NCBI RefSeq assembly: GCF_037975245.1
Contig: NC_092564.1
Coordinates: forward strand, 7,096,984 to 7,160,983
Direction: 5' to 3'
DNA: 64,000 nucleotides
DNA from: Apostichopus japonicus
Lineage: Eukaryota > Echinodermata > Holothuroidea > Aspidochirotida > Stichopodidae
A program made the position numbers and the translations under genes. The notes under the pieces were generated by a model, which was not told the origin of the DNA, did no database searches, and worked only from the letters and a program-made list of their open reading frames with translations. This document shows positions 1-64,000 of the stretch, piece after piece (within the stretch, counting starts at the first letter, position 1; the number at the start of each line of letters is the position of its first letter).

Positions 1-1
1 A

Positions 2-484
2 ATGAGATTGCAATGGGACCAAAGTTCACAACAACATGGAGTTGAAATCCAAGGTATTCAAGAAATTATTTTAGGAGAGAGTTTTGCACTCACAGAGACT
101 CAATTTCATAACTGGCATAGTCTATACGAAGATGAATATGTCCATATACATCCAAAGCAAGTTGACAATGGCATTTACTCTAGGTCAATATACAGTGAAT
201 TACATAGTCTGAATGATCGAAATAGGTTACTGAGTTTAATACCCGCCGAGTTAGAAATCACAACACTACTGCTTGATAACAACGATGAATCGCAAACCAC
301 GGGAGACATAAACATTCCATTTCACTCTGACGTGTCGAGTGACAGTGACAGTAATGAAGAAAGTGACAATTTAAGTGGGATATCTGAAGTAGGAAATAGT
401 GATGTAAACAATAATCTGGGATCTGATGGTGCTGTAGCATCTCCTGACAGTGGCATCATGGATTCTGAAGATATGTCACCAGAG
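2..484 (+). CDS. NFE2L1-like: CNC-bZIP exon A (NRF1-type N-terminal segment)
   Basis: Open in the frame of base 2 and ends with a complete codon before a GTAAAG donor at 485. It encodes an IQEIILGESFALTETQFHNW stretch that resembles the region following the ER anchor in vertebrate NRF1, then an acidic, Ser-rich segment. The exon's 5' end is outside or at the very edge of the window. The open frame runs on past 484 into intron sequence and a poly-T run (about 640-665), which is not coding. Confidence 0.85.
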
Positions 485-3400
485 GTAAAGTACTGTGACC
501 AGCAACATTGGCAAACACTGTTGAAGTTGTGTTATGTACTTATGTGGCTTGTAAAATTCACAATGATCTGTAACTTAACATTATCTGTGCCTTGTGTTGA
601 AACACTGGGTAGTATTCTGACAAGACTACTTTGTACAGGTTTTTTTTTTTTTTTTTTTTTTTTTTGGTCATTGAACTGCAATTGTTACAAATGGTTGTTA
701 TATTGGTATCTAAAGATTACTTTTGCCATCCATAACCCCAGTTCTACTGAACAAAGTGGCAAATCGTAATGGTATAGCTTCTTTTTCCCCATTTCCTTGT
801 CCAGGTACCAGAAGAAGGCAAAGGTTACATATGGCTTGTTGACTGTCTTGATGGATGATAGATGGATGAATTTTTATTTAATCAGTCTTTTTTTTGTTTC
901 TCTCTTCCAGGATCGGGATCTTATAGAAGCCTTATGGAGGCAAGACATCGATATGGGTATCACGAGGGAAGATTCTTTCCCAACAAAGGGAGAGATGGAG
1001 CTGGAGAAAACCAAACCTGTCCAAGAGAAAGCTCCACACAGTGATTGGCAATATAACATAGACTGTGAAACTGGTGAACAGCTCCCAATTCCTCGCACAG
1101 GCCCACCCACAGAATCTACCCAAGTTGTTCCCAGCCAGGATGTTACTGTGCCAGACAGCAGGGGTCTTTCATTCGAAGATTGCCTTAATCTCCTGGATAG
1201 CTTCAACCCACAAGTAGAGGACCCCTCCTCCAGTGTCGTACCTCCGTTGGTGGATGCAGTTGAAATTGAACAGAGGTGGCAAGATTTGGCCAGCATTTCC
1301 GAACTCCAGATGTCCCCACTGCTAGCGGGTAATAACTCTGTAGATGCCGCACCAAGTGGATTTCCAAATGCCACCTGGAACAGCAGCATCCCGGCCGATG
1401 AACAGAATGTGTTTGCCTTCAATGCCACTACCAATGGCAATGTGAACCTCCAGAATGCCACCAGTCCACAGATGTCATTGTTCAACAGTACCTCCCAACA
1501 AATGGCAACCAGTAGACTGTTGGCGGTCGATATTCAAGACGGTGAACTATTCTCGAGTGTCAACGATACCCAAATGAACACTTCCAGTAGTGCAGAGCTG
1601 TTTTCACCAATCAGCAGCTTCAACAATATGTCCATCAGTGCTGTACCCCCATCCCCGGCCAGCAGCCAGGGGTCATCGGTCAACCTCACCATGATGATGT
1701 TGGATCAACAAGAAATGGAGCAGGAAAACAGCACCGTCTCACCTGTCCCTGCTACAGCGCCACAAAATCCCTCGCTGCTTTTGGACCTCCTGAATTCCAC
1801 CAAGAGTACCATCAATGAGACAGAAATGGATTCTGACATGCACGAGTTGGACAGCATGATCACCATGTTGGCTTCTTCTATCAATGGGGAAGATGGCAGT
1901 AAGTATATTCTTAACCATACATAAATGACCAATCAAACCAGTGCTTTAGTGTTTTGCATTGACAGAGAAGCTTCTGAAGATCATAAAACTATAAATACCT
2001 CTATGATTTAAAAATCATAACCAGAAAGGTTTAAGTGTACCATTGTTAGAGTGGAGCATGGTGAATGTGAAGGCAGAAGCAGCACAGTCAGTAGAAGACA
2101 GTGTTAGTGAAAATTGTCTAGCAAAGTGCACGCTTACAAGTAGGTAAAACAGTATAGATCTGTGTTGAACAATGAGAGATCTTCATCTTATGTTACCTGA
2201 CTGAAAAATGAACATGAAATCAAAGATCACAACACTGCACTTTCCTTTGTAGTTAAGATGTTCCTGTGGATCATTAACTTTGTTCCAATTGGTAATTTTT
2301 TAATTTTTTTTTTGTCTATCTTTCTTCCTGTATCAGGTTTGGAACTCTTGAGTGAAGATGAATCCTTCAGTGCTGACGAATCAGAAGGCAGCCTGGAAGG
2401 TGCCACTGGATTCAATCGAGAAGCATTGAAACAAGAGTTTGGGAAAGGATTCACCCGAGGTGGGTAGTAGTTTTAACTTATTATTTGGGTATTGAACAAC
2501 ATTGTTGGCTTACATGTAATGTTTTTTTTTCTTTTTTTTCCCTAAATTGCCAAAAAGGCCGTTCTGATAGAAGCATATATGCTAATGTACCAACAAAAAA
2601 TTTCCAATAATTACTACTAATGGTCAGTTGGACTGCCTGCTATGGCATTAGCGCTAGAGCTACTTTTATACGAGTGATTGAACTTTCTTGTATTCCTTGC
2701 TAACCTTTCTCATATAAACATTGAAGCTCTCTCTCTCATAATTCCATTGTCTAGTTTTGGCATACCTGACCTAGCAATTACTAAGTTGTAATGTTACAGT
2801 ATGTCATTCAGGTAGTGTCCAAAGTAAGTGAATATTCACTAGTTGTATGTGGACGAATCACAGTGGTTTTTGCTAGTACTGTCAAGATTTCAAATCTCCA
2901 TTTGCTTGTTCTTCATTATAATTTGTGCTGCTCTAGAATTTTCACAAATCTTGTGGATTGATAAGATGAAAACGTTTTTCCTTCTTGCTATTGTTTGTTT
3001 AAGAAACTTTTCTTTTTTCGTCTGGTTGGTTCTCTCGACTTCTTTACTGAAATCGCTTGTGATCTTGGATCTCCTCCAAATTTTCCTGAGGATGCAAGGA
3101 TCAGGTGGTTTGGTCTCATATCGATGAATGGAAGAAAAGAGTGAATGCATGATGCACTATGTGCTTAGAGGAAAATGGATAAAGTTATGAATTGTGTTAG
3201 TTCTCACCGCTAGTCTGTCATTTCGATCAACATTACGTTTTAGTTCCAATGTTCTGTGAACGGTTCGAAACATTTCAGTGGAGCTGGAGATTTTATCCTC
3301 TAGACCGGGGCAGCGTGTCTCCTCGCTAAAGAAATAACCTTCAAATCAGACCAGGGTCACACTAATCAAACAGATGGACCTACATTGTAGAAGCCACCCA

Positions 3401-6400
3401 AACAAAGATTCACTCTAGCTTTGTCAGGTGATATGGCTCATGGCTTGCAAATTTAGAAGAAAGAATCCCAAGTGGGTCAAAGCAGTAGTGTGCTGGTTGA
3501 ACCCATGTCTTCATAGTTGCTGACAATTTGAATGGTTTATTTTATGGAGCAGGAAGGGTAGAGAAAAGATGTATCTTTCAAGGTCACAGAAAAAAAAAAC
3601 TTTCTGCTCCCTCCAAAAGATAAGCTTTTAGTTGTTTAGCTTTCAAGAGTTCGAAGAGGGCAACTTTCCAATCAGTCAGCCTGAAAGACCAGAACACCTT
3701 AACTAAAATTTTAAAGGTGCTCAATGCAGGGTGGTGGCGTCTAGTATTTGTCGAGTGCAGCTTGCCAATGTTTGTAAGTGATTGGTCTAATTAAAACTTT
3801 CCATTGATATTAATCTGTATGATAGATTTTAAATATTTCCAAGGAATAACCAGTATATACTGTCAAATTTCAACTGCATGTTGGGAGGCACAATGGCAAT
3901 GCTTTAAACCAATTTAATCCGCTCTGACCTCTATGTTAATTTCTTACACCCTTCTATGTTTTTAATGTGTTACACGATCAGTACTGAACTCAAATGCGAG
4001 CTGCTTGATATGTATAGTGCAGGAAGAAGTAATGTACAGTGCTGTGCCTTGAGTGCAGTACTATAACTTGGGCATGTGACAGCACATACATAATTGACAC
4101 TGCACTGCAGTAGAAATACATACACACACACACACAAGCAAGGTTATGGAACAGGAAGTGTACAAAAGGTTTATGATATTAGGAATAACAGGACTTTTCT
4201 ATTTTGTTAAGTACCACATATATAGGTATTGCATATTGGTAGTACGTATAACAACTTTGTAGGAATTATTTGTTTGAACTTTCAATGCACTTCCTTCTGA
4301 AGAAATGTATGTTGAGTTGTATAGAAACAATCTGCTCACCACAAAAGGGAGGGAGTTTAACACAATTGGCTTGAGTTTCCACGTTATGACTCATATTCTT
4401 AGGAAATACTTCCATGTATAAAGTTTGTGTAGCTCAGTCTCGACGGCACTGAATTTTGTGGCTCTTTTCAATAGGTTCCCAGCTTCCCATGTACAGATAC
4501 TGATGTACTTCCTTGCAGATTGTATGTCCATTTTACCATTTTGCGATGCTGCACTGGATAAATTATTCCCCGATCCTCGACTACTTTTAGATTCCTTGCC
4601 TGAAGGCTCAAGGAATCTATGCGATGGTGATTGCATGTGTGTATGTGACACCCTTGGCTAGTAAACACGATAACTCAACAATGGCAAGTTGGATTGAAGT
4701 GGTACTTGGTACATAGAATCCTATCGAGGTGCTCATGTCATGAATAATAATGAGGTCATGGGGTCTAACGTAAAAATATTCAAATGCTAATAACACTGCA
4801 ACCAAAAGTCAAAATTTATTTATACTTGGTATTAATGTGTTGGTAGATAGCGGGTACATGGTGATATATGTTCAAGTTGATATTATGCATATAATTTATT
4901 AGGGGCGTAGCTTAAGTTAATTTTCACTAAAATAGCTTGTAAACACGGGAACTGAACAACGACAAGTTGGATTGAAGTCATACTTGGTACATATATTTGC
5001 CATAGTGAGTAGAAGAGCCCTTCTGAATTTGGTGCTCATCTAAAGAATAATAATGAGGTCACAGGGTAAAATGTAAACATTTTCAGAATTGAGTCATACT
5101 TTGTGTGAATAGTGTTGGTAGATAGCAGGTACATGATAATAATGTATGTTCAGTGTGATATTATGCACATTTATTTGGGGCAGGGCTTGAGTTGATTTTT
5201 GCTAAAAATAGTCTAGTAGTGTCTGTGACCAGGATTGAGTCGTGTACAATACTGCAACATTCCATGTCTATGGCAACTTTCGTTACTCTTCCTGGTTTTA
5301 CAGTCTGCCTTGTCAAGTAAATCACAACTCTCTGTTCTTTTGTTATGTCACTTTCTCGCCAGATTGTGTTGCTTGGGTTTTTTTTTTTGCTGAACTGGCC
5401 AAACTTTGTGTGTGTGTGTGCTTTTCAGTATTTTGTTTGTTTGTTTGTTCCAGTTCACAGAGATAATCGGGTAGATTAAACTTTTTTCTGGAAATTTTAA
5501 TCAATGCTTAAGTACAACTTGTTCCTTTCTTTGTTAATTTCATGTTAAACCTGATAGAGCAGCATCACAGTGTGTATGAATTCTAACAAACACAAATTAG
5601 TCCAATGAAAAATAGTCAGATTGATACCCATTCAACTTCATTAATTTTTTTTTCTCATAAAACGTTTTTTGTAAACCTTAAAATTGCAATGCAAGTTGAT
5701 ATGTAAGACAGTACCCCAGGATCATAAATTCTTTGATTTTAATCTAATGGTTGGGTTGATTGTGTTGCCCAACTTGTTTAGCTATTTTTGTGGTCTGTGA
5801 TGTTGTAACCACTATTTTTATGGTGATGAAAGGTTGAATTTAATATAAATTTTTGTATGGAGATGAATCATCGAGAAACCCTGGTATTGTACTGTCCTGG
5901 CAACCTGAGCGAGGTTAGTGACGTCATGACTACGCAAGTTGGCCGATGGCTTTGTTTGTCTGGTTATAGTCAAGTGACTTCTGTGAATGCACTCATCCAA
6001 AGTACTAACCGGTGGAACCCGTAAGCAATGGTTCATGCCTATTTCAGGTCTTCAGAAGTGATTCATTCGGGTAGATTATGATGTCAGCACAGTGACGTCC
6101 ACAAATCTCCCACAGATTACTTCCTTTTCGGGCATAAAGCCGGCAGCTCAGTCAGGAAATACTGCTGCATATGCATGACAGGAACAAAAACAGATGACTC
6201 GTCATTCAGTTTACCAAATTTTTCTGTGTGTGACTTTCTGTGGTTGCATTGGTTACCCTTCTGAGGGGCATTTGGAATCAAGCAACTGTACGGAGTTGCT
6301 GCACAAACTTTAATCGCTATCTGTACTGTGTGTACCTCTTGTGTTAGGATGGCTGTACTAACCTCTCTGATAGTCTCGGCTCATCTTCATTTCACATCTG

Positions 6401-7667
6401 CTCACGAGGAAGACATGTCATATTTTACTTTAGGTGGGGCTATCTACCTCTTTTTTTTTTTGGCTGTGTTAACTTTATTTTGTGTGTGTGTGTTTTATTT
6501 TTTTATTTTTTTGTAGCCTTCACTGAATATTGTTTGACTTACTAAACCATGGTAGTAGTACTACTATAAACATTTATGTTTTAGTACTTTTTTTATGTAT
6601 TGATGTTCACTGAACATTGTTTGACTTACTAAACCATGGTAGTACTACTACAAACATTTATGTTTTAGTACTTTTTTATGTATTGATGTTTAGCATGTAC
6701 AGCACTGGTGCTAGTGCTGTATCAAAGTCTTTGTTTTTTATTCGTAAGCTTAACTGCTGTTTACTACACCCTTGTCTGGCTACTGCATGCATCATCTGTG
6801 TGTTAGTTGGTGTCACAATTCTGTTTTACATTGGACTTGCTGCAGTATATCTCTCTACAACCGACCATAGGCCTTTTTGTATCTGTGTAACTGTGTCTTT
6901 CAATGCCATTCTCAGTGCAGCACATACACTACTCTAGTTACCTGTCTGGTACTGTTTGACTAATTTCATCGTTCCTCCTTTATTTGTATATTGCAGGTGG
7001 AGCCTCTCCTTGCCACAGTGATATCAGTGCATCGAGTTCCCTCGACAGTAACCAGAATTCGGACAGCATCCACCACAATCATTCCTACGCATCTTCATCA
7101 GAGGCGGGCAGCCCGAAAGGTTTCCGGTCGTACAACCGGTCCAAGAACGGCAGCTTTGATGAGGACGGTTTCAACCGGCCCTCCAGGGACGAAAGACGAG
7201 CCAAGGAGCTGAACATCCCCATTCCGATCGAGAAGATCATCAATCTCCCCGTCGACAGTTTTAACGACCTCTTGAAGAAGTACGATTTCAACAACAAACA
7301 ACTACAGCTCATCCGTGACATCAGGCGCCGCGGCAAGAACAAAGTCGCCGCCCAGAATTGCCGCAAGCGAAAGATATCGGCCATCCAGCAGGTGGAAGGT
7401 TCGGTCGGCGCGATGCAGAACGAGCACGACAAACTCCTGAAGGAACGCGACAAGGTTAACGAAGAGCTGTCCGTCATGCAGTCACGTTTCGACGACCTCT
7501 ACAACCAAGTTTTCCAAACCATGCGAGACCGTAACGGGGACCTGGTAGACCCCAGTCAATTCCGGTTGGAAATAATGGAAGACGGTTCAGTCATACTGGT
7601 GCCACAGAACCGCACAAACTCGACAGGAAGGCATCACAAGACAGACCGAAAATACAGTTCAAATTAG
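2..7667 (+). CDS. NFE2L1-like: CNC-bZIP transcription factor, NFE2L1/NRF1-like (5' partial)
   Basis: Seen: four exons (2-484, 911-1898, 2337-2459, 6997-7667) join in frame with GT-AG introns and give 754 residues from base 2 to the TAG at 7665-7667. In order: an NRF1-type segment (REIILG/QFHN-like block, about residues 18-55), an acidic stretch with DSGIMDSED, a DRDLIEALWRQDID block (162-175), ETGE (214-217), 13 N-x-S/T sequons (about 300-465), an acidic exon, a CNC domain (about 596-637), the basic region with VAAQNCRKRK, a zipper, and a GSVILVP tail. Known: NRF1 is ER-anchored, glycosylated, then retrotranslocated, de-glycosylated and processed to activate proteasome genes; NRF2 uses ETGE and DLG motifs for Keap1-driven turnover. 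Inferred: this gene combines both types. The ER-anchor segment should lie upstream of the window, so the ATG at base 2 is probably not the true start. Confidence 0.93.
911..1898 (+). CDS. NFE2L1-like: CNC-bZIP exon B (Neh2-like ETGE, NST-like sequon cluster)
   Basis: Acceptor tctcttccag ends at 910; donor gtaagt starts at 1899; phase 0 in, phase 1 out. It encodes the LIEALWRQDIDMG block (DLG-like with Met for Leu), ETGE at 1067-1078, the LSFEDCLNLL and IEQRWQDL blocks seen in NRF family transactivation regions, then 13 N-x-S/T sequons between about 1330 and 1825. The sequon cluster corresponds by position and composition to the NST glycodomain of NRF1. Confidence 0.93.
2337..2459 (+). CDS. 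NFE2L1-like: CNC-bZIP exon C (acidic, Ser/Glu-rich)
   Basis: A short 123-bp exon between a polypyrimidine-rich acceptor (tcctgtatcag, ending 2336) and a GTGGGT donor at 2460. The reading phase (1 in, 1 out) fits exons B and D exactly. It encodes an LLSEDESFSADESEGSLEG segment typical of the acidic part before the CNC domain. Confidence 0.85.
4660..5215 (+). repeat. Diverged tandem duplication, about 265-bp unit
   Basis: Two adjacent copies (about 4660-4925 and 4930-5215) share, in the same order, caagttggattgaagt, tacttggtacata, ggtgctcat, aataataatgaggtca, gttggtagatag and ttgatattatgca-like blocks, with a small indel in the second. It is intronic. No coding potential is seen. Confidence 0.75.
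6521..6690 (+). repeat. Tandem duplication, about 85-bp unit, two copies
   Basis: Copies at 6521-6607 and 6608-6690 both start cactgaa(t/c)attgtttgac and end in tatgtattgatgtt, with few differences. It lies about 300 bp before the last exon of the CNC-bZIP gene. Confidence 0.9.
6997..7667 (+). CDS. NFE2L1-like: CNC-bZIP exon D (CNC domain, basic region, zipper, C-terminus)
   Basis: Acceptor ttgcag ends at 6996. It encodes a His/Ser-rich lead, the CNC domain from DERRAKELNIPIPIEKI, the basic region with VAAQNCRKRK (7344-7373), a zipper of about six heptads, and the conserved GSVILVP C-terminal block, ending TAG at 7665-7667. The exon is markedly more GC-rich than its surroundings, as expected for a conserved coding exon. 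Confidence 0.95.
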
Positions 7668-9915
7668 ACTTTGTCTCAAATTTAATGTCATCTATTATAA
7701 AGATCAAATAGTAAGTACACATTATTCTATCAGAATAGAATCCATATTATGTAGAGCTATGTAAGGAAGAAAAGTTCTAGTATGGCATGTGCCCCTCGCC
7801 GGTGGAAGTTAATTCGGCAGATCTTGAATTAACTAACGTGGGTTAAGTTCGTCTACGTATTCCGATACACTTGTTCTTCCCTAGTTCATCTGCAAGTTTA
7901 CTCTCATGTTGATAGGCCTCAGTGTTGCTCATTCTTCTGGTAAGGTGTTTTGTACTCAAATGCAATATAATATTGCAGAATTATTAATACAAAAGAGAAA
8001 AGCTGTTGTTTCTCTCTTTAAGCCAGTGAGAGAGCTTAAATTCGGCACTACAGTGCAGTTCCAACAACGTTCTACTCGAGACAAGTTTTAGGTTCAAAAT
8101 TTTATGACAACTTTTGAATTTGGCACTTGATGGGATGGATGTGTCACCGGCAGGGGTGTTCCTACAGTACATAAAGATTACCAGAACTATTTGTAAATAG
8201 TGTGTGTATATAAGGTACATCCTACAATGTATATAATCTGTAAAATCAACAAAGTTATATTTTATACAATTTTTTTTTCTTTGAATGATTGGGTGAGACC
8301 TAATTCCATTGGCAAGCATATCTGTGCAGTTAGATTCAAAAACAAACTGTACGATTTTAGCATCAATTTACTGTGCTGCAATGACATTGCTTTTACTGGA
8401 TGTGTGAGAAATGATGTGCCATAGTTGAGAAATATCTTAGTAATTATTCCTATGGCTTCATCCACTTGCATAGCAACTGAACTAAGCTTGTGTTGCAATA
8501 TGCAGGGTTGTATCGATAGCTTTATCGTTTTCTTGCAGACATTCACTGCGGATGTAAAAGGCAGTTTTTACTATCGAAAATGGCAAATACCTTAAAGCAA
8601 CATATTTATGCTCATAGAGTATTTGGGGTGGGGGTGTGGGGGGTGGGTTCATCTGGTTGAAAGGCTGCTGACAATGCATTCATTTCAGGCAAAGAGGAAT
8701 GATTTCGGTCATTCTAGCTCTTTCCTATTGGATGACAAGAAGAGAAATTCTGAATCCCTCACCCTGAACAAATTTTCATCGTGCAAAGTTAGCGGCCATG
8801 ACAGATCCAAGCTTGTATATAGTGTAAATAGTTTGTTCATAGAATTGAGAAACTGAATGGAAGTTGCAATGGGGCAACCCTTTTGTTCTTTACATGTCAT
8901 GTTGCCTAAGATGTTTGGAATTGAGTAAATAGAGAAAAAGAAAGGATTACGAATAATGTTAATAATGTGTGTAATAATTAATAGCTGTAAATTATATATA
9001 TATACTGCTATACTCGGAGTCACATTTTTCACCGTAAGAGTGGCGTAGCAAAGGGGGTGAAATTCCTAAATAAAAACAGATTTATATCTTGTCTCACTAA
9101 AAGTGGAAAACAGTTGGGCAAAAAAGGAAATAACATTGTTGTGTTCGTTGAAGCATGGCATATGTGGTGGTTATTGCAGTTCTCATTGATATGTATTGTG
9201 CTATGATATGTTATTGTTCGTTATCTATTCCTTCATAAACGGTGTTTCATGTTAACATGGATAGAAGTGCACTTCTGAATTCCAGTAAAGGAAAACACTG
9301 GATGTGGGATTTAATCTAATCTCACATGTAATCTTAAATACCACCTCAATGCAATATTCTGTGACAAAGTCAATAAGTAGGCGCGATGGCCAAGGAACAT
9401 ATTTCCATCTGTGGAATCAACAGTTGAATTCGCTATTTTTATTCAAACTTCATTCACTTTATGTCGAGATTGTGCTATATGGCCACTTGTAAATTATTTA
9501 TAGCCAAGTCTTCTCGGGTAACGTAGCCAGAGGGTGGTAAGGTGAAGCGTCAGATGTGTTAACTTGTTCCTTCATGTTTCATGTGAGGAAAATGTTAACA
9601 CGAAAAAACTCAAATGGGTAATTGAACAAAAAAGAAGAAGAAAGGCCATTTGTCCTTATTAGTGTGTTGCCTGTCATGTGATGTGATCTCAATAATTCCT
9701 TTCTTATAATGGTTGAAACTGAATCGTAGGATGTTGTTTGTAAAGTCATATATTATAAAGAAAATACTACTTCATTCATTTGGCCAGTATGTTATTTTCA
9801 CTTCAGTAGGTACGACTGTGACACATTTCTTGGTTTTTGTTAAATGCCAATGAGAAACGTTTGCACTTGTAAATAAGTGTTCATGTTGGGTTGTGAGGGA
9901 AAAAATAAAACAACT
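7668..9915 (+). other. Probable 3' UTR of the CNC-bZIP gene
   Basis: Non-coding, AT-rich sequence directly after the stop codon. Candidate polyadenylation signals include aataaa near 9068 and 9905. No other gene is seen. The true end cannot be fixed from sequence alone; a long 3' UTR would be normal for this type of gene. Confidence 0.5.
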
Positions 9916-12535
9916 AGTATTATGTTATAACAGTCTTTATACTTCATTCACTTGTTGTCTTCAATCTCTTGTCACATTGCGATATTTGCAAAATTATCCT
10001 AGAATGGAACAATGCAGTCAAAGCTATCCTTTCGTGCATGTAAAGAACACATGCGATATCATATGGTACTGAATACTCTCACCCTTTTCACTCCCCCCCC
10101 CCCTCCACGAACCCCATGTATTCTTGCAATTGAGGAGCTGGGTTATAGCCCAAACAATTTTGCACTTTATGGTTCGATTCAAATAGCGAACGCTTATGAT
10201 AAATCTGCCCTCCTCTGTTCCTCCTCTACTGATTATATTTGGGAACGAGAATATCACCCACAACATTTTACATGAAAGTTTAATAAACCTCTCAAACGTT
10301 TTTCCCATCTTCCGCCCTTCACCAATAAGCGGAATTGGTCGAAATGTATCTGAGTAGAAAATGCCTACCACCCTTCCCTTCTCCATCCCTCTACGACCCT
10401 ACCCTAATTCATCCTACCACCCTCCCCTGCTCCATCCCTCTACCATTGTTCCCGTTTCCATCCCTCTACCATCCTCTCTACCCTTCCCAACTCCATCCCT
10501 CTACCAACCTACCCTACTCCATCTCTCTACCAACCTACTCCACCCTCCCATACTACATCCCTCTACCGTCCTTCCCTTCTCCATCCCTCTACCATCTACC
10601 CTACTACACCCTACCCTACTCCATCCCTCTACCAACCTACTTCCCCTCCCCTACTACATCCCTCTACCATCCTTCCCTAATCCATCCCTCTATCAATCTA
10701 CCTTACTACATCCTACCCTACTCCATCCCTCTACCAACCTACTCCACCCTCCCCTATTCCATCCCTCTACCATCCTTCCCTAATCCATCCCTCTACTAAA
10801 CTACCCTACTTCATCCCTCTACCATCCTTCCCTACTCCCTACTCCCCCACCCCTATCCATCCCTCTACATTGTTTTGTTTATCCCCCCCCCCCCTACAAT
10901 TTTACCAAAACTCAACTAAGATTGCAATATCAATATAAGGACATTATCATGATCAAAATCGACCCTTCCCAAAGCAATTGCTTTTATCAATACGTTCGTT
11001 TATGTTTGTTTTGTTATGCAAATGAACTTACCACAGAAAATCATAAATTGAGACAAGTAGACTGCTACCTTCCACTATATTGTTTCACTTTATCGATCCA
11101 AATTATTCATAAATCATGAAGCGCTATAGACTCTGGTCTGTCTTGAAAAGAATGCTCCCCATAGATACAGTCTGTAATTAAGAGGATAATAATAAGGATG
11201 ACTCCCTGTAGGTTATATACGTGAGCAATTTTAATCTTTCTTGTAAATATGGCGGGCATTGCCAGTTGTTGCACATTCGAATTAAGTCCCTACACACGTT
11301 TGCAGTCATTTTGACGCAAATCTTTAACTCGGTCGTAAGTTATGTCACCTCAGTCGGTAAGTATACGTGGTTACCATAGCAGATTATCTACACAATCGTG
11401 CAGGGTGTGTTTCTCGAGCCCCTGTGAATCTTATTTGAACAATCCATGACGTCGTATCGTATTTATCATTACGTACGGCGCATCGAAGGAGAATAAATAG
11501 TCGCTTTTAACTTCTGTCATATAGGTGATTGGTGGGTGGCATGTCGAGTGCTCTCATGGATTGATTCAGTTCAGTTCCGTGATGGGAGTGTCCTATGTAG
11601 CGTATTTACCCACGTATCTGCGTATGCTAATCAAGCATACGTCTAAAGGGGGTGTGAATGAATGGTGCAGTATGGGTGTAACCAATCATAAGAGCGTGTC
11701 CATATCCAGGTAACGTCGGAAAGTAAATAATACAAAAAACTTGTTCACTCTTTCGTGACCTAATTTTTTTTCTGTAAATACTAACATTTAAGTGAATGAA
11801 ATCAACCAAAACTTCCTTCAAAAGTTGTTACCACCTGTAGTCAGTTTTATAAAGTCGTTAAGAAGTTAGTGTCTGAATCTCCATATAATAATATTACAAG
11901 CATTTTCGTTGACACATCATGGCATGGTGATATATGTACATATATGTGCGAAGTTGAAACGGGATTTGTTGGTTGGAAAATGCAAGGGTTGTAAATGTCA
12001 TCTTCTTAGTCCCGATAAGTAAGTTTGAACCTGCCTCAAAAATGGTTAAAAAGTTAACGTAGAACCTTTGCTACACGTTCTATATCAATTATAATCAGAA
12101 TAATAATCATAATATAATCAGTTGCTTTGAAGTTGTAGAAGGAATTAGCAATCGTTCTGGCCTAACTATTAAAATACAATGCCCGTCACACAATACATCA
12201 ACGTGATATCCTATGGAATATGGAGAAAACGCGAAACAGAGCACCGAACCCCTCTACCCGGATCCCCCCCCCCCACCCACCGTTTTGACATTTAATGGAC
12301 GATTCAGGGGGAAAGTTCAAGTTTTTAATATATTGTCGTTATTTGAACTCCAAATACGACTGTTTAGATGAACTGTTTTATCAAGCCGTACTGACACCAC
12401 TTATAAACTTCCCAAACCCTCGGACCCCATCCCCTCCCCTCCCTATCCTGCCCCCCCCCCCCGGAATACCAAGACTGGGGCCGCGGTGAGGATAATGCCT
12501 GCGACGCATATCTCCCGGCTGAACCGATGTCTTAT
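9916..12535. other. Intergenic, no gene recognised
   Basis: Apart from the minisatellite at 10372-10870 and short poly-C runs (near 10095, 10885, 12265 and 12455) I see no coding exon, RNA gene or intact mobile element here. Confidence 0.5.
10372..10870 (+). repeat. CT-rich minisatellite (tccatccctctac units)
   Basis: About 500 bp of imperfect tandem units built on tccatccctctaccatcc and taccctac. It is pyrimidine-only over long stretches on +. The open frames through it are products of low complexity and not genes. Confidence 0.92.
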
Positions 12536-12755
12536 GTACACTCTAAGAAAAAAGGGTTCTAGAGGGGGTTCTCGAAATGAAGAATGGTTCTCGTCAGAAC
12601 CATGTGCCCTTGAAGAACCCATAAAGGTTCTTGATTCGTTTCTACTTGGTTCCATACCCACACAGAAAAGGTTCTGGGTACAAGATGGTTCCACAAAGAA
12701 CCCCTAATTGCACGAATAGGGGTTCTAATCGTACTTATCACAAGTGTGTACATGA
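12536..12755 (+). repeat. GGTTCT/AGAACC palindromic repeat element, copy 1
   Basis: Begins with tacactctaagaaaa and then carries many ggttct and agaacc words in alternating orientation, so the whole segment can fold back. The end near 12750 (cacaagtgtgtac) looks like a degraded inverted copy of the start. The family is also at 20310-20803. It has the make-up of a small non-autonomous foldback element; no protein is encoded. Confidence 0.65.
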
Positions 12756-15580
12756 TCTATGAATAAACAAGTTCGGCAATTTTCATCGGGAAATGTAATT
12801 GTAAGGGAATAATAAAGTGTATAGAAGTGTTAATAATCCCATTTTCTCACTTTACCATGGAATTTGTTTTGACTTGTGAACAAAATCGTTTATTTGAATA
12901 CAACGCATTGAGTGGAATTTGCGTAATAATTTCGACCACTTTTCGCGGGCTCCAAAGTTCCGTCTGACCAAACGTACATGTTACATGTAATAGTATAGTG
13001 AGTGCACCGAAGTTCGCCGCCTTTACGTACATAATATGCACTGTGTATGTAACCTACGTGCTACCTACGTACATCATTATATGTATATTGCGTGCAGTTC
13101 TTGCGTCACGTACCGTCGATCATGTTCGAGTAGAAGTTGAAGCCCCGGTGCGGTGAGTTTTTCAGTTTTAATTTAGAAACATGTAGACCGAAAATTAAAT
13201 TCAACTCCAGCGCAGACCTGCTAATAAGTTATCGGGTCGACCCTTGGTGAATAGACGTGAATACCAAACGATTCCTTCATCGACATTAATGTCCATTGAG
13301 CAAATAATATTCGGCTTAGGCTAGCCTAACGTACTAGGCCTACTTTATAATTGTATGGGCATAGCCTAACGTTAGGCCCATTCTATAGTCAACAGAATTC
13401 TGTAGGGCTATAGGCCTAGTCTAGGCCATATTTGTAGGAAGACCGGACATTTAATTAATTAATTACGATAACATTATAATAGTCTCAAAGAGCACTAGAA
13501 CCTTACTGTCTCTGCCACAGCTCAACCGGGTTTCAGCCACATACGATGGAGTAGGCCTAGGCTAGCCGATACTATAGCATGGGAATTGGGATGCCTGTAT
13601 AGTGCGCACCTAGGCCTAGGCCCCCCTAAGCTTTTTCAGCACAAATTTCTTCAAAATCCCTTAAAAAAAAATCAGATGATGTCTGTACCGAACCTTTAGC
13701 ATCTGATACACCAACCCACAATCCTGATATGAATCTTTATAGTCGAAATTGTAAAATATGGAGCTATTAAAAAGACAGTTCTGTCCAACTTCCAAGTTAA
13801 CGTTTGCTAAAAAGACCCGTTTACTGTTCTTAATGGAACAAGCGGTTGTGAACAGGCACACAGTACCTAGGCTATACCTACACTACAGTATTGATACGGT
13901 AATATCCTTTAAAAAAAATAAGCGTTTTTACCAGAATTTTAGGGTTACGGGGGAGGGAGGCCTAAATAACAAACTTAGCTTACACCTGATTAAGCAGATG
14001 CAGTGTACTAGGCAAAAAAGACTAAGAATGAGGCAGAACTTGGAGTAAATTTACAACAATTCCATTCGAAAATTTCTTGGAAATGAATATTTCGAATTAT
14101 CATACAAAATCTAGATTTATTTGGTCAAGATGATGAAAAACCAGCCTGTTTTGCATATATTATGGTTGAAAATAAGTAGCTAAGTTGTTATTCGTTCATA
14201 GCGCTACTAGAACACGTTGCTATGGTAATATTGGAATGTATTGTTAGGTCCCCAGTATTCGGGCACCCGCAGTGTTCGGATACCTTGTTATATAGTCCTA
14301 GCCTAAGCCTTATTCCAGATATAGGCTACTGAGGGTGCTTCAAACACGGGCAAATGTCAGTTTTTAGACAACATTCCAACTTTAGTCAACTTTAAAATAT
14401 CCATAAAATATGTTTTTGACCAACCAACAGTTGAAACCATAGAATAATAAAAAGAATACATTATGATGAGCTCATGAAGAATGAATGCATCACTAACATG
14501 CAGAAAATTGAGGGAAAATTAAATCAAAGTGTTTCTGGCCACAATTTGGCAAAATTTATACCACAATGCATTGCGATCACGTCAATATACGTCATCCGGA
14601 ATAAGGCTTATTGGTGTGACCATGTGTTGACCACCTAGGCTAACAAACAATCGAGCTAAAAAATAAAGGAAGATGTAGGCCTACAGTAGGCTATCCAAAA
14701 TGGATAAAACATTCTAGGGATCACCACTGATGTGTTATTCTTCTTCCCCAATTTAGCAAGTTTGCTTCGTATTGGAATAGGGTATGTGGGGAGAGCGGCA
14801 ATAGTTGGAACATTTTTCACAAAAATCTCTATTTTCAGAAACAACATCAATTCAGCAAACACTGCCTATCCTGTTAGGATAGGCAGTCCATAAAACTGCT
14901 ACAATTGTTGATAGTTCAGGAGATAATCCAGTGAGAGGGTGTGTGCCGTGTGTCTCATAGCATTCTCTCCAACCAGTGCCGTGGGCAAGTCTATTCATGT
15001 AAAATTTTGTCACTAAGATACGAACTCCCTAGCATTTGATATAGTATTAAAATTAGGCTTCTTTAGAAGTATTTCAAAGGCGTTTAAGCGTACATTTGCC
15101 GGCTATATCACCAGGGCGTTACTGTATTCTGAGCTCAGAATTAGTTTAGCCCCAAGTTTTATCTATTTCTTCGCTAGCCAACTTTATACCACTCACGAGC
15201 GTGCCACCATAGACGAGCTTTACCGTGCATGGTTTTAGTTTAGCGAATCTTTATCATAGCAGTTAGTATATGCGTACTTCATATACAAATATTATAGTAG
15301 GTTTATGATATAGGCGTATTTTGCCGTTGCGTCGCCATTTAAGGAAGTGAAGTATAAATAGGACTTTCACTGTGCATCCCAGCTCTGCAAATGACCTGCT
15401 GAGGGAGCTTCAAGTTGGACTTCAGAAGCAACCCTGCAACCCCCTTAGCAGAGTAGAAAACTGATCTCTAATTAATCAGTCAGGTGGATATTCCTTTTCA
15501 GTGTGGCTTGGAGGGAGTCCAAAGGGCTGCCTTTTCAACAAATCATGTCTAATTTTGGTATATATTTCACTTTTATCTTC
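12756..15580. other. Intergenic, no gene recognised
   Basis: Includes the TAGGCCTA-rich zone and many short open frames without coding character. Nothing else can be supported. Confidence 0.5.
13300..13640. repeat. TAGGCCTA-word-rich zone
   Basis: Dense overlapping words taggcct, aggccta, ctaggcc and tagcctaacg occur without a fixed period. Similar zones lie at about 21980-22640 and 52130-52290. They are not tandem repeats in the usual sense and code for nothing recognisable. Confidence 0.6.
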
Positions 15581-15585
15581 ATATA

Positions 15586-15875
15586 CAGCTTTGCAATGAG
15601 TTGGAAATGCTGACAGGGAGGAACGTTGTTGTTGAAATGAAGACTGCATTAGAAAAATATGCACCAAAGATAATCCAGAACGGTTCCAAGAAGACCAAAG
15701 CAAAAGAGCTGATGCGTGCCTACCGGTAGGAGGAGGAAGTCCTTCTTGAAGAGGACAAGAAGTGTATGTTATCACATAATTTTACCTTACAATTTACTAG
15801 TAAGTCGATCAGAGTGGAAAATGATGGGCGGGAATTACTGGAGGGTAAGCGAGAACCCATAAAGATATTTAGGTA
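15586..15875 (+). pseudogene. Exon-like segment, one in-frame TAG
   Basis: After a good acceptor (atcttcatatacag, ending about 15588) a frame reads LCNELEMLTG...VVVEMKTALEKYAPKI..., meets a TAG after MRAYR, and then stays open for about 48 more codons to another TAG. The amino-acid make-up (charged, helical) looks coding. I do not recognise the family. It may belong with the exon-like segments at 17595 and 18876 as parts of one decayed gene. Confidence 0.3.
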
Positions 15876-17223
15876 GAAACTGGTCCAAAAAACCGTCTTG
15901 CCTGAAAGTAACTAGACAATTGCAATCAAACTCCCATGTACTCTGTTCTATTGTAGACAGAGAACGGGGAAATTAGATGAACAAGTGAGAATAAGGTGTG
16001 AGCAGAGCAACTTTACTGGGGTGAAGGAGCAGCTGAACAATTTTGATCGAAAGGGGAATATTGTTAGGAAATTAGGATTGCAGGGAGAGTGTACTCACAG
16101 TGCAATCATTGCCCTCTTTGCATTCAAATTTGTCTAGTTACTTTTTGGCGGTACTGGTGGTCTGTTATTGCATAAGGGATGAAAAGGTGTCTGTACTTGT
16201 TGGTTCTGAGACACTGGATATCTGCTATTCAACAAGTAATTAGAAAGAGGCTAAGCTGCAGTCGACCAGCATTTGACACTGACAGTATGCCTACGTATAT
16301 CATACTGTCGTACTGTACACTGACTGTACAGTACATACTACATAGGCATAGTACTCCATATGTACAGTGTGTGTGTGCAAATCACGAACGACAACCCTGT
16401 CGTTGTTGAGGAAAAAGTTAAGAGGAACTGCTGCCTGCTCTCTGTATGTTGAACTGATCGATTTTGCATGCTATGAGTTGACCCCAATTAACCCGTCAAT
16501 TACAATGTTAATTACAAAGTCAATTACAATGTTATTCCAACGTGGGGATATTTGTGCTAACTGCTCATGTAATTCCATAAATCACTGTTCAAAGGCTATT
16601 TGTCGGGCCGACAAATAAACTTCCAATCCGAGTTATAATAAATTATCTCAGGCAAATGGGACAGAGAGTGGTGATGATTGGGTTGTTTAGAATCCTTGGC
16701 TCATGAGGATTAGAAATGGGATGGGTGAAATTCACATACAAGCAACTTCGTTTTTTGCCAGTCCAGAGCAAAGTCGGCAAGGATCTTTAACATGGAAATC
16801 CCAGTTACTAGCCAGAAATAAAAAGTGTAGCCGATAAAACCACAAGTATAATGTTGTTGCTCTTCATCATGGGTTTCACAGCAGTTGGAACTACCGACAA
16901 CAGAATATGGTTATTGGGGACAGGGTTCATAAAGAATCTTGACTTCATGCCCCCTATCTCATGATTTCAGTGACGAATGATACTGATTCATTTCCCCGTT
17001 GGAATAGCACAGGGGGGTATAGATTTGGTGTTCATTTGGTTCATTCGGTGACGTCATAGCCTCATAATTATGAATATTTGGCTCTATTTTGGGAATGACA
17101 TCTCTGGGATATTCACAGTTTGAAATCAATTTTCTCAACAACGGTACCTCCCATTTTCTTAAAAATGGTACCGTTGGAAAGGGAAAAAGCTACTCTGTTT
17201 GCACACATAATGGAATGGCCATG

Positions 17224-17485
17224 TTATGCGGTCTTTAACGTTGAGCCTCGGTGGACTCCGGCAGTGACGGCAGATGCATCTATGGTTCTCGCGGTACATT
17301 CTCCTGGGTCAGGTTGCCCTCGTACAGATCCTTTATCAGCTGGATGTACTGCTTTCTCTTTTGGGCATTTCAATACTTCGCTTTGGGGCACTCTCTCCAC
17401 ATCTATGAAGATACGCTGCAGCTGTCGTTGGCCTTCTCTGTATTTTTCCATCAGTTGCCGCAATGCAAAGACACATACATACATT
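17224..17485 (-). pseudogene. Non-LTR retrotransposon reverse transcriptase fragment
   Basis: On the minus strand the frame reads ALRQLMEKYREGQRQL followed by FIDVE and RVP, which matches the RT palm region of LINE-type elements (usual form FIDLEKAYDRVP). The central KAYD residues are missing and a frameshift follows; in the next frame YIQLIKDLYEG continues the same RT block. The element is clearly dead and truncated at both ends. Confidence 0.75.
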
Positions 17486-17594
17486 GTACCATGGTGGTAG
17501 TAACCTCTCACAACATTGCTCATTGTCTGATTATGACTGCTGCCTTATAACACTTGAAAATGTAGTGATACAGAACTTTATTTTCCAATCTTAG

Positions 17595-17690
17595 GTTTTA
17601 TTGGCAGACCTGGAGTATTCTGTCGCTCTGATGGCTCTACCGTACATCTTCGACGAGAAGCCTGGGTTCTTGTATGTTTCGGACAAGAAG
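17595..17690 (+). pseudogene. Exon-like segment of an unrecognised gene
   Basis: A 96-bp open segment between an acceptor (tttccaatcttag) and a strong GTAAGT donor at 17691. It reads VLLADLEYSVALMALPYIF...KPGFLYVSDKK with no stop. It joins in phase 0 to the segment at 18876. The 'ALMALPYIF' style recalls large multi-copy zinc-finger/SAM-like families of fish and marine invertebrates, but this is a resemblance from memory only. Confidence 0.45.
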
Positions 17691-18875
17691 GTAAGTTCCT
17701 CTTGTATATGGTCATTTTCACAGTAAAGGGTGTAAATTGACGCACTCTGACACCAAAGTTTCAACATGATTTGTCATGAACATTTCCACCAGAATCATGT
17801 ACATAAATATCTTAATTATCGGGAAAACTACTTATGAAGCTTAAACTACATCATAAAGTATGAAAATAGTTGTGAATGTCCTGACAAGCTATCATGTGGC
17901 AAAGTGTCCATGAATTGAGTCGCTTCATGAGGCCACTACTGACAAAAGGTCTTAAAACGCAAAGTTACACCATTTACTGTGAAAATGACCATTAGTCCAG
18001 GAGCAGATAGGTTGTTGCTGCTGTTTAACATTTAAGGTGTGCCTGTATTCAATTGATTATGTCATTTTGGAACTCTCAGTTCTTCAGGAGTGATCAAAGA
18101 TTGTCTATTGTAAGTATAAGGCTCGTATCTTCAGGATGCCAAGGAGGGCTGTATCTGGCATTGTGAGGCTTGACCCCAGCCAACTAAAGGACCTGACAAT
18201 GGTCAATGATTATACAGTATAGCTTGAGTACCCGCTCTGGGAGCTGGTAGCGAATGTATTCCTGGAACACCCATGGTCAGACTCCTTGTGTTCTAGAGAT
18301 AGCAGAAGAGTGCATCACTGAGCTCCCAACAGCCCGGCAGTTAGGGAGTATCCTGTGATCGGGTATGCGAAGTGAAACAACCCCCCCCCCCTCAGAGGTC
18401 TGGACCCCGATCTATGGTCTGACTTCTCACACGGAGGCCGCCGTTACTAACAATGTGCTCTACCCTTGTAATACATACAGTGTAGACACTGGAATTTGAA
18501 CAGAAAAGGGCAAAAACACAGTATATGGGGAAATGTAATCACTACCATTAGAAAATACACATTGACACGGATCGACAGTGTCAGTATTCACTTTAACCGT
18601 GCAGTTGCGTTCAAAATCCTAAACAGTCCTGCCTTTAGATGTGAATCAGCCGCTTGGTTTTCACTTGTATATTGTTTTTTTTTACTAACTCTGCCGAGTG
18701 CCGATACCTGCAAAATGTTCACATATGTTTGGCACAAAATTGCCTGCAGCTATTGAAAAAAAATAGTACCACCATAACTCTGACACATCAGACAGTCCCA
18801 GAGTTAACAATGGAATTTTTGTGGTCAACCATATGTCAATGTACTCTAATTGTTATCTATCATTTCCTTTTTCAG

Positions 18876-19160
18876 GAGTTAGTGTCGCCAACACCAGTTT
18901 TAGTGCTACAGTGTAGTACCATCAAACCTGATGCCATCTCTGTATGGGCCAAAGGATGACAAGTCTGTCAAGGGATTTCCAGCATCTGGTATGGAGTGGT
19001 ACTCTTGATGGCCGTGTACTATGTGCATGGGATCGAGTACCCCCCAGAGGCAGCCAACACTCTGGGATTCCTACAACGTTACATGATGAGTATCAAGAAA
19101 GAAGATGAGGGGCCAAAAATACCAACTCCAATACTGCGACTGCTTTCTGCATTGATCTGA
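18876..19160 (+). pseudogene. Terminal exon-like segment with an in-frame TGA
   Basis: Starts after acceptor ttttttcag and reads ELVSPTPVLVLQ... to a TGA at 18957-18959. The same frame then stays open for 66 codons (QVCQGISSIWYGVVLL..., GIEYPPEAANTLGFLQRYM...) to a second TGA at 19158-19160. The later part has strong coding character, so the first TGA looks like a disabling change, a sequence error or, less likely, recoding. Upstream partner: 17595-17690. Confidence 0.45.
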
Positions 19161-19179
19161 ATCAAATTTCCACAGCACA

Positions 19180-19440
19180 ATGCATATTCCATATGACTGT
19201 GACTTTTGCAGGGGTACTCGTCAAAGGCATTTTTTCTCACTGCAGAAGCTTTGTCGACACCTCGAAATAGCTCATGCACATCAACCCAATATCGCAAAAT
19301 GGGATCTTACAGAAAACATATCCGTCGTTGCCACAATGCTCGGCATTCACAAGAACCTGAAGCTGAGGAGCATAATGATTGCTTTGTGGTTGAGTTGCTT
19401 CATGAAGAAGAAATCCCATTTATTTGTTGAAATCAAGTAT
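19180..19440 (+). pseudogene. C2H2 zinc-finger fragment with a frameshift
   Basis: One frame reads YDCDFC...FSLQKLCRHLEIAHAH, a C-x2-C ... L-x2-H-x4-H finger. The adjoining frame continues MGSYRKHIRRCHNARHSQEPE, the second half of another finger. The join needs a frameshift and loss of the second Cys pair. It follows directly after the terminal exon-like segment, so it could be the 5' part of a neighbouring copy of the same family or an unrelated fragment. Confidence 0.45.
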
Positions 19441-20309
19441 ATCTTATATTCTTGTAATATGTGGCTTATTTGCAGCTGCATAATGATGGCAGAAGCATTT
19501 GTAGAACATTACATTGCCTATAAAGTCAGAAGAACCACTGAGTAGTTAACCTTTTCACCAGGTGAAGAGTATGATTACCATGCTCTGGATACCATATAGG
19601 AATGCTGGAAATATGTACATTCCATTGAGGTATAAGGTAACTGCTACAAGATAAGCCAGAACAACATACATCAAAGCTTTCAGTGTTGGTTCACAAAAAT
19701 TGTAGGTGGGATTGTAATATCACACTGAATCGCAATATACTAGTCGAATTAGCAGGGATGAGTAAATGACCACTACACAGCTTATAGTAAATGTAGGAGA
19801 AGTCTTTGAGAACACATTGTTTCACCTGATTAATTTCACTTACATGCACTTGCATGTTTGAATATTTTGTGGTGTGGTGCAGTTGTTATTGAGTTATTCT
19901 TTAGTTTGTATTTCATGATTGTGCATGTACAAAGCATACAGCATTTGGCATAATCCCAACATTGCATTCCTCAGAGAACTGTTAAGTGATTGAATAATTC
20001 CACATTGTATATCAGCTCATTCTACAATTTTTGGATGTAAATCACAAAGCTGTTGTGATATGACGAAAGGTAATGTCTTTTTATTGTATTTCAGCATTTT
20101 GAATCTAATTGATATTTCATGCAATAGATAATTGACAAGATTTGTTTGTTTCGTGGTTTGCTGAATTTTAAAGTGAATAAAGTTATTTGCAAGTTGACAG
20201 AACATCATCAGACTTCTGACATTATTGTAAGCAAAAATTGTACACATCTCACAATAGCTGCAACTTAATACTATTTTCTGGTCTTCATGGCTTCTGTGAA
20301 CAGTAAAAA

Positions 20310-20803
20310 GTAAGAACCTTCCAAAGAACTTGTGAGAACCATTTCAAAGGGGTTCCCCTGAGAGCCATATTTGAAAAGGTTCTCGGTAGAACCTTAAGGG
20401 TTCTGCACACAGCTACAAATTGAAAGAACCTTTTATGGTTCTGGTGAGAACCATTTCAAAGGGGTTCTCAAAAGAACCTTAGTCATAAAAGTTCTTGATA
20501 GAACCTTAGGGGTTCTGCATACGGGACAAAATGAAAGAACCTTTTATGGTTCTTTCGTGAACCATTCAAAGGGGTTCTCAAAAGAACCTTAGTCATAAAA
20601 GTTCTTGATAGAACCTTAGGGGTTCTGCATACGGGACAAAATGAAAGAACCTTTTATGGTTCTTTCGAGAACCATTTCGTAGGGTTCTTATTAGAACCAT
20701 CATGAAAAGGGTTCTCGTTAAGAACCATTGAAGGTTCTGCATACGGGACAAGTCCAAGAACCAGTTTTGGTTCTATGTGGAACCATATTTTCTTAGAGTG
20801 TAT
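20310..20803 (+). repeat. GGTTCT/AGAACC palindromic repeat element, copy 2
   Basis: About 490 bp of alternating agaacc and ggttct words with an internal tandem unit of about 110 bp (starts near 20421, 20531 and 20641; shared words aaagaaccttttatggttc and ggggttctgcatacggg). It ends tttcttagagtgta, the inverse complement of the tacactctaagaaa that opens copy 1 at 12536, so both copies share a terminus. No coding potential. Confidence 0.8.
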
Positions 20804-20831
20804 GTTAGTTTAAAAGTTAATCGTGTGTCAC

Positions 20832-21600
20832 AAGGTCTCAAATGAAAACTGTCACCCACGTCTTATCTTGTATACATTTGTCACTGTTACACTTCACAAA
20901 TGATTTATTAATAGTGTGTTTAGTTATTAATTCATTTATATATTTAACAACTTTCAATAACTATAAGGATACTGCGGTGGGTTACAATGGTTAGAAAAAT
21001 ACTTTTTGGAAGCTTAGGGCAACTTATGAAACATAAACTTTGAGAGTACTATAGTTATTCCTGCGTAGATAAAATCTCCATTATTTATAAGGTCTCAATG
21101 AAAACTGTCACCCACGACTTATCTTGTATACATTTGTCGCTGTTACACTTCACAAATTATTTATTAATAGTGTGTTTAGTTATTAATTCAATGATATATT
21201 TAACAACTTTCAATAACTAAGGATACTGCGGTGGGTTACAATGGTTAGAAAAATACTTTTTGGGAGCTTAGGGCAACTTATGAAACCTAAACTTTATGAG
21301 TATTATAGTTATTCCTGCGTAGATAAAATCTCCATCATTTATAAGGTCTCAATGAAAACTGTAACCCACAACTTATCTTGTATACATTTTGTCGCTGTTA
21401 CACTTCACCAATTATTTATTAATAGTGTGTCTAGTCATGTAATTCAATGTTATACTTAACAACTTTCAATAACTAAGAATACTGCGGTGGATTACAATGG
21501 ATACAAAAAATACTTTTTGGAAGCTTAGGGCAACCTTTGGAACCTAAACTTTATGCGTACTATTATAGTTATTCATCCGTCGATAAAATCTCCATCATTT
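20832..21600 (+). repeat. Tandem repeat, about 255-bp unit, three copies
   Basis: Units start with aaggtctcaa(a)tgaaaact at about 20832, 21089 and 21343, so the period is 257 then 254 bp. Each unit carries cttatcttgtatacattt, aacaactttcaataact and atactgcggtgg(g/a)ttacaatgg. The third copy is the most diverged and ends near 21600, 60 bp before the P-type element. Open frames in it are not conserved between copies. Confidence 0.9.
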
Positions 21601-21659
21601 TAACCACGATCCTAATGACAGTAAAATCGAGTGAAGATAATAGAGGACGCTATTAACTT

Positions 21660-21667
21660 ACCAGCTT
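21660..21667. other. Target-site duplication, left (P-type element)
   Basis: accagctt, repeated exactly at 25903-25910 directly outside the right inverted repeat. Confidence 0.88.
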
Positions 21668-21696
21668 CAGAGCCGTATATAGAGAGTTTGGCCAAC
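21668..21696 (+). repeat. Left terminal inverted repeat of the P-type element
   Basis: 29 bp starting CAGAGCCGTATATAG and ending ttggccaac. It pairs with 25872-25902. Confidence 0.88.
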
Positions 21697-21849
21697 CATG
21701 TAACCGATTTGGATTGGTCGAGAGGGAAAACGCCCACACAGGGTGGTAAAATAGGTCCACTTGAAAACTTTTTAGGAGGCGACACGCATACTCACAGTGT
21801 ATAGACTATCGTTTGTGTACACGAAAAAAGTACGAAATTATGAAAGAAA

Positions 21850-21985
21850 TGGTGCTGGGGATGCTGCAATCGGTCAGAACATGGATATTGTTGTTTGATT
21901 TTCCGACTGACCATAAAAGAAGAGGAATTTTTTGGAAGTAGAAAGAACAAGATGGATATCTAATGAAAAAAAGTCTGTGTAGCCT
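21850..21985 (+). pseudogene. THAP-domain remnant, frameshifted
   Basis: One frame gives C-x2-CCNRSEHG, the start of a THAP finger. After a shift the next frame gives LFDFPTDHKRRGIFWK, a stop, then KEQDGYLMKKSLCS, which follows the THAP order (F-x-FP, R-x2-W, then the third zinc-binding Cys). The final His is not visible; a GT after the Cys may have been a splice site. Known: THAP fingers bind transposon ends in P-type transposases. Confidence 0.6.
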
Positions 21986-23907
21986 AGGCCCATACTAGCC
22001 ATAGGCCCTAGTGTAATACGAGTAATGTACAAGCAATGCGAGAATTTTACGTTCAGACTGGTTTCTGTAATTACATGCATGGCTATTCTCTCTCGTTTTA
22101 CGATCCACAAATTCGATTTCATTATGCCAGCTCTTCTAATCATAGGCATGGCAGTTTCAGTCGCACATATAGTTATCCTAATTCCTAGTTATTGTATGCC
22201 TAGGCTATGCCTAGCCTAAAAAAGTATCACTTTTAGTTTAATGTAAAAGGGTGGGCTAGCCTCTAGGCATCACGTAAAGCCCTAATCCTTAGTTAAGCCC
22301 GAAGCATAAGTTAAGCCTGGGCTTAGTTAGACCTGGACCATTCTTGCTATTACTACAACTGTTATAGCACATTACATAATATGGCACAGTATAAGGCCCA
22401 ATTAAACTAGGTCTATGGAAAACAAAGTAGCCTAGGCCTAAACTAGTTAGGCTAGGTCTATACTCATTGGCAACTTGTGGGTTGTGTACACATACAGGCC
22501 TAATTATATAGACCCTTTTAGTATGCCATAAACAAGTGCCCAAATGGTTAAATGATCTTGGTTTGTGTTAATTGTCAGCATTGGCCTAGCCTTTTTAGGC
22601 TAACATGAATTCAGCCTAATTTTTTCTTCTTCAAAAGTATAGCCTAGGCCTTGGTTTAATTTGGATGCAGTCAACTATCATTTATCAAAGTTGCATCAGT
22701 ACATCCTTATTCCCTTAATTGACACCCACATTGACGATTGAAGTTAAAAAAAATCTTTTTAAATTATCTTTAGACAGTAAATTTTAACTCCCTGAATTTC
22801 AGGACTTTTTTTACAAATCAAAGGTGACATGTGCTCTGAAGAAAAACTCCTAACATAAAAAGCCACAGTTAGCAGACTGTGATAAAGACAAACCTGGTGA
22901 GTGACTACTAGACTGAAATCCAGTTCCTGCAACCACAGCAATAAAGTCTTTGTTTTAATCAATGCACTTGTGTGTTTGAAACTTTCAAATGGACACTCAA
23001 TGGCAGTTGGTTAAGATATAAGGTTTTACCTTCATCATGGAGAGTTGAAGGGAATCTGCCTCATCATCTGAATAATGGACTCAAGGACAGCAACAAATCA
23101 TGATTGGATAATGACTTTGAGCAAGTAAATATCTGGCAATTTGAAAGTTTGTATTATTTTTTTACATATTATTTAAGCTGTTTAGCTCACACACAAGCAA
23201 ATGATCAAGTGACAACAACCGATGCAGTATATTTAAAGGTATTGAAGACTTGCCCTAAACCGCATGCCGCGCTCTGAAAAAGTTTACTTTCCGTTGCTTG
23301 CAAGTGAAGTTTTTTTTGTGTCGCTACAAAATGCAGACAGTAATGAAACCTGATACCTTGTTATCTTTTATCTAGACCTGAGATGTCCACGCTGCTATGT
23401 GCACTGTGTTGTGGGTATTGACTGTGATGTTTGTATTGACTGTACACTAATGTCTATTTACAGATGGTAGCAAGCTGTGTGTGTATTTTCTGGGATCAAT
23501 GGTGGTGTCTAACACTTCTGTTACACCGCATTCGAAACTAGGTCAGATAACCGGCATGAGACGTTTCTTTGTGCGGGAGTCTCCACACCCTTTAAGGAGA
23601 AGTATTTATATCCCATTAATAGAGAAAGAATTATGTTTCAATTGGTAGCATGCAACTTAAAATTTTGCAAACATTAGATACAATCAAACAATAACAAGGT
23701 TCATTTACAAGGTAATCTACTGCCCTTTATTTCACATTAGTCTGTCACATCAGAAGGTCACAGCTTTCAATAATTATACAAACAAATTCCCTTGATGGGT
23801 GCTTCGTTAGATTCCTGCAATTTTCAAGTTTATCAATGTAATAAGTTCTGAATGTGGCAATGTGGAGAAGCTTTGGGATAATCTGTGGATAAGACTGCCA
23901 GACTATC

Positions 23908-24440
23908 AACAAGATTCCACATCCATGCAACTCCAACTGCTTCCTTCACCTCCTTGCAGATGTACCACATGTCCAAAAAAAAGTCAGCATTGGTTAATGT
24001 AATTAAAATCTGGCTTCCTCCTGAGCTGGCAAATACACATGAATTGTCAAGTACAGAGGTCAGTGTGAAACCACTGAAAGATCTTCTCAGCTTTCAAGAA
24101 AACAAAGACTTGAAGCCAAATTGACAGAGGCCACACTGATACCATTCCACTCTCATAAGATGAAGGTATCACACACACTTCATTTTGCTTCTGCGATGCA
24201 GTGCCTGGTAGACTGTGAGGGTCACCCAATGGATGTTTTAACAACTGCCTGGTTTATAGAGCTCTGCAACAGATAATTCATCCTAATGTCTAGTCGTCAT
24301 CCTGTCATGGCCTTGAGCAAGTTGAACCCACTTCAACACAAAGCAGCTATTGAATTCTTGTCTAGGTACTGTCAAATCCACATCACCATCATTGCTGGTT
24401 CCAGCTACGCTGACCATGATAAAAGAGTACAATGAGGGTT
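23908..24440 (+). pseudogene. P-element/THAP9-like transposase remnant
   Basis: Consecutive blocks in shifting frames follow the order of P-type transposases: KIPHPCN...LADVPHVQKK (the usual DVPHLLKN block), LPPELANTHELSSTEVSVKP LKDLLSFQEN in two pieces, then KLTEATLIPFHSHKMKVS, FASAMQCLVDC, TAWFIELCNR, a stop, and LMSSRHPVMALSKLNP. At least two frameshifts and several stops break it, so no protein can be made. The catalytic residues of the family cannot be placed with confidence. Confidence 0.7.
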
Positions 24441-25871
24441 TTTTAATTCACCCAACAGAGCTTGCATTCCAGTACCTTTGGGCAGCTGAAAAGATATTCA
24501 GAAATTGTTATATATGAGTGTGTTTGTATGCATGCATATGTGTGATTTTCTTGCTTTACAGAACAGCTCCATTTTGATAAGCTATGTAACGTGGAAACCT
24601 GCCAATCATATGTTTGAAATAGGACAGGCTGAAACGATTCTTAAATGGAAAGCTTAACGACTTCTTGCATTTTTATACATCACTGTTCAGGTAAGGCCAG
24701 TAAGGGCAGTATGAAGAATAAGTAACAATTAATAATTATCATTATGGCCATTTGCTGTCTGCATAATAACAAACTGAATGATGTCATCAGCCCTGTGCTC
24801 AGTTGACAACACTGACAAGTAGGCACACTATGTCAGTGTGATCCATGAAACCTTATTAAGGACATGACCTTATAGTATATATGTTAATGGAAAATACATA
24901 AGCTACAACATACACAGTCTTCAGTTGTTGCAGGTTTTTTTTTTCTCGACAGACCCATTCAATCTGTTGCACCTACTATAGCCTAGTACTACATTCCTGA
25001 GAAATGAACACCACAATATCAGTCTTAGGTTTGCCCACAGACTCCCAACTATTGCTAACTCCTACACTCAAGTATATAGTTTAGTTTAGTAGAAAAAAAG
25101 ACCAGGAGAGACATTCAAGTCCCCATTAAGGACCCTAAGGCTATATGAGAGGAATAAAACCGAGGCCATCAAATGTCATACCCAATTACAATGCTTAATG
25201 TACTCATCCAAAGTATTCTTAAACCCATTCACACTACTTGCAATTCAACCTTCTCAGGCAAACCATTCCATCCATTCACAACCCTTGTATAAGTTGTATT
25301 AGACTTTAGAGAAAAAGTTATGCCGAATATTAATCCTACTATGTAACTTCTGGAGTTTAATACAATGACCTCTGGTACAACTACTTTTTCGCAAACCTGA
25401 AAAGATCAGTGAAAGCATAAATTGTCATTTTATGTGTAGGCCTACTTAATTTAGTTGAAGGATCTATTAATGTAGGCCTGATGCTATAGTTGTGCGTCTG
25501 TAATCTAGCCTAGCCAGGACTGTGATGTGTGCTTTTCGTTTGTATGACTAAAGTAGGACTAGTAGTATGAGGCGTAAAATAAAACAAGTGTAATGACAGG
25601 TTTTCAGCTAGTTTTCTATGCATTTCAGGTGTGAAGATAAACGTAAATGTGATTAACTAACGCATACTCTAATACATTACCTGATATCCATTTTGTTCCT
25701 CGTATGCCTGTCAAAATCTGACATTCTGAGTCGCTTCGTTTGTTCGCAACGAGCACAGTGTGCAAAGCTGCTATATATTGTGTGTGGTGTTTTTCGTGTT
25801 TCGCGCAACTGGTAACGACAACTGGACCTATTTTGATGCCCATGGTTTGCGTGTGACGTCACAAATCGCCA

Positions 25872-25902
25872 GTTGGCCAAACTCTCTCTATATACGGCTC
25901 TG
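25872..25902 (-). repeat. Right terminal inverted repeat of the P-type element
   Basis: 31 bp, the inverse complement of the left end with two extra bases in the CT run. It is followed at once by the target-site duplication accagctt. Confidence 0.88.
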
Positions 25903-25987
25903 ACCAGCTTACATAGCATCTACGGTCTGACCAGCTATACAAATAAAAGCCGTAGAGCCCGCAGTTGATCGTCCCTAAACTCGTACA

Positions 25988-25989
<2 letters not shown>

Positions 25990-26031
<42 letters not shown>
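25990..26031. repeat. (TA)n microsatellite
   Basis: About 21 uninterrupted TA units, 80 bp outside the right end of the P-type element. Confidence 0.97.
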
Positions 26032-26034
<3 letters not shown>

Positions 26035-26097
26035 GAGAGAGACAGAAAGTAGTGTTCGAAATGGCGTATTTGTAAACGTATGTATGTTTGTATTTTT

Positions 26098-26235
26098 TTA
26101 GATCCTCCTGAAAGCAGGAATTCGCGAAGAAGCCATCATTGGCTTATCAAAGCCGCAAGCTGACCGAAGCCAGTCTCTTAGATTCATATTTAACGTCCAT
26201 GATTATGAATTGTCAACAACTCTGTAACTGGACGA
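26098..26235 (+). repeat. Dispersed repeat, copy 1 (inverted partner at 46424-46548)
   Basis: Shares gatcctcctg(a)aagcaggaa, gcgaagaagc, ccgcaagctgacc, agtctcttagattcatat, ttaacgtccatgattatgaa and caacaactctgtaactgg-type blocks, in order, with the complement of 46424-46548. One copy has an extra 18 bp near 26138. No protein is recognised. Confidence 0.8.
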
Positions 26236-26284
26236 CATTCATTCATCTTGGAGTGACTCGAACCGGAGACCTTATGATACTCAT

Positions 26285-26385
26285 TTAACATAACATCGTT
26301 TTGATCATAAGGGGACTGCGTTTGAAAGTGGATCAAGTTGTTTGGTTTTCGTGCCCAGATTCTTATCTTGGCTGACTTTTCTTAG
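26285..26385 (+). repeat. Dispersed repeat, copy 1 (partner at 28462-28580)
   Basis: Shared ordered blocks: acataacatcgt, aaggggact, gtggatc, agttgtttgg, gcccaga and tgacttt. A short inverted piece of the same repeat lies near 28050-28080. It looks like an old dispersed repeat adjoining the repeat at 26098. Confidence 0.6.
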
Positions 26386-28461
26386 AATCAAAGTATATGT
26401 AATGTGTAATTAATTGAAGCAATGTCTGCAACAACCAACTGCGCCCGTACTCTTGAATATTCGCGCACGGTACTGGACTACCCTATGGGCCTTCTTGAAT
26501 TATCCTTTAGAACCACAAATCTTTCTTTCTATTAAAAACTTAATACGTAAAAGCTACGAAGTACCGACCCTGATCTAGATTTCAAAGGCTGCATAAAAAC
26601 CACAAATCTCTTTCTGTATGAGCCACCATGAACACTCTTCATGCGCAATCAGGAACACCTTTCGCGTGCACCTGTGCATGAGTCTTCTTGTGCTAACATG
26701 TGTGGTTACCCCCCCCCCCTCATCACCATATCCCCCCCATTTCATCCATCATAAATTTTCTTTATGTATCACCGAGAATAAACTCTATTCGCCACTACGA
26801 ATATTCTTCATGTTCCACAATACGTAATCGCCATGTACCACCATAAATAGTTTTCGTGCACCAAATATTCTACATACACCCAAAACGTTGGCATATTATA
26901 GTCATCACCCATCAACCATGAAACATCGTCTCCATGTGTCGCCGGTCATGGATAGTCCTACATCACAATATATTGCCCTGTTAGTATCATTGTATACAAG
27001 GCAATCCCATACATCTTATAATTCATAGATGCTGTCACACCATGGATAGTTTGCATGCGCAACCACATATTGTATTTATCCAGCACCATGCGTAAATATT
27101 ATTGGTGTATATCTGGATAAATATTTATGCCTCAGCGTAAATAGAGTTTTAAATGCCCCAGCATTATTAGGTCACTGGTATTTTCAAATTTTTTATGTAA
27201 TCGGTGTAAGTGATATAGGCGTACATTTCATTACAAAGACCAGTGATTTTAATTAGCAGAAACTTCAAAAGTTGAAGAAAGAATTGTTAATAGGCATTTG
27301 GAATTTGTAAGATCTTGCTCATGCTCAAATCTTCTACAGATAGCAGATAGGCCTATTTTTGAAGCCAAAAAATTAGTTTCCCATGAGGGTCCAAATTGAT
27401 TTAGGCGTATGTATGGAGGAGATTATGCTACCGTAGGAAGTTAATTTACGAGGTTTCTTTCGTATTTGCCTGTAACTTTTTGTCCTGCTTTTCATTCATC
27501 TCTTATAGTCAATTAGTCTAGCGCCCTCTATTCGTCATCTCTGATAGCAAAATTAACTCGACTCCCTCTATTCGTGTACTGCGCCCTCCATTCGTGTGCA
27601 GGCTTGACGGGATAATTCTCTAAATATTGTAATGTTATGCACGTTATCAAGTTTCTGTTTCTAAGACCAGAACGAGATATAAAATCTTGGAAATAATGTT
27701 AAAGCTGATATGAGTGGTTTCGAAATTTTCGAATTCCTTTTTTTTAATATAGTACTTGTAATAGAAGTTATTGCTATGATCTAATCAGCTTACAAATGTG
27801 TTTTCTTTGTGCATTGTCATTTCAATTTGAAGAAGTTTGGCCGAATGGGAGAGACATATCAATAATATCAACCAGATATAGTTACTTTTACTAAAACTCA
27901 CTCTACACCTGGTTGAGGCAAAGATCTAAACGTTCCTTGCCTTTGTTTGGGTTAGAGATTACTTTCATTTTTAAGAAATGTCACCCAGCATAGAGTCTAT
28001 AGGACGAGAACCCAAACGACTTGATTCACACTCAACTCAACTCAAGTCAAATCCGTGTGATCAAAACGATGTTATGTCAAAAGACGTGTGTCGCTTTGGT
28101 CAGATAGTGTATATATAGATATGCTGTCTTTGCTAATTTCACCCGTCAAACTCTGTAAACCTCGGGATGTTTGATTGATAAGGAAATGTATCCGGCATGC
28201 AGACGGCTAGATGAAAACATATTATATTCATTAAAACTAGTGATTATTGCCCAATTGCGAAAGATACTTTCTGGAAACACTCGTGGGTGCTCCAGTTATA
28301 TATAGCTGCGTGTCATTCCATGGGTACTGAGATCATATTATGTAGTATCTGAAGTTCTTTTCAGATACACAGTAGACATACAGTGTAGATCGCTCATCAA
28401 CATTTTTCGAATATTATGGACAGTATCTCATACTTTTCGAAGAAACTCGTGATATTTCACT

Positions 28462-28580
28462 TGACATAACATCGTCTCGATCAATAGGTTATAGTCTCGA
28501 TGTAAGGGGACTTGCTTGATGGTGGATCCAGTTGTTTGGATTTCTTGCCCAGACTCTCTCTTTTTCTCTCTCTGACTTTT
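28462..28580 (+). repeat. Dispersed repeat, copy 2 (partner at 26285-26385)
   Basis: Same ordered blocks as the first copy, with an extra aggttatagtctcgatg insertion. Confidence 0.6.
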
Positions 28581-28679
28581 AGTCAGAAGGCCGTCTAATC
28601 CCTGATTTATTTTAGTGAAGAAATTTTCATTGGTCATTGACTACATTGACTAACATGCTGCATTAATTGCCTCTTTGGA

Positions 28680-28710
<31 letters not shown>

Positions 28711-29535
28711 ACCGTCGTATATGAAACCCACGCAACAGTATTGTTCTGCACAACACATTATTTGCATATACATTCAGTTCCGTAACATGTAACATTTATT
28801 TCCATCACCAAATGTTCGCCAATTACTTAGCAAATATTCGCCATTGACGACCTGTCTATCACAGTATGTTTTGAAATTTGCTATACGCGCCTTTGTATAT
28901 TATGCGAAGTAAATGCATATACTTATTTATTTCAGTTTAGAATTTCAAGTTTGGACATTGAAAAGCAGGCTGCATTGCCTCACTTGTATAATATGTTCTG
29001 AATGTTTGAAAACCATATGTACGCAATTAAACGACCTAACGAGAATACAACCCACAAATGTTTGGGTAACGTCTTCATTGTGAATATGCAAATTGACAGT
29101 GTCCCGATGTATTGTAAATGATACAGAATGGTAAAACAGTGTAATAATTGTACATTTACACAAAAGGTTAAAAACAATGGGTGTCAAGTCATTATACCAT
29201 ACAACCATTAAATACATTTTGTCTTAATTAACGATGTGCAATTAAAAGTTGGTATTTTACCACGAAAAGTGATTGTTAATTTACGGTATTTTTACGTTTA
29301 TCAAGTCCTGTTATTTTACAGAATGGCCAATGAACGCTAACGATGAATACACATGCTTATACTAACGGTTCCAGTTATTTTACCTTAAAACACGTACTGT
29401 TATATTGTAGAAACGGCTTGTCACAGTAAAATAACGTAAACATTTTACTTTTTTTTTAATTTAATTTTTTCATTTTTCTAACAGTGTAGAACCGTCAACA
29501 TACAGAAAATAACATCATTATAATATAGAGAAAAG

Positions 29536-29833
29536 CAGGCGCGTAGACAGGAATTTGCCAAGGGAGGGGCGAAACTGTAGATTCGGCATTGCAAACTATC
29601 TCAGCGTAGCGCCACTATGGTTGGCGCGAAGCGTACAAGAAAATTTTGGCTAATTTTAATGCCTCCCAGATCGCTGGAAATGGCACTTCCCAGGCCTTGT
29701 AAGTTGCATCTTAGCATTTTCTCTTTTGAAAATACTAGCGATATCATAAAAACATTAAACATTTATTTAAAATATATGCTCAAGGGGGGGGGGGGGCGGC
29801 TGCCCCCTTCGCCCCCCCTTGGCCACGCGCCTG
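29536..29833 (+). mobile_element. hAT-like non-autonomous element
   Basis: 298 bp with ends CAGGCGCGTAG... and ...CACGCGCCTG in inverted orientation, flanked exactly by the 8-bp direct repeat gagaaaag (29528-29535 and 29834-29841). It carries the shared core of this window's hAT-like family: tagcgccac, ttggcgcgaagcg, aaaatttt, ggaaatggcacttcccagg. Eight-base duplications and CAG...CTG ends are typical of hAT elements. It sits about 120 bp past the stop of the minus-strand cathepsin gene, probably within or next to its 3' UTR. Confidence 0.85.
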
Positions 29834-29963
29834 GAGAAAAGTAAAGAAAAATATATGATTATGTGCATACACAAGCGAACATCAAACTCATCTCTCCTGC
29901 AATTAATGTTCCCCTTTTGGTTCTCACGAAGTGACAAGACCTGTAGTGTTATTAGATCACTGG

Positions 29964-30063
29964 TTAAACTGTAGGGTAACTAGCTGCAGTAGCGATACCA
30001 CACTGGTTATCCTTGTTTCTTGACATCCAGATGTACCCCTGCTGACCCCAGCTTAGACCCCAG
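29964..30063 (-). CDS. Ser-cathepsin exon 5 (C-terminus)
   Basis: 100 bp, nearly identical in DNA to exon 5 of the paralogue (one amino-acid change, Ala for Ser), ending at TAA 29966-29964. The match runs on into the 3' UTR. Confidence 0.9.
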
Positions 30064-33000
30064 CTAAATAGAAAAGAAAATGGAGAGGATGTGAAAGATT
30101 AAACAACAAATAACTAACAAAACTATATAAAACAATGCTTTTGAGAGAAATAGATCCCCTGTATGCGTATGTGTGTGTTTGTATATAGTTTCGTGCGGCA
30201 TTTCATTGCAACAACAAAATTTATCAAATTAACAATGTAATTGTCTCGAACAAATAATAGTTAGAAAGCCAATCTTTCATAATCTAATTTGCATATAAGA
30301 TTCACGTCAAGCATTGCATTTGTCATAAACATAAGATTCATTACCTGAGAATTGGAGGACGAAATCATTATGTTATTGCACTAGATATGTGAGAAGGTCC
30401 CAAAGTGGTCACGTAAATTAAATGCTGCTTCAACTTTCTCCATGCAAGCAAAGAACACACAGTTATCTGATGCCACTTCGAAGTCAGACTAATTTAAAGA
30501 GTAAACTCTCTGTTAACTATAGACATAATTAAACCTGCAGACAAATACATCAAAGCCTATATAGTAACTATGTTATATGGGTATCAGTTTTAGAATTGCC
30601 CCACCGCTGTGGGGATGTCGAAATTGTTCAGGAAGTTCTGCCAGTCATACAGTGTAATAATGATCCACTGTTATAATGAACGCACTTTCAAAAAAAAATA
30701 CTGAAGCTGTGAAATGAATGCTAAGACAAGAAGGCAAGTATATGCACCAACCTGTTTTTAACAATCCAGTAATCACCACCTTCGGGATCAGTACCATACC
30801 CAACGACTAACAATGCATGATCCACCTCAGTGCTACTACAGGATCGTTCATCGTAAACACCAGATTCATATAACTGAAAGGACCCGTGGCTGGCATCAAT
30901 GACAACTGCGATAGGGCCAGTGGTGGCACAGGCTATTGCGAGGGCGTGCTCGTCACCGGTGGGAATATCGACATATCCAGTAACCTTCGCTCCAACGTGC
31001 TTAGGATCAAATCGGCATGGACCTTGCTGTATATAAACCAATAAAAACACAAGTAAAGTTTAAGTATATGACTAAATTTAAAACATTTAACTCATTTTTT
31101 TGTCTGTACTTGCCAGTTCATTCGCTTTACATTGCGGCAAAGAAAACGTTGAAATTTGGTTTTCTGTGGCACTTGCCTTTGAGCGATTGCACGAAAGACA
31201 TTGACCCCTGAAAAATTTCGTCCCCCAACTCGGACCTAACCTGTCAAGCATATTATTATACGAACGAGGTAACTTACTAAATATGACAAACTACATATTA
31301 CTACAACATATTTTGATGATTGCATGCATGTTTTTTTTTCTGCCTTTCGAGAGATGTACATACCTGCCCTTCGTACGGGTAACTCTCTTCCGTATCAATA
31401 CCACCATTTTCCTTGACGTATTCAAATGCGGCATCTCCGGAGGAGGGGACACAATCTATCAAGTTTTGCTCACTCAGAGCTGTAAGAGTGCCCACGGACC
31501 TGGCATGTTGCCCTTCAATTGAACCTGTGGCACTGAATGCCCAACTCGCCCCACATTGGCCCTGTTTACAACAAAAGGCGGAACAATAGACCAAATATGT
31601 TGTATTCAAAAACTGTTTTAACAAAATAATATGAGTCCAGTTCTGAAACTAATTTGAGATTATAAATTTAAAAAAAAAAAACACGTTTCCATAAACGGTC
31701 CTCATGCTTTCTAAATAAAAGTGAAGTTATTTTTCGGCCATGGATCTAAGATTAACAAAACAGTTCTTTTGATTAGCGAGATTAATGAGTATTGTATCCT
31801 ATACTATATATTGTGAAACCATTATCGATTATCTATATTGTCATTTTCCTTTCAGCCCCAATTAGTTCTAATACTGTCGAGGCTGTGCATTATTTTCTGT
31901 GTGTGGAATGACCAGTATATATAGGGAGTATACTGTATACCTGATCTTTAACTGGGGTGACGTAACCTTTATCTCTCCAGTCCACAGCATTCGGAAGCTG
32001 CAATTTTGCATAGCTCGACAATAATTCAATTCTCTTCCTTTCGCTAGAGGCATTCAGTTTTAGGCGGTTCATCAACGTTATCTTCACAAACTCTTCAACA
32101 CGCTGTAAATCAAACGGAATGACGTTATTATCTATATTATAAGATGAACGTCTTCCATCTTTATACGATGACATATCATCCTAAATATGCCAACATTTAT
32201 CAATTTTTATCCTACCTAGCCTATAGTGAAATTGTCAATTAGATAAGGTTTACCGGTACTTCTCTTTACTCAAGTTTGGTTCTAAAGTTACAAAATAATA
32301 CATCAAGTAAGGTACCTTCCCAACACCAAAATTCAGTAATGAATGTCTTACTGTCAATTTCTGTCAACATGAAAACTTGTAAAAATGGCGGTTTTGTACG
32401 AAATGTGAATGCAATTCAACTGGACATTCTAAAACTATTAAAGAAACGGCTGAAATGTGTGTTTGCAACGTATTGGAAACTTTGTGGTCATTTTGCAATA
32501 TCTATAACCTCTTGTCTATGTGTGTGTTTTATTATATTCCCTTTATAGCATACAGAAACTATTTTGGTAATTGGGTGATGGCATTGGTAAATAACCATTG
32601 TTTTTACCATCACTGTAGTCTGTACCATCGGATACCTCAGCGATAGAGAATGGTTAGGTAACATTATTACTAGCTCGAAATTAAACGTTATGTTATAACG
32701 ATTTATACTAAGACCAGTACGAATCAGAACCAAGTATAAACACCATCAGTTAGAAGTGACTTCATTCAAAGGAACCTCATTTTATATATATATATATATA
32801 TATATATTTCAGATTGACAGCTCTGTCAATATGGCATATAATAAACTGTATCCGTGGCGTAACTATAGTAGTTGGCACCCGGGCGGATCCTTCCTATGTA
32901 ATCCCGTGAAGGGGCTGCCATCCTGGGAAGGGGTGTATATCTGGGGAGAACTTTTTGTTTATGTAAGGTGGCTTAATTGCAAAATGCTGCTATCTTTGAA

Positions 33001-35619
33001 CTGCAGGGTATGATCAATATGTGGCATGGAACCCCCTGGGTGGTCCAGGGAGGACCCTCCCACCCCCCCCCCCCCCCGTTTAGTACGCCGCTGAACGGTA
33101 TTATCAAGGAAACGACTCGAGAGTTAACCTACTAATTTATCCAAAGGACAAATGGATTCTTTCCAACATGACCTTTTGTTTTCAAGGCATAAAACACTTT
33201 TCATTTGTTTCACATCGTATAAATTTTTTCATTATGTTTATTATACTTCAACCCAAACCCATTAAACACTTTTCATTTGTTTCACATCGTTATAATATTT
33301 TTCATGTTGTTAGTATACTTCAACCCAAACCCATAAAACAATAGGCAAATAAAGGGTCAGTTGCATTGTTTTACTTTGTTTCGTTTGCTACATTTTGATT
33401 TAAAAAAAAAAAAAAAACTTTGTTGTTAAATGTACCTCGTGTGCATATCATGAGAGTGAAACTGAGTATCCACTTAAATTCTTTGCCAAAACAAAATCTT
33501 TTTTTACCATTAAAGGACGGAGATTTTTGACCTATAGTTGGAAAATCGAACACAAGACTGTTTTACTAGTTTATTTTGCCAATATGAACTCTAAAACGTG
33601 AGTAAACGTGAGACATGAGACTTATTGACCGTTGTAGAAATTTCGTCCCCGGACACTTTCCTTTTATGGAACATTAAAAACAACACGCAGATAGCAAATC
33701 AAAATGTGCAAAACGTGGCAATTTATTCAAATTTTTTTCTTCTTCTTTTGGAAATCAAACACGATTATAGTCAAACTTATGCAACAGCTCCATTGTGACG
33801 GCAGCCAGTTGGGACAATTTCCTAATGCTATAGTACCTCTTTAAATTGTACACCAATATCAAGCTTCATAGCACTGGTATTGACAGTACATGCAGTTCCT
33901 AACCTTGATCTGATAGAAACATGATATTCATACTGCTCGTACTGACAATAAGAGTGCTCTGAAGCTGGAAATAACACTACAGTACAGAAAAAATTGTCCC
34001 AAATGGGTGGTGACGGGACGTTAGTGTACATTTGTCTGATCATTAAACAAAAATACTGACAAGCTGCTATAACTCTGAGGAATTATTCCGCGTAAACTAC
34101 AAAGATTGTAATTATATAAACTATCAACGAATTGCACGTAAGTCAAAGGTATATAGGTTTGCTATAAGGGTAATCACTGTTGTCCAAAAATATGCTAGAA
34201 AGTAGCGTATTATGGCAACTGATATGGTCACAACCAAACGTGAACAAGTATTTCACCCTTAGATGTGAGAACATTTCCCCTCACGTGACCTGTTTAAAAC
34301 TAACTTTGAGGACATTTCTCGACTCATGATTATTTTCGATACATATCAAATTAGAAATCATATAAGAATCATATAAAAATCATAAGAAAAACGGGGTCTT
34401 ATATTTCCAGTTTCATTTTCAGTTAGCGAAGTAAAAGTACCACATTTTTAGAAGAAAAAAAATCAGTTTGCTTTAAGGTTAATTAATATTACTGCTCACA
34501 GGAAATGAAAGGGGAACGAATAATATTGTCCTGACTTCGAGCGTAATAGACCGTGAGAAACTGTCGTAATTTCCTTATAGCGAGGCATCTAAAAAATCCA
34601 GGGACTCTCCTCAGTGAGGGTATTTGGGACTTAAAAGAGCTTACAGACAAAAAAATTAATATTCCATATACTATGACAATGTTACGTGACACATTCTACG
34701 TGTTCACCACCCCCCCTTCCCCTCCCAACCCTATCCCTACACGATAGCTTAAGGGAAAATAAAGATTTAATAAAGAGAAATGTTGTTTTTCCTTAAATTA
34801 CAAGTTTCAATGCGTTGGAAAATCCAAGCTTCATAGGCCATTTTTTTCTCTCAGGTGTATGGGAAAGAACTACGTATGTGTCAAAATATTTAAAAATACA
34901 ATCTTGAGAAAATCATTTCCTCTCTTTTGACGTCAGCCTTGGAAGGCAGTTATTTTTAAGAAATGCTAAGTAGCCACAAACCGTACCGTACATGAGAGGA
35001 GTCTAATGGCTTTATTATTTACACTTCACGTCAGGTGACTATCCAATTTTACAACTTACAGTTGCAGAGGGATGCACTGGCTGAATGTTTGATGTAGGCT
35101 TTTGAGTAAACCATGCAGAATCTGTTGTCTTATAGCTAGAGGATAAATCATGTTTTGTTTCATTGTCCCCCAGAGTGTGACTGCACAGAAAAATCAGTTC
35201 AATGTATTTTTGGTAAGTGTGTTTGGCAAACTTTGTTCTGCTTGATATGAAGTAATATTTCCAAATATTTCAATTACACACTGCAGCCACATTAAGAATG
35301 ATCAAAGTATTTTTTTTCTGTGCATGAAAATTGAAAACTCATCAAGGATCTAAAACGGGTTAGAAAATCTTACCAGATCGGCGTATTTGTTCATTCCAAG
35401 GGTGTATGAATGGAGTCCGAGTGAATGTTCTGTATTGTGCTTGCTAACTTTCTGGAGGTTGTCCTCCCAGATTTTTCTCCTGTTATCTTCTTCCTCTTTG
35501 GTGTACTGCTTGGAGTGTGTTTGCTTCCATGCTTCCCAGGTATCATCAAAGCCTTTGTCAATGACGGTGAAACATAGAGCGCTGGCTACGCAGGCAAGGA
35601 AAACTGCTGACTTCATCAT
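29964..35619 (-). CDS. Cathepsin L-like protein with Ser in place of the catalytic Cys
   Basis: Five exons (35619-35374, 32102-31941, 31561-31364, 31026-30752, 30063-29964) join in frame with GT-AG introns and give 326 residues with no stop. Seen: a hydrophobic leader (1-17), an I29-type propeptide with an ERFNIN-like pattern (E-x3-R-x3-W-x2-N-x3-V-x3-N) and GMNKYAD, mature start near [11 protein letters not shown], then [10 protein letters not shown]. Ser142 (codon 31546-31544) stands where the family has its nucleophilic Cys. His272 ([11 protein letters not shown]) and Asn293 (KNSWG) are present. Exon 3 is nine codons shorter than its paralogue and lacks the GCxGG loop. Known: Ser at this position occurs in sponge silicateins, testins and TINAG. 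Inferred: not a normal cysteine protease; either a pseudo-enzyme or a silicatein-like hydrolase. The intact frame and splice sites argue against a simple pseudogene. Confidence 0.88.
30752..31026 (-). CDS. Ser-cathepsin exon 4 (catalytic His)
   Basis: 275 bp, the same length as in the paralogue, phase 0 in and 2 out. It carries [12 protein letters not shown], the Cys-Ser-Ser run and [13 protein letters not shown], and ends GGDYWIVKN. Confidence 0.9.
31364..31561 (-). CDS. Ser-cathepsin exon 3 (active-site exon, GASW)
   Basis: 66 codons, phase 0. It reads [10 protein letters not shown] at its start, SEQNLIDC in the middle and ESYPYEGQ at its end. Compared with the paralogue it lacks nine codons after LIDC, which removes the Cys of the GCxGG loop. 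Confidence 0.9.
31941..32102 (-). CDS. Ser-cathepsin exon 2 (propeptide end, mature start)
   Basis: 54 codons, phase 0 at both ends, acceptor gatttacag and donor gtatac. It carries [16 protein letters not shown]. It is three codons longer than exon 2 of the paralogue and only about 60% alike in protein. Confidence 0.88.
32852..33093. mobile_element. hAT-like non-autonomous element in intron 1
   Basis: 242 bp from CCGTGGCGTAAC to GTACGCCGCTG, imperfect inverted ends of the CAGTGGCGTA type. Flanks aactgtat (32844-32851) and aacggtat (33094-33101) match at 7 of 8 bases. The interior has a poly-C run near 33064-33077. Older than the other copies, judged by the mismatches. Confidence 0.65.
33190..33336 (+). 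repeat. Tandem duplication, 72-bp unit, two copies
   Basis: Both copies carry aacacttttcatttgtttca, then acatcgt, and then atacttcaacccaaaccca, about 72 bp apart. Confidence 0.9.
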
Positions 35620-35625
35620 GATTTT
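34790..35625 (-). repeat. Inverted segmental duplication, arm 1 (partner 54066-54990)
   Basis: Covers exon 1 and the first ~580 bp of intron 1 of the Ser-cathepsin gene. It matches 54066-54990 in opposite orientation through coding and non-coding sequence alike, with small indels and about 120 extra bases in the partner near 54600-54720. Confidence 0.88.
35374..35619 (-). CDS. Ser-cathepsin exon 1 (signal peptide, propeptide)
   Basis: 82 codons from ATG at 35619, ending with a complete codon before a GTAAGA donor. 79 of 82 residues match exon 1 of the other cathepsin gene. A second ATG is the next codon. An AG ending near 35653 (minus strand, tgttcag) suggests a 5' UTR intron just upstream. 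Confidence 0.9.
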
Positions 35626-35653
35626 GTTTCTTCACACATATGAATAAACGCTG

Positions 35654-36572
35654 AACATTGGGACGAAAAATCGAATTCTTCATTTTTACATTTTACAGGA
35701 TCCACGATACCGAAAACTAGGGGGTCATAACCCCCAATGTTTCCCAGCAATGATGTACATGTTGGCTTGGTGCCATCTCGTGCGGCAATTTCAGCACCTC
35801 TGACTTTCCCTACTCCCCCTACTCCCCTACTCACCTACTCCCCTTACTCCCCTACTCCCCCTACTCCCCCACTCCCACCATCTCAAACCTGTTCGGTTCC
35901 CTGTGCAACTTGCATGGCACTATGCATCATAAATAGTTTAATTACTGACACGGATAACTACATGCTTCCTGTAATGGAGATGTGTTTTGCAAATGTTTTA
36001 ACCAATTAAATAATGAAAGTAAAAGCAAAAAGAAAGTAAATGGCTTTAGTTCCTAGTGTCACTATAATGACATATGTTTACACAGCATATATAACACAGA
36101 TTTACAAAAATAAAGCTACAAAATGACAGCTATATATATCAGACATGATTTTTAAACTATAGGATATATCCCAAACTAGATGCAATTATGTTTTTTTCTC
36201 AGCTGTTTGGGGGGAAGGGGGAGGGGTGTTGGCAATGAAAACCCTGCCTTCATTACGTTATATTAAAAAGCTTTAATATTTTAGATTTAGTATTTGTATT
36301 GACGGATCACCTCGTCCTTTTAAAGAAAATGACCAACATATTGAAATCTCGCTACCAGTACTTTTTCCATAACACGTAGCCTCAGTCGCGGGCATATTTT
36401 ACGACGTCGTTACGCTGTCGTACCCTCCTTTTGTGAATAGCGCCATCTAAGCCATACTTACCGAGTTTTCAATGCAACTCACACTAGTGTGTCTCTCCGT
36501 CTGTGCGACACGAACTTTTGTCCTTCAACACGAACCGATGTTGTAAAGCAATTCGGAACCTACAGCGATATG
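35654..36572. other. Intergenic 5' flank of the Ser-cathepsin gene
   Basis: Contains the CT-rich repeat and AT-rich sequence. No clear promoter motif or exon is recognised. Confidence 0.5.
35800..35882 (+). repeat. CT-rich simple repeat (tactcccc units)
   Basis: Imperfect tactccc(c) units, just upstream of the Ser-cathepsin gene. No coding value. Confidence 0.9.
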
Positions 36573-36580
36573 ACTTCAAA

Positions 36581-37795
36581 CATGGGCGGCGATCATGGGG
36601 GGGACGGGGGGGACATGTCCCCCCCAATATTTTAGGTGGGGGGGATATAGTATCTAATATCCCCCCCAATATTTGGTGGCATAGTTTTTTTTAAGCATAT
36701 GTTTTGTATTTTTTTATGATATCGCTAGTAATTTCAAAATAGAAAATGCTTAGATGCAACTTACAAGGCCTGGGAAGTGCCATTTCCATCGATCTGGGAG
36801 GCATTTCGGCCGAAATTTTCTATTGCGCTTCGCGCCAACTTATGGTGGCGCTACGCTTAGAAAGTCTGGGTACAAGCTTTGCCCCTCCCTTGGCAAATTC
36901 CTCGCAAGGCGCCTGTCTAACCGTGTCACAATTTGTTACTCTATATGACCGAAAGTAGCTTTTCCTTTTTTTTCGAAATGAATAGCTAGACGGACCGCAT
37001 CCGTAATGAAATAAGTACGTACAATCATATATGATCCACATCGATATGGGTTCGCTGGGTTTCCATTTGGCCTGTTTCCTACAAGATTTCTAACCGCAGG
37101 TGCGTAGCCAAGGGAGGGGGCTGAAGGGTGGAGACCGCCCCTCCCCCTCAAGCATATTTTTTTGGTATTTTCTATGATATCGAAGTTTTATAGTAGCCGT
37201 TATAAGAGGTTTTAATATTTGTACACCAATAATTTAACTGTGTCTGAATTTTCGAAATTCCTTGACCAACATTCTTCATCATACTTCCCTCTACTCGTTC
37301 AATTTTGACCGGTCTGTTAGGGGTTGAGGTTTTTTTTCTATATTGGTTGTCCATAGATGAAATTTTGTGCAACATTATGGGTATGTTTGAAGTGAATTTA
37401 TTATTCAAATTCTGAACAAATAATGGGCTTAAAACCTTGAAAAGTGGGGCTGACGGGTATTGTGGGGCGTTACGTAGAATTACCTACAAAAGCAATGATC
37501 CACAGGAGATGCAATGAGGTCGAACATGATGTGTGAATGGTGACAATCTTGAAAAAAAGGTAATGAATGAAAAAAAAAACTATTAGGAAAAACTTGGTTC
37601 TCAGGCAAAAGTGTACATCTGGTTGGTCATTTTCAAGCCCGAGAAGTGCCATTTCCTGTGATCTGGGGGGCTATCAAAACCAAAAATTTTCTTGTACGCT
37701 GCGCGCCAACCAATGGTGGCGCTCCGCTTCGATAGTAATTCGCCTGCACCCAAGCAAATGTCCCCCCCAATATTTGAAACAGATCGCCGCCCCTG
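36581..37795 (+). mobile_element. hAT-like non-autonomous element, twin copy 1
   Basis: 1,215 bp with ends CATGGGCGGCGATC and GATCGCCGCCCCTG, flanked exactly by the 8-bp direct repeat acttcaaa (36573-36580 and 37796-37803). It carries two copies of the family core in the same orientation (about 36770-36865 and 37645-37735). Between them lie two inward-facing element ends (GCGCCTG ending 36915, CAGGTGCGTAG starting 37097), each touching a copy of tctaaccg. No transposase is encoded. The whole unit recurs in inverted orientation at 38545-39759. Confidence 0.88.
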
Positions 37796-38544
37796 ACTTC
37801 AAACAACATGAAAACCTAATCACGTGTCAAATTCAAATAACGAACTTTCTCTTGTTAGATTGACAGAGTTTCACAGATAGTTATACAACCAAAACAGAGC
37901 TGAGAAGGTTTTTAAACTGTTAAATTGTTGGATTCATCAATTTATTCTCTGAACTGATCAGTTACTGTCCTGACTTCCGGGTTCAGAGTCCACGGCAATA
38001 CGGCATAATAGAATGCCGCGGTTGCAGTCACATGTGTTACACCGTGACTATAAGGATATGCTTATCACTCCCGTGACTTTGAGCAAATATTATCAACATA
38101 ATAGAAATTACAGGTATAGCCTAGCTACTGTATTATATATCGGACGATAACTAAGTAAAGTCCTACAGTCAGTCAACAAGCATTGTTCATTGTGATTCCA
38201 ATCTGTAACTGTTTGCGGTTTGAATTGAGTGACGTATATAACTATTACCAAAATAAATATTTATAGCCTGCTACAGAATACCGTGCAGGCCAATGGTCAC
38301 GCAACAATACATATCATTGCAAGAGTGTGTAAATATCTTAGTGAAGGCCTGTATAGATCTACATATGCAATATATATATAAAGCCTATACACTGAGTTTG
38401 GTGCAGAAGTTGATATATTGGTTATAAAGTACTCGGCGGGCTGTCTATTACAGCAGTTTCAGTGGAAATTTGATGCAAAGGTTTTATCAAGAGACAGAAT
38501 TATATTCAATGTAAAACTGAACCTAAAATACTTATTGGTTTATT
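37796..38544. other. Spacer between the twin hAT-like elements
   Basis: 749 bp of unique AT-rich sequence. No coding feature is seen. Confidence 0.7.
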
Positions 38545-39759
38545 CAGGGGCGGCGATCTGTTTCAAATATTGGGGGGGACATTTGCTTGGGTGCAGGCGA
38601 ATTACTATCGAAGCGGAGCGCCACCATTGGTTGGCGCGCAGCGTACAAGAAAATTTTTGGTTTTGATAGCCCCCCAGATCACAGGAAATGGCACTTCTCG
38701 GGCTTGAAAATGACCAACCAGATGTACACTTTTGCCTGAGAACCAAGTTTTTCCTAATAGTTTTTTTTTTCATTCATTACCTTTTTTTCAAGATTGTCAC
38801 CATTCACACATCATGTTCGACCTCATTGCATCTCCTGTGGATCATTGCTTTTGTAGGTAATTCTACGTAACGCCCCACAATACCCGTCAGCCCCACTTTT
38901 CAAGGTTTTAAGCCCATTATTTGTTCAGAATTTGAATAATAAATTCACTTCAAACATACCCATAATGTTGCACAAAATTTCATCTATGGACAACCAATAT
39001 AGAAAAAAAACCTCAACCCCTAACAGACCGGTCAAAATTGAACGAGTAGAGGGAAGTATGATGAAGAATGTTGGTCAAGGAATTTCGAAAATTCAGACAC
39101 AGTTAAATTATTGGTGTACAAATATTAAAACCTCTTATAACGGCTACTATAAAACTTCGATATCATAGAAAATACCAAAAAAATATGCTTGAGGGGGAGG
39201 GGCGGTCTCCACCCTTCAGCCCCCTCCCTTGGCTACGCACCTGCGGTTAGAAATCTTGTAGGAAACAGGCCAAATGGAAACCCAGCGAACCCATATCGAT
39301 GTGGATCATATATGATTGTACGTACTTATTTCATTACGGATGCGGTCCGTCTAGCTATTCATTTCGAAAAAAAAGGAAAAGCTACTTTCGGTCATATAGA
39401 GTAACAAATTGTGACACGGTTAGACAGGCGCCTTGCGAGGAATTTGCCAAGGGAGGGGCAAAGCTTGTACCCAGACTTTCTAAGCGTAGCGCCACCATAA
39501 GTTGGCGCGAAGCGCAATAGAAAATTTCGGCCGAAATGCCTCCCAGATCGATGGAAATGGCACTTCCCAGGCCTTGTAAGTTGCATCTAAGCATTTTCTA
39601 TTTTGAAATTACTAGCGATATCATAAAAAAATACAAAACATATGCTTAAAAAAAACTATGCCACCAAATATTGGGGGGGATATTAGATACTATATCCCCC
39701 CCACCTAAAATATTGGGGGGGACATGTCCCCCCCGTCCCCCCCATGATCGCCGCCCATG
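38545..39759 (-). mobile_element. hAT-like non-autonomous element, twin copy 2 (inverted)
   Basis: Exact mirror of 36581-37795: position x pairs with 76340 minus x over the whole length with no indel, and every open frame in one arm has an identical translation in the other. It has its own 8-bp duplication, ggtttatt (38537-38544 and 39760-39767), different from that of copy 1. The two copies are therefore separate insertions and not one long palindrome. Confidence 0.9.
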
Positions 39760-41265
39760 GGTTTATTGATTTATTACAATATTAATTTGTGTAATATACA
39801 TAGATTTTACAAGCGACGACTCAGTTTTGAAAATATTGAACCTCTTAACTTGTCCAACTGTCTGACATCGGTTTAATTAAGTTGTCAACACTGTTAACAA
39901 TCCAACTACAACATCTGAAAAGAGAGAGAAAAACAAAGAAGAGAGTTTAAAGGGTCCCTGCAGAAACTCTATTGGAAAAAATGACATCACATATTTAGAA
40001 ATTGACGGCTCACAGATACAACTTTTAAGCTAGGATATCTCCCAAACGCAACAAGTTTTTTTTCCTTCTTTTTTCTTCCGGATGTTGTTCTTTACAAAGA
40101 TCTCTGACATTCAAGCTAACTACCTACGATGGTTGGGATCGTATCCCCTTTAAAGTTTATGCTTTGCCCTCACTCACATTGCATAGTGTAGTGTGTACTG
40201 TATGTGAAGTACAAGGTATTAACCATTCGCCTTTAGCCTATACATACATGATCCTATTTAGGCAATAAGTAATTTGTGGATGGAAAAGAAACCTTAACGA
40301 TACGTCAGTCGCCTATATATATACAATGTTATCGCTTGCCTATCTTCCGTGTATTATCTGTGGATACCGTCATGACATGATCCTTTCACGGAAGTTTATC
40401 ATCCCAGGTCTGAAAGGGAAACAAAAACTTGGTAATTTAGTTAATGGCAAATATCACGTTACAAAAGTCACAAGGGTTTCGGGCTATTTAAAACATGATC
40501 GCACCATTAAATGTGTACAAGGGAATGTATAGTCACGGGTTAAACGTGTCCTTACTTTATTACCTCACTCTTCAGCTTGCTGTCCGTCATCCTGCTATCC
40601 GTGAACTTTCGCTAAGGTCACACTAATAACAACTTGCCTACCATCAACGTCAATACATGTGAAAAATATATCCGTATATCGTAATGTGGTCACCATCATC
40701 ATTCATTATTAGTATCACTATCATCATATGTAGTCTTAAACTGGCTAACATTGAAGAAGAAAGCATGATAGAAATATGTTTCTATAATAACAATGGACAA
40801 TATAATTACATTACATACGTGTGCACTACACAACATGTAAACAACGTACAGAACATCAAAGACAACTGTACATACGGGACACTTGTATTTTTTTTTTCGC
40901 CAATCCGAACTGTAAACATGATGTATGCATTTAAGTCAATTGACCACATCTCTTAGGTCAACTAATGTCTCTTAGGTCAACTAGCAATATCTCTATAGGC
41001 CCACAGTGCTCCTTATTTGCTGAGTCATCTTACCTAGCTGAGTTCATCAATTGTTGTGTGGCCTTTGCAGTGCCCCTGCGTTTAAAAAAACAAAAGAAGA
41101 CATTCATCAGCACGACAGCCGCATGCAGTGTTACTATATCTGCCATGGAACGCGAAAAGTCGCGTTTGTTGGCCACATCGCTTTACTTGATTTCATTCAG
41201 TGTCAAGACGTTGCTCTTACAAGCATATAGTGATTTGTTACAATGCAAATGTGACTGACGGAGGC

Positions 41266-41332
41266 GGGAAGGCGGTGGGGAGGGTGGGGAGGCTGGGGAG
41301 GCTGGGGAGGCTGGGGAGGCTGGGGAGAGGGG
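41266..41332 (+). repeat. Minisatellite (ggggaggct)n
   Basis: About seven units of ggggaggct or close variants. G-rich, so able to form quadruplexes on +. Confidence 0.92.
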
Positions 41333-41859
41333 GTGATAAACATGATAAATTACTACTGAATAATTACTCTAAAAAAATATGACAAGTTCTTTCTAATGAC
41401 ATGTAGATGTCAAGTAACTATATATGCTACATTCAAACGCAAACTAAATGATCACTTTATTGAAAATTATACAGACTAAATATTGTTTCTCTCGTTTACT
41501 GACTGTGCATACACTGCTTCTTTCTTCTTCTTTTTTTTCTTTTTTTCTCTTTCCTACTTTATTTTCACTTTCTTTGTTTTTAATTTTGGCCGCTAGCTCG
41601 ATAAACTTTCCTTGTTTTGTCTAGTGTCCTGATTGTACTCGTCTACATTTTTAATGTAAGCATGTATTGATGAAATATATGAAAATGAAATTCAATTCAA
41701 GTGAGAGCACTAGCAATGAGTCACTACTGACCCTGACGAATACAGCTTCGGGTGGTAGATGTCAAGGGTGGTATTTGTATTCAGTGTGTACATGTTGTCC
41801 GAAAAGTTGAATTTTGATTCGTCTTTTTCATGGATTTTTTGTTGTTGTATATATTATTT

Positions 41860-42032
41860 TATAATAGATGTATATATTTATAATAGATGTATATAGATAT
41901 ATATATTTATAATAGATGTATATAGATGTATATATTTATAATAGATGTATATAGATGTATATATTTATAATAGATGTATATAGATGTATATATTTATAAT
42001 AGATGTATATTATTATAATAGATGTATATAAT
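41860..42032 (+). repeat. AT-rich tandem repeat (tataatagatgtatatagatg)
   Basis: Six or more units of 20-29 bp built on ataatagatgtatata. Confidence 0.92.
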
Positions 42033-43873
42033 ACTACAATAAAGCATAGCATAACCGGTCGAGTCTATCGGTTACCCAACTGACATTGGATAACCCTAAG
42101 TATAACCATGCATCGAAACACGGATAGAGAAATGCATGCCTCGAGTATATTGCAAGTCTCATGCAGTAGTCTGCGTGAGCTGTGCTTTAAGGCCTAGGTT
42201 ATAACTCTTTACATTATAGGTTAAAGGTAATACTCGTGATGTTTATTGCTCTTATATACTTATCTTGAGCTCATCCCAACGTTTTTAGTAACAACGCTTA
42301 GTTGTTGTTTGTTAAAGATAGCAACTCCTGTAAAAACTTAGACTTGCACAATTTGTTTCGGGTCCATTTTTAATGAATTTATTGCATTTCGGCACGAATG
42401 CACATCATACACGTGACGTTATATGGAAAACTATATGATAGGCTACCCTGGGAACTAGGTGATAAAGTTCGGCAGAGTAACGATTGCAGCTGCGCATCTT
42501 TCAAATTGTCGGATCGGAATTAAGTAAATGTCATAGGCCTACAGGCGTCGTACCACAAGTAATCGTTCCATTGACCCCTCCCCCCCCCGCCCACAACACC
42601 TAAAGCAAATATTGAAGTTTTCAGCTGGCATATATCGTATCCACCACTTGCAATGTAACTGACTGCTTCGTTTATCATGGCACCTGAAACTTTCCTGTGG
42701 AAGAATTGGACCAATAGCCTACTACCGTTGTACACTCACAACCCCCCATCCCCCCATCCCCCCACCCCAAACCTACCCACTCCTTTTCCATCTCACACAA
42801 AGTATTGATTAGTTAAGCTTTGCGTTTAGGGATATTTATATAGACCTAATGTACAGTCTATATAAGCCTCAAAATGCACTGACCTTTAGGAAGGTTTGGC
42901 GTGCATGTGCCGTGATAAAGTAACCATATACACATTTCTGACTACATGCATTGTGTTCGAAGGCAAGGTGCCCTTTCGATCTAGGGAGACTCATGCAAAC
43001 TGTAAAAAGAGACGGTTTGATAAGGAAGGAGGAATGGAGAATAGACCCACAAACGGTTTGTATAAGCACATATTTGAAGAATTAGAGAAACATCGAATTT
43101 GCTGTATAATCATTTCAACACATAATTAAATCAGGGTACATCAGAATATAATTTGAAGGTTTGTTATATACTGCCCTACATGAGGAAATGTCGTACAAAC
43201 GTGCACTTAACGTCCTACAGTTAGTCCCTTACTTTTGCCGACAATTTGTTCATTTTGTTTTCTTTTTAATAGCAACGTTGTGTTTGTTAACAAGCAACGT
43301 AAAATAGTTGAATATGTCAAATCCATTTTATGGCAAAATTTGACTTCCAAAGGTCAGGTTCCGCCTCATCCGCCTCGCCAAGCAAGCCGTAACAGTAATC
43401 CATCAAAATAATGTTGAAAATATCATGACATTCAGACACATAAACTTATGGCAAGGCGTAATGTTAGTGGGATCCGGATCCCACTCATCCACCCACTCCT
43501 TCCTATTCAAGTCAAGTCACTCTAACCTATTTATATGAAAAAGCTAAACGATGGATCATACAAGCAATATATGTACAAGAGAGGAGGGGGGGGGGGGGGG
43601 AGGTGGCGAGACCATGGACCCACTTCCTATCGTGTTTTTTTTTGGGGGGGGGGGGGGTTGGTTCAGTCGGGGATTATTTCTCTGGAGGGCCAGACAGATA
43701 TTTTGGAGAGGAGGTTCTGTCTCCCCGTACTAACCCCCCCCCCCCTTAGGCTACACCACTGTTTCCAGGGCCCCTAAGCCTTGGTTTCAAATGACACATT
43801 CTACCCCACATGATAACTGATAGGAATATCGTGTCACTTGTGAATTTCTAATACAGCATGACCGTTCAGATAT

Positions 43874-45817
43874 CAGTGGCGGAGAAACAGGGGGGGTTGG
43901 GGGGGTTTTAACCCCCCCACTTTTTGAAGAGGGGGGTTGGCCCACATAATCAACCCCCCCCCCCCTAGTTTTTGCCAGTAATGTTCTGCTATAGCCTATG
44001 TCATGTGCTCCAAATGGCATAATAAATCAAATTATTAAATTTGAAATTGTTAAAGTCATTTCAACCTTTTACCTGGTAGGCTACATCAACAATTAACGAC
44101 CGAAAACCGAGTTAGAATTGACCCACACATTATTTCTAGCCCCTTTCCCCCACCTTGCGCATTGGAACTTGTAGCTCATAGCGCTAACTAATTCACCCCA
44201 CAACAGACATACACAAAACGTTTTGGTGCTGTTGAATAGCTTTGGAACTGTATACACTTGCCAACTTCAACGAGGTGAAGGAAAAGAAAAAGAAGAAAGA
44301 GAGAAAAGGATGGAGTAGAAAATACGGCAAGAAAACGGGAAGAGAAAGAGGAACAGTGACAAAATTATTCGAATTTGTAAAGCAAACAGCAGATATCACA
44401 TCATATCAGTGAGCATGAAAATGGCGTTCCACGATAAACAGCCTCCAAACCATGGGCGCAGATCCTGGTGAGGACAGCGGGACGCGTCCCCACCAACTTT
44501 TTCAGTAGTGGGGACATGATATACCGTGTCCCCACCAATTTGTCTTGACCAATAGCTGCATTTCAAGTTCCCCTGTATTGAACTTTGGTGCACTTTGATC
44601 CAGCATTGTGCAAATGACATGCAGCAGTTCTCATTTTATTGTATTTTATCCACAGTTGTTAAATATAGGACGGAAATCGCATTTGCGGCAGTCTATATTT
44701 GTTTTCTGGGAGAGGACCCCAGACCCATCGTATATACAAAAGTCTACTTGGATAATTTGTCTCCTGATTTTCTTTCTGCAGACGCCCATGTATTTCTCCA
44801 AACTAAATTTCTAAGCCATGAGATCTAAAACTTAAGGAGGTTTAGGAGCATCATTAGGTCTGGGAAGTGTTATTTCCGGCGATCTGGGAGGTATATTTGC
44901 CCAAAAAAATCGTGCGCTACGCGCTAACCCATGGTTGCGCTCCGCTTAGATAGTGTCATAGAACAGACATGCGTCCCCACCATTATCCAAAACTGATCTG
45001 CGCCCATGCTCAAAACTGTCGATGTGTGTAGTGTTCGGTTTCGGAAATATCTGGTATATTTTTATTTCCTTCAACGAAATTTTTTAGTAGCCGTCTGAAT
45101 TTTCGAAAATTCCCTAACCAACATTCTTCATCATACTTCATCATACTCGTGCAATTTTGACCCGTCTGTTAGGGTTTGAAGGAGGTTTTTCTACTTCGGT
45201 TGTCCATAGATGATATTTTGTGCAACATTATGGATATGTTTTGAAGTGAATTTATTCACGAGAATTGTGAAATTTCAAATTCTGAACAGTGGGGCTGACG
45301 GATATTGTGGGCCGCGATGAAGAATCACCTACAAAAGCAATGATCCACAGGATATGTGATGAAGTCGAACATGATGTGTGACTGGTGACAATCTTCAAAA
45401 AGGTTATAATGAGAAAAAAAGTATTTGGAAAAAAAATTGGTTCTCAGGCAAAAGTGTACATATGGTTGGTCAGTTTCAAGCCCGAGAAGTGCCATTTCCG
45501 GTGATCTGGGGTACCAAAACCAGAAATTTGCTTGTACGCTGCGCGCCAACCAATGGTGGCGCTCCGCTTAGTTAGTAATACACCCCCCCCCCCCGGGTTA
45601 GAAAATCCAGCATACGCCCCTGGTTAAATGCAGCTTTTCAAGGCCTTGGCAGTGCCATTTACTGCAATCTGGGAGGCAATATTTGCCAAAAAATTCTTGT
45701 GCACTTCGCGCCAACTTATGGTGGCGCTCCACTTAGATAGTGAGCCAGCAGTTATGACTTTTTATTTCATCAATGGCCTGCAACCCCCCCACTTCTGACA
45801 AGAAATCTCCGCCACTG
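43874..45817 (+). mobile_element. hAT-like element with nested insertions
   Basis: 1,944 bp with ends CAGTGGCGGAGAAAC and ...TCTCCGCCACTG, flanked exactly by tcagatat (43866-43873 and 45818-45825). Inside it lies a second complete element (44451-45008). 45085-45595 is a diverged copy of the right half of the twin elements (37235-37745). A further end-like tacgcccctg occurs near 45629. No transposase is seen. Confidence 0.82.
44451..45008 (+). mobile_element. hAT-like element nested in 43874-45817
   Basis: 558 bp with perfect ends CATGGGCGCAGATC and GATCTGCGCCCATG. Flanks ctccaaac (44443-44450) and ctcaaaac (45009-45016) match at 7 of 8. Its left part (gtccccaccaa..., ggggacatgatat) is a relative of the twin elements' left part, and it carries the same core (gggaagtgttatttccggcgatctgg, split here; tgcgctacgcg). 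Confidence 0.8.
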
Positions 45818-46423
45818 TCAGATATTCAGGTAGAAGACGAACAAGTTGTAGCATACTGCATCACATTCGCATTCGCTCGTACTAATATCAACATTTAACC
45901 AAAGAGTTTTTAAAATACTATCAACTTCAATCCTCCTTGCTTTTTTTCACACCATGTGTGCTTTGTGTTATGTTCTTTAAGTATAAGTAGAGAAAGAAAC
46001 AACAAAGCTGATTTCTGAAAAAAAGCCAAAAATCTGTTACTAAATTTGGTCATTTTGTCACGGGGTCTTTCAGTCTTCCGACAATGGTTAATTAACCTAT
46101 CATCGAGCGGATGTACGTTACTGTATAACCTAATTGTCATGTGATGTCCTAGACATGCTTATTTGGATAATTGGTCAACAATATGTATAGTGTTTCCGTC
46201 ACGATAGAGCTGTGATGATCCCTGCACACTGATAACAGGAACATCAGGTCACACTTTAAGCAGAATGTTGGTCTTGACATACAATAATCCAAGAAAAACG
46301 ATGATTGGGTAAAGGTTGTATAACTGTTATTCGCTTTTCAAGGTAGGCCTATATATACATCTTTGGCATTCTCCTTTCAGGCTAATTTGATGATGACGTA
46401 GCTTGACGATGACCTAATGTATG

Positions 46424-46548
46424 TCGTCCAGTTACAGAGTTGTTGACAATTGACAATTCATAATCATGGACGTTAAAATATGAATCTAAGAGACTGACTT
46501 AGGTCAGCTTGCGGCTTCTTCGCGAGTTCCTGCTTGCAGGAGGATCTA
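46424..46548 (-). repeat. Dispersed repeat, copy 2 (inverted partner of 26098-26235)
   Basis: Runs from gtcgtccagttacagagttg through cataatcatggacgttaa and gcggcttcttcgcga to aggaggatctaaaaatac, the complement of copy 1 in the same block order. It is followed by a short (catacata)n run. Confidence 0.8.
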
Positions 46549-47002
46549 AAAATACATACATACATACATACGTGGGCTCTTCGGTACATGTCAATTTTAA
46601 TCCATTGTTTTATCAATTCTAATTACTCAACCAAAAACATGTTCTTTTCACTTTATATAAACAACAGAGTACCCTTGGATGACATTCAACACGTCTTGTC
46701 TTTGATAAATTTGTATTGAACAGTCGAAATGTCATTTGCGACCATGAAAGTGAAATTAATTTATGTTGCAGCTGAGCCTGGACCTGCCCTAATGGAATGT
46801 GTGCTAGACTTAGTAGGCCAGCCACTTTCATTGATGAGCCTCAGATGTATAAAGGGTCATTTCTCAAAACTTAAAAGTGGTATAGCTGCATGTACAATCT
46901 GGAATGTTATAACAGTGCTTCAACAATCTACAGTCTATAATCTATATATAATCTTCAATAATGTCATGTATGAACTAGAAACGTGGTTACGCAAATCGTA
47001 AC

Positions 47003-47053
47003 AACACTGCCCATGAATATGCCCATGAACACTGCCCATGAACACTGCCCATG
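47003..47053 (+). repeat. Tandem repeat (aacactgcccatg)n
   Basis: Four 13-bp units, one of them altered to aatatgcccatg. Confidence 0.9.
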
Positions 47054-48109
47054 ATAAGAACTTTTAGTAAGTTGCTACACCGTTGTTACAAGTACAGAAG
47101 ATGGCGTGGGAAAGACCATATGCATGCATAGTGTACGTATGCGCGCACCGTATACCCGTATATCTTCTGGTAAACAACGAAGCCATTAGCAACATATTAC
47201 ATTACATTTATAATACGGAAGCTTTCGTTTCATGTTCTGTCATTTTTGTCGAATAAAGATGGCTGTAAATATTTGCATATTGTTCAAAAGGGAATATTTT
47301 CTCGAAATTGTGCAGAAAATACAAGTACAAGTACATGCAGAATTACAATTGAGTCAAGAGGCCGTTTGTATGTAAATCAGGCTCATGACCTATCCTATCA
47401 CGCAGACAGGATCATGCCCAAGCCGCGCCAGATAACAAATCGTAAATCAGTCTTGAGAAATTGAGATCTTCGATAAAATCGACTTTAAAATAAGAGATTT
47501 GACTTAACAAAATAATTCCATAACTCATTTCTGTGCCGTCAGCCCGTGAATAGCGAACAGATATTATTTTATCGTTTGGGGATATTCACTTTATTTCTGT
47601 GAAAAGCGAACATTAAATTATGATTAAATTTCATCGTACATTTTACTGACTCTCATCCTTATTCATGTGGAATTCTTTCTTTCGGATGTTATTAAGTCAA
47701 TAATTTGTTTACTAAGCTAAAGCCAATTGTTGCCTCATCGTCAATACGTAAAAGCCATTGTTGATGTATACGTGAGCGTGATGTGTGTTTGGAACGCCGG
47801 GATCTGTTAATCTTCGTTGTATTATGTGCACATGTGTGTACGTGTGACATTGTAGCCATGGCTACACCGTGGACAAACGTGTTGGCGGGATAGTTGTACC
47901 AATTCAAACGTTATGCGAAACAAAAGACAACAGTATGTTTGCAATATAAACTGACAGCAATTTTACAGCCACATTCCAGTCAAAATTGACGACCAAATTT
48001 CTTTCGGGTGCACATGATTACCTGACACAATGAGCCCACGTGTAGACCTAAATATGCAGTATAAGTCGAGAAATAGGCTTACTGAACGAATGAAAATGTC
48101 ACGTGACTT

Positions 48110-48322
48110 TTAGGCGAAGCCCAATACCAGCCCATGTTTCTCATACCAGCCCATGTTTCTCATGCCAGTAATTATTTTTGTGCCTATAAAGTCATCCTTT
48201 ACCAACATGTCTAATACGTGGATCTTGAATGGTCTGTCATCATTACTTCTTAAACATGACACGAAACATGCTAGATATGCTAAAATGGCCATGAAGATCC
48301 ACACATAATGCACCGTTTGCAT
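48110..48322 (-). CDS. Possible small secreted protein, uncertain
   Basis: 70 codons from ATG at 48322 with a leader-like start (MQTVHYVWIFMAILAYLACF, then VSC). The 3' end contains an exact tandem duplication of 19 bp (atgagaaacatgggctggt, minus strand), which shifts the frame of whatever followed. No family is recognised and splice sites are not evident. It could equally be a chance open frame. Confidence 0.25.
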   Translation of the reverse strand: MQTVHYVWIFMAILAYLACFVSCLRSNDDRPFKIHVLDMLVKDDFIGTKIITGMRNMGWYEKHGLVLGFA

Positions 48323-49338
48323 GGCATATCACGTTCGCACTTCTAAGAATTATAGTTGAATTTCACAAGCTGTCACTGTAACCTACCTGACGAAGGAAAT
48401 AATTTTGTTACGAACGTGCAAGATATACCGGTATATAGGCCTAGCCTATACCTTTTGTGCACTTTTGGTTTCACTTTGTAGTCCTTTTTAAAGGTCTCTC
48501 CATATATGGTTTGATTATGGAAGTATAACAGATTTCGGAGTTTTTCATCTCGATTTGTGACGTTTAATTGTGACGCTTTATGCCGAAATCCGACATTTGC
48601 CATACGAATTAATGTCTACATTTCCGCTTGTAATGAAAGGATTTTTTTTGTCGAAATTCCCAAGTTTAACTTGACATTTGGATGTTTGTTGGTTGTACAT
48701 AGTATCTATCTCGAAATTGTTGACATTATATCTGGAAGTATTTGTAATTTTTATCTCAAGTTTTGATCCTTTTTTTTGTAGTTCCTTTAAACTATCTCCC
48801 CATTGTGGTAATAGTGATGGAAGTTTACAGATTGCCGCCGTGTCCTGACCACGAGTCATACCATGATAACATGGTGCGGGCCGTTAAAATGTTCAACAAT
48901 TGATATGAGTAGCAGGCTATATATTTTGGGGAGGGGGGGGGTATCACTGCAAGGCTCCCTCGGGAATGAAATCCACAGTCGCGCCTGTGTATATGTCTGC
49001 ATGCAGCGAAGAGTGAGGGATCCAAATGGAACATAATGATGTCATTTGTTGTTAGACTTTGGTAGTCGGATAATTCCGTTAGACTCTATCAGTGCAAAAT
49101 GGTGGTTCCATATGGGCACGAAGCAGGCAACCCTTACCAAAAAATCATTCTGAGCATCAACATAATGTCCCTTATGTAAACAAGGACTACCAAAGGCATC
49201 TCAATTCAAAAGTAATATCACGTAGTTATTTCAAGCAAGAAGACGACAACTCCATCATTGAAGTTAGTTAGAGAATAGATTGATAGAAGTTATAAACAGG
49301 CTTTGACCAGGGAGTTGCCATGAACTGCCTGCTTGGAC

Positions 49339-49725
49339 CAGTGGCGGAGCTAGGGGTGTTGGTCAAGGGGGGGGGGGGGGGGCGAAAATGGTCTGTAGGG
49401 GCGCTTTCGACACTATCTAAGCGGAGCGCCACCACAGGTTGGCGCGGAGCGTACAGACATTTTTTTAGTCAAGATACTCTCTAGATCGCCGGAAATGACC
49501 CTTTCCGGGTCTTGCTAATTTGCAGGTAAACGAAGAATAAATAGGTGTCATCGCCAACAAAATGTGACAAATGTCAAAAGGTAGATGAGAGCGCAATAAA
49601 AAAGTCAATCGCGAATAAGTAAAAAGTGGTAAAAAGCTGAAAAGGGCGCCAGCAGGCCATTTGAGTCCGTCAGAGGGGGGGGGAGCGGATGCCCCCCCCC
49701 CAACTGTATGGACGCTCAGCCACTG
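49339..49725 (+). mobile_element. hAT-like non-autonomous element
   Basis: 387 bp with ends CAGTGGCGGAGC and ...GCTCAGCCACTG, flanked exactly by gcttggac (49331-49338 and 49726-49733). It has G- and C-runs next to both ends and the family core (gcggagcgccaccacaggttggcgcggagcg in two parts, then agatcgccggaaatgac). No coding capacity. Confidence 0.87.
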
Positions 49726-49733
49726 GCTTGGAC

Positions 49734-52700
49734 AATCATAGCTCTTGCAAATCCTCTCACCGCCCTATTGAGTCGTTTAGACTGTGCACTGTGGGCTAGG
49801 AGAGGTGAATATGTAGTATGGTGTCACCTTTAATTCTGATTGATTTTTTAAATCATAAGTATAGTATTCCTCTCTCTCCCTCTCTTTCTCTTGCACTCTT
49901 CAACATCCAAAGATAAGAAAACAATGTCGACAACTGCAAACGTGAAAACACCGCACTATAGGTTCAGTGATTCGACCGTTTTTCATGCACGGCTATGTGT
50001 TTGAGCAAGTTGTTATCACGGGAGCGAATACTTCCGTTACAGAAATATATAGATACATTTTCTGTGTTCCATTGTGGCAGTATACTTGGTCTCCGCTGTC
50101 ACTTTAATCTGGTAAATATTGTACTTGTCTTGCTAGAACAGTTTATCGTGGATTTTCAGCATAGAGACGAAATATACTGCTACATCGTTGCAAGTATATG
50201 GTCTTTGACCTATACAGAATACTATGGAATCCAATTTCAGCAGCTGTTCGAAGAAACTTGCATCATCTGTATACGGAAGCCTTGAAGATCATTTGACAGA
50301 CGCGTTACTGGTAGAATTTGGGAATTTTTTGTTGATATGAGTACCACTGATGCCTAGTCAAATTCTTCAGCAACTTGATATGATACATACTTAGCCAAAA
50401 TGTAAATAATTTATTCGGAATTTATAAACCAAAGACACTCTGAAATATTACTTTTGATGGTCATTTGTACGGTTTGCCTGCTCACTACCTACAATCACCG
50501 TACATGCATCGTTAACACTAAAGGAATGATTTCAATGCGGACTGTGGTGATATCATATGACAAGTAGTCGGAGTGGAAGGGGCGGAAAATTGTTAGATCA
50601 TCTGAATCTGAATGGGTTAAGTCGGCAAAAATCCTACTACAGGACATAAACGCCTACCGAGCGCTACAAAGTATGAGTAAGAGTTATAAGTTATTAGATA
50701 ACAAAACAAGAGTTACTATAAGCTTGTCTTTGAAACAGTCTAGACTAAGTGCATGCAACATGTCTGCTGGCAAAGCATTCCTATCTTTTTAAGGTGAGGG
50801 GAAAGAAGGAATATTTATATAAATTCTTTCTAACCGTAGGGAACTTGGAAGTTTAAGATCATGCTTATTTCTACGGTGTTAACACTTTTTGTTGGGATTA
50901 GGTTGTCTTTATCAATTGATACAAGATTATTATTGACTTTATAAAGCATTTGTAGACGTGTGAGCTTTCTTCTTGTTTCTAGCAAGGCCAATCTAATTCC
51001 TAGTCAAGCATATTTGTCACACTGGTATAAGCGTATAAGCTCATAAGCGTAGTGATGCAGGAACGTAGGGAGGGTTCTAATGGCAGGGACCCAGCTGAGT
51101 TGCAAAACTGTGCTATATGTTTGGGGGCAAAATGGAAGAATTGTTAACTGTTTATAGGTTAGCCCTCACAAGCATTTTACATTTGTACCGTGTATACTAT
51201 GATTTGCAAATGTTAGACTCTTCTTCCAATTGTGAAAAAAATCGTACGATACGTCCCATAGTACTTATATTTCCCACCGCCAGCCTGAGAACCGAAAGGC
51301 TGATAGGAATTGGCGGCTAATTCATTACCAAATTACATAAAGGACCATAGAAACCCTTGTTGTAACGATTCGATAACCTCTGACCCATCCCTTACCCCTA
51401 CCCCTTCCCCATCTCCACACAATATATAATTTTTCCGCAGTTGTCCACACAGCACGTCCGTACTTAATGGGGGGTCATATGATACAACAACTCGTGACAC
51501 CCTGCTTTTGTCCGATGTTTTCCCTATTATGCAATAATATATTTTTACCACCAATTAATAATGGTACGACTTACAATCGTAAATGAAGAACACAAACTAG
51601 AATAAAATTTGTTTTAAGCCAGTAGGTGCATAACTGTTAAATAAAATTTTATATTTATACTACTTGGTTACTAAGAGCAAAATAAAAAGAACAAAACTGT
51701 GTTGAAAATATCAATTAATAGCTATACCATTTATTATAAGGGAAATATGTCTACTACTTCCGAACACGTTGACATTGTACCTACGTACGTAACAACAGTG
51801 TTACAGTACACATCATGCCGAGTCATTCCATATCAATTGTTTCCCTGTGATTATCCTGATAAAGGTAGTTTACGACTCACCCGGTTGGTCACAAAGACAA
51901 CCCTCTCGGCTGAATAACAAACAACTTGAACTCATTCCATTCCAAAATCCTGTTCAGCAGCACCATCAAATCCAGTCGTCGATTTATTTTGTAAGTTAAA
52001 CAGAGAAGTTTGTCAACGTTTTGTTAACTTAGTTACTTACTTAGTCTAAGGAAACGTCATGGTAGCATAGGGATTTGGAAGGCATATTTAGTTCCCAGTT
52101 GACTTTGAATACAGAACGAAACTGGTCAGGCCTAAGCCCTACTTAGTCCAATGGTACTATAATATTTAAGTAGTCTTAGCCTTCTTCGAATGTGTAGTTT
52201 AGTATGTGAGGCCTAGGTGTTTGTAACATAGCCTAGGCCCTAGCTGTATGAATCATGTAGTACTTGAGAATTAAAGTGACAGGCCTATTTACCTGGTCAG
52301 GGTTCTAGCCGGCCTTTTTGTCAAACCATTTGGAGATCCAAATACGGCTATCAACTCCGATGCTGCAGGCATTGGTGCAATTGTATTTTTTTGTTATTTG
52401 CAATGAAATTTTGACTGTTTTGGTAGGCCAAGGTGATTGACAAAATTTACCAGCAGTGCTTAAATAACAGATGCTCATTCATAATAAGTTGGAAATAATT
52501 GCATATTTTTTATTTTCACAATACCGTTGTTCCAACTTCCATTTTATTGCGGCAAAGTCCGATGAACATGTGTTCCAATTGCAAATGGGTAGAAGCAGTA
52601 TTATCATCATTTATCCATATGTGAACTAATGCTAGGCGATAGCTTACAAAATGTACAAATGGTCTGATCAATCCTTCACTGGTTTCACTTTTGAGAGGTA

Positions 52701-54040
52701 ACCTAAAAAAGGGTTAAACCTCTGCCACTTGCTAGAAAATTATTGGCTCCTTGCAGAACATTCTTTTCTTCTTGCAAAGGAATGAACAATTTTGCAATGC
52801 CCAATGTTGAGTATGATGATTGTAGAATTACTGAATGCAAGCAATTGGCTTCTATTCCATGGGGGGGGGGGGGGGCAACAACCACAATCCGTGGCCGTTT
52901 CAGTCTTACCCCCATGGTAACACATAGAGAAGCAAACAATAGGTTTGTAACTAAAACTATGTCACATTGACGTGAGTGGTGTATTTATTGCCTCATCGAA
53001 TAAATCATGTTAGCAGCCTCTACGTTTGCATGTAGCATGATTTATTCAACCAGTTAATAATTGATCGATGTGTCAGACAAGAAGATCGTTTTCTATATTA
53101 GTGATGGGCAGGACTTTCCTGTTTTAACAGTGATTATGCTACATGTAGGTGGATTGGCGGGAAAAAAAATCGGAAAGAAAGTTTTGTATGTTCTTTGCTA
53201 AGGTATGTGTGTGGTGAACAGTTTTACAGTAGTTACTGATGTTTGCAGCACTTATGTGATACTGCATACATCGTACAAGGAATAACCACAAAAGTTGGAA
53301 AAGAGAGGTCTAAGTTTAGACACTACGGTTGAAATTAGGAGTTAGATGAACTGAAAAAGGGAATATTTTAGTCTATGTATCAAAGTAAATAGGTCCACAC
53401 GTTTTAGCTGTACTTGTTAGCGTAAGTTATTCATTACACTTTTAAAACCAGGTGATCATCTTTCAACCCGGGTGCAAAATTTTCAAAAAAGGGCGCAGAG
53501 AAGCAAACTTTAATTCAAACCTGGTGCATCGCCCAGTTTAAATGGGGTGGCGAGAATCCAGCTGTTAAATCACAAGCTAGTCAGCTGCTTCTTAATGTAC
53601 GTTGTCACACTCTATTGCATGTTGACATATGTTCAGGAACACCTGAAACAAATACAAGTACTAGGCTAACATGTATACTATAGGCCTAAGCTTGTACAAT
53701 CTTAAGGTACCCCACACCATAATATGTCTTTAACACTGTTGCGTGATCAGATTGACTAATTATTGATGTCCCATTCTGTTTGACTGTGTTGGGCAAAATT
53801 AATCAGACAATGAGCATTGCAATGTTTTCAGGAATCATTTGGTTTGAGAAATAAGTGATTCATTGGTCAGGTATGGCCGCCAATACTTTGGTAAGTCTGG
53901 CCTTAAATTCAGAGTTCTACATAATAATACATTCTCTATTCTTGCAGTGTGTTTTTTTTCATGTTTGTCAATGCCTTGAAATTTGAAAAGTTCTGCTAGT
54001 TTGTTCTCTATGCCCGAGTGTTCTTCCTTTTACTTTTCAG
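49734..54040. other. Intergenic 5' flank of the second cathepsin gene
   Basis: AT-rich, with a poly-G run near 52861-52875 and a TAGGCCTA-rich patch at about 52130-52290. No coding exon is recognised. A polypyrimidine tract and AG ending at 54040 suggest that a non-coding first exon of the cathepsin gene lies somewhere upstream. Confidence 0.5.
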
Positions 54041-54071
54041 TGTGTAGAAGTTTATCTGAAGAAAAAGCATC

Positions 54072-60841
<6,770 letters not shown>

Positions 60842-63800
60842 CCAGTGATCTAATAACACTAGGTCTTGTCATTCAATAATTTTTCTTCATTTATATCGGA
60901 AGTTTGTAAAGTCAGCTTAAAAAAAAATTTAAAAAATGGGCGAATTTACGTTAAGCTTGTATATTATTCGGAATTTAAACGGGGAAAAAATTCATTTGAG
61001 CTCTTATTGAATTTTTGTACATATGTTTGTTTGTCGCAAATTGTACTCTGCTTTGATTTTGTCTGTTTTCTTCCTTACTTGAGCTACTGTGTTTCGTCTC
61101 TTATTTAAATACTCAGATTCCTTATCTTTCTTGTCTGGTCATCTTCCACAATGATACTTTGTTCTAAAACACTTGTTTCTATCACAAGTCAAACATATTA
61201 TAATCTACTCTATAATTGCAATCTGGAGTTAGCTCCTTTGCAGAAGCACAGGGAAGGTTAAATTTCAAAAAGGAAGTCTTGTGGATAAGTCTTGTCTTTC
61301 ATCTTGATGTAGAGAGTGAAGGAATTGTTCGAGGTGGGGTGGGGTGGGGGGGGGGTTGTTGGAAAAGCTCATAGAGGTTTTGTTGTAGTTTTTGCTAATG
61401 AGTCTATCAGAGTTCTTCTAAATAACGCTTTATTGCTGCATTACATTTATAAACGATAGCTAGAATATTCTGATTTATTTTTGGTTTAAGGTTTTATTTT
61501 CACCGGAGTCTCTATATTTTGTTGTCCTCCGGGAGCAGATTTCGTGTAGTAATAAATGTGGATGCTGACACAGGTGTGTTTTGATTAAACATTAATTCTC
61601 AAAGCAGTCCAGTTGTGCTAACTACAGAGGTTTAGTTCAAGAGAGGTTTAGTTCAAGAGAGGCTTTTTTCCATATGTCCGACATCTTTTTCGTCAAAATT
61701 CTGAAAGCGAATTTGCATCTAAAACGAGAAAGAATCAGAAACCTGAATCGGTGATCCCTGTAGTCTGCTCCTCGAAGACGATTCTCTTCAAAAATGGCTG
61801 CAATTTGATCTTTCACCTCATTTTGCTGTCGTGAGCTTGTGGTTTTCATTCCAGAAACTTACCGTTCAACTTTAAGACTTTAAATTTTGATGTTTGATGA
61901 GAGAGGATGGTTTTGAGAAGGAAAAGTCTTCTTCTTATCTGCTACAGCAGCAGAAGTAATGTTACCACTGAGACCACAGTTTTCTCTCTTCCTGTTGTTT
62001 CTGTTTGGTGCTTTTTTCAGTCGACCGCCAAGCTTGGTCTAAAAGTTAACCAACTCTCATGAGACTTGCCATGCAGTAAGAGCTCTGCCACATTTTTGGT
62101 GTGCTTGGTGGATTGGACAACTCAGTTAAACCATTAGCCTTAAGTCTTCCTATAAATGTAGGCCCGGTCTTTCGTACATAAATAGAGACGTCCGATGCAG
62201 TATCGGGGAGCTTGTTTTTTGTTTTTGAGGTATCATGACATTTATTCAAATTAAATGATGCGTAAATTATGCAAATTCTGATAATGCACAGTACTTGGTA
62301 TGCATCAATGTATTCACCTTATGTTTAATGTTTGCAGTTAGTCCCTTTGTTCTGTTCACAATGATCATCTGAACCCCCATTAAACATCTTACGGTAGTTA
62401 TTGGTTAACGACGCTTCCAGGCATATCATCCCATGGCTCCCATTACCTCTGGTACAAATAGTCAGATATAGCCAGTACAACAGTCCTAGTACTTACATTA
62501 CTCCGGGTCAAGATGGTTAGGTATGGCACGTGGTGTTACAATCGTGCCTGAAAGACACCCCACCAGGCCCACCACCCTTGGTGTGGTCTCGAGTAGTGAG
62601 CGAGTAATAGGTTAGTGTAGTGATTATTGTGATAAGCAAACATACGACTGTTTCATAAGCAGTCTTACAGGTCTGTTAGTTTACGAGTCTCTCGGTGAAG
62701 GGTATCATTAGAACTGCCACAAAGGGATATTTTGATTTTACATAGATGCCTTACTTTACGCTTCTCTTTGCTGGTATTTATCACCCCATTTGTCAAAATC
62801 TGTTACTGAAATTCGTCTTTAAGATAAGTAGTATAGCATGTCCATCCTTGCTCCTTTAGGGTGATCTCAGATTTCATTTCTCTTTGCCTTCGGATAATGT
62901 CTCGTTCTCATCATGTGTAAGGAGTAGTGTTTCTGGTAGGCCACCCTTAGAGAAGATATACAAGTGTCCACCATTTAGTTGATGGGAGAAATTGGTAGGA
63001 ACAAGAATGAACATCCTTTTTTTAATTATAATTTAATTAAATAAAGGAATAAACACCGTTTTTGTAAATTGTGGAGTGTAAATAAAACCTGCTCCTTTTT
63101 TTATGAAGAAACTATCATCTTTCTTGTCTTTGCTGTGCACACTATGTTCAATGTTACTCTTTCCTTATAAGAATTTTCTAGTCAAGATTTATGGCAATCT
63201 GACTTTGGCCACCATCTTGTTATATTTCGCTATGACTTCTAGCAACACCGAACGGTCTACGATCATTTGATCAGTAACATGTGCTGAAGGAAATCAAATT
63301 TTTGGACATATCAACAAATCAAGGAGTACAATGGGACCAAATAAAAGTCTCTCCTCCAACCACTACGGCCGTTCAAGGGTCTAACACATCATTTAACATC
63401 ATCAAAATTTTACAAAGGTATTATATCCTCTACTGTATGATTTGTGTTCTTACACTGTTGTTGGTTAGCGCCATTTCCCGACATTGTCTATGAAGGAACC
63501 AGCACTTCCAACACTTAACATTCCTTCTACCCAGTAAGACGCGTTCTCCGAATTGTAACATATATAAAGCAAATAGGTTCCACCACCCTATAGAGTAAAA
63601 AAATGTCTGATGTTCAGAAAGGAGTACATACCAGTTTCTTCCCCCTGTTGTAATTAGATAAACTAGATAATACTTTATCTTAACAGTTCATGATTACACC
63701 CAAGCTCTTTAGCCCTGACCCTAATAAACAAATCGAAGGCTATGCTACATACTCCAGCTGTGCTACTGGTAGCTCTAAATCCCGATGGTTTTCAAACTAG

Positions 63801-64000
63801 TTTGCTTGGTGACCCCAATGATGACCTGCATCACATTGGCAACCATCCATTAGCCGGATGTTGGCTGCCAGGGGAACGCTTTCCACGCTTTTGTGTTCAA
63901 GATCCCCCCCCCCCCCCCACAATTAAAGGCAGTTTCGTTTTCTTTAGAAGTTTTAGAGGACCCTCCAAAAATGATGGCGGGCCTAAAACGGGTCGCTACC
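60842..64000. other. 3' flank of the cathepsin L gene, nothing recognised
   Basis: The first ~30 bp match the 3' UTR of the paralogue. Beyond that the stretch is AT-rich with poly-G and poly-C runs (near 61345 and 63903) and candidate aataaa signals near 61552 and 63045. Short minus-strand frames at 61637-61849 and 62046-62249 were not recognised. Confidence 0.5.

Follow-up and report, generated by a model that had tools for sequence, protein, structure and literature searches.

A window of 64,000 nucleotides from the genome of the sea cucumber Apostichopus japonicus carries a cathepsin L-like gene, here called F, which its sequence identifies as probably a selectively kept pseudo-cathepsin L: an old paralogue of the cathepsin L gene SjCL, probably dead as a protease, that may modulate SjCL. 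Of the two possibilities raised in an initial annotation of this DNA, a secreted pseudo-protease and a convergent silicatein-like hydrolase, the first is supported by the serine at the nucleophile position, by deletion of the GCNGG block from the substrate cleft and by the intactness of the gene.

Structure of the F gene

F lies on the minus strand and is made up of five exons, with a spliced coding sequence of 981 nt that ends in a single terminal stop and encodes 326 amino acids. Exon 1 (35374–35619) encodes the signal peptide, which was called by eye only, and most of the I29 propeptide, and exon 2 (31941–32102) encodes the end of the propeptide together with the N-terminus of the mature domain. 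The active-site helix, in which Cys25 is replaced by Ser, and a nine-residue deletion are found in exon 3 (31364–31561). Exon 4 (30752–31026) contributes the second half of the mature domain, including the catalytic His and Asn, and exon 5 (29964–30063) extends from the SWG motif through the C-terminus to the stop. All four introns are of the GT–AG type, and neither an internal stop nor a frameshift nor a broken splice site occurs across the five exons; the GT–AG introns and the 981-nt coding sequence bear out the initial description of five open exons with sound splice sites. Pfam profiles define two domains, the I29 propeptide (62.3 bits) and Peptidase_C1 (245.6 bits), with no further domain above the cut-off, and because both match, the fold of F appears to be kept. 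The best solved relatives of F are cathepsins L, and its domains are those of the C1A cathepsin L type, to which it belongs by descent.

Active site and substrate cleft

The translation of exon 3 shows an active-site block in which Gly-Ala-Ser is followed by Trp, and runs through to PYEGQ. The nucleophile codon is AGT (31544–31546, minus strand), as opposed to TGC in both SjCL and a third paralogue, T, and the residue before it is encoded by GCG in F and by TCA in SjCL. Both features of the active site first annotated, the Ser nucleophile and the changed preceding residue, are thereby confirmed, at AGT 31546–31544 and at the adjacent GCG. The difference between TGC and AGT amounts to two substitutions and that between TCA and GCG to two more, and with four substitutions over two codons the Ser does not stem from one miscalled base. 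Sequencing error was also considered as the source of the changes in F as a whole and is unlikely, given several substitutions and a 27-nt deletion. The catalytic His, the catalytic Asn (in VKNSWG) and the oxyanion Gln19 are retained, so that the early statement that His and Asn of the triad are kept holds in the spliced protein and extends to Gln19. The catalytic Cys25 of family C1A is absent, a catalytic residue having been lost from an open gene. Replacement of the nucleophilic Cys by Ser is reported to abolish activity in papain and in cathepsins L and S (PMC4671257).

The initial annotation overlooked that the GCNGG-LM block is deleted from exon 3 of F. In the alignment with human cathepsin L (CTSL), the exon lacks nine residues, in frame, corresponding to residues 62–70 (NEGCNGGLM), and when it was used to search the PDB, the chain stretch was 7–11 residues longer than F in all 60 of the 60 best rows among 128 matches. 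In papain-like proteases this block provides Cys65, the disulphide partner of Cys22, which occupies a structural position; its two glycines form hydrogen bonds with the substrate at P2/P3, and the S2 pocket is lined by its Leu/Met residues. After the signal peptide, F has six cysteines, compared with eight in SjCL, the missing two being Cys25 and Cys65, which would leave Cys22 unpaired. F therefore lacks a hallmark of the C1A cathepsin L type, the GCNGG block, which supplies both the disulphide partner and the S2/S3 wall. As the nucleophile and the cleft wall are both altered, a loss of proteolysis is indicated, and not a simple exchange of nucleophile; family knowledge predicts that this loss would be accompanied by the unpaired Cys22. 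Length changes between F and SjCL are in-frame only.

Relationship of F to SjCL and other cathepsins of the genome

The Cys-type neighbour of F, a gene for a protein of 332 amino acids on the plus strand (54072–60841; exons 54072–54317, 57947–58099, 58583–58807, 59699–59973 and 60742–60841), is matched with zero mismatches by the published SjCL qPCR primers, at 59831–59851 and 59940–59963. No other match within three mismatches was found in the window, F included, and the neighbour is therefore SjCL, the A. japonicus cathepsin L deposited as GenBank EU143709 (PMC12027202). The primer match also supports the echinoderm source that the initial annotation had considered probable. SjCL has been linked to body-wall autolysis, or melting, of harvested sea cucumbers (PMC11241220, PMC12027202). 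Both RT-qPCR primers lie within one exon and span 133 bp (59831–59963), the product range given in the paper being 200–300 bp; genomic DNA would amplify equally.

The two paralogues are 18 kb apart, in inverted orientation. They share the five-exon plan and the intron phases, and residues 20–82 of the propeptide are identical, whereas SjCL possesses a Cys nucleophile and a GCEGGLM block, and the core encoded by exons 2–4 is identical at 146 of 209 residues. Both Cys and a GCQGG motif are retained in T, the third cathepsin L, which lies at locus L001 (11.90 Mb on contig C4). A search of the animal's own genome with the exon 3 protein found at least four places, with Ser in F only and Cys in SjCL, T and locus L003. 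The corresponding searches with exon 1 DNA and with the exon 5 block, which like all the genome searches for copies of F can miss weak matches, returned at least two and at least three places, respectively, the third for exon 5 being T at 83%. Among the 29 PF00112 matches in the genome, the stretches read at four further loci (L008–L011) showed no active-site exon, and the genome may therefore hold another Ser-type copy.

Homogenised ends and an old core

Exons 1 and 5 of F have recently been homogenised with those of SjCL. In exon 1, dS between the two genes is 0.04 and 79 of 82 residues are identical, the differences being confined to residues 2, 13 and 19; in exon 5, dS is 0 and 31 of 32 residues are identical. 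The values for exons 2, 3 and 4 are 0.89, 1.98 and 1.63 when taken singly and 1.46 jointly, with a joint dN/dS of 0.14. F is, from this divergence, apparently an old paralogue of SjCL in which exons 2–4 are old. The 5′ homogenised block (34788–35634, minus strand) comprises 15 bp before the ATG, exon 1 and approximately 590 bp of intron 1, the intronic part differing from SjCL by 42 substitutions in 543 aligned sites. The 3′ block (29932–30082, minus strand) comprises exon 5 with its flanks, approximately 19 bp before it and 32 bp past the stop, and is 94% identical to SjCL at 60726–60871. These shared ends are most naturally read as the product of gene conversion or of some other ectopic exchange; an equally valid description of the history of the pair is that an older core took the place of the middle part in a younger copy. 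Because the homogenisation is recent, the identity of the F and SjCL propeptides does not require selection.

A perfect inverted repeat of 1,216 bp (36581–37796 and 38544–39759), the arms of which are 100% identical and separated by a 747-bp spacer, sits approximately 1 kb upstream of exon 1 of F; it may be a recent foldback element, reflect recent conversion between the arms or be an artefact of assembly. Inverted repeat copies at 29536–29766 and 36697–36915, parts of which are 85–91% complementary, flank F on both sides, and non-exonic segments of the F region match other loci (L001, L003 and L004). Recombination between the repeat copies around F could explain the inversion of F relative to SjCL.

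Selection on F

The pairwise dN/dS of 0.14 for exons 2–4 sums the F and SjCL lineages, and selection on F was modelled by branch. In a three-sequence codon model (F, SjCL and T as outgroup) with ω of F left free, F has a very short branch and its ω ranges from 0.7 to 7 across variants, indistinguishable from 1. It lies above that of the other branches at near-significant levels (P = 0.07 for exons 2–4; P = 0.055 for exons 3–4), and the mirror control, in which ω of SjCL was set to 1, lost approximately 2.5 lnL units relative to the model with F free. The free model gives no usable ω for F because the outgroup T is saturated.

When F and SjCL are instead given the same elapsed time since their split, with T assumed to be the outgroup, ω comes to 0.133 in F and 0.085 in SjCL, a difference that is not significant (P = 0.17), and ω = 1 throughout the history of F is rejected (2ΔlnL = 67). 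Provided that elapsed time is equal, these values show long purifying selection on the F core, and plain decay of F is unlikely. Addition of a neutral last phase to this model gives a best fit at approximately 6% of the history of F (lnL −1980.30, against −1981.66 for none); a phase of approximately 15% is barely tolerated, and one of 20% is rejected. Over 207 columns, the core of F shows 21 unique changes and that of SjCL 12, a faster rate in F that is not significant (P = 0.16).

A rougher test, which assumes that intron 1 and exons 1 and 5 were exchanged at one time, bears on the period since homogenisation. Exon 1 contains 3 nonsynonymous changes, compared with approximately 8 expected if F were neutral and SjCL constrained (P = 0.035), and the 4 such changes in exons 1 and 5 together are fewer than neutral drift predicts (P = 0.011). 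The initial annotation had held that the change in F did not simply follow decay. For most of the history of the gene this stands, on the equal-time ω of 0.133 and the rejection of neutrality; it is not upheld by the free model, in which F is indistinguishable from neutral, nor for the last 15% or so of that history, for which neutrality is allowed.

The main rival to a kept pseudo-cathepsin is accordingly a gene in recent decay, one that encoded a working cathepsin L until not long ago and has been drifting since the loss of its active site and cleft wall. We assign it a low but appreciable probability. The neutral last phase of 6% fits best, by a small margin, and the free branch model does not separate F from a neutral sequence; moreover, at 0.1 neutral substitutions per site, a stop-free F would still be expected in approximately 7% of cases. 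Set against this are five exons free of stops, frameshifts and splice damage, with length changes that are all in frame, and the shortfall of amino-acid changes in exons 1 and 5 relative to the neutral prediction, intron 1 being taken as the measure of age for both blocks.

Comparison with silicatein and other Ser-type proteins

F resembles silicatein α (6zq3) in its papain fold and in the Gly-Ala-Ser arrangement, as the initial annotation had stated, and silicatein α is also reported to have His and Asn in its triad (PMC7733841). The two differ in that silicatein reads GDCGASYAFS at the active site, with Tyr26 in place of the Trp26 of F, and keeps a GCKGG block that is deleted in F; silicatein α is, unlike F, a protein of the sponge axial filament. 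F has higher bit scores with cathepsins L and K than with silicatein, and over 71 aligned sites F is 66% identical to SjCL and 55% identical to silicatein. In a six-sequence tree built from 80 residues, F joins SjCL with low support (38, 37 and 62%). The printed sequence of the cathepsin S chain in this tree, 5qbu, shows an active-site Ser, presumably an engineered mutation, so that we do not count it as a natural Ser-type protein.

The chemistry of silicatein is itself only loosely tied to the nucleophile. Human cathepsin L and triad mutants are reported to condense silica in vitro, with a surface-templated mechanism favoured (PMC6233156), and Ser25 is therefore no marker of silicatein chemistry; since the same report argues against a triad mechanism, Ser is not diagnostic of silica formation either. 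Proteolytic activity of silicateins is described there as confirmed (PMC6233156), and the triad seen in silicatein crystals is described as being in an inactive mode (PMC7733841). The case of F illustrates that Ser at position 25 alone is no sign of silicatein chemistry.

Several other papain-fold proteins carry Ser at this position or are inactive. TINAG and TINAG-like proteins have Ser at the nucleophile position and are non-proteolytic; they possess N-terminal domains of their own and no I29 propeptide, and a TINAG identity for F was ruled out because F has the I29 domain and the cathepsin L gene plan. Gene pieces with a Ser nucleophile also occur at two loci on contig C9 (24.72–24.81 Mb), with CGSSWA and GCDGG in L006 and CASSWA in L007; by their look these are presumably TINAG-like, and they stand apart from F as another Ser-type group with the papain fold in this genome. 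Testins are derived from cathepsin L and are inactive. SERA5 of Plasmodium, which is distant from F and differs in domain make-up, resembles it in having a natural Ser in a papain-like domain. A non-enzymatic role has been argued for SERA5 (PMC4671257), and a chymotrypsin-like activity has been ascribed to it (PMC3265493). Ser in a papain fold does not, then, signify a dead enzyme in every report. Among the open-access matches listed, none concerned, by title or by the start of the abstract, a Ser-type or inactive cathepsin L of sea cucumbers or other echinoderms.

Proposed role of F and alternative readings

As a kept pseudo-cathepsin, F would be made as a secretory or endolysosomal pro-protein in which an I29 propeptide precedes a papain-fold domain. 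With the thiol nucleophile and the S2/S3 wall absent, neither self-maturation nor peptide cleavage of the cathepsin L kind is expected of it. Its core, from which much of the propeptide groove has been lost, would hold the propeptide less tightly, and the propeptide, the exon-1 part of which equals SjCL residues 20–82, could be presented to SjCL. F might then act on SjCL in trans as a propeptide-type inhibitor, a folding partner or a decoy where SjCL drives autolysis. We propose such action through the matching propeptide tentatively, as the likeliest of several regulator-type roles. The proteins CTLA-2, crammer and BCPI consist of an I29 domain with no protease domain, as distinct from the full one in F. 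In having an I29 domain they resemble F, and they are described as able to act on cathepsins in trans, CTLA-2α, crammer and BCPI being inhibitors of cysteine proteases (PMC4089206). The complex of CTLA-2α with cathepsin L is reported to be disulphide-bonded, inhibitory at acid pH and stabilizing at neutral pH (PMC4089206). A more doubtful extension treats the two genes as a linked pair whose repeated exchange would hold the exons for the propeptide and the C-terminus in step while the catalytic core stays free to diverge; F would then be a self-updating pseudo-protease regulator and an always-matching inhibitor.

The remaining readings are much less probable. Cystatins contact the non-primed side of the cathepsin cleft, and F could in principle shield SjCL from inhibition as a decoy that binds the cystatin SjCyt or some other inhibitor of cathepsins. 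The papain fold is kept according to Pfam, and complexes of SjCyt with SjCL are described in these animals (PMC12027202); no sequence feature of F points to this role, the wall on the non-primed side of the cleft is lost, and we consider it improbable. It is very improbable that F is a protease active by another route, with Ser25 or the freed Cys22 as nucleophile. The retained His, Asn and Gln19 and the release of Cys22 by loss of its partner would suit such an enzyme, but Cys22 occupies a structural position and the substrate-binding wall is deleted. The literature is divided on this point, with proteolysis reported for silicateins (PMC6233156) and chymotrypsin-like activity for SERA5 (PMC3265493), whereas Cys-to-Ser replacement is stated to abolish papain-type catalysis and SERA5 is argued not to be catalytic (PMC4671257).

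Least probable of all, and to be given hardly any weight, is the reading of F as a mineral-forming protein or as a Ser hydrolase convergent on silicatein. The Gly-Ala-Ser shared with silicatein α speaks for it, but holothurian ossicles are of calcite, not silica. The loss of the GCxGG block, Trp26 in place of Tyr and the closer likeness to SjCL, the nearest relative found, and to cathepsins L led us to reject the silicatein-like hydrolase proposed in the initial annotation. Some activity in vitro is possible, given that human cathepsin L and its triad mutants condense silica, and the same source counts against the reading in arguing that silica formation does not proceed by the triad (PMC6233156).

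On the preferred reading, that of a kept and probably disabled sister gene linked to SjCL and nearly identical to it in the propeptide, F may serve as a natural regulator of that protease. The near-identity of exons 1 and 5 in the two genes also means that antibodies, RNA probes and proteomics directed at SjCL could be misled by F.

Elsewhere in the window, an open frame on the plus strand (6960–7667) encodes a bZIP_Maf domain (58.5 bits) and is, by its sequence, presumably of the cap'n'collar/Nrf type.
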